Part shown: positions 1 through 45,816 of the stretch, piece by piece
How the letters are laid out: every line of letters begins with the position of its first letter
Position numbering within the stretch: position 1 is the first letter of the stretch
Assembly: GCA_011391225.1 (NCBI GenBank)
Contig: JAABQY010000003.1
Span: 1-45,816 of the forward strand
DNA length: 45,816 nt
Reading direction: 5' to 3'
From: Desulfobulbaceae bacterium
GTDB taxonomy: Bacteria; Desulfobacterota; Desulfobulbia; Desulfobulbales; Desulfocapsaceae
Notes under the pieces: generated by a model
The model's database searches: none
What the model was told of the DNA's origin: nothing
What the model saw: only the letters and a program-made list of their open reading frames with translations
Translations under genes and position numbers: made by a program

Positions 1-30
1 AGAGCAATCTTGTATCGGCCTTTTTATGAC

Positions 31-59
31 TTGCACTTTATTGCTGCAGTCGTTAATAC
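31..59 (+). promoter_or_regulatory. Putative sigma-70 promoter
   Basis: A TTGCAC -35 box (31-36) and a TAATAC -10 box (54-59) are separated by 17 bases and lie about 40 bases upstream of the first gene. Both boxes are close to consensus. This rests on sequence match only. Confidence 0.45.
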
Positions 60-99
60 TACCGAATTTCCAAACACACAAAAATAACCAAGGACCACC

Positions 100-711
100 A
101 TGATGCGAAAACTTTGTTTTGCCATTGCTATTTTGCTGATCACCTTTGCCGGCTCTCTCCGGCAGGCGAAGGCTGAGGATGTTATAACCCTCATGCTGCC
201 GGAATCGGTGATCGCCAAAGCCGTTACCGCCATACTGCCCCTGCGCATCGATGCCCATTCGAAAACTATCCAGGGGGATATAGTCATTAAAAGCATAACT
301 GACTTTCAGCTGAGCAGCAACCAGTTGGCCTGCCGCCTGCATTTGGCGGGAAGCAATCTCGGGTTTGTCAGCGAAATCGCCGGTCATGAAATTAAGCTGA
401 AAGTCGGGGCGGTGGAGATAGACGTGCAGACCAACGCCACTCTCCGCTATGATGCAGTGCAACAAACGCTCTTCGTCAAACCGGTGGTGAAAAACCTCAG
501 CCCCGGCGGCAAGGATGCCAAAGCCGACATCGGCCAGGCCCTGGTCACCCTGTTAAACGGCAGGGAATTCCCTATTACCCTGCAAAACCTCGACCCGATC
601 ATTGCCAAATCCGGTGCTAAAATAATCACCATCAACACCCGCATCACCGACATCAGGGCCCAGCCGGAATCCCTGAGACTCAGCCTGGTGCCCCTGATCA
701 GCGCCAAATAA
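100..711 (+). CDS. Exported protein of unknown function
   Basis: I do not recognise this 203-residue protein with certainty. It opens with a clear Sec signal peptide: MMRK, a hydrophobic stretch to about residue 20, and a likely cleavage at A-K-A|E near residue 25. The mature part has no membrane segment or cysteine pair. It alternates short hydrophobic beta-like strands (VITLMLPESVI, LRIDAHSKTIQGDIVI, LFVKPVVKNL). This pattern would suit a periplasmic lipid-binding or scaffold fold such as the DUF1439/TULIP type, but that is only a guess. AAGGA lies five bases before ATG-100, and a second ATG follows at 103. The gene converges on the next one, with 13 bases between the stop codons. Confidence 0.75.
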   Translation: MMRKLCFAIAILLITFAGSLRQAKAEDVITLMLPESVIAKAVTAILPLRIDAHSKTIQGDIVIKSITDFQLSSNQLACRLHLAGSNLGFVSEIAGHEIKLKVGAVEIDVQTNATLRYDAVQQTLFVKPVVKNLSPGGKDAKADIGQALVTLLNGREFPITLQNLDPIIAKSGAKIITINTRITDIRAQPESLRLSLVPLISAK

Positions 712-724
712 TTGGGGCGAAAAA

Positions 725-1270
725 TTACCACATAAGGTCGTCCGGGACTTTGAAGGCGGCGTACGGGTCGTCGGGGTCAGGGGCGATACCGGCGGAAGGT
801 GCATTGAGAATGATAAACAGTTTGTCGTTAATCCCCTGAATTTTCTCGGCAACAGCCCTGGGAATGACCTCGCTTCGATCGGCAAGGACAACAATACCCA
901 AATGCCCATGGCTTAACTTGTCGGCCATTTCCTGGGTTACAAAGATGCGCTGGATTGTTCCCCGGACATTGAAACGATAGGCGATGCCCTTCTCATCTTT
1001 TGCCAGCTTGTGCTCCTCGATAAGTTGACGGATGCGTGCCTCCTCTGCCCTTTTCTGCAGCTTTGCTTCCCGTTCAAGATTCAGTTCCCGAGCTCTGGCT
1101 TTCTTCTTTTCCATTTCCTGCTGGGCGAGCAGGACGTTCTCATCGACAACCACCACATGTTTGCCGACCTGCTGTTTTTTCTTCTGATGCTGTTCCTTCT
1201 TGGCCTCATTGACCTTTTTCTTTGCAACCAACCCAAGCTTGAGCATTTGTTCCTGGAATGACTTTCCCAT
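725..1270 (-). CDS. DUF2058 family protein (YaiL-like)
   Basis: This 181-residue protein matches the DUF2058 (YaiL) family, annotated as polynucleotide-associated protein of unknown molecular role. The N-terminus begins MGKSFQEQMLKLGL and runs into a very basic, charged helix or coiled coil (about residues 15-95, rich in K, E, Q and R). A compact alpha/beta tail follows, containing YRFNVRGTIQRIFVT and LGIVVLADRSEVIPRAVAEKI. Length and order of parts are typical. The start ATG at 1270 has only a weak GAG upstream. The charged region suggests RNA or nucleoid contact, which is inference. Confidence 0.85.
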   Translation of the reverse strand: MGKSFQEQMLKLGLVAKKKVNEAKKEQHQKKKQQVGKHVVVVDENVLLAQQEMEKKKARARELNLEREAKLQKRAEEARIRQLIEEHKLAKDEKGIAYRFNVRGTIQRIFVTQEMADKLSHGHLGIVVLADRSEVIPRAVAEKIQGINDKLFIILNAPSAGIAPDPDDPYAAFKVPDDLMW

Positions 1271-1514
1271 AGCACTCTGTCGTGTGACATTATAAAATTA
1301 CAAAAAATATACTCACCCACGCAACCCCAAATACAGTCGCAAAAGCCCTCTTTTCAAATATAAACGCTTTTACCATACTGCCTGGCCGCACTCTGCTCAA
1401 CCCTGTCGCAGCTCCAGCTATTGTAGCTGACTCTCACTGATTTTGCAAAACTCCTTATTAAGGTGAATGCTCCCTGATCTGCAGGGACATGCAGAGGCAA
1501 GACGATAAAATGCT

Positions 1515-1571
1515 TGCTGAAAAAGGAGGATGGCGATAGGTTTGCCGCAAGTGGCAATCCTCCACTCAGCA
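1515..1571 (+). promoter_or_regulatory. Structured leader element upstream of hisC
   Basis: The 337-base gap between the DUF2058 gene and hisC (1271-1607) holds nested inverted repeats just before hisC. TGCTGA (1515-1520) pairs with TCAGCA (1566-1571), GGAGGAT (1525-1531) with ATCCTCC (1557-1563), and an inner TTGCC with GGCAA. CTTTTCC follows. The nesting suggests a folded 5' leader, possibly an attenuator or terminator. It matches no riboswitch consensus I know. The rest of the gap is A/T-rich, with no gene visible. Confidence 0.4.
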
Positions 1572-1607
1572 CTTTTCCATTAAATAATAGGTTAGAAGGA
1601 CATACTT

Positions 1608-2675
1608 ATGAGTCGTTTTTACAGTGACACAGTCAAAAACATCAGCCCCTACGTGCCGGGCGAGCAACCAAAAGACCGGCGTTTTATCAAATTGAACACC
1701 AATGAAAACCCCTATCCAGCATCACCTGCAGTAATTGAGGCGGTGCGATCGGTTACCGGCCTGGAGGCACGCCTTTACCCCGATCCGGAGGCATCAGCTC
1801 TCCGCCGGACGCTGGCCGACCACTCTGGTCTGGCGATGAATCAGGTCTTTGTCGGCAACGGCTCGGATGAGGTGCTGGCCATGGTCTTTCCGGCCTTTTT
1901 TAATCGCACTGACACCATTGCCTTCCCGGATATCACCTATTCCTTCTATCCAGTGTATGCGGCGCTGTACGAAATCCCTAGTCTTATCATTGCCTTGGCT
2001 GAAGATTTCACTATTGATTTCAATGCCTATCCGAACAATCTCAAGGGTTTTCTGCTTGCCAACCCCAATGCCCCGACGGGCATTGCTGTAAGCGCCGGGA
2101 AGATCGAGGAACTTCTGCAGCTCCGTCCGGACATGCTGCTGGTAGTCGATGAGGCCTATATCGATTTTGGCGGCGAGTCGGTCATCTCTCTTGTTCCCCG
2201 CTACGACAACCTGCTGGTGGTCCAGACCATGTCCAAAGCAAGGTCGCTTGCCGGTCTGCGGGTGGGCATGGCTTTTGGTGCCCCAGAACTCATCAAGGGG
2301 CTCGAATCTATACGCGATTCCTTTAATTCGTACACTCTTGATGTGGTGGCGCAGCGAGCGGCCAAGGCGGCATATGAAGATGTCGCATACTTTAAGAAAA
2401 CGCGGCAGACCATCATGACGACACGGGACAGGGCGGTTGCCGCCTTGCTGGAAATCGGCATGCAGGTTTGCCCATCATCGGCAAACTTTATTTTCTGCAC
2501 CCTGCCGGGAGTCGCCGGTGCCGAAGTGCAGCAATACCTGCGCGATAACGGCGTCCTGGTTCGCCGCTTTGCCATGGAGCGCATCGAGGATTGGCTGCGA
2601 ATCACGGTTGGTCTGGAGGAGGAGATGGACGAGGTCATCCGCCTGTTGCGGCTCCTGGTGCAGCAACAGGGTTAG
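1608..2675 (+). CDS. hisC: Histidinol-phosphate aminotransferase
   Basis: This enzyme exchanges amino groups between histidinol phosphate and glutamate in histidine synthesis, using PLP in the cytoplasm. The 355 residues match the family's usual length for a class I/II aminotransferase. Visible motifs are NTNENPYP near residue 26, GNGSDEVL near 83, the NPNAPTG substrate motif, VVDEAYIDF, and the PLP-binding Lys210 in MSKARSLAGLRVG. The tail carries the usual VRRF...WLRITVG segment. AAGGA lies about eight bases before the ATG. No other his gene is nearby, so it is not in a his operon here. Some HisC paralogues act on aromatic amino acids and this cannot be excluded. Confidence 0.95.
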   Translation: MSRFYSDTVKNISPYVPGEQPKDRRFIKLNTNENPYPASPAVIEAVRSVTGLEARLYPDPEASALRRTLADHSGLAMNQVFVGNGSDEVLAMVFPAFFNRTDTIAFPDITYSFYPVYAALYEIPSLIIALAEDFTIDFNAYPNNLKGFLLANPNAPTGIAVSAGKIEELLQLRPDMLLVVDEAYIDFGGESVISLVPRYDNLLVVQTMSKARSLAGLRVGMAFGAPELIKGLESIRDSFNSYTLDVVAQRAAKAAYEDVAYFKKTRQTIMTTRDRAVAALLEIGMQVCPSSANFIFCTLPGVAGAEVQQYLRDNGVLVRRFAMERIEDWLRITVGLEEEMDEVIRLLRLLVQQQG

Positions 2676-2694
2676 GGGCGAAAAGACCCGCCTT

Positions 2695-4104
2695 TCAAGC
2701 TTCCTGCCGCAACTCCCGGCCTTTGGCAATCAGGTTGCGAAAGAACATGTCGAGATCGGCACGTTCCGCTGCCGGATTGAGGACCAGGAGGCGCATGACC
2801 AGCTTGCCCTTGATGTAGGCTACACCGACCAGCGTCGTCCCTTCTTCATACAGCCTGGTGCGCAGGGCAAGGTTAAAGGCGTTGCTCTCTTCCTCGGGCA
2901 CCTTGAAGCGAAAACAGAGATTGAAGGAGGTGCGCGGAACGACCAGCTCCAGCTCGACACTCCGGTTAACAATCTCTTCTGCATAAACACACAGCTCAAG
3001 AGATTTTTCCACCCTTGCCGCCAACCCCTCGCGACCGTAAAATTTCCAGTCAAGAAACCATTTCAGACTGTCAACCCTGCGTCCACACTGCAGGGAGGCG
3101 GGGCCCAGATCCTCAATTTCGGCGGTGTTTTCACTGCGAAACAGATAGCTGCCGTCACCGGCGCTCAGAGCAGTTGCCAAAGCCTGTCGGCGTTTATTGA
3201 TGAGGAGGATATTGCACATCAGGGTGGAGCCGAGCATCTTATGGAAATCCCAAGTAAACGAGTCGGCATCTTCCAAACCCTGTAGATACTGCTGTCGCAG
3301 ACTTCCGCTGAGCACGGCCGATCCACCCCAGGCACCATCGACATGCAGCCAAAAACCGTAAGTGTCACGCAGAGGCAGAAGGGCATCGATCCGGTCATAG
3401 CCGCCCCGAACCGTAGTCCCGGCGGTTGCTGCCACAAAAAATGGCAGACCGCCTCCTTGCACCGCGCGATTGATCGCCCGCTCGAGTTCGGTCGTCAGCA
3501 TCGCCCCCTGCTGATCCACTGACACCTTGATCAGCTGGTTGAGGCCGATTCCCAGGATATTGGCCGCCCGGTCCATGGAGTAATGGGCATCCGCCCCGAC
3601 GAAGGCAAAGAGCCGCCGCCTGCCGAACAGGCCGGAAGACTTAATCGGCCGGTCGGCAAAATTCCTCGCCGCCATCATGGCAATCATGTTGGCATTGCTT
3701 GACCCGGTGGTCATCTGCCCTTCGCCGTCTTTAAAGCCGACCAGATCGAGCATCTCCTGGAACATATATTTTTCCATGAGGGTCGAGACCGGCGCCGACT
3801 CGAAGGTGCAGGCCGAGGCGTTGGTTATGGCAGTAATTATCTCTCCGACGATCGCCGGGAGATTGGCTCCCACCCACATGCGGTTGACAAACATCGGATG
3901 GTTGGTCTTTACCGAATAGGCGAGATATTTCTCCACCCAGGCAAAGATCTCCTGCCAGTCGCCGGGTTTTCCCGGCTGCTCAAGACCTAAAATACCACGC
4001 AACCCGGCTGGGCTGTGATAGTCGAGGAATTGTCCATCCCGTTGCCCTGTGCAATACTCGTCGATTACTTTAAGAAGATGTGCGAACACCTGCTGGTCAT
4101 TCAT
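2695..4104 (-). CDS. PLP-dependent group II decarboxylase (PanP/GadB-like)
   Basis: This 469-residue protein is a pyridoxal-dependent amino acid decarboxylase of the glutamate/aspartate/cysteine-sulfinate type. Visible motifs include the substrate loop FVNRMWVGANLP, TTGSSNANMIAMMAARN, LHVDGAWGGSAV, and the PLP lysine Lys289 in WDFHKMLGSTLMCN. In Vibrio and Shewanella, close relatives called PanP make beta-alanine from aspartate, and this is the likeliest role. Glutamate or cysteine sulfinate as substrate is also possible. No panB or panC gene is close by to settle it. It converges on hisC with about 20 bases between stops. The ATG at 4104 has no good ribosome-binding site. Confidence 0.85.
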   Translation of the reverse strand: MNDQQVFAHLLKVIDEYCTGQRDGQFLDYHSPAGLRGILGLEQPGKPGDWQEIFAWVEKYLAYSVKTNHPMFVNRMWVGANLPAIVGEIITAITNASACTFESAPVSTLMEKYMFQEMLDLVGFKDGEGQMTTGSSNANMIAMMAARNFADRPIKSSGLFGRRRLFAFVGADAHYSMDRAANILGIGLNQLIKVSVDQQGAMLTTELERAINRAVQGGGLPFFVAATAGTTVRGGYDRIDALLPLRDTYGFWLHVDGAWGGSAVLSGSLRQQYLQGLEDADSFTWDFHKMLGSTLMCNILLINKRRQALATALSAGDGSYLFRSENTAEIEDLGPASLQCGRRVDSLKWFLDWKFYGREGLAARVEKSLELCVYAEEIVNRSVELELVVPRTSFNLCFRFKVPEEESNAFNLALRTRLYEEGTTLVGVAYIKGKLVMRLLVLNPAAERADLDMFFRNLIAKGRELRQEA

Positions 4105-4365
4105 AGCTGTCGAATCCGCTAAAGTTAACTGGTGGGCAGCCGCCGGCTTTTTCCGGGCGACGGACTGCCTTCATGAATCGCCCCAGTTACTGCGGAATTT
4201 TGAAATTATCAAGGAAATTAACGGCCGGCATGTTTGTCTCAACTCAGAAACAATAGTAAAAAAAACAACTGCGACAAAGTAATAACAAAATGATTTAGCA
4301 AAATGCCGATCTTCGAAAGAATATAGATTTCCAGCCGATTTCCCTGGTAACCTCGCAACACCACA

Positions 4366-4393
4366 TTGAAATTTCAACCCGTTGCGGTATAGT
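4366..4393 (+). promoter_or_regulatory. Putative promoter of the DsrE-like gene
   Basis: TTGAAA (4366-4371) and TATAGT (4388-4393) are spaced 16 bases apart, about 75 bases before the DsrE-like start. The -35 box is part of a perfect 12-base palindrome, TTGAAATTTCAA (4366-4377), which could be an operator. The rest of the 365-base divergent gap (4105-4469) is A-rich, and I see no gene in it. Confidence 0.5.
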
Positions 4394-4469
4394 GCAAAAA
4401 TCAATCTCAACATCCGGGGGCAGGCTTGCAGCCACCCTGTTTTCAAATCCCACAACCAATGAGGACACC

Positions 4470-4820
4470 ATGGCAAACTTTCTCTTTGTACTCAGATCGA
4501 ATGACAATGAAAAAGCCACCCGCTGTTTTCAATTTGCAAAAATCGCCCATTTGAAGGGCCACAATGTCAATCTTTTCTTGATCGACAACGGGGTTGACTG
4601 GGCGGTCAAAGGGCGGGACGGCTCAGTAAAAACGATCACCGGTGACTGTGTCGATGATTATATGGGCTACCTCGTCGATCACCAGGTACCGGTCGGAGTC
4701 TGCACCCCCTGTGCCAAAAACCGAAAATTAGACGAGGCTGGATTCAACACGAACATGGCACTTGATGGCGGACCGCATCTCATTGACATGGCTGCGGAAT
4801 CGAAGATATTTAATTTCTAA
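4470..4820 (+). CDS. DsrE/DsrF-like family protein
   Basis: A 116-residue cytoplasmic protein of the DsrE/TusD-like fold. It starts MANFLFVLRSNDNEKATRC and keeps the family pattern of a first beta strand, an A-x-x-A-x-x-x-G-H helix, then a second strand (VNLFLID). A CxxC pair (Cys78 and Cys81, in VCTPCAKNR) and two further cysteines (19 and 60) point to sulfur-carrier or thiol redox chemistry. That would suit a sulfur-metabolising host but is not proven. I chose ATG-4470 because GAGGA lies just upstream and the family start aligns. The frame is open 78 bases further upstream with no support. It converges on yciB across a 26-bp inverted repeat. Confidence 0.85.
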   Translation: MANFLFVLRSNDNEKATRCFQFAKIAHLKGHNVNLFLIDNGVDWAVKGRDGSVKTITGDCVDDYMGYLVDHQVPVGVCTPCAKNRKLDEAGFNTNMALDGGPHLIDMAAESKIFNF

Positions 4821-4851
4821 TTTGCATGCATGATGGCAGGAGATCTCGCCC

Positions 4852-4921
4852 TTCTGTCGCGCTATATGCAAGAGCCCGATCTCTCATTTATTGCTGGGCT
4901 CTTGCATATAGCGCGACAGAA
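4852..4921. terminator. 26-bp perfect inverted repeat between convergent genes
   Basis: Bases 4852-4877 and 4896-4921 are exact reverse complements (26 of 26), separated by an 18-base loop. The right arm encodes the last residues of YciB (LSRYMQEP), and its stop codon lies in the loop. The left arm lies outside both genes. Such a hairpin could stop or protect both converging transcripts. No U-run follows it, so simple intrinsic termination is uncertain. Confidence 0.7.
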
Positions 4922-5423
4922 AGAGCGATTGAAGGATAATAAAAACCACGGTCAGACCGAGCATGCCGAAGAGTTTGAAGTTGACCCAGGTATCGCTGTC
5001 GAAGTGGCTCATCACATAGAGATTGGCGCAACCAAGAGAGAAAAAGAAAACCACCCAGCCAAAATTCAGACGCCGCCATATTTTCTCCGGCAGAGTCAAG
5101 GCGCTGCTCATCATGCGCTCAATGGCGGTCCGTGGGCCAAAGAAATGGGTTGCAAGAAATGCCGCGGCGAACAGCCAGTTAACGATGGTCGGTTTCCATT
5201 TGATGAACATTTCATCCTGAAGATAAAGGGTCAGCCCGCCAAAGACAATGATAACCGCCAGGGTGACCAGCTGCATGGTCGCAACCTTGCGAGTATTAAA
5301 CCAAATAACGGCAACTTGCGCGACCGTCGAGGCAATGGCCACCGCCGTGGCCACATAGATGTCAAAAAATTTGTAGGCCAAAAAGAAGAAGAGGATCGGC
5401 AGGAAATCAAAGAGAAATTTCAT
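4884..5423 (-). CDS. yciB: Inner membrane septation protein A (YciB/IspZ)
   Basis: This 179-residue membrane protein matches YciB in length and sequence. It begins MKFLFDFLPILFFFLAYKF and has about five hydrophobic helices. Family signatures visible include KWKPTIVNWLFAAAF, the LTLPEKIWRRLNFGWVVFF segment and a C-terminal NFKLFGMLGLT helix. YciB helps maintain the cell envelope and division-site peptidoglycan synthesis. I placed the start at 5423, where GGAG sits seven bases upstream and length equals the family norm. The frame is open further upstream but without homology. The last codons form one arm of the inverted repeat at 4852-4921. The gene is divergent from the methyltransferase. Confidence 0.92.
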   Translation of the reverse strand: MKFLFDFLPILFFFLAYKFFDIYVATAVAIASTVAQVAVIWFNTRKVATMQLVTLAVIIVFGGLTLYLQDEMFIKWKPTIVNWLFAAAFLATHFFGPRTAIERMMSSALTLPEKIWRRLNFGWVVFFFSLGCANLYVMSHFDSDTWVNFKLFGMLGLTVVFIILQSLFLSRYMQEPSNK

Positions 5424-5599
5424 CGGTGCTCCGGCAAATGAGGGATCGTGGGTTTTTACCCGGTTCGGGATTGTGAGTGGCCGGTTCTTTCTAAATGAGA
5501 ACGCAGGCTGAATTTGCCTTGATATGTATAGCAGGTGCGGATGATTGGCAAGTTTCTTGGTTAATTGCGGCAAAAGATTCGTTATCACGCGGAGCGAAA

Positions 5600-6343
5600 A
5601 TGTTTGAGGAGTTTTTGAAAAATATGCTGCCGAAGGCGCGGCAGTCGTCCCTGCGGCGCTTATGGCGTCGGGTCAAGTTTGCAGGATCGAGACGTCATTG
5701 CCTTGTTTGCAACAGTCGGCTGCGGCTGTTTCTTCCCCATGGAGTTGTGCAACGGCCGAATGCTGTCTGTCCCGTCTGCGGCGTTCGCGATCGGCATCGT
5801 CTTGCCTGGCTCTACTTGCAAAACGAAACACCCTTGTTTACAAAAAGGATGTCGCTACTCCATATCGCACCTGAACCTGAGGTGGCAAAGAAACTGTCCC
5901 GGTGTAAGAATATTGACTATCTGAGCGGCGACCTTTATCTGGAAGCGAAGGTAAAGATGGATATTTGTGGCATGCCGTTTGATAACTGTTCTTTTGACAT
6001 GCTGTATTGTTCCCATGTTCTCAATATGCTGCCTGAAGATGCACCGGCCATGCGTGAAATGTACCGCGTCCTTAAACCTGGTGGAAGCGCCGTGGTCCAG
6101 GTTCCGGAGGCGAAAGAACTGGTAACTGTTGATTCGCCCTGGCCATCCACCAAGCAGGTCAGGAAGGGGCTCTTCGGCGATAAAGCGATGTATCGAAGAT
6201 ACGGGATTGATCTAGGAGGCCGTCTGGAACAGGCCGGATTCAATGTGACGGTTGTGGACTATTTTTCCAGATTTACCAGGGCGGATCAGATGAGATTCGG
6301 TTTGATTAAGGAAGATATATATCTGCTCCTCAAAGAGCGATAA
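5600..6343 (+). CDS. SAM-dependent methyltransferase with N-terminal zinc ribbon
   Basis: A 247-residue class I methyltransferase. Two CxxC pairs (Cys34/37 and Cys57/60, in HCLVCNSRL and AVCPVCGVRDRHR) form a likely zinc ribbon of the kind that recognises nucleic acid or protein substrates. The Rossmann part follows: LLHIAPEPEVAKKL stands where the SAM-binding glycine loop is usual, then YLSGDL, FDMLYCSHVLNMLPED and YRVLKPGGSAVVQVP, typical of Methyltransf_11. The glycine-rich motif I is altered to H-I-A-P-E-P, as in some distant family members. The substrate is unknown. ATG-5600 has GGAG five bases upstream. The frame is open about 105 bases further upstream without support. It converges on the repeat-protein gene. 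Confidence 0.82.
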   Translation: MFEEFLKNMLPKARQSSLRRLWRRVKFAGSRRHCLVCNSRLRLFLPHGVVQRPNAVCPVCGVRDRHRLAWLYLQNETPLFTKRMSLLHIAPEPEVAKKLSRCKNIDYLSGDLYLEAKVKMDICGMPFDNCSFDMLYCSHVLNMLPEDAPAMREMYRVLKPGGSAVVQVPEAKELVTVDSPWPSTKQVRKGLFGDKAMYRRYGIDLGGRLEQAGFNVTVVDYFSRFTRADQMRFGLIKEDIYLLLKER

Positions 6344-6378
6344 TTGCCTTATTATAGCAAGTTAAATAAAAGATGCAG

Positions 6379-6395
6379 TCAAAGCGACGCTTTGA
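6379..6395. terminator. Palindromic hairpin between convergent genes
   Basis: TCAAAGCG and CGCTTTGA flank a single A, giving a perfect 8-1-8 inverted repeat in the 141-base gap between the methyltransferase and the repeat protein. Its position suits a bidirectional terminator. No U-run follows. Confidence 0.35.
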
Positions 6396-6484
6396 TCTAT
6401 AATTCAAATCCCAAGCGCTCGGAATCGCAGGTTGTTTGAGATATCACAGGCAAAAGTGCAATTCCAATCGCATGGAAGCCAGGA

Positions 6485-8152
6485 TTATTTAACTGGACGT
6501 CCTAGAGCATCATATTGGATACCGGAAACGACGGAGCTCATATTGGCGTCACCACCGCCGGCGATATTCGTGCCGCCTGCTGAAAAACTAGTGGCCCCGG
6601 CGGTATTGACCACCGACCCAAGATTAGCATTGCCACCGCCGGCAATATTGACTCCACCTGCTGAAATATTGGTCGCCCCCGGCGAATTCACCACCGACCC
6701 AAGGTTGGCATTTCCGCCCGCAGCGACGTTCAATCCGCCACCCGAGACATTAGTGGCCCCCCCTGAATTGACCACTGAACCAAGATTGGCATTTCCACCG
6801 GCGGCGATATTGGTGCCGCCTCTCGAGAGGTTGACCGCGCCCGCCGAATTCACGGCCGACCCGAGGTTGGCTTTGCCACCGGCGGCGATATTTGTGCCAC
6901 CTCTAGAGATATTGACCGCCCCGCTCGAATTGACCACCGAGCCAAGATTGGCGGTACCACCGGAGGCGATATTGGTGCCCCCGCTGGAAATATTCGTCGA
7001 GCCGCTCGAGTTAATGGTCGAACCAAGGTTGGCAGTACCTCCAGTGGCGATGTTGGTGCCGCCACTGGAGATGTTGACGGAATCCGACGAATTGACCGTT
7101 GAGCCTAGGTTGGCGGTTCCGCCACCTATAGCGATATTGGTGCCGCCTGAAGAAATATTCGCGGAATTGGAGGAGTTGACGGTCGAACCAAGGTTGGCCT
7201 TGCTGCCCGCAGTGGCGATATTAGTGCCGCCGGTTGAAATATTGACACTCCCCTTGGAATTAACGGTTGAACCAAGGTTGGCCTTGCCGCCGGCAAGGGC
7301 GACGTTGGTACCGCCACTTGAGATGTTGACGCTATCTTGTGAACCAATAGTCGAACCAAGATTGGCTTTCCCACCATCGGTAGCGATATTTGTGCCGCCG
7401 GTTGAAATGTTGACGGAATTCTTTGAGCCAATTGTACTTCCCAGATTGGCCTGAGCACCGGTACCGATGGCCAGGTTATTGCCCCCCCCGGAGATGTTGA
7501 CGGTGTTAGTTGAATCTTCAGTTGTTCCGAGGTTGGCCTTGTTGTCAACACCAACGGCGATATTGGTGCCGCCTTTCGAGATATTTACCGAGTCGCCGGA
7601 ATTTTTCAGGGTGCCGAGGTTGGCTTCGTTGCCGATACCCACTGCGATATTCGTACCGCCCTTGCTCGTGTTGAAAGAGGCCTCGTTGGTAATTCCATCG
7701 GCGATAAGGCTACCCTGATTGGCCTTGTTATTCTGCCCAATGGCGATATTGGTGCCGCCTTCGCTCTGGTTGATAAAAGTCCCTTTGCTATTGTTCATTT
7801 CCACCGAGCCGAGATTAGCCTTGTTGCCGTCTCCGACAGTCACCACGGCACCATCTTTGGTGAAATTTATGACCGTCGCATCACTTTGCTTCATTTGAAT
7901 GGTGCCAAGATTCGATTTGTTATTGGTCCCAACCGCTATGTTGGTGGATGTCCCTTCGGTTTTGTTGATGACAATACCTTCTATGGACTGCAGCTTGATG
8001 GAACCGGTATTAGCCACATTATTTTCACCAACGGCAATATTCATAGTGTTGATGCCGTCCGATTGATTGATGACGGTGGCTTCGGTTGCCGACAGAAACG
8101 TCGGTTGCAGGAGAAAAAGAGTTCCGCTCATCACAATTATCATCTTTTTCAT
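6485..8152 (-). CDS. Secreted Asn/Gly/Ser-rich repeat protein, predicted beta-solenoid
   Basis: I cannot assign this 555-residue protein to a named family. Residues 1-22 are a Sec signal peptide (MKKMIIVMSGTLFLLQPTFLSA). Residues 23-543 are about 18 tandem repeats, 33-34 residues long at the N-terminus and settling to 27 at the C-terminus. Each later repeat carries three asparagine motifs in order, V-N-I-S, T-N-I-A and A-N-L-G, joined by Gly/Ser turns. This is what a three-sided beta-solenoid with Asn ladders would show. A 12-residue tail (GIQYDALGRPVK) ends it. There is no cysteine, and aromatics are nearly absent in the repeats. No anchor, autotransporter barrel or LPxTG motif is seen. ATG-8152 has GAGG seven bases before it. 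The frame begins one codon earlier at a GTG. Surface fibre, amyloid-like matrix, adhesin or ice-binding roles are all open. Confidence 0.85.
   Translation of the reverse strand: MKKMIIVMSGTLFLLQPTFLSATEATVINQSDGINTMNIAVGENNVANTGSIKLQSIEGIVINKTEGTSTNIAVGTNNKSNLGTIQMKQSDATVINFTKDGAVVTVGDGNKANLGSVEMNNSKGTFINQSEGGTNIAIGQNNKANQGSLIADGITNEASFNTSKGGTNIAVGIGNEANLGTLKNSGDSVNISKGGTNIAVGVDNKANLGTTEDSTNTVNISGGGNNLAIGTGAQANLGSTIGSKNSVNISTGGTNIATDGGKANLGSTIGSQDSVNISSGGTNVALAGGKANLGSTVNSKGSVNISTGGTNIATAGSKANLGSTVNSSNSANISSGGTNIAIGGGTANLGSTVNSSDSVNISSGGTNIATGGTANLGSTINSSGSTNISSGGTNIASGGTANLGSVVNSSGAVNISRGGTNIAAGGKANLGSAVNSAGAVNLSRGGTNIAAGGNANLGSVVNSGGATNVSGGGLNVAAGGNANLGSVVNSPGATNISAGGVNIAGGGNANLGSVVNTAGATSFSAGGTNIAGGGDANMSSVVSGIQYDALGRPVK
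6524..8086 (-). repeat. Tandem repeat array (about 81-bp units) inside the secreted protein gene
   Basis: About 18 in-frame units fill this stretch. Units near the 3' end of the gene are 81 bp and nearly alike in protein sequence. Those near the 5' end are longer and more diverged, with insertions around the I-A-V-G-x-x-N-K segment. The gradient suggests recent amplification at the 3' end. The array is coding and has no unique spacers, so it is not a CRISPR. Confidence 0.85.
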
Positions 8153-8230
8153 CACTTCACCTCATGGTGTACATTTTGAGACTTCCCCGCGGCATGCCCA
8201 CAACAAAATTCAACACCAAATTCACTATGT

Positions 8231-8239
8231 ATTATAACA
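8231..8239 (-). promoter_or_regulatory. Extended -10 promoter of the repeat-protein gene
   Basis: On the reverse strand, TGT followed by TATAAT is a perfect extended -10 box about 80 bases upstream of ATG-8152. The -35 region is weak (TTAATT at 17 bases), as is common for extended -10 promoters. The rest of the gap from 8153 to 8464 shows no gene. It also holds the 3' flank of the SNF2 gene, with no clear terminator. Confidence 0.5.
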
Positions 8240-8464
8240 CATCTTCAGCGACAAATTAAGAGAATCCTCATGCAAAAAAGTGAACCAGGCCATAATTACG
8301 TCCAGGAAAGGTTGGGGAATCGGGCTGCAGGTAACGCTATTGGCAATTACAAAGGTCTCTGGATGAAGCTATTTCATACGCCGTTGTAAAAAATAACGGT
8401 AACTGTTCATGTTGATGCGGTGTAAAATTGGAGCGCATCTCCGGCAGGCTGGACACCATATCGC

Positions 8465-11400
8465 TCACGCCTTGTCCCCATGCAGCAAAGCCAGCAACTC
8501 CGGCGCCGAGATCTTCCCTGCGGCATCGGTGCCTTCGAGCAGGCTGTCGGCCAGATCGCGTTTTTGTTTATGCAGGTTGACGATCTGTTGCTCAATTGAG
8601 TCTTTCATCACCAGGCGGTAGACGGTCACCGGCCGGTCCTGGCCGATGCGATGGGCGCGATCGGAGGCCTGGTCCTCGACGGCCGGATTCCACCAGGGAT
8701 CCATGTGGATGACATAATCGGCGGCGGTAAGGTTGAGGCCCGCCCCGCCGGCTTTTAAGCTGATGAGAAAGACCGCACCGTCGCCGTTTTGAAAATTGTT
8801 GATCCGCGCCTTCCGCTCTTTGATCGGGGTCGAACCGTCGAGATACTGATAGCTGATCTTCTCAGCATCAAGATAGGAACGGATGATTCCGAGGTGGTCG
8901 ACAAACTGGCTGAAGATGAGGGCTTTGTGATTATTGTCGAGCAGTTCGTGCAGGGTGTCGGTGAACACCTGCAGCTTGGAGGAGGCGATGCCTGCTTCCG
9001 GCAGGATGAGGCTCGGATTGCAGCATAAACGGCGCAGTTTCATGATCTCGGCAAGGATGCGCAGATGCTGCGGCCCGGCCTCTTCGCCCTTGTGGGCGTT
9101 GATGGTTGCCAGGGCTTTTTGCCGCTGGGCCTCGTAGAGCAGCTGCTCCTCGGGGCTCATTTCAACTTCCAGGGTGATCTCGGTCTTCGCCGGCAGTTCC
9201 TGCAGGACATCGCTTTTCAGACGCCGGAGAATGAAGGGTCGGATCAATTTGCGCAGGCGGTTGCGGGCATCTTTGTCCTGGTCACGCTCGATGGGGATGG
9301 CGTATTTTTCGTTAAATCTTTTGAACGAACCGAGCAGGCCGGGGTTGAGGAAGTTAAACAGCGTCCACAGTTCGCCGAGGTGATTCTCAAGCGGCGTGCC
9401 GCTGGTGATAATCCGGCATTTGGCCCGCAAGCCCATGGCCGCTTGTGACCGCTTGGTCTGCTTGTTTTTGATGGCCTGAGCCTCATCAAGGACCACGGTC
9501 TGCCACTGCACCGAGGCAAGCAGCTCCGCTTCCAGGGGTAAGAGGCCATAGCTGACGATCAAAAGATCAAAGGCTTGCAGACTGTCGATAACCTGCTTGC
9601 GATCACCCGGACCAAAGACCATGACGTTTAAGGTCGGGGCGAAACGGCCGGCTTCGTCCTGCCAGTTCGAGGTGACCGAGAGCGGCGCCACCACCAGGGT
9701 GGGGCCTTTAGCGGCGCGAAGGAGGATCGCCGCCAGGGCCTGCACGGTCTTGCCAAGACCCATGTCGTCGGCAAGACAAGCGCCCACCTCCCAGGAAGAC
9801 AGGCGGGCCAACCAGCGGAAACCGGTTGCCTGGTAATCGCGGAGATCGGCCCTGAGGGTTGAGGGGAGCTGCGGGGTGTCTGCCTCGGCTAAGCGTTTGC
9901 AATGCTCCTTCCAGGCCTTATCGCTGTGCAGCTGCCCCGCCTCCCGGGTGAAATCCTCCAAGGCCAGGGCGGCTAGGGCGGCAAAGCGCACGCCCTCGCC
10001 GTGACCCTCCGAGTAGGCTTGCAATTCCTGTAAGCGTTTGTGCAGCGACTTGGTTAAGGCCAGGAAGGTGCCGTCGTCAAGGGGGATAAAGCGACCGGTC
10101 GCCTGGCCGAGCATTTCGAGGAGTCGGCGCAGGTCGAGGGCCTGGCCGTCGTCGATAGTCAGTGTGCCGGTGGCCTTGAACCAGTCATGGTCCTTGCCGA
10201 TACGAAGAGAAAAGCTGTTCCAGCTGACCTGCCGGCGCACCGCAAACTTTTCGCCGCGCGGCCATTCCATGACCACATCGTCGCCGCATTCCTTCAATTC
10301 CAGCAGCAGTTCCAGCGAATCCTCGGGGTCTTCCGCCTGCCACTGATTGTCACCCACCTCCAGTCGAGAAAGGGTCGGGCAGGCATCGAGTATCCGGGCC
10401 AGCCGTTGTTTCTCTTCGGCCGGATCACGCACTGCCTGGACAGTTTTGCCATCCGTTACCGCCGTCACGCTCTTGCTGCCTCTTCCCGGTCTGAAACTGG
10501 AATTGCCGGTGCTGATCGGTTTGACCAGAAATTCCAGACTGATGCCGTCCCGACAAGGCAGGATATGGGCATGGGGCCGACTGTCAGCGGCTATGGCGGT
10601 GGCCCAGCTTGCCCCGTCAAGGTCGGAATGGACGGCCATAAAGGTCGAAAGTTTGTCAACCACCTGCCGGGCGAGCTTTTCGCCGCTTTTGGGAATGGTC
10701 ATGCCTTTGCCCACCAGGTTGATGACATGCTTGTGCTCGGCTGTGAAGCGCACGATTTTAAAGCGGGTCGGGGTATCTTTTACCACCAGCAAATTGCCGG
10801 TCTCGTCTGCACAGGACGGAACTACGGTCAGTTTCAGTTCACCTTTTTCCTCTCTGAAGTGCAGTTCCGGCTCGGCGCAAACGAGTTCGACGTTTACCTC
10901 ACGGGCATTTTCGAGAAAGAGCAGGGGGTGTCCCACCAAGGCGGGCAGGGCCAAGTCCTTGTCAAGGATATGGGCGGCCTTGTTGTGAGCTCCCCAGCCG
11001 GAACGGAAATGCTCTTCCTTGATGGCTCGGCAAACCTGGCGATCCTGATCGGAGAGTCCCGGCATCTCGTGATACTCGGCGTACAGCCTTTTTAAGGCCA
11101 GTGGACTGCCGGCAGTCCACTGGCCTTTGCCGGTCATTTTTTGTAATTTCGGTTCTATATGGGAGTAATGGTATTGTTCGTGGAAACTGAAAAGCCAGAT
11201 CAGGCGTTGTATGCCCACCCCTTCCTTTTTTTTATCCTTGTCCGGTTTGTTGATATGCAGGAGCGAGTTGAGGACCTTTTCCCATGGCGACTGCAACTTG
11301 ATAATATCGACACAGCTTGTGGTTTTGCAGGAGGCATGGAGTCTTTCCGCCGTCGCCTTGTTGGCCTTATGGTCATGACCCAGGGCGGCCAGCAAAGCCG

Positions 11401-12664
11401 ACAATTCTGCGGCAATCCAGGTGCGGCCGCTGGTCAGAGCCTTATCTCTGGTTTGCTGAAGAAGGGGGATATCGTTGTTACTCTTTGCGCCGTTTGTCCA
11501 GAAGTGGAAAAGCTGGTGGAAAAAGATATCTATTGGATTTTTGCGAAAATATCGCAAATTCTCGGTGTAGTGCTCGGAAACGACCATGCCGAGTTTGTCT
11601 TGAAAAATCGGTACCAGGAGTTCCATAAGGGGGAGAAGCGGATAATTGGCACCGTTTTTTTTCGCAAAGGCGATGGATTCGAGGGCCTCTCTGAGGGCGG
11701 TTGGCTCGCTGGTCTGCAAAAGGGTCACGAGCTGAAAGATACCGGCATAATTGGTCAGGACCATCTTTCGTTTGCCGGTCAGCTTTTTGAGCATTTGGTC
11801 GGATTTGCTGAAAATTGCCAGGGCCTTTGGGAAATCGCCGCTGATGACCGCCAGGCACCCCGCCCAGTAGAACTTTGCCAATTGCAAATCGTCGCCGCTG
11901 AGGAGGTCGAGCAGGGCTCGGAATTTTACAATATCGCCGCAAAGCAGGTAATGCATGAGGATGGCAGAGGCAATGGTCTTTTTTGGGATCTCCTCGGAAT
12001 GCTTCTCAACGATATAGGCGATGATATCTTCGGCCTGCTCCATGTTGTTATCTGCCGCATGCAGCAAATTTGCCAGCACTTTCAGCCTGATGCCGGGGTC
12101 GATCTTCTCAATGATGTCTGGTGAAAAGGGCCGATTAAGAAAGGTAAGAAACGGGTTGTTTTCATAATAGTCGTCATTGAATTTGCTAAAGGCGTAATGA
12201 TAAACAAGATCATCGACTTCTTCCAGGCAGCTGTGGTGAAACAGCGATATTTGGAAATCACGGAGAAGCCGCTGATAATTACCTTGATGCTGGTATTTGC
12301 CCGAAAGTTTTGCCGGAAGACGGAGGATTCTTTGCAAATGCTGAACGATAGCTGGAAATGTTCCCCTGGTCAGGGCTTCCTCGAAGGCCAAGCGTCGTAC
12401 CGACTCCGGACAGGAGAGTCCTTTGCTGTTTTTCAGCAGCAGTCCCTGTGCCGTCAAGTCGTTGACCCGGAACTGCAAAGCAGCAGAAGTTGGAGGCCGG
12501 CCATCATCATCGGTAAATTTCAAATTTATCAGGAAGGAGAGCAGCACAGCGGGGTGGCAAGAATCTATATTCACGGCGAGAAGTTGTACTATGGCCTTCG
12601 ATATAGGGAGCAGAGCGGTATATTTTTCTTTCGGTGAAGAATTATCGGGTGGAGTGGTATTCAT
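8465..12664 (-). CDS. SNF2-family DEAD/DEAH-box ATPase with long helical N-terminus
   Basis: A 1399-residue Swi2/Snf2 ATPase, a class that uses ATP to translocate on duplex DNA and remodel protein-DNA complexes. The motor fills roughly residues 940-1390. Motif I is ADDMGLGKT (near 966), the DEAH-like box is LDEAQAIKN (near 1058), motif III is SGTPLENHLGELW, and the second lobe has IFSQFVDHLG, LKAGGAGLNLTAADYV and SDRAHRIGQ. The first 900 residues are mostly helical with TPR-like stretches, and show no nuclease or methylase motif. ATG-12664 is preferred: AGGA lies nine bases upstream, and the frame's earlier TTG at 12670 is too close to it. It is divergent from the 582-residue protein at 12859. 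Role unknown: repair, transcription recycling or phage defence are possible. Confidence 0.92.
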   Translation of the reverse strand: MNTTPPDNSSPKEKYTALLPISKAIVQLLAVNIDSCHPAVLLSFLINLKFTDDDGRPPTSAALQFRVNDLTAQGLLLKNSKGLSCPESVRRLAFEEALTRGTFPAIVQHLQRILRLPAKLSGKYQHQGNYQRLLRDFQISLFHHSCLEEVDDLVYHYAFSKFNDDYYENNPFLTFLNRPFSPDIIEKIDPGIRLKVLANLLHAADNNMEQAEDIIAYIVEKHSEEIPKKTIASAILMHYLLCGDIVKFRALLDLLSGDDLQLAKFYWAGCLAVISGDFPKALAIFSKSDQMLKKLTGKRKMVLTNYAGIFQLVTLLQTSEPTALREALESIAFAKKNGANYPLLPLMELLVPIFQDKLGMVVSEHYTENLRYFRKNPIDIFFHQLFHFWTNGAKSNNDIPLLQQTRDKALTSGRTWIAAELSALLAALGHDHKANKATAERLHASCKTTSCVDIIKLQSPWEKVLNSLLHINKPDKDKKKEGVGIQRLIWLFSFHEQYHYSHIEPKLQKMTGKGQWTAGSPLALKRLYAEYHEMPGLSDQDRQVCRAIKEEHFRSGWGAHNKAAHILDKDLALPALVGHPLLFLENAREVNVELVCAEPELHFREEKGELKLTVVPSCADETGNLLVVKDTPTRFKIVRFTAEHKHVINLVGKGMTIPKSGEKLARQVVDKLSTFMAVHSDLDGASWATAIAADSRPHAHILPCRDGISLEFLVKPISTGNSSFRPGRGSKSVTAVTDGKTVQAVRDPAEEKQRLARILDACPTLSRLEVGDNQWQAEDPEDSLELLLELKECGDDVVMEWPRGEKFAVRRQVSWNSFSLRIGKDHDWFKATGTLTIDDGQALDLRRLLEMLGQATGRFIPLDDGTFLALTKSLHKRLQELQAYSEGHGEGVRFAALAALALEDFTREAGQLHSDKAWKEHCKRLAEADTPQLPSTLRADLRDYQATGFRWLARLSSWEVGACLADDMGLGKTVQALAAILLRAAKGPTLVVAPLSVTSNWQDEAGRFAPTLNVMVFGPGDRKQVIDSLQAFDLLIVSYGLLPLEAELLASVQWQTVVLDEAQAIKNKQTKRSQAAMGLRAKCRIITSGTPLENHLGELWTLFNFLNPGLLGSFKRFNEKYAIPIERDQDKDARNRLRKLIRPFILRRLKSDVLQELPAKTEITLEVEMSPEEQLLYEAQRQKALATINAHKGEEAGPQHLRILAEIMKLRRLCCNPSLILPEAGIASSKLQVFTDTLHELLDNNHKALIFSQFVDHLGIIRSYLDAEKISYQYLDGSTPIKERKARINNFQNGDGAVFLISLKAGGAGLNLTAADYVIHMDPWWNPAVEDQASDRAHRIGQDRPVTVYRLVMKDSIEQQIVNLHKQKRDLADSLLEGTDAAGKISAPELLALLHGDKA

Positions 12665-12858
12665 CGGCAAGGTTCCTGGTTGAGGTGAGGCGTGCGGTAA
12701 GAGTCACAGGAAAAACAGTAGTTGCCGAATGTTATCGACGGCATATCAAAACAACAACGCCGGCAACAGGGACTTGCCATTTTTCGGTAAACCGGCAATA
12801 CTCTACGGCAAGCAAGAATTTGTAACCGGAAATAAACTCTTTTGCATAGGGAAAAATC
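12665..12858. promoter_or_regulatory. Divergent promoter region with repeated CGGCAA motifs
   Basis: This 194-base gap separates the SNF2 gene from its divergent partner. The hexamer CGGCAA or its complement occurs at 12665-12670, 12722-12727 (complement), 12761-12766, 12793-12798 and 12806-12811, and TTGCCA lies at 12774-12779. Some copies form inverted pairs. They could be binding sites for a shared regulator. The hexamer may simply be common in this genome. Confidence 0.3.
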
Positions 12859-14607
12859 ATGGAAATCGCAGGAATATACAATTCGTTGGCCGAGGCACTC
12901 AATTCCAGATACAGAACGGATGAGTTGAAACCGCTGGTCGCTGCCATCTCTTCAGAAGTGCCGGGGACAAAGGTCGAGCGCATAAAGACACTTGTTGCCG
13001 CTCTGCTACAGAATACACAGGCGATTTTTGCCAAGCTTTCACCGCTTGCAGGGCATGCCGTGGAGGAGACGACGCATACCTGGGACGGCCATTTCCACGG
13101 CCAAATGTTTCGTGCCAAATACTCTGCTTCCCCTTGGTCGAGCACACAAGACAAGCAGGGGCAGCGCGTGGACAAGGCCGATTTGCTCACTCTTTTTATA
13201 ATTGACAACAGAATCCCCGGTGAACTTCTGAAAAAACTGCGCGATATCGTCCCGCATCCGCCCGCCGATGAAATCCGCTACATTGAAAACGGCCCCGGTA
13301 AAGAATGTATGGTTCGAGAGACCTCGGGGGAGGCTTTTGCCAACGCCGCCATGGTTTTACAATTGACCGGCGAACAAAAAATCCGGGTCGGCGCCAAGAC
13401 CGGTCGGGCTACGGCGGCAAGCGTTACAATGATCAGCGAACAGCTCTCTGCCGGAGATTGGTATAACGATGAGGAAATCGGCCCCATGCAGGCCTTCGCC
13501 TGGCCTCTTTTGCTGCAGGGCGGCGGTTTGGCAAAGATAGCCGGCACCGGTCTTGAACTGACTCCGGCCGGGGTGAAGGCCCGGAAAACCAATCTGGCCG
13601 CCGGCATCAAGACCATCTGGAATAAATGGGAAAAGAGCACGCTTATCGATGAATTTTCAAGAGTTACGGCGATCAAGGGGCAAAAGTCCAGCGGCGGGCG
13701 TACTATGACCAGTCCCGCCAAGCGCCGACCGATGATCAATATGCTGTTGAAAGAACTGACGCCCGGCAAATGGATCGCCATCGACGAACTTGCCCGTCTT
13801 CTCCAATCGCGTTCCGCTTATGCCTTTTCCATGACCAATTACGAATGGAAGCTCTATTTCGCCGATCAACAGTATGGGCACATCGATTATAACGACACCT
13901 GGTCGCTGTTGCAGCTTCGTTATCTTCTGCTTTATCTGTTTGAATATTGCGCAACCCTCGGACTCCTTGATGTCGCCTATATCGATCCGCGCTTTGCGCG
14001 GCCTGAATTCCATGCCTGCTGGGGCGCGGATGAATTGGAATTCCTCAGCCACTGCGATGGCTTGAAGCACATACGCATCAACGACCTCGGCGCCTACGTT
14101 CTCGGGCACGAAGATGCTTTTGCCGTCGCAAGGGACACTACGGCCATCTATGACTTTGAAGGTCGGGATATTGTCTTTGTCGGTGATGCCGAAATATCAC
14201 CGGGCCAGACGCTGTTTCTCGATAAAATAGGCAAGCGGCTGGAGGTTGACAGGTGGCGGCTGTCGGCTGCGACGCTTATGCAAACCGTAAGCGGTGGAGC
14301 AAGTCTTGTCGACATTCAAACGACTCTTGCCGCAGCATCTTCGGCACCACTCAGTCAAGAACTCGAAGAGCTTTTCCGGGAAGTCGAGCAACGTTCCACG
14401 GCTTTTGTCGAGGTCGGTCGGACAATCCTCATTGAATGCAGCCCGGAAATGCGCAACCAGGTGCTGAAAGGTAAAACCATCAGCCGCCTTTGCATGCCTG
14501 CCGGCGACAGGTATCTGGTCATTTTCCCCGGTAAGGAAAAATTGTTCGTCAGCGCGGTTGAGGCTTTGGGGTACAGCATTGCTGTTGATCCTAAGGTGCA
14601 ACCATAA
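12859..14607 (+). CDS. Protein with winged-helix-like parts and an XPB/Helicase_C_3-like C-terminal domain
   Basis: A 582-residue soluble protein with no signal peptide or helicase motor. The last 145 residues read like the XPB/Ssl2-type Helicase_C_3 domain: DIVFVGDAEISPGQTLFLDKI, then a WRLSAATLMQTVSGGASLVDI segment (helix, G-x-S), an LSQELEELFREVEQR helix, ILIEC, and a closing VSAVEALGYSI. Middle parts resemble winged helices: LLLQGGGLAKIAGTGLELTPAGVKA (about 215-250) and MLLKELTPGKWIAIDELARLL (about 295-320), the latter continuing into YLFEYCATLGLLDVAY. The assignment is by pattern, not by search. AGGGA lies before ATG-12859. Its head-to-head position with the SNF2 gene suggests they work together. 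The stop lies six bases from that of the convergent TRAP gene. Confidence 0.7.
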   Translation: MEIAGIYNSLAEALNSRYRTDELKPLVAAISSEVPGTKVERIKTLVAALLQNTQAIFAKLSPLAGHAVEETTHTWDGHFHGQMFRAKYSASPWSSTQDKQGQRVDKADLLTLFIIDNRIPGELLKKLRDIVPHPPADEIRYIENGPGKECMVRETSGEAFANAAMVLQLTGEQKIRVGAKTGRATAASVTMISEQLSAGDWYNDEEIGPMQAFAWPLLLQGGGLAKIAGTGLELTPAGVKARKTNLAAGIKTIWNKWEKSTLIDEFSRVTAIKGQKSSGGRTMTSPAKRRPMINMLLKELTPGKWIAIDELARLLQSRSAYAFSMTNYEWKLYFADQQYGHIDYNDTWSLLQLRYLLLYLFEYCATLGLLDVAYIDPRFARPEFHACWGADELEFLSHCDGLKHIRINDLGAYVLGHEDAFAVARDTTAIYDFEGRDIVFVGDAEISPGQTLFLDKIGKRLEVDRWRLSAATLMQTVSGGASLVDIQTTLAAASSAPLSQELEELFREVEQRSTAFVEVGRTILIECSPEMRNQVLKGKTISRLCMPAGDRYLVIFPGKEKLFVSAVEALGYSIAVDPKVQP

Positions 14608-14613
14608 GTCCCT

Positions 14614-15918
14614 TCACGGATATAAGATGGTCGGCAACCAAAGGGTAAGAGGCGGCCAATAGGTGGCAAAGAGCAATACCATAAGCGTCACTGCCACCAG
14701 TGGCAAAGCGGCTCGCGCCACCTTCCCCAGCGGCACGCCGGAGATGCCGCAGCTGACGAAGAGGCAAATCCCCACCGGTGGAGTCAGCATACCGAGCGCT
14801 AGGTTGATGACCACTACCACCCCGAACTGAATGGGGTCGATGCCCATCTGCGGTGTCAGAACAATCAGGACCGGCACCAGCAGGATGAGGGCCGCCGTCG
14901 TCTCCATGACACAGCCAACGATCAACAGCCCGACCATAACCAGCAGCAGAAGCCCCCACGGCGGCAGGCCAAGGCCGGACATCGCCACGCCGAGTAGCTG
15001 ACTGGTCTGCTGCATGGCCACAAACCAGGTGAAGACCTTGGCCATGGCGATAATGAAAAGGATTGCCGCGGCGGTGATCTGCGAGCGGATGATCAGCTCG
15101 GGCAGGTCGCGCCAGGCAAGTTCGCGATTGATCACCATGCTGACCAAAAGGGCATAGAAAACCGCCAGCGCCGCCGCCTCGGTGACGGTAACCAGCCCAG
15201 ACAGAATGCCGCCAAGGACGATCAACGGCGCCCACAATGCCCAAAAAGCCTGACGAAACGACTGCAGAGCCAGCGTAGCAGAAAATGGCCGACGGCTGCC
15301 GTAGCCGTGATATTGCGAGAGGAAGGTAGTCACCAGCATCAGGACAAAACCAAAGAGCACACCGACCAGCAGCCCGCCGGCAAAGAGCTTAGCGATGGAA
15401 ACATTGGTGAGAAAACCAAAGATCACCATGGGGATAGAAGGCGGGATGATGATGCCTATCGCTCCTCCGGCGGCAACCACTGCAGCGGCAAAGGCCGGCG
15501 GATAGCCCTGGCGGATCATTGCCGGGATGGCTACGGCGCCGATGGCGGCAGTATCGGCGGCGGCGGAGCCGGAAATCCCGGCAAAAAACATCGAAGCGAC
15601 GATACTGGCGCAGGCCAGGCCGCCCGGCAGCCAACCAACCAGGCTGTCGGAAAAGTCGATGATCCGTCGCGAAATGCCACCCGACTCCATGATCGCCCCG
15701 GCCAGCATAAAGAGCGGCACCGCCAGCAGATCAAAAGAATCGACCCCGGCAAAAAGCAGTTGGACAATGGTCTGGCCAAGGGCCGGGGTCGGTACCGAGG
15801 GCGGAAAAACCCCAGGTGCCAGGATCAGACCAAGGGCTGGGATACCTATCGACAGCGCTATGGGCATCCCCAGGATAATGAGCAAAAAGAGCAGGGCAAA
15901 GAGCAGGAGGACGATCAT
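14614..15918 (-). CDS. dctM: TRAP transporter large permease subunit DctM (cluster 1)
   Basis: A 434-residue inner-membrane protein with about 12 hydrophobic helices, the channel-forming subunit of a TRAP uptake system driven by a sodium or proton gradient. Family signatures are MIVLLLFALLFLLIILGMPIA at the start, MFFAGISGSAAADTAAIG, GYPPAFAAAVVAAGGAIGIIIPPSIPMVI (in part), and NLALGMLTPPVG near the end. ATG-15918 overlaps the dctQ stop by four bases (ATGA), so translation is probably coupled. The frame is open for 81 further codons upstream, but that stretch is the antisense shadow of dctQ. Last gene of the dctP-dctQ-dctM set. Confidence 0.95.
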   Translation of the reverse strand: MIVLLLFALLFLLIILGMPIALSIGIPALGLILAPGVFPPSVPTPALGQTIVQLLFAGVDSFDLLAVPLFMLAGAIMESGGISRRIIDFSDSLVGWLPGGLACASIVASMFFAGISGSAAADTAAIGAVAIPAMIRQGYPPAFAAAVVAAGGAIGIIIPPSIPMVIFGFLTNVSIAKLFAGGLLVGVLFGFVLMLVTTFLSQYHGYGSRRPFSATLALQSFRQAFWALWAPLIVLGGILSGLVTVTEAAALAVFYALLVSMVINRELAWRDLPELIIRSQITAAAILFIIAMAKVFTWFVAMQQTSQLLGVAMSGLGLPPWGLLLLVMVGLLIVGCVMETTAALILLVPVLIVLTPQMGIDPIQFGVVVVINLALGMLTPPVGICLFVSCGISGVPLGKVARAALPLVAVTLMVLLFATYWPPLTLWLPTILYP

Positions 15919-16436
15919 GGCGTGTGCCGCCCTCGGCGCAGGGTCTTGCTGAGATCCGCCAAAACATGGAGTACCAGGATAAGTGCGGCGGTGGGAATCA
16001 CCGAAAAAGGCAGGGCCATGGGGATTTGCAGGGCAGTGGAGGTATGGTACCAGGCCTTGCCGGTGTACAGGGTGCCGAACCAGCAGATGACCGCAAAACA
16101 GCACAAGGTAAGCAGCTGCATGACCAGAAAAATCAGCCGCTCGATACCGGGGCTGAACCAATAACCAATCCCCGTAAGACCAATAAACCAGGCCCGTTTA
16201 TAGGCGGCGGTGGTGCCGAGAAAGGTGATAGCCACCAAGAGGTGTCGGCTCACCTCCTCCGACCAGCCGAGCGAGGCCCCGGCATAGCGGCAGAGCACCT
16301 GGGCAAAGAGGATCAGGCAGATGGCCGAACCTAAAACCAGCAGCACCTTTTCCACCACGGTGTTAATGCGCCTGCTCAACTGCTCGATGGCCGAGGGCCG
16401 GGAGGCGGTTTGCTGTTCGCCCGTCGTGTCGGTCAC
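15915..16436 (-). CDS. dctQ: TRAP transporter small permease subunit DctQ (cluster 1)
   Basis: A 173-residue protein with four hydrophobic helices (starting near residues 30, 65, 100 and 145) and the DctQ signature VLCRYAGASLGWSEEVSRHLLVAITFLG. It partners DctM in the membrane. The start is GTG-16436, whose last two bases and the next A overlap the dctP stop (GTGA). It also overlaps dctM by four bases. The tight overlaps at both ends show one operon. Confidence 0.92.
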   Translation of the reverse strand: MTDTTGEQQTASRPSAIEQLSRRINTVVEKVLLVLGSAICLILFAQVLCRYAGASLGWSEEVSRHLLVAITFLGTTAAYKRAWFIGLTGIGYWFSPGIERLIFLVMQLLTLCCFAVICWFGTLYTGKAWYHTSTALQIPMALPFSVIPTAALILVLHVLADLSKTLRRGRHTP

Positions 16437-17407
16437 TGCACCGCCTGGCGGATCTGCTCGACGATCTTCTTGGCATCGCCACTGAGGGAATCGACAACTG
16501 GGGCCGTTGCCTTTCTAAAAGCCAGGGTGTCGGGAGCATCCTCAACCTGCATGCCGGCAACGCGCAGTTCCGCCAGTTGCTTGTCCTCGTTGTCGCGGAT
16601 AAAGGCCCGCCCTTTAAGCGATGCGGCGCGGGCGGCGTCGATAAACACCTTGCGGTCAGTTTCCGGCAAAGTATCAATAAAAGTTTTATTGGCGAGAAAG
16701 ACCAGTGCCGAATAGACGTGGCGCGAAAGCGTCAGATATTTCTGCCCGGCCTCAATGAGTTTGGCGGCATGGATGATCGCCACCGGGTTCTCCTGCCCGT
16801 CGATGACTCCCTGCTGCAAGGCGGTGAAGATCGGCCATGCCATGGGTGTCGGGTTGGCGCCGATGGCCCGCCAGATGGCGAGATGCGTCGGGGCCTCCAT
16901 GGTACGGATCTTCATGCCGGCAAGATCCGCAGGAGACCTGACCGGACGTTTGGAGTTGGTGACGTTGCGAAAGCCGTTATCAAGAAAATGCAGGGCAAAA
17001 AAGCCTTGCTTGGCAAGTCGTGCCGCCAGGTCCTGACCGATAGGGCCATCTAAAACCTTGTCGGCGGCGGCATAGGAGGGAAAGAGGAAGGGCATTTCCA
17101 AGGCCTTGATTTCCGGGACAAAGGCCTCAATCGGTCCGGTGGTGCACACCGACATTTGCGTGGTGCCGAGCTGCACCTGCTGCAGAACCTGGGTCTCGCT
17201 GCCCAAGGCCCCGGAATGATGGACGACGATTTCGTACTTGCCGGGCAAGGCTTTTTCCACGTCCTCCTTGAACGAGGTGGCCGCCTGGACGTGCACGAAG
17301 GTGGGATTGGTGACAATGCCGATATTGACGACGGTTTTAGCCGAAGCCACACCAAATGACAGGGCCAAGTAAGCGGTAAGGGCATAAACTGTATGTCGCA
17401 AAAGCAT
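16433..17407 (-). CDS. dctP: TRAP transporter substrate-binding protein DctP (cluster 1)
   Basis: A 324-residue periplasmic binding protein. A signal peptide covers about residues 1-25 (MLLRHTVYALTAYLALSFGVASA). DctP signatures include HHSGALGSETQVLQQVQLGT, the ligand-binding arginine region LAGMKIRTMEAPTHLAIWRA, and the FTALQQGVIDGQENP helix. The ligand is usually a carboxylate, but cannot be told from sequence alone. An excellent ribosome-binding site, GAGGAGG, precedes ATG-17407. The frame extends 136 codons upstream without homology. The selenoprotein and HAD hydrolase genes lie upstream on the same strand, 504 bases away, which hints at related substrates. Confidence 0.94.
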   Translation of the reverse strand: MLLRHTVYALTAYLALSFGVASAKTVVNIGIVTNPTFVHVQAATSFKEDVEKALPGKYEIVVHHSGALGSETQVLQQVQLGTTQMSVCTTGPIEAFVPEIKALEMPFLFPSYAAADKVLDGPIGQDLAARLAKQGFFALHFLDNGFRNVTNSKRPVRSPADLAGMKIRTMEAPTHLAIWRAIGANPTPMAWPIFTALQQGVIDGQENPVAIIHAAKLIEAGQKYLTLSRHVYSALVFLANKTFIDTLPETDRKVFIDAARAASLKGRAFIRDNEDKQLAELRVAGMQVEDAPDTLAFRKATAPVVDSLSGDAKKIVEQIRQAVQ

Positions 17408-17911
17408 CCGGTACCTCCTCAGTAAAAGTTGATAACGATCATCTGGGCCGGGAACCCACCCGGAACAGTTCAATAACACTATCTTTTTCTCTTCTATTTG
17501 GCAACTTTTATCTAAATAGCGGTAAATAGGCGGACACCATACGTATTTTGATCTTGAATGGATCAACAAATTGGCGGGGCCATAGATCGGCGCCATGGAA
17601 GACACCATCTTCACTGGCTGGATAAGTCGGGCTATGTATGGCACAATTCGAGCCGTACTGACTTCGGAATGCAGCAAATTCATGTCTGGTCGCATGATCA
17701 ATGCTGACCATAGAAGAGAAGAAAAAGGTCTGAAGATAGCAGGTTGAAAAGAGAAATCACAGGTAGGTCCTGAATCAAGGCCAGGAAGCTTAAAGGGGGG
17801 CTTCCGTTCGGGCACTACTTACGATCTGAAAATGTATTACGAGAAAATAGGCAACTGCGATTTTTGAGAGAAGTACAGTTGATTCAAGCCTTTTTACCGG
17901 TCGTTTGTCTT
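17408..17911. other. Intergenic region between dctP and the selenoprotein gene
   Basis: This 504-base stretch holds no convincing gene. A 67-codon frame on the reverse strand (17508-17711) and a 50-codon frame on the forward strand (17595-17747) are open, but they overlap each other and have no recognisable family or ribosome-binding site. The region must contain the promoter for the TRAP operon if that is transcribed separately. Confidence 0.5.
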
Positions 17912-19138
17912 TCATTCATCAAACCGGTGCATCTGGTTCCTGGGGATCAGGAGAAGCTTGCCTGCAAGACGCATGTCTTTCGCCTCCCTTTTCAAGCAGC
18001 CCTTGCGAACCTCATTGATCACCCGGGCCGCGCAGGTTTCCCCCCAGAACCAGTCGGCAAGAGCCCTGGGTTTGGTCGATTGCCCCGGTTGCGCCGAGAC
18101 AGCTTCGAAGTAATAGGTCCGGAGGTCTTCAGCGGCAGCGCGCAGCACATCGGAGATCCTTTGGCCATGCACTTCCGGTTGGTCAAGAGTGTTGGTAATG
18201 AAATCTGTAAAGAGTCCGGCAATCTCCAGTAGATCAAGTCCGCTTATCCCGACGGTAGATCGGGCTGTTTTTTCGCAGGAGATAGCGTGCCAGGTTTTTA
18301 TGGTAGCCGCTTCGGTCCGGAAATTTTGTAAGAGGAGTTTCTGACCATCGATTTCAAGTGCTGGAGGGGCGAAAAAATTGACCGGACAGGCCACAGGGCT
18401 TGTCTCGGCATCATCCCCTTCCGCATCATGGGGGTAGTCTTCCAGCACCGGGCCGGATGGGCGTTCAAGCAGGTGCAGAGCCTGCATTAACACATCTCTT
18501 TGAAATTGCGGATTGTTCGGAGTTCCGAAGGGGCGCCCTAAAGGGAAAGAGACCCAAAGGGCTCGTGGCGGTATGATCATCTCACTGTGTTCCCGAATCA
18601 GGCTAATCTGGGTTGTGGCAATTCCTTCGGATTCTATAAAGTGGGAGAGCCCGCCAACGGCGCGCGTACAGTTGGGTCAGACTGGAACGAGCAGTACCGC
18701 AGTGACCTGGTCGTTTTTCAAGACCGAGCAGAGGTTCCGTGCTTCCTGCTCCATCTGTGTTGGATCGGTTGCCCCCATGAACGAATAATGGTATTCGGCG
18801 ACGCTGCCGATGAGGCCGTCCATTGCCAATTCTTTGAGCCTGTCCAAGGGAAAGACTGTGTTGAGGTCCTGCTGGAAACCGCTGCGGTCAAAATTGGTGG
18901 AAATATGGCTCATGATCAAATCGTTGGTTCTGACGTTCTGCGGTATGATCCGATAGCCACTTTCTCCGACAGCAAATGGCCGATCAGAGCGGCGATGCAA
19001 GCCTGCTGTCGAAATAAGGGCAACTCGGGCTGCAGATAATTGCATGCCCGAGACAAAAGGGGTTGATGCATAAGTCGGACAGGGAAGATCGAGGAGATGC
19101 TGCCGCTCGCTCTCCTTGTATTGTGCCAGGCGGACCAT
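17912..19138 (-). CDS. GrdB-like selenoprotein (glycine/sarcosine/betaine reductase selenoprotein B family)
   Basis: This is one 408-residue selenoprotein. Residues 1-153 end LLVPV, then UGA (18679-18677) encodes residue 154. Translation continues in the same frame as P-N-C-T-R-A-V-G-G and runs through PRALWVSFPLGRPFGTP to the TGA at 17912. The result is a UxxC redox motif (Sec154, Cys157) followed by the PRALxVxFPxGRP region known in this family. In related reductases the Sec attacks a substrate C-N or C-X bond or forms a selenide-thiol pair. The true substrate here is unknown. Standard gene callers would split it into 153- and 222-residue pieces. AGGAG precedes ATG-19138. The HAD gene ends 26 bases upstream, so the two are probably one operon. 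A cysteine-free read of the UGA as a stop is the alternative, but would discard a conserved domain. Confidence 0.88.
18654..18679 (-). promoter_or_regulatory. Sec UGA codon and candidate bacterial SECIS stem
   Basis: Immediately after the in-frame UGA (18679-18677), CCAAC (18675-18671) can pair with GTTGG (18658-18654) across a 12-base loop. Bacterial SECIS elements lie directly downstream of the UGA within the coding sequence, so the position fits. The stem is short and starts closer to the UGA than in E. coli fdhF. The exact fold needs computation. Confidence 0.45.
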
Positions 19139-19164
19139 TGTTTTCTCCTGATTTTGAGTTTTCT

Positions 19165-19869
19165 TCAGGCCGCAGATAAACGGGATGGGGATAAAGCTGT
19201 GTCACCAATTCCAGCACGTAATTGACCGATATTTTCTATAGTGATGGTCGGTTGTATTTCCCACGGATCAAAAAGAGCTTTATCTGAACGTTTCACCCAT
19301 GCCCCTCTCAACCCGGCAGAAATGGCCCCGATAACATCGAAGGGGTTTCCAGAAATTAGCCAGGCTTGTTGTCCGGTTGCCCCCGATCGCCTGAGAAAGT
19401 GCGAGTAAACGGCGGGGTTTGGTTTAAAACTTTTCATTTCATCGGTGCTGATTACATCGACAAAATAGGAAATGATCCCGGCATGTTCAAGCAGGCCGAT
19501 TACGTCATTTGCCAGGCCGTTGGAAAAAGCAAAAAGGCGAAACCCCGATGCCTGGAGTTCGGGCAGGGTTTCTTTGACATCGCTAAAAGAGGGTAAGACC
19601 TTGTATTGCGCCATGAGCCAGTCTTTTTCCTGTGAAGAGATTTCGATCCCGAGCGCCTCGCAGCAAAAATCGAGTGCATTTCTGGTACAAACAGCAAAGT
19701 GCTGGTAGTTCTGCATCAGGCCGCGGCGGAAAGAATACTCCAGCTGCTTGTCACGCCAGAGACCGGCAAATGCCACTGTCTGGGTCCCGGCAAATTTATT
19801 GAGTGCGGTGGAGATACCTGCAGTATCAATCAAGGTGCCGTACACATCAAAACCTAGGGTAACATTCAT
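19165..19869 (-). CDS. HAD superfamily hydrolase, haloacid dehalogenase type II-like
   Basis: A 234-residue cytoplasmic HAD hydrolase close to L-2-haloacid dehalogenases. Motif I is FDVYGTLID with the nucleophile Asp8, motif II is FAFSNG, motif III is the lysine in FKPNPAVYSHFL, and the type II pattern ISGNPFDVIGAISAGLRGAWV supplies the last acidic residue. The cap segment LEYSFRRGLMQNY matches the dehalogenase subfamily. A phosphatase role cannot be excluded. AGAGG lies before ATG-19869. It ends 26 bases before the selenoprotein gene on the same strand, so co-transcription is likely. Together with the TRAP system downstream, uptake and cleavage of a small substituted acid is a reasonable guess. 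Confidence 0.88.
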   Translation of the reverse strand: MNVTLGFDVYGTLIDTAGISTALNKFAGTQTVAFAGLWRDKQLEYSFRRGLMQNYQHFAVCTRNALDFCCEALGIEISSQEKDWLMAQYKVLPSFSDVKETLPELQASGFRLFAFSNGLANDVIGLLEHAGIISYFVDVISTDEMKSFKPNPAVYSHFLRRSGATGQQAWLISGNPFDVIGAISAGLRGAWVKRSDKALFDPWEIQPTITIENIGQLRAGIGDTALSPSRLSAA

Positions 19870-20023
19870 GGGGACCTCTTGTTATGCTATTTTATTTTCC
19901 CAAAAGCTATTCTAACGCCGGGTTTTTATCATAAAAAGGTGATAGGTGAGGTGATGTTGCTTTCTTCGGGTTTCCTAAAAAAGCCCTTTCAAGCAAAGAG
20001 TAAACCAATAGGATTCTTTACAA

Positions 20024-20263
20024 TTACCCCTTCAAGACTGGTTTTGCAATAATTTTGCTTGCAACGGAGGAATCGTGCAATAGACACAGCAAAACAAGAC
20101 ATTCTCCATCGAACGGTAGATAACCGTACCGGTCATTTCGATATAACTCCCCGGGCATCACATAAAAATGCCCGGTCTCGGTGAACAGTCCATCCGCCAC
20201 CAGGGCATGATGGGCTGGTAAGCGACTAGAGGGAGACTCCGAGGACCTGATCAAGGTCGCCAC
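20024..20263 (-). pseudogene. IS91-family transposase remnant
   Basis: The 424-base gap 19870-20293 contains a short reverse-strand reading frame whose middle reads PAHHALVADGLFTETGHFYV. This resembles the HPHxHALVADGLF...G.FYxLP core around the catalytic histidines of IS91-type (Y2) transposases. Only about 25 residues match. Both sides decay into unrelated sequence, and the second histidine context is altered. I take it as a relic of an insertion, seen by pattern memory rather than by search. No terminal repeats are recognisable. TTTTTAT-C-ATAAAAA (19923-19937) is the only other structure in the gap. Confidence 0.45.
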
Positions 20264-20293
20264 ATTCCAAGTATTGGCGAACTATATGGGAAA

Positions 20294-21748
20294 TTACCGA
20301 ACGTCAATATCTAGGCCGACCTGCCCCTGAATGCGGTCAAGCTCGGCAAGAGCCAATGCGTAAGCGACCTCGCTCTTGTTCTCTTGGCTGAGGGCTTGGG
20401 AATAGGCTTCCTGAGCGGTCAGAACATCGAAGGTAGTTGCCCGCCCGACATCAAATTTTGCCTGTTCGGCCTCAAGCCGTTTACCGGTGGCAAGGGTGGT
20501 TTTTTGGGTTGCCTCCATGGCTTTTTGCGCCAGTTGCACATCACGAACCGTTGTCCGAACGCTCTGCTGCACCTGCAGCCGCAGGAGCTGAGCACTGTTT
20601 TTCGCCTTGTTATGGGCGGCACCGGCCTGGCGATACAAGCCTTTCGCGGCACTGTTCTGCAGGGGCATGGAAAAGGCCAGTCCCGCCTGCCACTGGGTTT
20701 TCGGGTCATCAACGGCATCGCTCATGGAATCACCATATACATTATCCGTACCACCCTGTCCCACCAGGCCAACCAGGGCAAGGGAAGGCCTGATGTTATC
20801 AAGAGCAACCTCCTCCTGAATCTTTGCCGCCTCAATAGCAAGCTCGGCAGCCTTCACATCGGGTCTGCTGGTCAGGGCGTTATCCTCAATGAACTGCAGA
20901 TCTGGTGTCACTGGGGCAGTCGGTGGAAGGTCTGTCAGAATAATCGGTATATGCCAATCACGGCTGTTCATGAGCAGCTTCAGTTCATCCTCATGGAGGC
21001 CGATGGTACGATCGGCGAGAATAAGACTCTCCTCTCGCCGGGCGATCTCCGACTGGGGCTGATAGATATCGACCGAAGCGAGCTTGCCGGCACCGATCCT
21101 CTCCTCGGTTTCATCAAGGAGTTTTACGGCAAGTTTCAGGGACAGTTCTTTAACGGACTTATCCTGCCAGGCATAGAGTAGATTCCAATAGGCTCCCTTA
21201 ACCTTGGCCGCCAAATTAGCCGCCTCCGAGCTGACGAGAAAAGTTGCGGCAGCGAGATTTTTTTCCGAAGCCCGCATCGTGGCGGTCTGCCGGTCGATAC
21301 CAAAGCCCTGGAGCAGGGGTTGGCGTACTCCGAGACTGAGACCGGAGTTATACACCGGATCGATAAGGGTGGTTACCGGTGTGCCGGCAAATCGACTGTT
21401 TTTCCAGTTCAGGTTGACTTCGGTACCGGTGATATATTTTTTCTGAACGCCCAAGGCCCACTGGGCAGTTTTCTCCTCTTCCGAATCGCCGGGGATGACA
21501 GGCGTCCTCTCGAGGCTTTCCGCCCCACCTTCGCCCTTGGCGATAATGTCAAACTCGCCCTCGGCGGCCTCCTTGGCCCCTTCCGCCGAATTGACATCGT
21601 CCTTTTGCAGCTGCAGACCGATATTATTGGCAAGAGCCAGCTGCACCGCCTCGGCAAGGGTCAATTTGACACCACTCCCGGCCGTGACGGTGCTGGGAAA
21701 AGCAGAAAGGAGAAGCACACTGACGAAAATATATTTCAAAATACGCAT
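20294..21748 (-). CDS. TolC family outer-membrane efflux protein
   Basis: A 484-residue outer membrane channel that connects to the RND pump to export compounds across both membranes. A signal peptide covers about residues 1-23 (MRILKYIFVSVLLLSAFPST). Two OEP repeats follow: LTLAEAVQLALANN near residue 28, long helices with ASEKNLAAATFLVSSEAANL, and a second half with QAGLAFSMPLQNSAAKGLYRQA and FDVGRATTFDVLTAQEAYSQAL. Length is typical. The ATG overlaps the RND stop by one base (TAATG), so translation is probably coupled. Last gene of the tetR-MFP-RND-tolC operon. Substrates cannot be read from sequence. Confidence 0.93.
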   Translation of the reverse strand: MRILKYIFVSVLLLSAFPSTVTAGSGVKLTLAEAVQLALANNIGLQLQKDDVNSAEGAKEAAEGEFDIIAKGEGGAESLERTPVIPGDSEEEKTAQWALGVQKKYITGTEVNLNWKNSRFAGTPVTTLIDPVYNSGLSLGVRQPLLQGFGIDRQTATMRASEKNLAAATFLVSSEAANLAAKVKGAYWNLLYAWQDKSVKELSLKLAVKLLDETEERIGAGKLASVDIYQPQSEIARREESLILADRTIGLHEDELKLLMNSRDWHIPIILTDLPPTAPVTPDLQFIEDNALTSRPDVKAAELAIEAAKIQEEVALDNIRPSLALVGLVGQGGTDNVYGDSMSDAVDDPKTQWQAGLAFSMPLQNSAAKGLYRQAGAAHNKAKNSAQLLRLQVQQSVRTTVRDVQLAQKAMEATQKTTLATGKRLEAEQAKFDVGRATTFDVLTAQEAYSQALSQENKSEVAYALALAELDRIQGQVGLDIDVR

Positions 21749-24700
21749 TATTTTTCCTCGTTTGGTCTTTGCTCACCGGCCAGCAGGGCATAGGGCCGCC
21801 AGTAAAGATTCTTGATACGCTCCGCGGCCTGTTGCCTGAATTCTTCGAACCTGGCGGTCAAATAATACAGTGTCGGGACAACAATCAGCGTCAGGACAGT
21901 GGCGATTAAAAGACCAAAGATGACAACATTGGCCATCGACTTCCACCACATGCTCGATTCACTGACCCAGGCCATCGTCCAGGAATGAAAATCATAGGAA
22001 ATACCGGTGACCATGGGAATCAGCCCAAGAATGGTGGTAACGGCGGTGAGCAGCACCGGCCGCAAGCGGGTGGCACCGGCAAAAACTACCGCATCCGCGA
22101 GGTCATGGCCGCGTTCCCGCAACTTATTAATATAATCGAGGAGAACGATGGCGTTATTGACGACCACTCCGGCAAGGGAAATAACCCCGACCCCGGTCAT
22201 GATAATACCGAAGGGTGCCTGGAAAATCGCCATACCCAGGAAGGCGCCGCCCAGCGACAAAATGACCGAGGTCATGATGATAAAGGGCTGGCTCACCGAG
22301 TTGAACATCGCCACCAAAGTCAGGAAAATGAGGAGCAGGGCGACGAGAAAGGCCTTGGAAAGAAAATCCTCGGACTCCTTCTGTTCATCCTGTTCGCCGG
22401 TAAATTTCATGGTATAACCCGCCGGCAGCACAAATTTATCGACGTATTTCATGGCCTCCATCCTGACTACCGGACCGGTGGTCTTGGTCTCTTCGATATT
22501 TGCCTTGACCGTCACCACCCGTTTGTTGTTGATGCGGTTGATGTCACCGATCGAACCGGCGAAAGTGAAACTCGCCACGGTGGACAGAGGCACCATTTCT
22601 CCTGACGGGGTCGGCATCATCAGTTCATGGAGGACATCCACCACCCGACGGTCAGAATCCTTCAGCTGCAGGGTGATGTCGAAATCATCATTGCCCTGGC
22701 GAAAAGAGGAAACATTCAAGCCGTTGTAAGCACTTTTCAGGGCAAAGCCGATCATATCGGTGGTCAAGCCGAAGAGTGCCGCCTTTTGCCGGTCGACCAC
22801 CACCTGTACCGAAGGAATGCCCTCGACAAAATTATCGCGCACATCCTCAACAAAGGGCATCTCGCTGAGCACATCCTTGACCTGCCTGGCGATCTTGCCC
22901 AGCACCTCAAAGTCCGGCCCGGAAATCTCAAGATTGATCGGCGCCCCGGTCGGCGGTCCTTCCTCTTCTTTGGCGATGGTGATCTTGCCGCCCGGGATAT
23001 CCTTCACCCGTTCACGAATGGTGCTGACCGTGACATGCGTTGATTCGCTGCGATCTTCCAGTTCAAGAAAACGTACGCCGACATGGTTTGGAGTATTGGA
23101 ACTGAAGACCGAACCACCCGCCGCACTGGCCACGCCTTGGATGTAGACATCCTTAACGTTTTTCAGGTCGCTCGGGCCAAAATATTTCTCCCCTTTCGGC
23201 TTGGTGTATTCTTTTGGGGCAAGAGCCGCCAACACCGATTTTTCCAGGCCGGAAGCTTGTGTTGCAGAGCCCTTGGCGACACCGGCAATGGCCAGTTCGA
23301 CCCGTTGGATTATACGATCGATATAGTCGAGATCCGCCCCTTCCGGGGTGTCGATATTGACATAAAAGCCTTTGGGATCGATCTCCGGAAAAAATTCCAC
23401 CGGTTTTTGCAAACCGATAACCAGAAGCCAAATCTCGAACATGAGAATGAGTCCACCGAAACTGAGGCCGAGAATGGACCACGGTTTTGCCAGGCAGGCT
23501 CGCAGCGTCCGGCTATACAGGGTGGTCCAGAATCCCTTGATTTCCATGGGCTTATCAACCGCCGCCGACATTTCCTCGATGCTCATGCCGCTGTGCTCGG
23601 TGCGGCCTTTGATCTTCATAAAAATCGAGCCCAGGGCCGGATTGATGACAATCGCGACGAAGAGACTGGCAGTCAGGGTAACGATCAGAGTAATCGGCAG
23701 AAAACGCATGAATTCACCCATGATGCCGGGCCAGTAAAGCATAGGAAAAAAGGCCGCAAGGGTGGTGACGGTCGAGCCGATAACCGGCCAGGCCACCTCG
23801 CCCGTCGCCCGCATACAGGCCTGCACCTTTGTCGCCCCCTGCTGCATGAAGCGGTAACTGTTTTCGATGATGACGATGGCGTTGTCAACCAGCATGCCGA
23901 GGGCCAGCGTCAAACTGAAAAGCACGACCATGTTGAGGGTTATGCCCATCATATACAGGACGATAAAGGCAATAAACATCGAAAAAGGGATGGACAGGCT
24001 GACGAGAATAGCATTACGCATGCCCATGGACAGAAATATAACCAGCAGCACCAGCACCAGGCCGGAGTAGATATTGTTCTCAAGGTCGGCGATCATCACC
24101 TCGATATCCCTGGATTTATCAAGCACCTTGGTAATCTTGGTGCCCTGTGGCCACTTGACTTGTGCCTCCTCGATAATCTTGCCGACCTTGTCGCTGATGG
24201 CGATGATATTCTCACCGGAGCGCTTCTTCACCGACAGATTGACGGCATCCTGGCCGTTCAGTCGAGAGATACTGGTTTCTTCCTTGAAGCCGTCAATAAC
24301 CCCCGCAACATCCTTTAGATAGACCGGTTCACCCTTGTGCGTGCCAATAACCAGGCCGTAGATCTCTTCCGGGGTCTTGAATTCACCCGGCACTCGGAGT
24401 TGAAAACGGCCGTCACCAAGGCGAATGGCGCCGCCCGAGGTGTTCAGGTTCTCGCTTTTTACGGCATTTTGCAGACTGCTAATGGTCAGGCCGTAATAGC
24501 CGAGTTTTTCCGGAGCGACCTCGACCCGGATCTCCCGCGTCAGCCCGCCATTCACCTCGACCTCCATGACCCCGGAAATCGCCTCAATCTCGTCCTGCAG
24601 GTCGTCGGCGATGTCTTTGAGGCATGCCAGGCCACAGCTGCCGGAGAGCGAGAAGACAATGATCGGCATCTCCGAGAGATTGACCTCGAAAACCGACGGA

Positions 24701-25077
24701 TCATCTTCGAGATCGTTGGGAAGATCACCCTTCGCCTCATCGACCTTATCCTTAACATCCTGCAGGGCCTTGCTGATATCGGTGCCGGTGACGAACTCGA
24801 CGTTGATGATCGACTTGCCTTCGGAACTGACCGACGACAGTTTCTTCAATCCCTTGATGCCTTTCAATTTTTTCTCAATTTCGATGGTGACCGCCGTCTC
24901 CATGTCGGTGGGCGAGACACCCTTATATTCGGTCGAGACGAAAACAATGGGAATGGTGATGTCCGGCTCGCTCTCACGCGGCAGTGCCTGATAACAATAG
25001 ACTCCGAAGATGATAAACAAAACCGCCAGGACAAAGACGGTGGTATTATTTTTTACCGCTGTATCGGAGATAATCAT
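21748..25077 (-). CDS. RND efflux transporter permease (AcrB/HAE1-like)
   Basis: A 1109-residue inner-membrane pump of the hydrophobe/amphiphile RND type that uses the proton gradient. The first helix (TTVFVLAVLFIIFGVYCYQALPRESEPDI) is standard in type, followed by the porter domain motif GVSPTDMETAVTIEIEKKL. TM4 carries LALGMLVDNAIVIIENSYR with its conserved Asp. The second half repeats the layout, ending with GVISLAGVVVNNAIVLLDYI and a final TM bundle. It is somewhat longer than AcrB (about 1050), mainly from inserts in the second porter loop. The acidic DIT at the N-terminus and the many DxE stretches argue for organic substrates, not metals. ATG-25077 overlaps the MFP stop (ATGA). Confidence 0.95.
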   Translation of the reverse strand: MIISDTAVKNNTTVFVLAVLFIIFGVYCYQALPRESEPDITIPIVFVSTEYKGVSPTDMETAVTIEIEKKLKGIKGLKKLSSVSSEGKSIINVEFVTGTDISKALQDVKDKVDEAKGDLPNDLEDDPSVFEVNLSEMPIIVFSLSGSCGLACLKDIADDLQDEIEAISGVMEVEVNGGLTREIRVEVAPEKLGYYGLTISSLQNAVKSENLNTSGGAIRLGDGRFQLRVPGEFKTPEEIYGLVIGTHKGEPVYLKDVAGVIDGFKEETSISRLNGQDAVNLSVKKRSGENIIAISDKVGKIIEEAQVKWPQGTKITKVLDKSRDIEVMIADLENNIYSGLVLVLLVIFLSMGMRNAILVSLSIPFSMFIAFIVLYMMGITLNMVVLFSLTLALGMLVDNAIVIIENSYRFMQQGATKVQACMRATGEVAWPVIGSTVTTLAAFFPMLYWPGIMGEFMRFLPITLIVTLTASLFVAIVINPALGSIFMKIKGRTEHSGMSIEEMSAAVDKPMEIKGFWTTLYSRTLRACLAKPWSILGLSFGGLILMFEIWLLVIGLQKPVEFFPEIDPKGFYVNIDTPEGADLDYIDRIIQRVELAIAGVAKGSATQASGLEKSVLAALAPKEYTKPKGEKYFGPSDLKNVKDVYIQGVASAAGGSVFSSNTPNHVGVRFLELEDRSESTHVTVSTIRERVKDIPGGKITIAKEEEGPPTGAPINLEISGPDFEVLGKIARQVKDVLSEMPFVEDVRDNFVEGIPSVQVVVDRQKAALFGLTTDMIGFALKSAYNGLNVSSFRQGNDDFDITLQLKDSDRRVVDVLHELMMPTPSGEMVPLSTVASFTFAGSIGDINRINNKRVVTVKANIEETKTTGPVVRMEAMKYVDKFVLPAGYTMKFTGEQDEQKESEDFLSKAFLVALLLIFLTLVAMFNSVSQPFIIMTSVILSLGGAFLGMAIFQAPFGIIMTGVGVISLAGVVVNNAIVLLDYINKLRERGHDLADAVVFAGATRLRPVLLTAVTTILGLIPMVTGISYDFHSWTMAWVSESSMWWKSMANVVIFGLLIATVLTLIVVPTLYYLTARFEEFRQQAAERIKNLYWRPYALLAGEQRPNEEK

Positions 25078-26225
25078 AATGTCAATTCCTTCACATCAAG
25101 GGCGGCCTTGACCACCTTGACCTTCTGGTTGTCCTCAACATCGCGGTGTCCCTCGACCACCAGCCTTTCGCCGCCTTGCAGTCCCTCGACCACCTCGACA
25201 TACCATTTTTCCATGATGCCGAGACGGACCTTTTTCTTGTGGACAATGGCATCTTCTTCAACATAGACGTACTGTTCGTTGTTTCTGGAGATAACGCTGT
25301 AAAAGGGTATGACGATGGCGTCGGGGACGGTCTTTTTCACGACATCGGCGCGGACAAACATCCCCGGCAGTACCGCGCCGTCGCTGTTGTCGATGGCCAA
25401 TTCCAGGCGGAAAATCCGCGCCACCGTCTCAGGGGACGAAGAGAGAAAATGGACCTTGCCGGTAATGATCCGGTCTTTTAATGCCTGCAGCTTGACATCG
25501 ATGGTTTTCAGACCCCGCACCGCCGTGACATCGGACTCAGGGATGCCGACCACCGCCTTCAACCTATCGATTTCCATGATTTCGACGATCGGATCGCCCA
25601 CCGCCAGCTGGAGACCGACCTTAGCATCGACCTTCTTGATCAAGCCATTCATCGGGGCGGTCACCAGGCAACGGGAATACTGGAGTTTGGCGTTGTCGTA
25701 ATCGGCCTTGGCGGTTTCCATCTGGGTTTTGTTGGTATCGAGCATGGCGGTTGGAATGACGCCCTTGGCGTGGATGGCTTTATCCCGCTCGTGCTCCGCT
25801 TTGGCAAGCTCAAAGGCGGCTTTCGCCCGATCGACACCGATGCGGTAATCCTCATCGTTAATGCGGACGATCACATCTCCCTTTTTGACCTTCTGCCCCT
25901 CTCGCACCAAGACCTCGTCAATGGTACCATTCAGTTTCGAAAGCAGGGCAAGGGTGGTCCAAGGCTCAATATTTCCCGGCAGGTTGATCCGGTCGTTGAC
26001 CGCTTCCGGTTTGAGGGCAAGTGTCACCACATTGACCGGAGGACGCTCCTGCTTTCCTCCCGCGGCCTTCACCGAGGCTATTGAGGCGCTCTCTTTTTTG
26101 ATTGCCCCGGCCAGGATAATGATCAGCACTACTACAGCAAGCAGCAGAAAACGCGGCAGATTGTTCCATATGAAAAAGACGACTTTTGCCCGTACAGTTC
26201 GAGTGACACTCCTCTGGTTATACAT
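25074..26225 (-). CDS. RND periplasmic adaptor (membrane fusion) protein
   Basis: A 383-residue adaptor that bridges the RND pump and TolC. It begins MYNQRSVTRTVRAKVVFF, with one N-terminal membrane helix (FLLLAVVVLIIILAGAI) and no lipobox. Then come the lipoyl half-motifs (LLSKLNGTIDEVLVREGQKVKKGDVIVRI and its partner RCLVTAPMNGLIKKVDAKVGLQLAVGD, each cited in part), the helical hairpin between them, and a beta barrel (KAVVGIPESDV...PGMFVRADV). The start at 26225 lies inside the end of tetR, overlapping by eight bases. AGGG stands eight bases upstream. The reading frame extends upstream only as tetR shadow. Confidence 0.92.
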   Translation of the reverse strand: MYNQRSVTRTVRAKVVFFIWNNLPRFLLLAVVVLIIILAGAIKKESASIASVKAAGGKQERPPVNVVTLALKPEAVNDRINLPGNIEPWTTLALLSKLNGTIDEVLVREGQKVKKGDVIVRINDEDYRIGVDRAKAAFELAKAEHERDKAIHAKGVIPTAMLDTNKTQMETAKADYDNAKLQYSRCLVTAPMNGLIKKVDAKVGLQLAVGDPIVEIMEIDRLKAVVGIPESDVTAVRGLKTIDVKLQALKDRIITGKVHFLSSSPETVARIFRLELAIDNSDGAVLPGMFVRADVVKKTVPDAIVIPFYSVISRNNEQYVYVEEDAIVHKKKVRLGIMEKWYVEVVEGLQGGERLVVEGHRDVEDNQKVKVVKAALDVKELTL

Positions 26226-26856
26226 GTTTATTCCCTTCATTTGAAAGAGGTTCAGGCCGGGGGTGCAAGCCCTCAATAGCCTGACGGAATAGGGTCTGGA
26301 GGGCCATTGAGGCCTCTTCGGTCTGAACTCTGCCGCTGAACCACGCCGACACCAGCAGGAGATACAAGCCGTAAAAATGTCCGGTGATATAGAGAAGCTC
26401 CACATCCTTGCGCAATTCACCCCGTTCCTGGGCCTTCTCAAGAAGGGGGAAAAGCAGTTTGAAATAATCGTTTTCGTGCTCCAGATGCCGGTCAAGATCG
26501 ACGTCACGGGGAAAGGCGGTCTGTTGCATGAAGAGGCGAGCAAATTCTCTATTTTCAGTAATTTTTTTAAATTCAGCCATATAGATACTCACCATCTGTT
26601 GCAGAATAGGAATTTCCTGATCGGCGTTGCTGGTGAGTTCCTGATGCAGACGCTCCAGTTCATCCTCGCAAAAGGCGTGAAGGATGTCGGTTTTAGTTTG
26701 AAAATATCCATAGATCGTGCCCTTGCCTATACCGGCCGCCTTAGCCAATTCTTCGATACTCGTTTGGTCAAAACCTTTTTCACTGAAAAGGGTCATTGCC
26801 GCCTGCATGATCGCCTGGCGGGTTTCCTTTTTTTTCGTTTCTCTAATGCCTGGCAT
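26218..26856 (-). CDS. TetR family transcriptional regulator
   Basis: A 212-residue repressor, first gene of the efflux operon. The DNA-binding HTH lies near residues 28-60 (MTLFSEKGFDQTSIEELA, then IGKGTIYGYFQTKTDIL). The rest is a helical ligand and dimer domain ending in a TetR_C-like FYGLYLLLVSAWFSG stretch. Being first in the operon and next to two matching dyads around the promoter, it most likely represses its own operon and lets go on binding an efflux substrate. The stop codon is eight bases inside the MFP gene. Confidence 0.93.
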   Translation of the reverse strand: MPGIRETKKKETRQAIMQAAMTLFSEKGFDQTSIEELAKAAGIGKGTIYGYFQTKTDILHAFCEDELERLHQELTSNADQEIPILQQMVSIYMAEFKKITENREFARLFMQQTAFPRDVDLDRHLEHENDYFKLLFPLLEKAQERGELRKDVELLYITGHFYGLYLLLVSAWFSGRVQTEEASMALQTLFRQAIEGLHPRPEPLSNEGNKHV

Positions 26857-26876
26857 TGTGTTCCTTAAAGGTAAAA

Positions 26877-26944
26877 GTTGACTGGAGTCGGAAATATAAT
26901 CTGACGCAGCAATTCGTCAAGGAGTATTTTCGACTCCAGTCAAC
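26877..26944 (-). promoter_or_regulatory. TetR operon promoter flanked by two matching operators
   Basis: On the reverse strand, TTGACG (26915-26920) and TATATT (26893-26898) are 16 bases apart. GACTGGAGTC lies just downstream of the -10 box (26880-26889) and its complement just upstream of the -35 box (26932-26941). Each copy is itself a dyad (GACT-N2-AGTC). The two copies lie in 18-base exact inverted arms (26873-26890 and 26931-26948). A dimer on each site would block the promoter, fitting autorepression by the adjacent TetR protein. Confidence 0.6.
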
Positions 26945-27083
26945 TTTTTTTCACAAATGGAACGTCAGCCCGACGCTGATTGAAGAAGAGCCATGCTCAC
27001 ACAACCACATAGCATACAGGTACCAAGGCCCAGGGATTCAAGGTAGGTACAGAAGTCCTGGGAAAATTTCCGGACTTTTTCCG

Positions 27084-27118
27084 GGCTGTCAAACACCAAA
27101 ACATCTACATTGACAGCC
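27084..27118. other. Inverted repeat GGCTGTCAA / TTGACAGCC
   Basis: Two exact 9-base arms (27084-27092 and 27110-27118) face each other across 17 bases, between the TetR region and the GntR gene. It could be a regulator site or a hairpin. No gene is visible in 26950-27240. Confidence 0.35.
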
Positions 27119-27186
27119 GTGGAGCACAGCAAGGGGTGCAAACAATGTGGCGATTATGCGCCATGGCTCACCTCTATGAAATATCA

Positions 27187-27209
27187 AAAATATATTTGAC
27201 ATATATTTT
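27187..27209. promoter_or_regulatory. AT-rich operator-like palindrome upstream of the GntR gene
   Basis: AAAATATAT and ATATATTTT form a perfect 9-5-9 inverted repeat around TTGAC, about 30 bases before the GntR start. TTGACA (27196-27201) in its centre could be a -35 box. Position and symmetry suit an autoregulatory GntR/FCD site. Confidence 0.45.
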
Positions 27210-27240
27210 ATTGTATGGAATTACTTCCACAGTGTAACCC

Positions 27241-28020
27241 ATGCGGCAGGAATCCCTGAAACCTGCGAATACTCCGTGTTTCTTTTATGAAACAGACTAC
27301 ATGCCACCTCCCCTTCCCGATGCCATGAAAAATAACCGGACCGAACCTACCAAAGAGACTCGGCAACCCCTGGGGGTGGCTGCCTATGAACAGATCTGTC
27401 GCAAAATTATCACCCTTGCCTACAAGCCCGGGGCAATTCTCGACGAGAAACAGTTGATGGCCGACTTAACGTTTGGCCGGACACCGATCCGCGAAGCCAT
27501 CCTCCGCCTGGCCGGTGAAGGTTGGATCGAAACCCAGCCCAACCGCGGCGCCATGGTCCCGCCCATTACCATCCAGGGCACCAGGGCCGTTTTCGAGGCA
27601 ATGAAGATTCTTGAACTGGGCGTTGCGGGGCTAGCCGTCAACCAGAATATCGATGAACAACTGGCGGCCATGCAGGCGGCAAGCGAACTGGTCAAAAAAA
27701 CGATCACCAGCAACGACATTCTCCGCCTGGTCGATGCCAATCATCTCTTTCACCTCGCCTATGCCGGATGTGCCAACAACGAATTTCTCGTCCGCGCCTG
27801 CCTTGAGGTGCGCAATCAGGCCAAACGCCTGGCCTACCTGTCCTATGCCAACGAAATAGGCATGAACCGCTCCCTGCAAAAACACTATGAGACCGTGGTC
27901 AGTGAGCATGAAACCATCATCGCTTGCTTAATCGACAAAGACGAAGCCCAATTAAAAGATATTATTGTTCAGCATATCAACGCCTTTCAGGGAAGGATTC
28001 TCGCCTATATGAGTTCCTGA
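27241..28020 (+). CDS. GntR family (FadR/FCD type) transcriptional regulator
   Basis: A 259-residue regulator. The winged helix lies near residues 48-105 and has the GntR signature LMADLTFGRTPIREAILRLAGEGWI. The C-terminal FCD effector domain keeps the metal-site histidines in DANHLFHLAYAG, SEHETIIACL and QHINAFQGRI. FCD proteins usually sense small carboxylates. It is followed by a TRAP transporter and pxpABC on the same strand, so it probably controls them. The start is uncertain: ATG at 27241, 27301 or 27325 are all in frame, none with a clear ribosome-binding site. The last gives 231 residues, close to the family norm. Confidence 0.9.
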   Translation: MRQESLKPANTPCFFYETDYMPPPLPDAMKNNRTEPTKETRQPLGVAAYEQICRKIITLAYKPGAILDEKQLMADLTFGRTPIREAILRLAGEGWIETQPNRGAMVPPITIQGTRAVFEAMKILELGVAGLAVNQNIDEQLAAMQAASELVKKTITSNDILRLVDANHLFHLAYAGCANNEFLVRACLEVRNQAKRLAYLSYANEIGMNRSLQKHYETVVSEHETIIACLIDKDEAQLKDIIVQHINAFQGRILAYMSS

Positions 28021-28068
28021 ATTTTTAAATATGAGCTATTTCTCATACCGCAAGGGCATAAGTTTCGT

Positions 28069-28089
28069 TTGAGCAGGCAAGCTGCTCAA
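28069..28089. promoter_or_regulatory. Hairpin or operator before dctP (cluster 2)
   Basis: TTGAGCAG and CTGCTCAA form an exact 8-5-8 inverted repeat in the 124-base gap between the GntR gene and dctP. It could end the regulator transcript or bind the regulator. No U-run follows. Confidence 0.35.
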
Positions 28090-28144
28090 CTCAGCTATAA
28101 CGGCCCCTAAAGATCAACCCATCACCAAAAAGGAAGAAAACGCC

Positions 28145-29137
28145 ATGAAAAAACTGACGCATCTGGTTTTAGCACTGACCCTCGGAATCGGCATGATCGC
28201 CGGCAGCGCCCAGGCGAAAACCACCTGGACCGCCAACTCAGTATGGCCACCCAACAATCACCAAACATTGGCCCTGGATGAGTTTGCCGCCAAGGTCAAG
28301 ACCCTTACCGCAGGCGAGCTGGAGATCACCGTCAGCAGCGGCGGCGCGCTTGGCTACAAGGGCCCGGAACTCTTAAAAGTTGTCCGTGACGGCATGGTCC
28401 AGGTCTCCGACATGCTGATCAGCGGCGTCGCCGGTGAGGAAAAAATCTTCCAAGTCGTCACCCTGCCGTTTTTAGCACTCAATTTCCAGGAATCAAAACT
28501 GCTGAATGAAACCGCCCGCCCCTATTTTGATAAAACCGCCGCCAAATGGGGTCAGAAGATCCTCTTCATCTCCCCCTGGCCGGGGGCCGGACTGTGGACC
28601 AAGCGCCCCATCGCCTCGGTCGCAGAGATGAAAGGCTTAAAAACCCGCACCTACGATAAAAACGGTTCGCTCGTCGTCGAAGCGGCCGGCGGCACACCCT
28701 ATACCCTGGCCTTCAGCGAGGTATATTCCTCTTTAGCCACCGGGGTAATCGACTCGGTCATCACTTCTTCGCCTACCGCCGTCGACGCCAAATTCTGGGA
28801 GGTCCTCAAATACCATCAGCCGATGAATATCACCATCGCCACCGACATGATCAACGTCAACCTCAAGGCCTTTGAAAAACTCGACAAGAAAACCCAGGAC
28901 GCCGTGGTTCAGGCCGGTCTGGAAATGGAAGAGGCGATGTGGAAAAAGCAGGCCTCGATTGACGGAGAGAAAATCGATATCTGCACCAAGAACGGTATGC
29001 AGACCCTTGTTCCTTCCGCCGATTTCATGAAGGCCCTGGCCGTCATTACCGAAAAAATCCGTACCGACTGGCTGCAGGACGCCTCCCCCGAGGCCAAGGC
29101 CCTGTATGCCGAGTTCATGGCAAAGGTCAAACGCTGA
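28145..29137 (+). CDS. dctP: TRAP transporter substrate-binding protein DctP (cluster 2)
   Basis: A 330-residue periplasmic binding protein with a clean signal peptide (MKKLTHLVLALTLGIGMIAG, cleaved near AQA|K at residue 25). The family helix EVYSSLATGVIDSVITS and the ligand arginine region GLKTRTYDKNGSLVVEA are present. AAGGAAG stands before the ATG. It opens a dctP-dctQ-dctM-pxpABC run on one strand. The context makes 5-oxoproline or a related cyclic or dicarboxylic acid a plausible ligand. It is only distantly similar to the DctP of cluster 1. Confidence 0.95.
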   Translation: MKKLTHLVLALTLGIGMIAGSAQAKTTWTANSVWPPNNHQTLALDEFAAKVKTLTAGELEITVSSGGALGYKGPELLKVVRDGMVQVSDMLISGVAGEEKIFQVVTLPFLALNFQESKLLNETARPYFDKTAAKWGQKILFISPWPGAGLWTKRPIASVAEMKGLKTRTYDKNGSLVVEAAGGTPYTLAFSEVYSSLATGVIDSVITSSPTAVDAKFWEVLKYHQPMNITIATDMINVNLKAFEKLDKKTQDAVVQAGLEMEEAMWKKQASIDGEKIDICTKNGMQTLVPSADFMKALAVITEKIRTDWLQDASPEAKALYAEFMAKVKR

Positions 29138-29162
29138 TTGCCTGGTGTGTGACTGCTTACCC

Positions 29163-29190
29163 GCCGTTCGCTCCGGAAGGAGCGAACGGC
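29163..29190 (+). terminator. Intercistronic hairpin between dctP and dctQ
   Basis: GCCGTTCGCTCC and GGAGCGAACGGC form a perfect 12-bp stem with a GGAA loop, 25 bases after the dctP stop. No U-run follows. Such hairpins after binding-protein genes often protect the upstream mRNA, giving more binding protein than permease. Confidence 0.65.
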
Positions 29191-29213
29191 TCCCTGAGCC
29201 CCTGGAGGGGTCC

Positions 29214-29750
29214 ATGAAGCAACTCATTAAAATCATAGATGGCATCTCAACATTTGCCGGTGGCCTGGCTGGAGCCATGCTCTGCCTTGGCCTGCTGCTC
29301 ACCTGCGGTGAGATCCTGCTGCGTACCGCCTTCGACCGGACCCTGTATATCACCGATGAATATTCCGGCTACCTGATGTGCGGCATGACCTTTTGCGCCC
29401 TCGGGTACACGCTGAAGGACAAAGGCCATATCCGCATGACCATTATTCACGGCATTATCAAGGACCGGAAACGTGACTACCTGGATGCACTCTGCTTTGC
29501 TCTCGGTTGCCTCTTTTCGCTCTTCATCACGCTCTTCACCTGGGAGTTATTTCGGGATTCAATAGCCACCAGCTCACAATCGACGCAACTGTCCTCTACC
29601 TACCTGGCGATACCGCAGTTTTTCATGCCGTTCGGCGCTTTCATCATGACCCTGCAGTTTTTCAGTGAATTTCTGAAAAGCATCCTTGTCCTCAAGGGGG
29701 ATACCACCGGGTTGATTCTTGTTGAACAAGCTCAAGACCTGGGAAGATAA
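29214..29750 (+). CDS. dctQ: TRAP transporter small permease subunit DctQ (cluster 2)
   Basis: A 178-residue membrane protein with four hydrophobic helices. The DctQ pattern is visible in LLTCGEILLRTAFDRTLY, ITDEYSGYLMCGMTFCALGY and the KDKGHIRMTII loop. The start at 29214 follows GGAGG by six bases. The frame is open 36 codons upstream across the hairpin, without homology. Confidence 0.92.
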   Translation: MKQLIKIIDGISTFAGGLAGAMLCLGLLLTCGEILLRTAFDRTLYITDEYSGYLMCGMTFCALGYTLKDKGHIRMTIIHGIIKDRKRDYLDALCFALGCLFSLFITLFTWELFRDSIATSSQSTQLSSTYLAIPQFFMPFGAFIMTLQFFSEFLKSILVLKGDTTGLILVEQAQDLGR

Positions 29751-29765
29751 GAAAGGAGCCTGACA

Positions 29766-31064
29766 GTGGAACTTGCAAGCATTTCTCTTACCCTCTGCGC
29801 CCTGCTGGTATTGTTCATGGGCGGCACTCTTTGGGTCGGCATCTCTCTTTTTCTCGTCGGCTTCGGCGGCTTTATCATCTTCACTGAGCTGCCCTTCGGT
29901 GCCATCCTTGCCACCACCGGCTGGAACAACACCAGCGGTTCGGCGATGATGGCCCTGCCGATGTTCGTGTGGATGGGCGAAATCCTATTCCGCAGCCGGA
30001 TTTCCGAAAACCTCTTCAAGGGCTTGACCCCATGGATGGACCGCATCCCCGGTCGGCTGCTGCATGTCAACATCCTTGCCTGTACCTTTTTTGCCGCGGT
30101 CAGCGGTTCTTCGGCGGCAACCACCGCAACCGTCGGCAAAATCACCGTCCCGGAACTGACCAAGCGCGGCTATAATAAAAGCCTCACCGTCGGTTCGCTG
30201 GCCGGTGCCGGCACCCTCGGCTTTCTCATCCCCCCGAGCATGATGATGCTGGTTTACGGCATTATCGGCGATGTCAGCATCGGCAAGTTGTTCATTGCCG
30301 GCATCGTTCCCGGCTTTATGCTGGCGGGAATTTTCGGTCTTTACATCATGGTTCGTTGTCTTATCACCCCGAGTATGGCCCCGGCCGGTGCCGAGCAGCA
30401 CACCTGGCTGCAGCGGCTTCAGGCCATTCCGGAGATCCTTCCGGTCCTCGTCCTCATCCTGGCTGTACTCGGCAGCCTCTATGCCGGATGGGCCACACCG
30501 ACCGAGGCCGGGGCAGTCGGCGTCGTCGGCTCGATGGTCTTCGCCTTTACCACCGGGGACATGAATGTCCAGGTATTGCGCAAAAGCCTCATGGGTTCGA
30601 TCAAAACCACTTCGATGATTATGCTCATCGTCCTCGGCGCCTCCTATCTTTCGGTGGTTGTCGGCTATCTCGGCATTACCCGCAAGTTGACCCTGTTTGT
30701 CACGGAAATGGGCCTATCGCCGTTCATGCTCATTGTCATTCTCAGTGTCCTGTATATCATTCTCGGCTGTCTCGTTGACGGCTTTTCGATGATCGTCATG
30801 ACTACCCCCATCGTCCTGCCGCTCATCACTGCCGCAGGCTTCGACACGGTGTGGTTTGGTATATATCTGGTGTTGATGATCGAGCTGGCCCAGATCACCC
30901 CGCCGGTCGGCTTCAACCTGTTTGTTATCAGTTCGATAAATAACGACGATCTCCTGACCATAGCCCGAGATGCCATGCCGTTTTTTTCCCTAATGGTTCT
31001 GGCTACCGCATTAGTAACGGTTTTCCCACAGATAGTTCTGTTTTTACCGAACCTTATGAAATAA
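29766..31064 (+). CDS. dctM: TRAP transporter large permease subunit DctM (cluster 2)
   Basis: A 432-residue protein with about 12 membrane helices, the channel subunit. Signatures are FFAAVSGSSAATTATVGKI, GSLAGAGTLGFLIPPSMMM, ILGCLVDGFSMIVMTTPI and QITPPVGFNLFVI. It starts at GTG-29766 with AGGAG upstream and lies 15 bases after dctQ. It runs on to pxpA with a 35-base gap, so the same transcript probably carries both the transporter and the hydrolase. Confidence 0.95.
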   Translation: MELASISLTLCALLVLFMGGTLWVGISLFLVGFGGFIIFTELPFGAILATTGWNNTSGSAMMALPMFVWMGEILFRSRISENLFKGLTPWMDRIPGRLLHVNILACTFFAAVSGSSAATTATVGKITVPELTKRGYNKSLTVGSLAGAGTLGFLIPPSMMMLVYGIIGDVSIGKLFIAGIVPGFMLAGIFGLYIMVRCLITPSMAPAGAEQHTWLQRLQAIPEILPVLVLILAVLGSLYAGWATPTEAGAVGVVGSMVFAFTTGDMNVQVLRKSLMGSIKTTSMIMLIVLGASYLSVVVGYLGITRKLTLFVTEMGLSPFMLIVILSVLYIILGCLVDGFSMIVMTTPIVLPLITAAGFDTVWFGIYLVLMIELAQITPPVGFNLFVISSINNDDLLTIARDAMPFFSLMVLATALVTVFPQIVLFLPNLMK

Positions 31065-31099
31065 TTGGGAATGAATTTTTTTGAAATATAAGGGACCTT

Positions 31100-31882
31100 A
31101 TGAAGATCGATCTCAATTGTGATATGGGAGAAAGTTTTGGCACATATACGCTGGGGATGGATGAAGCGATAATCGCCTCCATCTCCTCGGCCAACATTGC
31201 CTGTGGCTTCCACGCCGGAGATCCACAGGTCATGGGCCGGACGGTCAAACTGGCGGTCGACCATGGGATAGCCATCGGCGCTCATCCCGGATTCCCTGAT
31301 CTCATGGGCTTCGGCAGGCGAAACATGGCCTGCAGCGACGAAGAAATTGAGGCCTATCTCATCTACCAGATAGGGGCGCTGCAGGCTTTTTGTACGGCGC
31401 ACGGGGCACGGCTCCGCCATGTCAAACCGCATGGCGCCCTCTACAACCTGGCCGTCGGCAACGAATCCCTGGTCCGCTCCATCGCCCGCGCCATCGCCAG
31501 AATCGACACCAGCCTCTTCATGGTGGCTCTGGCCGGCGGCAAAGCTGAGCGAATGGCCGCCATCGCCCACGAGGAAGGAATACCCACCCTCTTCGAGGCC
31601 TTCCCCGACCGGGCCTACACCGCCGAAGGGACCTTGGTCGCCAGGCGTTTGCCGGGCGCGGTCATCCATGATGCGGAAGAGGCAGCCGCCCGAGCCGTGC
31701 GTATGGCCGTCGAAGGAGTGGTTCTGGCCGTTGACGGCACCGTCGTGCCCCTCGCGGTCCATACCCTGTGTGTGCATGGCGACAACCCGAATGGAGTCAC
31801 CCTTGCCGCAACCATCCGTGCTCGTCTGGAGGCGGCCGGGATCGAGGTCAGGCCAAGGACCGAACCTCTGAAACGTCTTTAG
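31100..31882 (+). CDS. pxpA: 5-oxoprolinase subunit A (LamB/YcsF family)
   Basis: PxpA, PxpB and PxpC together hydrolyse 5-oxo-L-proline to L-glutamate at the cost of ATP. This 260-residue subunit has the LamB/YcsF start KIDLNCDMGESFGTY, then IACGFHAGDPQVMGRTVKLA, IGAHPGFPDLMGFGRR, and the RHVKPHGALYN motif, with VHGDNPNGV near the end. Acidic and histidine residues in these segments are the likely catalytic and metal ligands. ATG-31100 has AGGG upstream. pxpB follows after 10 bases. Confidence 0.94.
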   Translation: MKIDLNCDMGESFGTYTLGMDEAIIASISSANIACGFHAGDPQVMGRTVKLAVDHGIAIGAHPGFPDLMGFGRRNMACSDEEIEAYLIYQIGALQAFCTAHGARLRHVKPHGALYNLAVGNESLVRSIARAIARIDTSLFMVALAGGKAERMAAIAHEEGIPTLFEAFPDRAYTAEGTLVARRLPGAVIHDAEEAAARAVRMAVEGVVLAVDGTVVPLAVHTLCVHGDNPNGVTLAATIRARLEAAGIEVRPRTEPLKRL

Positions 31883-31892
31883 CGAGGCGGCA

Positions 31893-32585
31893 ATGGCAAC
31901 CGAGTTTCGCATAAGTGGAGATCGCTGTCTTTTGGCAGTGTACGGAAGGGGTGTCGACCTGGCGGTAAACGAAAAGGTGCGGCAGATGACGACTCTTCTC
32001 ACCAGCGGCCAACCGCAGCCCGGTATTGTCGCGGCGGTGGGGTCGTATTGCACCCTCTCCGTGACCTACGATCCGCTGCTGATCGGTTTCCAGGAACTTA
32101 CCGGCCTGCTCCTGGGCATGGAAAAAACCCTCGGCCAGGCGACCGTTCCCGAGGCAAAAACAGTAGATATACCAGTATGTTACGGCGATGATTTCGGCCC
32201 GGATTTAGACTTTGTCGCCGGACACAATAACTTGAGTACGGACGAGGTGGTTTGCCTGCACAGCGCCGCCGCTTACCGCATCTACGCCATCGGCTTTGCC
32301 CCCGGCTTCTGCTACCTCGGCGGCCTTGATCCACGACTGCACGCACCGCGGCTCGATACCCCTCGCCTGAATGTGGCTGCCGGTTCGGTTGGAATCGCCG
32401 GGAGCCAGACCGGCGTCTATCCCCTGACCAGCCCCGGCGGCTGGCGTTTGATCGGCCGCACACCGCTTCGCCTTTTTGCCCCGGAACGGCAACAACCGAT
32501 ACTTTACAAACCCGGCGACACCATTCGCTTCAGGTCGATTTCGACGGATGAATTCCAGCACCTTCACCAGGTGGACAGCCGATGA
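31893..32585 (+). CDS. pxpB: 5-oxoprolinase subunit B (KipI-like)
   Basis: A 230-residue protein of the KipI/carboxyltransferase subdomain C-D family. Clear motifs are SYCTLSVTYDPLLIGFQEL, IPVCYGDDFGPDLDFVA, and IYAIGFAPGFCYLGGLDPRL, followed by VAAGSVGIAGSQTGVYPLTSPGGWRLIG in pieces. It pairs with PxpC as the carrier half of 5-oxoprolinase. GAGG lies upstream of ATG-31893. It overlaps pxpC by four bases. Confidence 0.93.
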   Translation: MATEFRISGDRCLLAVYGRGVDLAVNEKVRQMTTLLTSGQPQPGIVAAVGSYCTLSVTYDPLLIGFQELTGLLLGMEKTLGQATVPEAKTVDIPVCYGDDFGPDLDFVAGHNNLSTDEVVCLHSAAAYRIYAIGFAPGFCYLGGLDPRLHAPRLDTPRLNVAAGSVGIAGSQTGVYPLTSPGGWRLIGRTPLRLFAPERQQPILYKPGDTIRFRSISTDEFQHLHQVDSR

Positions 32586-33526
32586 CCGACGCCCTTCGTA
32601 TCCTCTCTCCCGGGCCATGTACGACCGTGCAGGATCTTGGCCGCTTTGGCCATTACCATATGGGTGTTCCGGTATCCGGAGCCCTCGACAACTATGCCGC
32701 CCGGATCGCCAACTGGCTGGTGGGTAATCCGGATAATTGCGCGACCCTAGAGATGTCGTTGATCGGTGCCGGCATGGAATTCCTCTGTCCCGCCGACATT
32801 GCCATAACCGGCGCCGCCATGCAGCCGCAGATAAACGGCCGGCCTTGCCGGCAATGGACGTCTATCCGCGTTTCGCACGGCGATATCCTGCATCTTGGCG
32901 CCGCCGACAACGGCTGCCGGGCTTATCTGGCCATCAGTGGCGGCATTGAGGTACCTCTCGTCCTGGGGAGTCGCTCGACCTATCTTGGCGGCCAGCTCGG
33001 CGGCCTGGACGGACGAATGCTTACCGCCGGAGACATCCTGCAGCGCGGCGTGGGGCCGCTTCTTCATGCCACAAAGACACTGCCGTGGTTTCCGCTCTAC
33101 CCCGAGACAGCCCTCCTGCGGGCAATTGCCGGACCGCACGACGACTATTTCCACAACCATCTGCAGCAGTTTTTCGATGCCACCTTCAAGGTCACTGCCC
33201 AGATCAATCGCATGGGAGCACGACTTGAAGGACCGACGATACACCGCGACACGACTGCCCCGGAGAGCATTCTGTCTGAACCGATAATACCTGGAAATGT
33301 GCAGATTCCGGCCGGCGGCCAGCCCATTGTCCTCTTAATGGAACAGACCATCGGCGGCTACACCAATATCGCCACGGTCATCTCCATCGATATCTGGCGG
33401 ATGGGTCAGGCAAAACCGGGCGACGAGGTGCGCTTTATCCCGGTCCACCTGGAAAAGGCACACCAGTTGTACCGGGAATGGGCGGGGTTTCTAACATCAA
33501 CCAAAGCCCTTCTGGAGCGGGCTTAA
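32582..33526 (+). CDS. pxpC: 5-oxoprolinase subunit C (KipA-like)
   Basis: A 314-residue protein of the biotin-dependent carboxyltransferase-like KipA family. Signatures are SPGPCTTVQDLGRFGHYHMG, VPVSGALDNYAARIANWLVGN, AYLAISGGIEVPLVLGSRST and LMEQTIGGYTNIATVIS. The start overlaps the pxpB stop (ATGA). With PxpA and PxpB it forms the full enzyme. Last gene of the operon: a 110-base gap follows before tcdA. Confidence 0.94.
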   Translation: MTDALRILSPGPCTTVQDLGRFGHYHMGVPVSGALDNYAARIANWLVGNPDNCATLEMSLIGAGMEFLCPADIAITGAAMQPQINGRPCRQWTSIRVSHGDILHLGAADNGCRAYLAISGGIEVPLVLGSRSTYLGGQLGGLDGRMLTAGDILQRGVGPLLHATKTLPWFPLYPETALLRAIAGPHDDYFHNHLQQFFDATFKVTAQINRMGARLEGPTIHRDTTAPESILSEPIIPGNVQIPAGGQPIVLLMEQTIGGYTNIATVISIDIWRMGQAKPGDEVRFIPVHLEKAHQLYREWAGFLTSTKALLERA

Positions 33527-33637
33527 GCGGTCAGGGAACATACAGTTGGGCACAACGCAAGAGCGCTCACCTGGAGAGATATAACAACTCATCCGACAGA
33601 AATCCAACTTGATGGCAACAATGTGACTTTTACCCTT

Positions 33638-34381
33638 ATGGACAGATTTATTCGAACACGGCGACTCCTCGGCGAAGAACGCTTTGCCCTCCTCCAATCG
33701 CGGATGGTTACAATTGTCGGCCTTGGCGCCGTCGGCGGCTATGTCGTGGAAGGGCTGGTGCGGGCCGGGATCAACCACCTGCGTATTGTCGATTACGACA
33801 CCATCCAGCCGAGCAACATCAATCGCCAACTCCTCGCCCTGGAGACCACTTTGGGCAGAGCCAAGGCCGAAGTTGCTCAAGAAAGGATCCTGGCCATCAA
33901 TTCAGAATGCCGGGTCGAGGTCCTGCAACTCTTTGCCGGTGAAGAAACCATGCAACAGATCCTTGCGCCAAAACCTGATTTGCTCATCGACGCCATCGAC
34001 TCGCTCAATCCGAAGACCCAGCTGCTGCATAGCGCCTATCTCAGCAAAATTCCAACCATCAGTTCCATGGGCGCCGCCCTGCGCACCGACCCAACCCTGA
34101 TCCGCTCCGGCGATCTTTTCTCCACCTCGAACTGCCCGCTGGCCAGACATCTGCGCAAACGATTGCGCAGGCGTGGCGTCGGCGAGGGGATTTCCTGCGT
34201 CTATTCGATCGAAAAAATTGATTTTGATTACCAGTTGCCGGAAGATGATGACGGTGTCGACACCAGTTCCTATGCCGACCGGGGGAGAAAACGCAATGTC
34301 CTCGGCAGCTTGCCGACGATTACCGGGATTTTCGGATTGACTATTGCCAACATGGCTCTTTTGCAGCTCTCGCAGCTCTGA
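33638..34381 (+). CDS. tcdA: tRNA threonylcarbamoyladenosine dehydratase-like (TcdA/ThiF family)
   Basis: A 247-residue E1-like ATP-binding protein of the TcdA/CsdL type, which converts t6A to its cyclic form at position 37 of ANN-decoding tRNAs. The nucleotide fold starts TIVGLGAVGGYVVEGLVRAG, then LRIVDYDTIQPSNINRQ with the adenylation Arg, LIDAIDSLNPKTQLL, and the C-terminal RKRNVLGSLPTITGIFG. Length and order fit TcdA. The start is uncertain: I use ATG-33638, and an in-frame GTG lies five codons earlier. Neither has a strong ribosome-binding site. Other ThiF/MoeB-like roles are less likely, since no sulfur-carrier gene is near. Confidence 0.87.
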   Translation: MDRFIRTRRLLGEERFALLQSRMVTIVGLGAVGGYVVEGLVRAGINHLRIVDYDTIQPSNINRQLLALETTLGRAKAEVAQERILAINSECRVEVLQLFAGEETMQQILAPKPDLLIDAIDSLNPKTQLLHSAYLSKIPTISSMGAALRTDPTLIRSGDLFSTSNCPLARHLRKRLRRRGVGEGISCVYSIEKIDFDYQLPEDDDGVDTSSYADRGRKRNVLGSLPTITGIFGLTIANMALLQLSQL

Positions 34382-34752
34382 GCTCGCTTTATCTAGCCAG
34401 ACTTGCCCAGTTTATGGTCATATATGAAATTGATGCTTGGCCTAAATATGCAGAGACTTTCACTCTGGTGCAGGCATGAAAATCGTCTGCTGCGAAAAAA
34501 TGTCGCCAATTCCCGGAGAATATTGCCTGTTTTTTTGCGGAAAAGGCCTTGGCGATCTTGGTCTATTGCCAGTTATATGGTTAAAGCGTAAAAATAATTG
34601 CGAAAGCTGTCGAGAAAAGGTAGTTTTGATTCATTAGATCGGAGGGCTCTTCGTTGGAAAAGGCTTTTTTAGAAAGCCCGCAGAAAGCGACAACTTATTC
34701 CCCTCAGCTACAGCATCATTTTGAAAATTAACCCTCTATTTGATTAAATCCA
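34382..34752. other. Intergenic region before the signalling cluster
   Basis: These 371 bases hold no convincing gene. A 62-codon frame (34403-34591) is open but has no recognisable product and no ribosome-binding site. The sequence becomes A/T-rich towards the HDOD gene and should contain its promoter. Confidence 0.5.
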
Positions 34753-36993
34753 ATGCTCAGCAAAGAAAATGTTTATGCTAAAATCAAGAAATCTGGAAAT
34801 CTGCCCAGCCTTCCCGAAATATTACTGAAATTGCTTGAAGCATGTGACAATGAAACAACCTCCCTTCCGGAAATAGCCGAGATCATCAGTAAAGACCCTG
34901 CTCTCAGTTTCAGGGTACTGCAACTTGTCAACTCTGCAAATTATGGTCTTTGCCGCAATTTTATCAGCGTTGACCAGGCAGTTATTTATCTTGGCGCGAA
35001 AAGCATAAAAAATATTGCAGTAACGACATGTATTCACCAGGTTTTCGAAGGAAAACGCTTCAACACAATTAAAACCTTCAAAATCAGCGCATTCTGGTGG
35101 CACTCACTCATGTGTGCCACTCTTTCAAGGCGCATAGCAAAAAAGATTCAATATGCTAATATCGATGAGGCTTACTTGTCCGGATTGCTTCATGACATCG
35201 GCAGACTGATTTTAATATCGACGTTTCCCGAAGAGCACAAGACCTTTTTGCTTGAGACAGAAGATATATGGAATGAATTGTGGGCTGAAAAACAGCTGAT
35301 CGGCATAACACATAGTGAAGCCGGTGCATGGCTCGTACATAACTGGAATCTGAATTCTCTCATAGCGGATGCCATAAGGTATCATCATGAACCATTGGAA
35401 CAGATCAAGGAGGCCTTCTCATTGATCAAGGTCGTCTATCTTGCAAACCTGATAAGAGAGAATAGCAGCGATCACGAACGTAACCTTGGGGCGGGTAGTC
35501 TGCTGCTGGGGCTAGACAGTGATGATATCGAGAGCATCATAGAAGGTGCAACGGAGGAAGTTCTCGAGATTGCCGAAAATTTGAATGTCAACGCCAAACC
35601 ACAAGGAACCTCAGAGAAAAGCAAACAAAACAGCGATGAATCTCCCGCCGGACAGATGCTGCCCGAAGAATCAATTGAAGACGAAGATTACCAGCATAAT
35701 ACTGCGAAGAGCCAAGATGTACTAGTCTCAAGGATTAAAAACATTGCCCTCTTATCAGGGTTTCTTGAAAATCTTGTCCAGGCAGGAGACAGTGAGGCCA
35801 TTATCACTGTGTTTGAGCAATCGATGAGCATCCTTTTTAATATCGAAAAGGTGCTTTTTTTTCTGCCGGACAAAGACGGTCTTTTGCTGAAAGGGCGCAC
35901 CTCGACCACCAGTGAACTGCAGCACTTGAGTCAAAGCCTCGCCCTCCCAGTGCAACGCAGTTCAAGTCAGATAGTAAAGGCCTACCTCACCCAATCCCTG
36001 ACATACCTGACGTCTGAAATCAAACACGACAATCTTGCAGATGTACAGTTGCTCAGTGCCTTCAGGAGTACTACGGTTCTCCTTGTCCCTATTTTTGCAC
36101 ATAAAAAGCCGATAGGTGTCATCCTTCTTGGTCTCCCGCAATCTGTAAAAACACTCTCCTTGAGTGATTGCAAGCTTGTTCAGGTAATAGCTCAGCAAGT
36201 TGGGCTCTGCTTTTTCCTGGAAAATATGCAGGCCCGAAAGGCCGAAGAAATTGAGATTGAGAGAAAGGCCGCAATCTCCATGACTGCAAGAAAATTCGCC
36301 CATGAAATCAACAACCCACTCGGCATCATTAGCAATTACCTTACAACACTCCGCCTCAAGCTCTCAAAGGAAAATGATATCCAGGAAGAACTTGGTGTTA
36401 TCGGTGAAGAGATACATAGAATCTCAACAATGATCAATCAGATGGATATGTTCTCCAGCACTGTTTTTCCCGAAATGGCCTTGACTGATGTAAATGCCGT
36501 CATCGAAGATATCATCCACATATTCAAAGCACCTCTTTCTGCTGCCTCAGGCACAATCATTACGTTCATACCGGATGGCCAGCTTCCCAAAATACTGACG
36601 TCAAAGGATGCTCTCAAACAGATCATCATCAACTTGCTCAAAAATGCTGCCGAAGCAATCGTCGGCGGTGGTAATGTTGCGGTCAGGACCGGGATGCTCA
36701 CGGATAAACCGCACGACGACGAGGCGAACCAACCAGAACAGATTGAAATCGTTGTAGATGACACAGGGCCAGGGATTCCGGAGGCGATCTTGAAAAATCT
36801 TTACAAACCGTTTGTTACGACCAAAACAAGTGGCCATTCCGGCCTTGGTCTGTCGATCGTTCAGAAAACCGTCAAAGATCTTGGCGGCTCAATTTCCTGC
36901 ATGAGCAGGCCGAATGCCGGCACACGCTTTTCTATCCGTCTCCCACTAGCGAGAAATGACAATGGACTCCGCGCCGAAAATTCTACTTGTTGA
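34753..36993 (+). CDS. HDOD-GAF sensor histidine kinase
   Basis: A 746-residue cytoplasmic signalling protein. Residues about 10-215 are an HDOD domain (SKDPALSFRVLQLVNSANYG, LLHDIGRLI with the HD pair, RYHHEPL). A charged linker follows (270-315), then a GAF-like domain (about 330-490, ending VLLVPIFAHKKPIGVILLGL). A HisKA domain has the phospho-His517 in FAHEINNPLGIISNYL, and the HATPase has INLLKNAAEA, DDTGPGIP and GHSGLGLSIV. There is no membrane segment. No ribosome-binding site is clear at ATG-34753. Its end overlaps the next kinase by 38 bases, so the two are probably translated together. The HDOD fused to a kinase hints at cell-cycle or stress signalling, which is inference. Confidence 0.9.
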   Translation: MLSKENVYAKIKKSGNLPSLPEILLKLLEACDNETTSLPEIAEIISKDPALSFRVLQLVNSANYGLCRNFISVDQAVIYLGAKSIKNIAVTTCIHQVFEGKRFNTIKTFKISAFWWHSLMCATLSRRIAKKIQYANIDEAYLSGLLHDIGRLILISTFPEEHKTFLLETEDIWNELWAEKQLIGITHSEAGAWLVHNWNLNSLIADAIRYHHEPLEQIKEAFSLIKVVYLANLIRENSSDHERNLGAGSLLLGLDSDDIESIIEGATEEVLEIAENLNVNAKPQGTSEKSKQNSDESPAGQMLPEESIEDEDYQHNTAKSQDVLVSRIKNIALLSGFLENLVQAGDSEAIITVFEQSMSILFNIEKVLFFLPDKDGLLLKGRTSTTSELQHLSQSLALPVQRSSSQIVKAYLTQSLTYLTSEIKHDNLADVQLLSAFRSTTVLLVPIFAHKKPIGVILLGLPQSVKTLSLSDCKLVQVIAQQVGLCFFLENMQARKAEEIEIERKAAISMTARKFAHEINNPLGIISNYLTTLRLKLSKENDIQEELGVIGEEIHRISTMINQMDMFSSTVFPEMALTDVNAVIEDIIHIFKAPLSAASGTIITFIPDGQLPKILTSKDALKQIIINLLKNAAEAIVGGGNVAVRTGMLTDKPHDDEANQPEQIEIVVDDTGPGIPEAILKNLYKPFVTTKTSGHSGLGLSIVQKTVKDLGGSISCMSRPNAGTRFSIRLPLARNDNGLRAENSTC

Positions 36994-38872
36994 CGACGAA
37001 GAGCGGTTTGCTAAAAGTTTGCAAATCATTCTCGCACACTATGACTACCTGTGTACCGTCGCCTATAGCGGTTCCGAGGCCATCAGACTTCTCAAGGATG
37101 AGAGTTATAGTATTGCATTGCTCGATGTAAATTTGCCGGACATGTCCGGGTGTGACATTTTAGATTTTGTTAACACATCCCGAATAAAAACCACTTCCAT
37201 TATGTTGACCGGCATAAGTACCGTAGAAACCGCTGTCCAGGCTATGAAGCACGGCGCTTATGATTTCCTCAACAAACCCGTCAACCATGAATTGTTAATA
37301 AAAACGATCGATAATGCCCTTCGCCACCACACCCTCACCTGGGAATTGGCAGCAAGCGAGAAAAGATTCAAAGTCCTTGCCGAAGCCTCCCTGGAAGGTG
37401 TCGTAGTTCATCACAACGGTAAACTCATTGAGGCCAATAATCAGTTTTTCTCAATGTTCGGCTATACCAAGGAAGAACTGGCACAAGGGATATTTATTGA
37501 TAGATTACTTACGCCCTCTTCCCAGCAAATTGTAAATCAACATATAGAAAACTCCTTTTTTGGAAGATACGAACTTTCCGGTGTAAGAAAGGACGGAACG
37601 GAATTCCCCCTTGAGGTGAATTCGCGACAAATCAATTACCTTGATATCCCTGCCCGCGTTTGTGCCATCAGGGATCTTTCGGATCGAGTAAATGCCGAAG
37701 AAGAAAAGCTCGAACTCCAAAAAAAATTGGCAAAAGCTAACAAGCTTAGAGCCTTAGGCTTGATGGCCGGCTCTGTCGCCCATGATTTGAATAATATCCT
37801 TTCAGGTGTTGTGAGTTACCCTGAACTCCTTCTTACACAAATAAGCACGGATGACAAACTGTATTCCGGGATAAAGCGCATGCAAGACGCGGGAAAGAGA
37901 GCAGCGGCGGTTGTCGCCGATCTCGTATTATTGGCGCGGGGTGGTTCGGTTTCAGCAACCGTTGAAAATTTAAACAATATACTTTCCATCCACCTCAATT
38001 CCATAGAACACAATGCACGGCGTGCCAAATATCCAAATGTCGTCATACAAACAGACCTTCAACAAAATCTTTATAATACCCGCTGTTCAAGTCAGCACAT
38101 TCATAAAACCTTCCTCAACCTTATCGGCAATGCCCTTGAAGCAGTGCAGGTGAATGGTCTTATTCGTATAACTACAGAAAACTGCAAGTTTACTCACCCG
38201 GAGTCGCTCAACCAGACACCAACGTCCGGCGCTGATTATGTCAAACTTACCATTTCCGACAATGGACCGGGAATACCGCAGGATGATTTAGATCGTATTT
38301 TCGATCCATTCTATTCTACAAAAAAAATGGGGAGAAGCGGCACAGGTCTCGGGTTATCTATCGTCTGGAATACCGTCCAGCAGCACAATGGCTGGATCGA
38401 AGTGAAAGATAACAGCCCAGGGGCAATTTTTGAGATATATCTGCCGGCAACGACTGAACACATGGTTTCAACCCAAGCTGAAAATATTATTCGCTCCCAT
38501 AAGGGTAATGGAGAAAAGATCCTGCTTATCGACGACCAACCGGAGCAAAATGAGATCCTGGGGAATTTGCTTTCCAACCTGGGGTATATAACGTATTCGG
38601 TAACGAGCGGTGAAGAGGGTATTAAGTTTTTGCAATCCAAAGATGTGCATTTGGTTCTACTCGATATGATCATGGGCGAGGGATTGAACGGACGCGAAAC
38701 CTACGAAAAAATTCTGCAAATACGGCCTGGCCAGAAGGCGATTATTGTTAGCGGCTACTCCAAAAATGAGGAAATTTTTAAAGCCAAAGCCTTAGGGGTA
38801 GCGTTTTGCCTGGAAAAACCTATAACCATGCCAATACTGAGCGTTGCAATACGACAGGCACTCATCAGTTAA
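36956..38872 (+). CDS. Hybrid histidine kinase REC-PAS-HisKA-HATPase-REC
   Basis: A 638-residue kinase with receivers at both ends. REC1 (about 8-122) has Asp57 in LLDVNLPDMSG and Lys in DFLNKPV. PAS follows (130-250, VVVHHNGKLIEANNQFFSMFGYT). HisKA has His276 in GSVAHDLNNILSGVV, and HATPase has FLNLIGNALEAV, DNGPGIP and GRSGTGLGLSIVW. REC2 (about 520-635) has Asp570 in LVLLDMIMGEG. No membrane helix is seen. ATG-36956 lies within the end of the HDOD kinase gene, and a second ATG is at 36962. Two receivers suggest a phosphorelay with the upstream kinase or an external phosphotransfer protein. Confidence 0.93.
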   Translation: MTMDSAPKILLVDDEERFAKSLQIILAHYDYLCTVAYSGSEAIRLLKDESYSIALLDVNLPDMSGCDILDFVNTSRIKTTSIMLTGISTVETAVQAMKHGAYDFLNKPVNHELLIKTIDNALRHHTLTWELAASEKRFKVLAEASLEGVVVHHNGKLIEANNQFFSMFGYTKEELAQGIFIDRLLTPSSQQIVNQHIENSFFGRYELSGVRKDGTEFPLEVNSRQINYLDIPARVCAIRDLSDRVNAEEEKLELQKKLAKANKLRALGLMAGSVAHDLNNILSGVVSYPELLLTQISTDDKLYSGIKRMQDAGKRAAAVVADLVLLARGGSVSATVENLNNILSIHLNSIEHNARRAKYPNVVIQTDLQQNLYNTRCSSQHIHKTFLNLIGNALEAVQVNGLIRITTENCKFTHPESLNQTPTSGADYVKLTISDNGPGIPQDDLDRIFDPFYSTKKMGRSGTGLGLSIVWNTVQQHNGWIEVKDNSPGAIFEIYLPATTEHMVSTQAENIIRSHKGNGEKILLIDDQPEQNEILGNLLSNLGYITYSVTSGEEGIKFLQSKDVHLVLLDMIMGEGLNGRETYEKILQIRPGQKAIIVSGYSKNEEIFKAKALGVAFCLEKPITMPILSVAIRQALIS

Positions 38873-38926
38873 TGACCTGGTCGGTTCTTCTGACATGCGT
38901 GCCGGTTTACATTAACGGGGAAGAGG

Positions 38927-39454
38927 ATGAGTTGGTTAAGATATCAGGCACCAGATGTAATGTTTGTTAACGACCATTGCAGGACTGAGAATGACTATGT
39001 TCCTTGGCTGGTGGCCTCATTAGAGCGCTGCAAAGACTCCGTTCACATCTACGGAAAAAAGCAAGAGTTGTTATTTTACAACAACCGATTTCGGACCTTC
39101 GACCAGGCGACGGACATTGATTTGCTTAACCTGTATACTGTTTTCAGTTATCTCCAAAAAATATACTGCAATACCAAGGAGGCCATTGATAGTATTCTTG
39201 GCATATACGCAAATCCAACGCCTCGATTTTTCAATCTTTTTACAGCGAACAATGGCCCGGCAGTGCAATGCCGAGCATTCCCGGTATTGAAAAATGGAAA
39301 ACTTCTGGGAGTTGTTGTAGCGGCAGCTGACGGGCAACATCGTGGAGTAGGGATGCATGGAGAGCAGGTGCATGGTAACACTCAACCATGGGGATCGGTG
39401 AAAACGGGGCGGCCTGCTCCAAAAGATTTTTCCTCACCACCTCCTGGGTATTAA
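38927..39454 (+). CDS. Small PAS-like domain protein
   Basis: This 175-residue protein is not one I recognise by name. Residues 30-135 look like a degenerate PAS fold: WLVASLERCKDSVHIYGKKQ, ELLFYNNRFRTF, a helical middle, then RFFNLFTANNG and RAFPVLKNGKLLGVVVAAADG. The last 35 residues are Gly/Pro-rich and probably disordered. GAAGAGG lies before ATG-38927. The gene sits 54 bases after the hybrid kinase and could supply a sensory input to it. A stable hairpin follows. Confidence 0.6.
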   Translation: MSWLRYQAPDVMFVNDHCRTENDYVPWLVASLERCKDSVHIYGKKQELLFYNNRFRTFDQATDIDLLNLYTVFSYLQKIYCNTKEAIDSILGIYANPTPRFFNLFTANNGPAVQCRAFPVLKNGKLLGVVVAAADGQHRGVGMHGEQVHGNTQPWGSVKTGRPAPKDFSSPPPGY

Positions 39455-39458
39455 TGCG

Positions 39459-39486
39459 AAATAAGGGTGTTGCAACACCTTTATTT
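39459..39486 (+). terminator. Hairpin after the PAS-like gene
   Basis: A 13-pair stem with one G-U pair (39459-39471 with 39474-39486) starts five bases after the PAS-like stop. The right arm ends in CCTTTATTT and is followed by GG. It may stop or slow the signalling transcript before the DUF4388 gene. Confidence 0.5.
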
Positions 39487-39545
39487 GGTATCCTTGGTGT
39501 TGATGAAATACAACTGCCCATAAAATAAAAGCACAGGACATAGTG

Positions 39546-40109
39546 ATGACAGCCGTACTCTCCTTTCATGGTGATCTCAGACTGGTCTCCGCCGTAAATC
39601 TTTTTCAGTTGATTAAGCTCGCCACCTTGTCCGGACACCTGGTAGTCAATTGTGCCGAAAATTCAACCCATTTCCTCTTCACCGAGGGAAAACTTAATTA
39701 TGGATTTGCTCGAGAAGGACGCAAAAGAATTGGTCAGACACTTCTAGATTCAGAACTTATCACAAACCATCAACTGAATGCCTGTCTTGGTGACCAGAAG
39801 ACAGCAGGCAAATGGCAAAAACTGGGCTCCATTTTGGTGGAAAATGGCTATCTCAAACATTCACAGATCATAGCTCTTTTTCAAAAACAGGCTAAATCTG
39901 CGTTCTTTGAGACGGTTACCTGGCCAGAAGGAAAATTTATATTTATTGATACTTCCCCATTAGTTGAGGGTGACATTATTCTCGAGGAAAATATCGAAGC
40001 CCTTATTTTACAAAGTCTGATCTTGCTGGATGATGTCGAGGGGGATATGTCACCAGGTGACTACTCAGGAAACATTTTGAAGGAGAAAGAGCTGAATTCG
40101 GACAAATAA
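39546..40109 (+). CDS. DUF4388 domain protein
   Basis: A 187-residue cytoplasmic protein. The N-terminal 100 residues carry the DUF4388 pattern seen in Desulfobacterota and Myxococcota signalling proteins: FHGDLRLVSAVNLFQLIKLA, SGHLVVNCAENSTHFLFTEGKLNYG. The remainder (RIGQTLLDSELITNHQLNACL and GSILVENGYLKHSQIIALFQ) resembles the helical tail that often follows. The domain is linked to gliding and other signal outputs, but its molecular role is unknown. ATG-39546 has AGGA eight bases upstream, and an in-frame GTG precedes it by one codon. It closes the signalling cluster and converges on truA. Confidence 0.8.
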   Translation: MTAVLSFHGDLRLVSAVNLFQLIKLATLSGHLVVNCAENSTHFLFTEGKLNYGFAREGRKRIGQTLLDSELITNHQLNACLGDQKTAGKWQKLGSILVENGYLKHSQIIALFQKQAKSAFFETVTWPEGKFIFIDTSPLVEGDIILEENIEALILQSLILLDDVEGDMSPGDYSGNILKEKELNSDK

Positions 40110-40152
40110 TTACCCAGCCAACCAGAGCTTTATAATTGACTGACGACTGAGC

Positions 40153-40935
40153 CTACTCCCTAAGAAAACTTTCCAACTCTTTTGCCTCATAAAAAGCCTT
40201 TTCGAAAAACAACCCGGCAGCCGGGGCCGTATGATTGAAGGGAATATCGGAAGGGGCGTGCAGTAAAGCAGCAACCTCCTTCTCCGCTAAGCGGCGACAT
40301 CCGATTTCCACCAGGACCCCAACCATCCGTCGCACCATATGCCAGAGAAAATGCGATCCGACCACCCGCAGCCTGGTCAGCTCGCCGTCGGTCAGAACCC
40401 GGACTTGGTGCACCATGACCTTGGTCGATTTTTTCAGCTCCTGCTTCTCGGCAAAGGCGGCAAAATCGTGCATACCGGTCAGCATCGCCCCGGCCCGCTG
40501 CATGGCGGCAAGATCCATCTCGTCGTGCACCCACCAGCTGTAGCGCTTGCCGAAGGCTGACTTGCGGTTGCGCAGGTGATACACATAGCTCCTGGCAATA
40601 CAGCTATGCCGGGCATGAAAACGGCTGTCCACGGCCGTCACATCCCGCACCGCCATATCCTTGGGCAGGGTCTGATCGAGCATCCGGGTAACTACCTCGG
40701 CCGGCATCGCGCTTGCCACCTCTAGATGTGCAACATATTCGAGGGCGTGCACACCGGCGTCGGTGCGGCCGCACCCTTGAATATCGATCGGGATCTCACC
40801 AAAGACGCGAACTGCCGCCCTAAGAAGATCACCCTGCACGGTACGGGCATCGGTCTGTTTCTGCCAGCCGCTGAAATTGGTGCCGTCATATTCAAGGGTA
40901 AGACGATAGCGGCGAGGCATTCTTTTTTCAGTCAT
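40153..40935 (-). CDS. truA: tRNA pseudouridine(38-40) synthase
   Basis: TruA makes pseudouridine at positions 38-40 of tRNA anticodon arms. The 260 residues match family length. The start MPRRYRLTLEYDGTNFSGWQ is standard. The catalytic Asp59 lies in QGCGRTDAGVHALEYVAH, and FHARHSCIARSYVYHL, GSHFLWHMVRRMVG and a C-terminal APAAGLFFEKAFY are all present. AAGGAG precedes ATG-40935. Its start codon overlaps base for base the beginning of the truncated thpR frame on the other strand. Confidence 0.97.
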   Translation of the reverse strand: MTEKRMPRRYRLTLEYDGTNFSGWQKQTDARTVQGDLLRAAVRVFGEIPIDIQGCGRTDAGVHALEYVAHLEVASAMPAEVVTRMLDQTLPKDMAVRDVTAVDSRFHARHSCIARSYVYHLRNRKSAFGKRYSWWVHDEMDLAAMQRAGAMLTGMHDFAAFAEKQELKKSTKVMVHQVRVLTDGELTRLRVVGSHFLWHMVRRMVGVLVEIGCRRLAEKEVAALLHAPSDIPFNHTAPAAGLFFEKAFYEAKELESFLRE

Positions 40936-41320
40936 GGTCTACTCCTTATTGGCAGACAGCCGCGTGACGAGTTTGCAAGGCGTCGGCACCTTTCCGCCAC
41001 GCGGCACCCCTCGGGTTCTCTGGGCCGGAGTGCAGCCGCTTGGCGACCTTCTCGCCCTCCGCATGACCATGGAAAAGAAACTCGCGGAAATCGCTATCCC
41101 GCGAGAAAAACAGAAATATGCCCCGCACCTCACTCTGGCCAGGCTGAACAACCCTCCGCTCAGCCATTTGCAGCAGTTCCTTGCCGGCAATGCCTTCCTG
41201 AAAACCCCTGCCTTTACGGTTTCCGCCTTCAGCCTTTATAAAAGCCAGTTGACGAGGAACGGGCCGATACATAGTGAAGTGCAAAACTATGCATTAACGC
41301 CGCTTTCCGGCGAAGGTTGA
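40934..41320 (+). pseudogene. thpR: N-terminally truncated RNA 2',3'-cyclic phosphodiesterase (ThpR/LigT)
   Basis: Only the second half of a LigT/ThpR 2H phosphodiesterase remains. From about residue 13 it reads GVGTFPPRGTPRVLWAGVQ, then YAPHLTLARL, the second HxT motif, and a proper end (YKSQLTRNGPIHSEV). The first half, with the first HxT, is missing. Family members are about 180 residues and this frame has 128. Upstream sequence is the start of truA on the other strand, so the lost part is not in another frame nearby. One catalytic histidine alone cannot do the 2H chemistry, so I call it a pseudogene. It converges on fadH. Confidence 0.75.
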
Positions 41321-41326
41321 TATTTT

Positions 41327-43369
<2,043 letters not shown>

Positions 43370-43400
43370 TCAGTGCCTTCCCTTTGAGGAAGGTTTTCTG

Positions 43401-43469
43401 TTGCATCGTAAGCTCTGTGTACTATATAGAAGATCTTCTACAACCTCTCCATATTAACCAGTTGGTTAA
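43401..43469 (+). promoter_or_regulatory. Divergent promoter with two palindromes
   Basis: The 124-base gap between fadH and the radical SAM gene has TTGCAT (43401-43406) and TATATA (43423-43428) 16 bases apart on the forward strand. A perfect 14-base palindrome, TAGAAGATCTTCTA (43427-43440), overlaps the -10 end. A second, TTAACCA-GT-TGGTTAA (43454-43469), lies ten bases before the start codon. Either could be an operator for a fatty-acid or envelope regulator. Confidence 0.5.
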
Positions 43470-43478
43470 AAAAAGACT

Positions 43479-44348
43479 ATGCACTATCAGGGCAACATTT
43501 TCAGGCCACCGAGTGAAGCCCACTCGATTCTCCTGCAGATAACCACCGGCTGCTCGCACAATAAATGCACCTTCTGCGGTATGTATAAGGGTACTCGGTT
43601 TTCTATTAAGGATGACGCCACGATCATGGCCGATATCGACTTTGCCGCCCTGCACTGCCGCAATCAGGACCGGCTGTTCCTCTGCGACGGCGACGCCCTC
43701 ATCCTGCCGCAGGAGCGACTTCTGTCGATCCTTGCCGCCATTCGCGCCAAACTGCCCTGGGTTACGAGAATCGGCACCTACGCCAACACCAAGAGCATTC
43801 GCATGAAGACCTCGGAGCAGCTCAAGGACCTGCATGCCGCCGGAATCGGCATTGCCTATATGGGCCTGGAGTCCGGTGATGATGCCACCTTGAAAAACAT
43901 CAACAAGGGTTCCGATGCCGAGCGCATGATCGATATGGGCAAAAAGCTGCGTGCCGCAGGCATCAAACTGTCGATCACCGTCCTCCTCGGCATTGCCGGC
44001 AGGGAACGTTCGCATATCCATGCCCGGGAAACCGGCCGCGTCCTCAGTGCCATCGATCCTGAATATGTTGGAGCGCTGAGTCTCATGCTCACGCCGAACA
44101 CCCCGCTTTTTCAGGCGTCGAGACGGGGAGATTTTCCTCTCCTTTCGTCAAAGGAAATGCTTGAAGAGCTGGCAATAATGATTGCCGACACCAACCTGAC
44201 AAACGGCTATTTTCATGCCAACCACGCCTCGAACTACCTGCCGATCAAGGCCAAACTGCCGAAGGACAAAGAGGCCACCCTGCAGCTTATTGCCCAAGCA
44301 CTTGCAGGCAAGGTTGGTCTCAAACCGGAATATATGCGCGGTCTATAA
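43479..44348 (+). CDS. Radical SAM protein with Cx4Cx2C cluster motif
   Basis: A 289-residue radical SAM enzyme. The cluster cysteines are Cys25, Cys30 and Cys33 in TTGCSHNKCTFCGMYKG, a Cx4Cx2C spacing in place of the usual Cx3Cx2C. The barrel continues with LFLCDGDALILPQERL, IGTYANTKSIRMK, IAYMGLESGDDATL and ITVLLGIAGRE. The family occurs widely in anaerobes as an unassigned, B12-free radical SAM protein. The substrate is unknown. No ribosome-binding site is evident before the ATG at 43479, which lies beyond the second palindrome. It is divergent from fadH and convergent with fadL. Confidence 0.87.
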   Translation: MHYQGNIFRPPSEAHSILLQITTGCSHNKCTFCGMYKGTRFSIKDDATIMADIDFAALHCRNQDRLFLCDGDALILPQERLLSILAAIRAKLPWVTRIGTYANTKSIRMKTSEQLKDLHAAGIGIAYMGLESGDDATLKNINKGSDAERMIDMGKKLRAAGIKLSITVLLGIAGRERSHIHARETGRVLSAIDPEYVGALSLMLTPNTPLFQASRRGDFPLLSSKEMLEELAIMIADTNLTNGYFHANHASNYLPIKAKLPKDKEATLQLIAQALAGKVGLKPEYMRGL

Positions 44349-44370
44349 AAGCTGCGGCACACCCCAAACG

Positions 44371-44410
44371 ACAAACCCCCTTGCTGCTGTTCTGCAACAA
44401 GGGGGTTTGT
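44371..44410. terminator. Bidirectional terminator between radical SAM gene and fadL
   Basis: ACAAACCCCCTTG (44371-44383) pairs perfectly with CAAGGGGGTTTGT (44398-44410) across a 14-base loop. The G/C-rich core has A/T-rich ends, giving short U-runs on either strand. It sits between two convergent stop codons. Confidence 0.8.
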
Positions 44411-44430
44411 TTACTGATGATACGAACCTT

Positions 44431-45648
44431 TTAGAAGCGGTAATTCAGGCCGACTGTAACCAGTATTGCCGAAGCATCGGTGAACTCACCGTACACTCGG
44501 TCAGTTGCCTTAACCTTGACTTCACGGGTCTCTTTATAGTCATAGAGCATAGCAAGACCAACGTCCATCTTGTCGTTAATTTTGTATTGGGCTCCAATTG
44601 AATACAGCCATGCATCTGAATCGGGCAACTCGAACCCGACAGTTTCAGTCGGAGCAGGATTATTGTCATAGCCAAAACCGGCCATGAGATCAAGGGACTT
44701 GGTGACGCCGTAGGTCAGACCGATACGGAAGGCATCGGTATCATCCCAATTTCTTGCCTGCGGAGGCTCGAAGGGATTGCCGGGAATTCTCGGGGTGAAA
44801 TCGAAATCGAGGTTCTCATACTCGGACCAGAAGGTTCTATCCCAGGTCAATTCCACGTTCAAGTTTGGAAGCACATCATAGGCTACGGACAGAGCGAAGA
44901 CAGCAGGTCCGGGAATAGTTACTTCGGCATCCAGGGTCATCATTTTGCCCATCAGGTTCAACTTGGCCTTGTCGTCAAACTCAAGATCTATGTTTGATCG
45001 ATAGGTTGCCGAGATATTCAATTGCTCAATCGGTTTTACCGCAACCGCAGCATTCCATCCCCACTCGACCGTATCCCCTTCCATTTCCCGGGAGAGAGGG
45101 ATACCAAGACCGCTGGCATCGCTTTTAACCGTGGCATCGGCATAGAGCATCCGGACACCTGCGGCAACAGAAACCATTTTGCCAAAACCGTAGGATACGT
45201 TCGGATTTACTTCTATCGTCGTCAACGAAAATTCTTCAGCTGCGGCTTTCTGGTACGGGGTATCCCATTGCTTGGACAAACCGAAAGGAGAAACAATCGC
45301 TAACCCGAAACGTGCTCCGCCATATGAGGGAGAAACGACAAATGCTGTCGGCAATAAAAAGTCTTCAGTCTCAGATTCGCCATTATATCGGACAGTACGC
45401 GCATCTTCATACTCGATTGCAGTAAGGTGGATCCATGAAGCATCCATCTCGGCATGCCAAGTGTTTTCCATCCAGGACATGTTGGCAGGGTTATAATATG
45501 CCGCATCGCCCCTTTTGGCCGATGCAATATTGGCCCCAGCCTTGGCGGTTGAGTCAACCGATTGTTCCGGGATACGCCAACCGGAAGCCATGGCCGACCC
45601 TGCAGTTAAAATGGATGTTAATGCCAGTACGGAAATCACTTTTTTCAT
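44431..45648 (-). CDS. fadL: FadL/OmpP1/TodX family outer-membrane transporter
   Basis: A 405-residue outer membrane barrel for long-chain fatty acids or other hydrophobic compounds. A signal peptide covers about residues 1-21 (MKKVISVLALTSILTAGSAM). The mature N-terminal plug reads SGWRIPEQSVDSTAKAGA, then the NPAxM motif as YYNPANMSW. Barrel strands alternate through to the terminal aromatic strand ILVTVGLNYRF, whose final Phe is the Bam signal. GGGAG lies before ATG-45648. fadH nearby suggests lipid or hydrocarbon use. The exact ligand is unknown. Confidence 0.95.
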   Translation of the reverse strand: MKKVISVLALTSILTAGSAMASGWRIPEQSVDSTAKAGANIASAKRGDAAYYNPANMSWMENTWHAEMDASWIHLTAIEYEDARTVRYNGESETEDFLLPTAFVVSPSYGGARFGLAIVSPFGLSKQWDTPYQKAAAEEFSLTTIEVNPNVSYGFGKMVSVAAGVRMLYADATVKSDASGLGIPLSREMEGDTVEWGWNAAVAVKPIEQLNISATYRSNIDLEFDDKAKLNLMGKMMTLDAEVTIPGPAVFALSVAYDVLPNLNVELTWDRTFWSEYENLDFDFTPRIPGNPFEPPQARNWDDTDAFRIGLTYGVTKSLDLMAGFGYDNNPAPTETVGFELPDSDAWLYSIGAQYKINDKMDVGLAMLYDYKETREVKVKATDRVYGEFTDASAILVTVGLNYRF

Positions 45649-45746
45649 ACCTTTCTCCCTTCAGTGTTAGATTCTTACTGCCGCGGTCCGAAAAATTCTC
45701 ACCCACAAACCTCTCTCGCCATCGACAGACGCTTCATTAGCCTCCA

Positions 45747-45768
45747 TTTCATACATTATCTTATGAAA
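45747..45768. promoter_or_regulatory. Operator-like inverted repeat upstream of fadL
   Basis: TTTCATA and TATGAAA form an exact 7-8-7 inverted repeat about 100 bases before the fadL start. The reverse strand also has TATAGT further upstream that could be a -10 box. The sequence to the window edge shows no other gene. Confidence 0.4.
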
Positions 45769-45816
45769 CAGAAAAGCCTTCCTGCCACACTATAACTTTT
45801 ACGTTCAGGTAAACAA

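Follow-up and report, generated by a model that had tools for sequence, protein, structure and literature searches.

A long, probably stand-alone member of the PrdB/GrdB superfamily with a conserved in-frame UGA, very probably a selenoprotein, in a Desulfobulbaceae bacterium

In the established reductases to which the gene described here is related, a selenocysteine (Sec) breaks a C-N bond next to a carboxylate, and a pyruvoyl subunit serves as partner. Marine surveys count proteins of the PrdB/GrdB type among the most frequent bacterial selenoproteins, and these are named proline or glycine reductase by homology alone. PrdB-like selenoproteins were reported from 2005 to 2008 in marine metagenomes and in Deltaproteobacteria, and the short forms in marine and deltaproteobacterial genomes were called proline reductase PrdB (PMC1088965, PMC2398784, PMC1794560). 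From these earlier reports a Sec UGA in this superfamily is to be expected. What differs in the present gene is that it encodes a long form with a domain of its own, and that a plain ORF call would split the gene and thereby lose the active site. In the searchable literature, which leaves most subscription journals outside its scope, we came across neither a long form without partners nor a paper on a GrdB together with a haloacid dehalogenase or on a pairing of a haloacid dehalogenase (HAD) with a selenoprotein. It is unlikely that the long form is either proline or glycine reductase as these are known. The explanation that fits best, and that is very probably correct, is that it is a Sec-containing, stand-alone, long member of the PrdB/GrdB superfamily whose UGA at codon 154 is read by means of SelB, tRNA-Sec and a bSECIS.

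The window, by which we mean the whole stretch of 45,816 nucleotides that was analysed, carries this gene on its minus strand (Table 1). The frame starts with an ATG at 19138 and runs for 153 codons up to ...QVTAVLLVPV, where it meets the TGA at 18679-18677. Beyond this TGA the same frame reads PNCTRAVGGLSH..., starting PNCTRAVGG, it passes the ATG of the second ORF at 18580, which is codon 187 of the merged frame, and it closes with a TGA at 17914-17912, so that the product has 408 residues and the TGA at codon 154 is the sole interruption. The first-pass annotation of this DNA had proposed that the two apparent genes are a single gene with an in-frame UGA, and the reading of the strand, the translation and the homologues with the same TGA all confirm it. 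Translation likewise returned the 153-residue frame ending LLVPV at the TGA and the 408-residue merged product that had been claimed, and both the VPV-U-x-x-C motif and the PRALWVSFPLGRP segment are found in the merged protein. The prediction that standard annotation would split the gene is borne out by the plain ORF list, which gives one piece of 153 aa and another of 222 aa. The distance from the TGA to the second ATG, which had been put at 9 plus 25 codons, has to be corrected to 32 (9 plus 23). When the window was scanned for other ORFs interrupted in a Sec-like manner, no convincing second case was found.

Table 1. Positions in the window of the selenoprotein gene, its parts and its neighbours.
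Feature	Position	Strand	Basis or remark
Whole selenoprotein gene	17912..19138	-	408 codons plus TGA stop; translation with TGA=U
In-frame UGA, codon 154, putative Sec	18677..18679	-	TGA conserved in homologues; Cys in distant Roseomonas relative
Cys157 codon, second residue of UxxC	18668..18670	-	Invariant across the 25 full-length long forms
PrdB/GrdB-like reductase domain, residues 1 to ~236	18431..19138	-	TIGR04483 over 32-225, PF07355 over 33-151
C-terminal helical domain, residues ~240-408 (~170), specific to the long form	17915..18421	-	Alignment, AF2
Putative bSECIS hairpin GCGCGCC-GUU-GGCGGGC, one G.G mismatch	18649..18665	-	MFE fold
Codons 158-162 (TRAVG), strongest synonymous constraint	18653..18667	-	Near-invariant codon columns
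Haloacid dehalogenase type II, 234 aa	19165..19869	-	Upstream, 26 bp before the selenoprotein start; TIGR01428
TRAP solute-binding protein DctP	16433..17815	-	Downstream; PF03480, TIGR00787
TRAP large membrane subunit DctM	14614..16161	-	PF06808

The search for homologues covered 93 genomes from the same family and a further 395 sampled from the phylum, and each locus was read on its correct strand. The long form was found at 30 loci, the window included, and the TGA stands at codon 153-155 in all of them; for L068 and L069 it is counted at codon 145, since the match begins about ten residues in, and L067 and L066 are cut or frame-shifted after the UGA. With four further long-form loci with the TGA from an order-wide search this makes 34 loci, that is, 33 homologues besides the window, which aligned to full length or nearly so, come from separate assemblies and span many families of the phylum. 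The motif around the UGA in the long-form loci is P[VI]-U-PxCT, and the identity of full-length long forms is 50-68% within the family and mostly 44-54% in other families. A Cys version of the Sec site was not seen among the long forms found. In a distant Roseomonas relative outside the long form the site is Cys (VPN-C-PVC), and the alignment that had been suggested as a check of residue 154 therefore gives TGA in the long forms and Cys in this relative. Because the differences between homologues fall mostly on third positions, the codons after the UGA evolve as coding sequence. Over codons 155-186 the differences at positions 1, 2 and 3 are 12, 12 and 41% when compared to L022 and 6, 9 and 44% when compared to L024, and this bias is seen on either side of the second ATG, in the 32 codons leading up to it as well as in those that follow. 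There are 74 invariant columns among the 25 full-length proteins and about half of them lie at or downstream of the UGA.

These data bear directly on the possibility that translation really ends at the TGA, or that the TGA arose by a sequencing error or a recent nonsense mutation, which would leave separate ORFs or a decaying gene. The ORF caller does give two genes, and decay does occur in the long-form family, since a further locus (L057) has a TAA at codon 128 and the copy in genome G423 is badly broken. However, a TGA that is shared by 34 loci in separate assemblies and many families refutes this possibility, purifying selection acts on both sides of the TGA, and the genome has Sec machinery. 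Moreover, homologues ending at this position had been named as evidence that would count against a selenoprotein, and no intact homologue among the long-form loci of the family and phylum genomes ends at codon 153. A true stop or a decaying gene is thus hardly credible here. The broken copy, L114 (G423:C1:3700455-3701295), lies in a single-contig genome and has many stops and frame changes, and it is a case of gene loss in progress.

The bin from which the window comes (3.0 Mb in 304 contigs, 84.7% complete) contains a tRNA-Sec (72 bits) with the anticodon TCA according to ARAGORN, and a SelB (323 bits) at a contig edge. It also contains a SelD that has its own UGA, RTCGUAAK (L017, G000:C182:19097-20026, minus), and this SelD, being a selenoprotein itself, lends independent support to UGA standing for Sec in this genome. 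The proposed search for the selenocysteine pathway thus recovered selB, selC and selD. SelA did not turn up in the bin, though it is present in 12 of 14 genus mates, including 10 of 10 of high quality, and the simple reason for its absence is that the bin is incomplete. SelB was above the cut-off in 23 of the 29 other long-form genomes; it was present only as fragments in G062 and G034, and in G064, G065, G101 and G125 none was above background. G064 and G065 belong to one genus and each is more than 90% complete, and incomplete assemblies may account only in part for the long-form genomes in which SelB is missing.

A frame that is open under TGA=W would appear identical locally, and therefore the TGA could in principle be read as another amino acid, Trp for example, through an altered genetic code or general read-through. 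This is very improbable, however, because both the selenoprotein gene and its neighbour terminate in TGA, the genome has a tRNA-Sec with the anticodon TCA, the site is Cys in the distant relative and belongs to a UxxC redox motif, and the codon constraint just downstream of the UGA points to a local RNA signal.

In the bSECIS model the loop has 3-9 nt, the stem has 4-16 bp, the element lies 16-37 nt from the UGA and there is a G within the first two loop places (PMC13188914). The window has a putative hairpin that fits this model: it begins 11 nt past the UGA, and its loop, G-U-U at 18658-18656, lies 18 nt past the UGA. Across the loci the hairpin is GCGCGCC-GUN-GGCGGGC and the first loop G is invariant. 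Its pairing is kept in 83.7% of cells, and the covariation is slight, as only two pairs have changes on both sides, a level that was reached by 6 of 500 shuffles. A SECIS model score of at least 12, which is the window's value, was obtained at the UGA in 24 of 30 loci compared to 157 of 1151 (13.6%) elsewhere in the same genes, and in 6 of the 30 loci the simple stem rule at this threshold is not reached. The energy of the hairpin in the window fold was no better than that of shuffles (z about 0), and RNAalifold favours a somewhat shifted pairing compared to the proposed hairpin. No Rfam family reached the gathering score in a scan of the window and a relaxed scan gave nothing relevant at the UGA site, which is expected because bSECIS elements vary.

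Codon usage points to the same place. In the 25 proteins, R159 is CGC in 25 of 25, G162 is GGC in 24, T158 is ACG in 23 and A160 is GCC in 19, and codons 158-162 supply four of the five most constrained among 125 near-invariant columns; S179, which has a split codon family, alone ranks beside them. This constraint at the codon level is consistent with an RNA signal. A different stem, pairing 18671-18675 with 18654-18658, had been pointed out in the first-pass annotation. The complementarity is there, but it is not conserved, since 69% of cells are paired, which is no better than shuffles. We therefore rejected it as the SECIS and retained the hairpin at 18665-18649, which is backed by conservation and codon constraint. 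Judged from sequence, UGA-154 is very likely decoded as Sec.

As to the family, the merged protein scores 35 bits with PF07355 (GRDB superfamily), above the gathering cut-off of 22. The N-terminal piece alone scores 38.7 bits with this model and the second piece alone has no match. The best named model is TIGR04483 (PrdB) with 119 bits for the merged protein compared to 88 for the first piece alone, and its match over residues 32-225 spans the TGA; the score is below the equivalog cut-off of 300 bits. Scores were also below the cut-offs for TIGR01918 (48.2 bits, cut-off 65.45), TIGR01917 (40.7, 602.2), NF040794 (55.3, 800) and NF040795 (61.2, 775). The earlier description of the protein as GrdB-like is thus right for the superfamily, but GrdB is not the nearest family, as PrdB is closest, itself below its cut-off. 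In the tree of the common domain the long form makes up one side of a branch with an SH-aLRT of 96, and it is separate from Firmicutes PrdB, from classical GrdB and from the short PrdB-like proteins.

The long form shares with PrdB the reductase domain and a Sec at the homologous place in UxxC, and its identity to Firmicutes PrdB is about 30-34% over about 200 residues. PrdB, however, has about 240 residues, whereas the long form adds a C-terminal domain of about 170 residues and has no PrdA partner. With GrdB, GrdF and GrdH of glycine, sarcosine and betaine reductase it has in common the PF07355 superfamily and a Sec in UxxC. Unlike the long form, the GrdB of the same family has TST-U-GTC and is found in genomes with GrdE and GrdA. 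The pyruvoyl-type partner PF09338 (GrdE/PrdA) and GrdA (PF04723) are absent from the window's genome and from every other genome of the family with the long form; within the family both occur in exactly seven genomes, those with classical GrdB, and the long form is missing from all seven. Of 15 long-form genomes outside the family, 12 lack PF09338, and each of the other three has, besides PF09338, a distinct gene of the GrdB type. The missing partners and the separate branch indicate that the long form is a stand-alone relative and not a subunit of the known glycine or proline reductase. That it is nevertheless the Sec subunit of an ordinary reductase complex for glycine, sarcosine, betaine or D-proline would agree with its superfamily and with PrdB as the best NCBIfam match. 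We consider this highly unlikely, because the scores are far under the specific cut-offs, the long-form genomes of the family lack PF09338 and GrdA and most others lack PF09338, there are long-form genomes of high quality that lack any pyruvoyl partner, and the long form is a separate clade with an extra C-terminal domain.

In the tree, the groups of short PrdB-like selenoproteins lie closest to the long form. They belong to the same superfamily and have the Sec in UxxC, but they are mostly open frames of about 250-340 residues without the C-terminal domain of the long form. They occur in very many genomes of the phylum (L072-L083 and similar) with the motif TPG-U-xxCN[QR]SVGL[IV]QR, and naming them PrdB looks unsafe. 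One short PrdB-like gene, L118 (G449:C12:67393-68001), has Gly at the Sec site of its relatives (TPG-G-GLC), and this is either a sequencing error or a loss of Sec by a route that does not lead to Cys.

The C-terminal domain, which the first-pass annotation does not mention, is present in full-length long forms and absent from the PrdB, GrdB and short forms that were aligned. L068 and L069 are the most divergent, and the invariant residues of the domain are C251, P252, E276, W283, D338, Y343, W363, F364, T368 and P399. When the domain was searched against Pfam and NCBIfam no match was found, and in a profile search of the PDB the hits with E below 0.001 were all designed helical repeats. With a profile of the domain, only seven of 146 genomes of the order had matches, and all those matches that were read follow a UGA-containing reductase domain. 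The AF2 model of residues 255-408 alone has a pLDDT of 82.9 and is predicted to be all helices. Foldseek with this model gave a best E of 1.6, and VIA-align found only helical bundles with Z under 5. The fold matches to 14-3-3 and to designed repeats are generic helix bundles, and no function was read from them. A model of the whole protein from two sequences had a pLDDT of 48 and was unusable, so that a fold search on it is meaningless. That no solved relative of the predicted fold was recognised does not make the fold new.

Directly upstream of the selenoprotein gene lies a HAD type II gene, whose product scores 163.5 bits with TIGR01428, above the cut-off of 125.4. Its best PDB matches are L-2-haloacid dehalogenases, and an L-azetidine-2-carboxylate hydrolase is also among its PDB matches. 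Nine genomes, the window's and eight others, have this gene or an orthologue immediately upstream on the same strand, at 27-107 bp where measured; this count takes in G064 and G063 from the neighbourhood comparison. The residues D8, T12, R39, S116, K149, Y155, S173, N175 and D178, which correspond to the nine known catalytic residues of L-2-haloacid dehalogenase, are invariant in the nine HAD orthologues, and the upstream HAD thus resembles L-2-haloacid dehalogenase in its score above the cut-off as well as in keeping the whole catalytic set. The HAD neighbour is confined to one part of the clade and other neighbours are found elsewhere. An IcmF-like gene for a fused B12-MeaB-mutase protein lies ahead of the HAD-selenoprotein pair in five genomes, and in a sixth the end of such a gene lies directly ahead of the selenoprotein alone (L086, L089, L090, L091, L099 and L094); the link here would be to acyl-CoA rearrangement. 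In a different part of the clade from the HAD cases, a MEDS/DcmR-type regulator adjoins the long form in four genomes and is about 1.1 kb off in a fifth (L062, L097, L098, L104 and L106). The MEDS domain has been described as a sensor of simple hydrocarbon derivatives (PMC11507031). Many long-form genomes have no HAD, TRAP or MEDS neighbour. The DctP gene downstream in the window is possibly a member of the operon in this genome only, and it was not seen in the other long-form neighbourhoods that were compared.

In the best explanation SelB and tRNA-Sec decode UGA-154 as Sec, guided by the short bSECIS hairpin, and the product has a reductase domain with the pair Sec154-x-x-Cys157, followed by a lineage-specific helical domain. 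All of the chemistry of the long form, by contrast, we infer. The selenolate of Sec154 may attack the electrophilic carbon, or the leaving atom, of a small and probably 2-substituted organic acid, and a carbon-heteroatom bond would be broken by this attack. Cys157 would then resolve the adduct to give a selenenyl-sulfide, and dithiols of the cell, of the thioredoxin type, could re-reduce it. Unlike proline and glycine reductase, the long form would work without a pyruvoyl subunit and without GrdA, and the C-terminal domain may take over part of the substrate-binding role of the missing partner. Since there is no pyruvoyl subunit, the most likely use would be reductive cleavage of a carbon-heteroatom bond in a small acid that is already activated. 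By analogy with its relatives, the long form might well be a carbon-heteroatom reductase, which we regard as close to an even call though slightly short of one.

It is also conceivable that the protein contains Sec but serves general thiol/selenol redox, that is, the reduction of disulfides or peroxides, and does not act as a carbon-heteroatom reductase. Many thioredoxin-like selenoproteins have the UxxC motif too (PMC1088965), and short forms of the PrdB-like kind occur widely in the phylum. We take this reading as a serious alternative, though one that is less likely than not. Against it stands the cleavage of C-N bonds by glycine and proline reductase, the relatives that have been characterised (PMC13188914), and a small organic acid is suggested as substrate by the HAD type II gene that is a constant neighbour in one clade.

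From the HAD neighbour, 2-substituted acids, possibly halogenated, would be the first candidate substrates of a carbon-heteroatom reductase. Azetidine-2-carboxylate would be the second, because it is given as the substrate of one HAD type II structure and is a proline analogue. A special case of the best explanation is that the selenoprotein and the upstream HAD act jointly to dehalogenate or degrade 2-substituted acids, with TRAP uptake of the acid in this genome. Such a role would agree with the HAD upstream in nine genomes with all nine catalytic residues kept, with the TRAP genes DctP and DctM just downstream here, and with the MEDS/DcmR-type regulator adjoining or near the gene in five other genomes. 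However, HAD type II enzymes use other substrates too, as the L-azetidine-2-carboxylate hydrolase does, and in several genomes the next gene is that for IcmF, a protein unconnected with halogens. These neighbours are, in addition, all missing from many long-form genomes. We therefore propose this role only tentatively, and that the substrate is tied to haloacids at all is equally doubtful. It is rather unlikely, as a still more specific proposal, that the long forms are a partner-independent selenoenzyme subfamily of the Desulfobacterota type which, together with the HAD, would remove a halogen or heteroatom reductively, the helical domain replacing the pyruvoyl subunit. Nevertheless, the HAD link is a testable lead on the role of the orphan PrdB-like selenoproteins.

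The window also has a second TRAP set on the plus strand, DctP at 28145-29137 and DctM at 29766-31064. On the minus strand upstream of the HAD gene there are RND efflux genes at 20294-26856, for an OEP, a permease of 1109 aa, a membrane fusion protein and a TetR regulator, and at 41327-43354, also on the minus strand, lies the gene for an FMN and pyridine-nucleotide oxidoreductase of the old-yellow-enzyme type with 675 aa.
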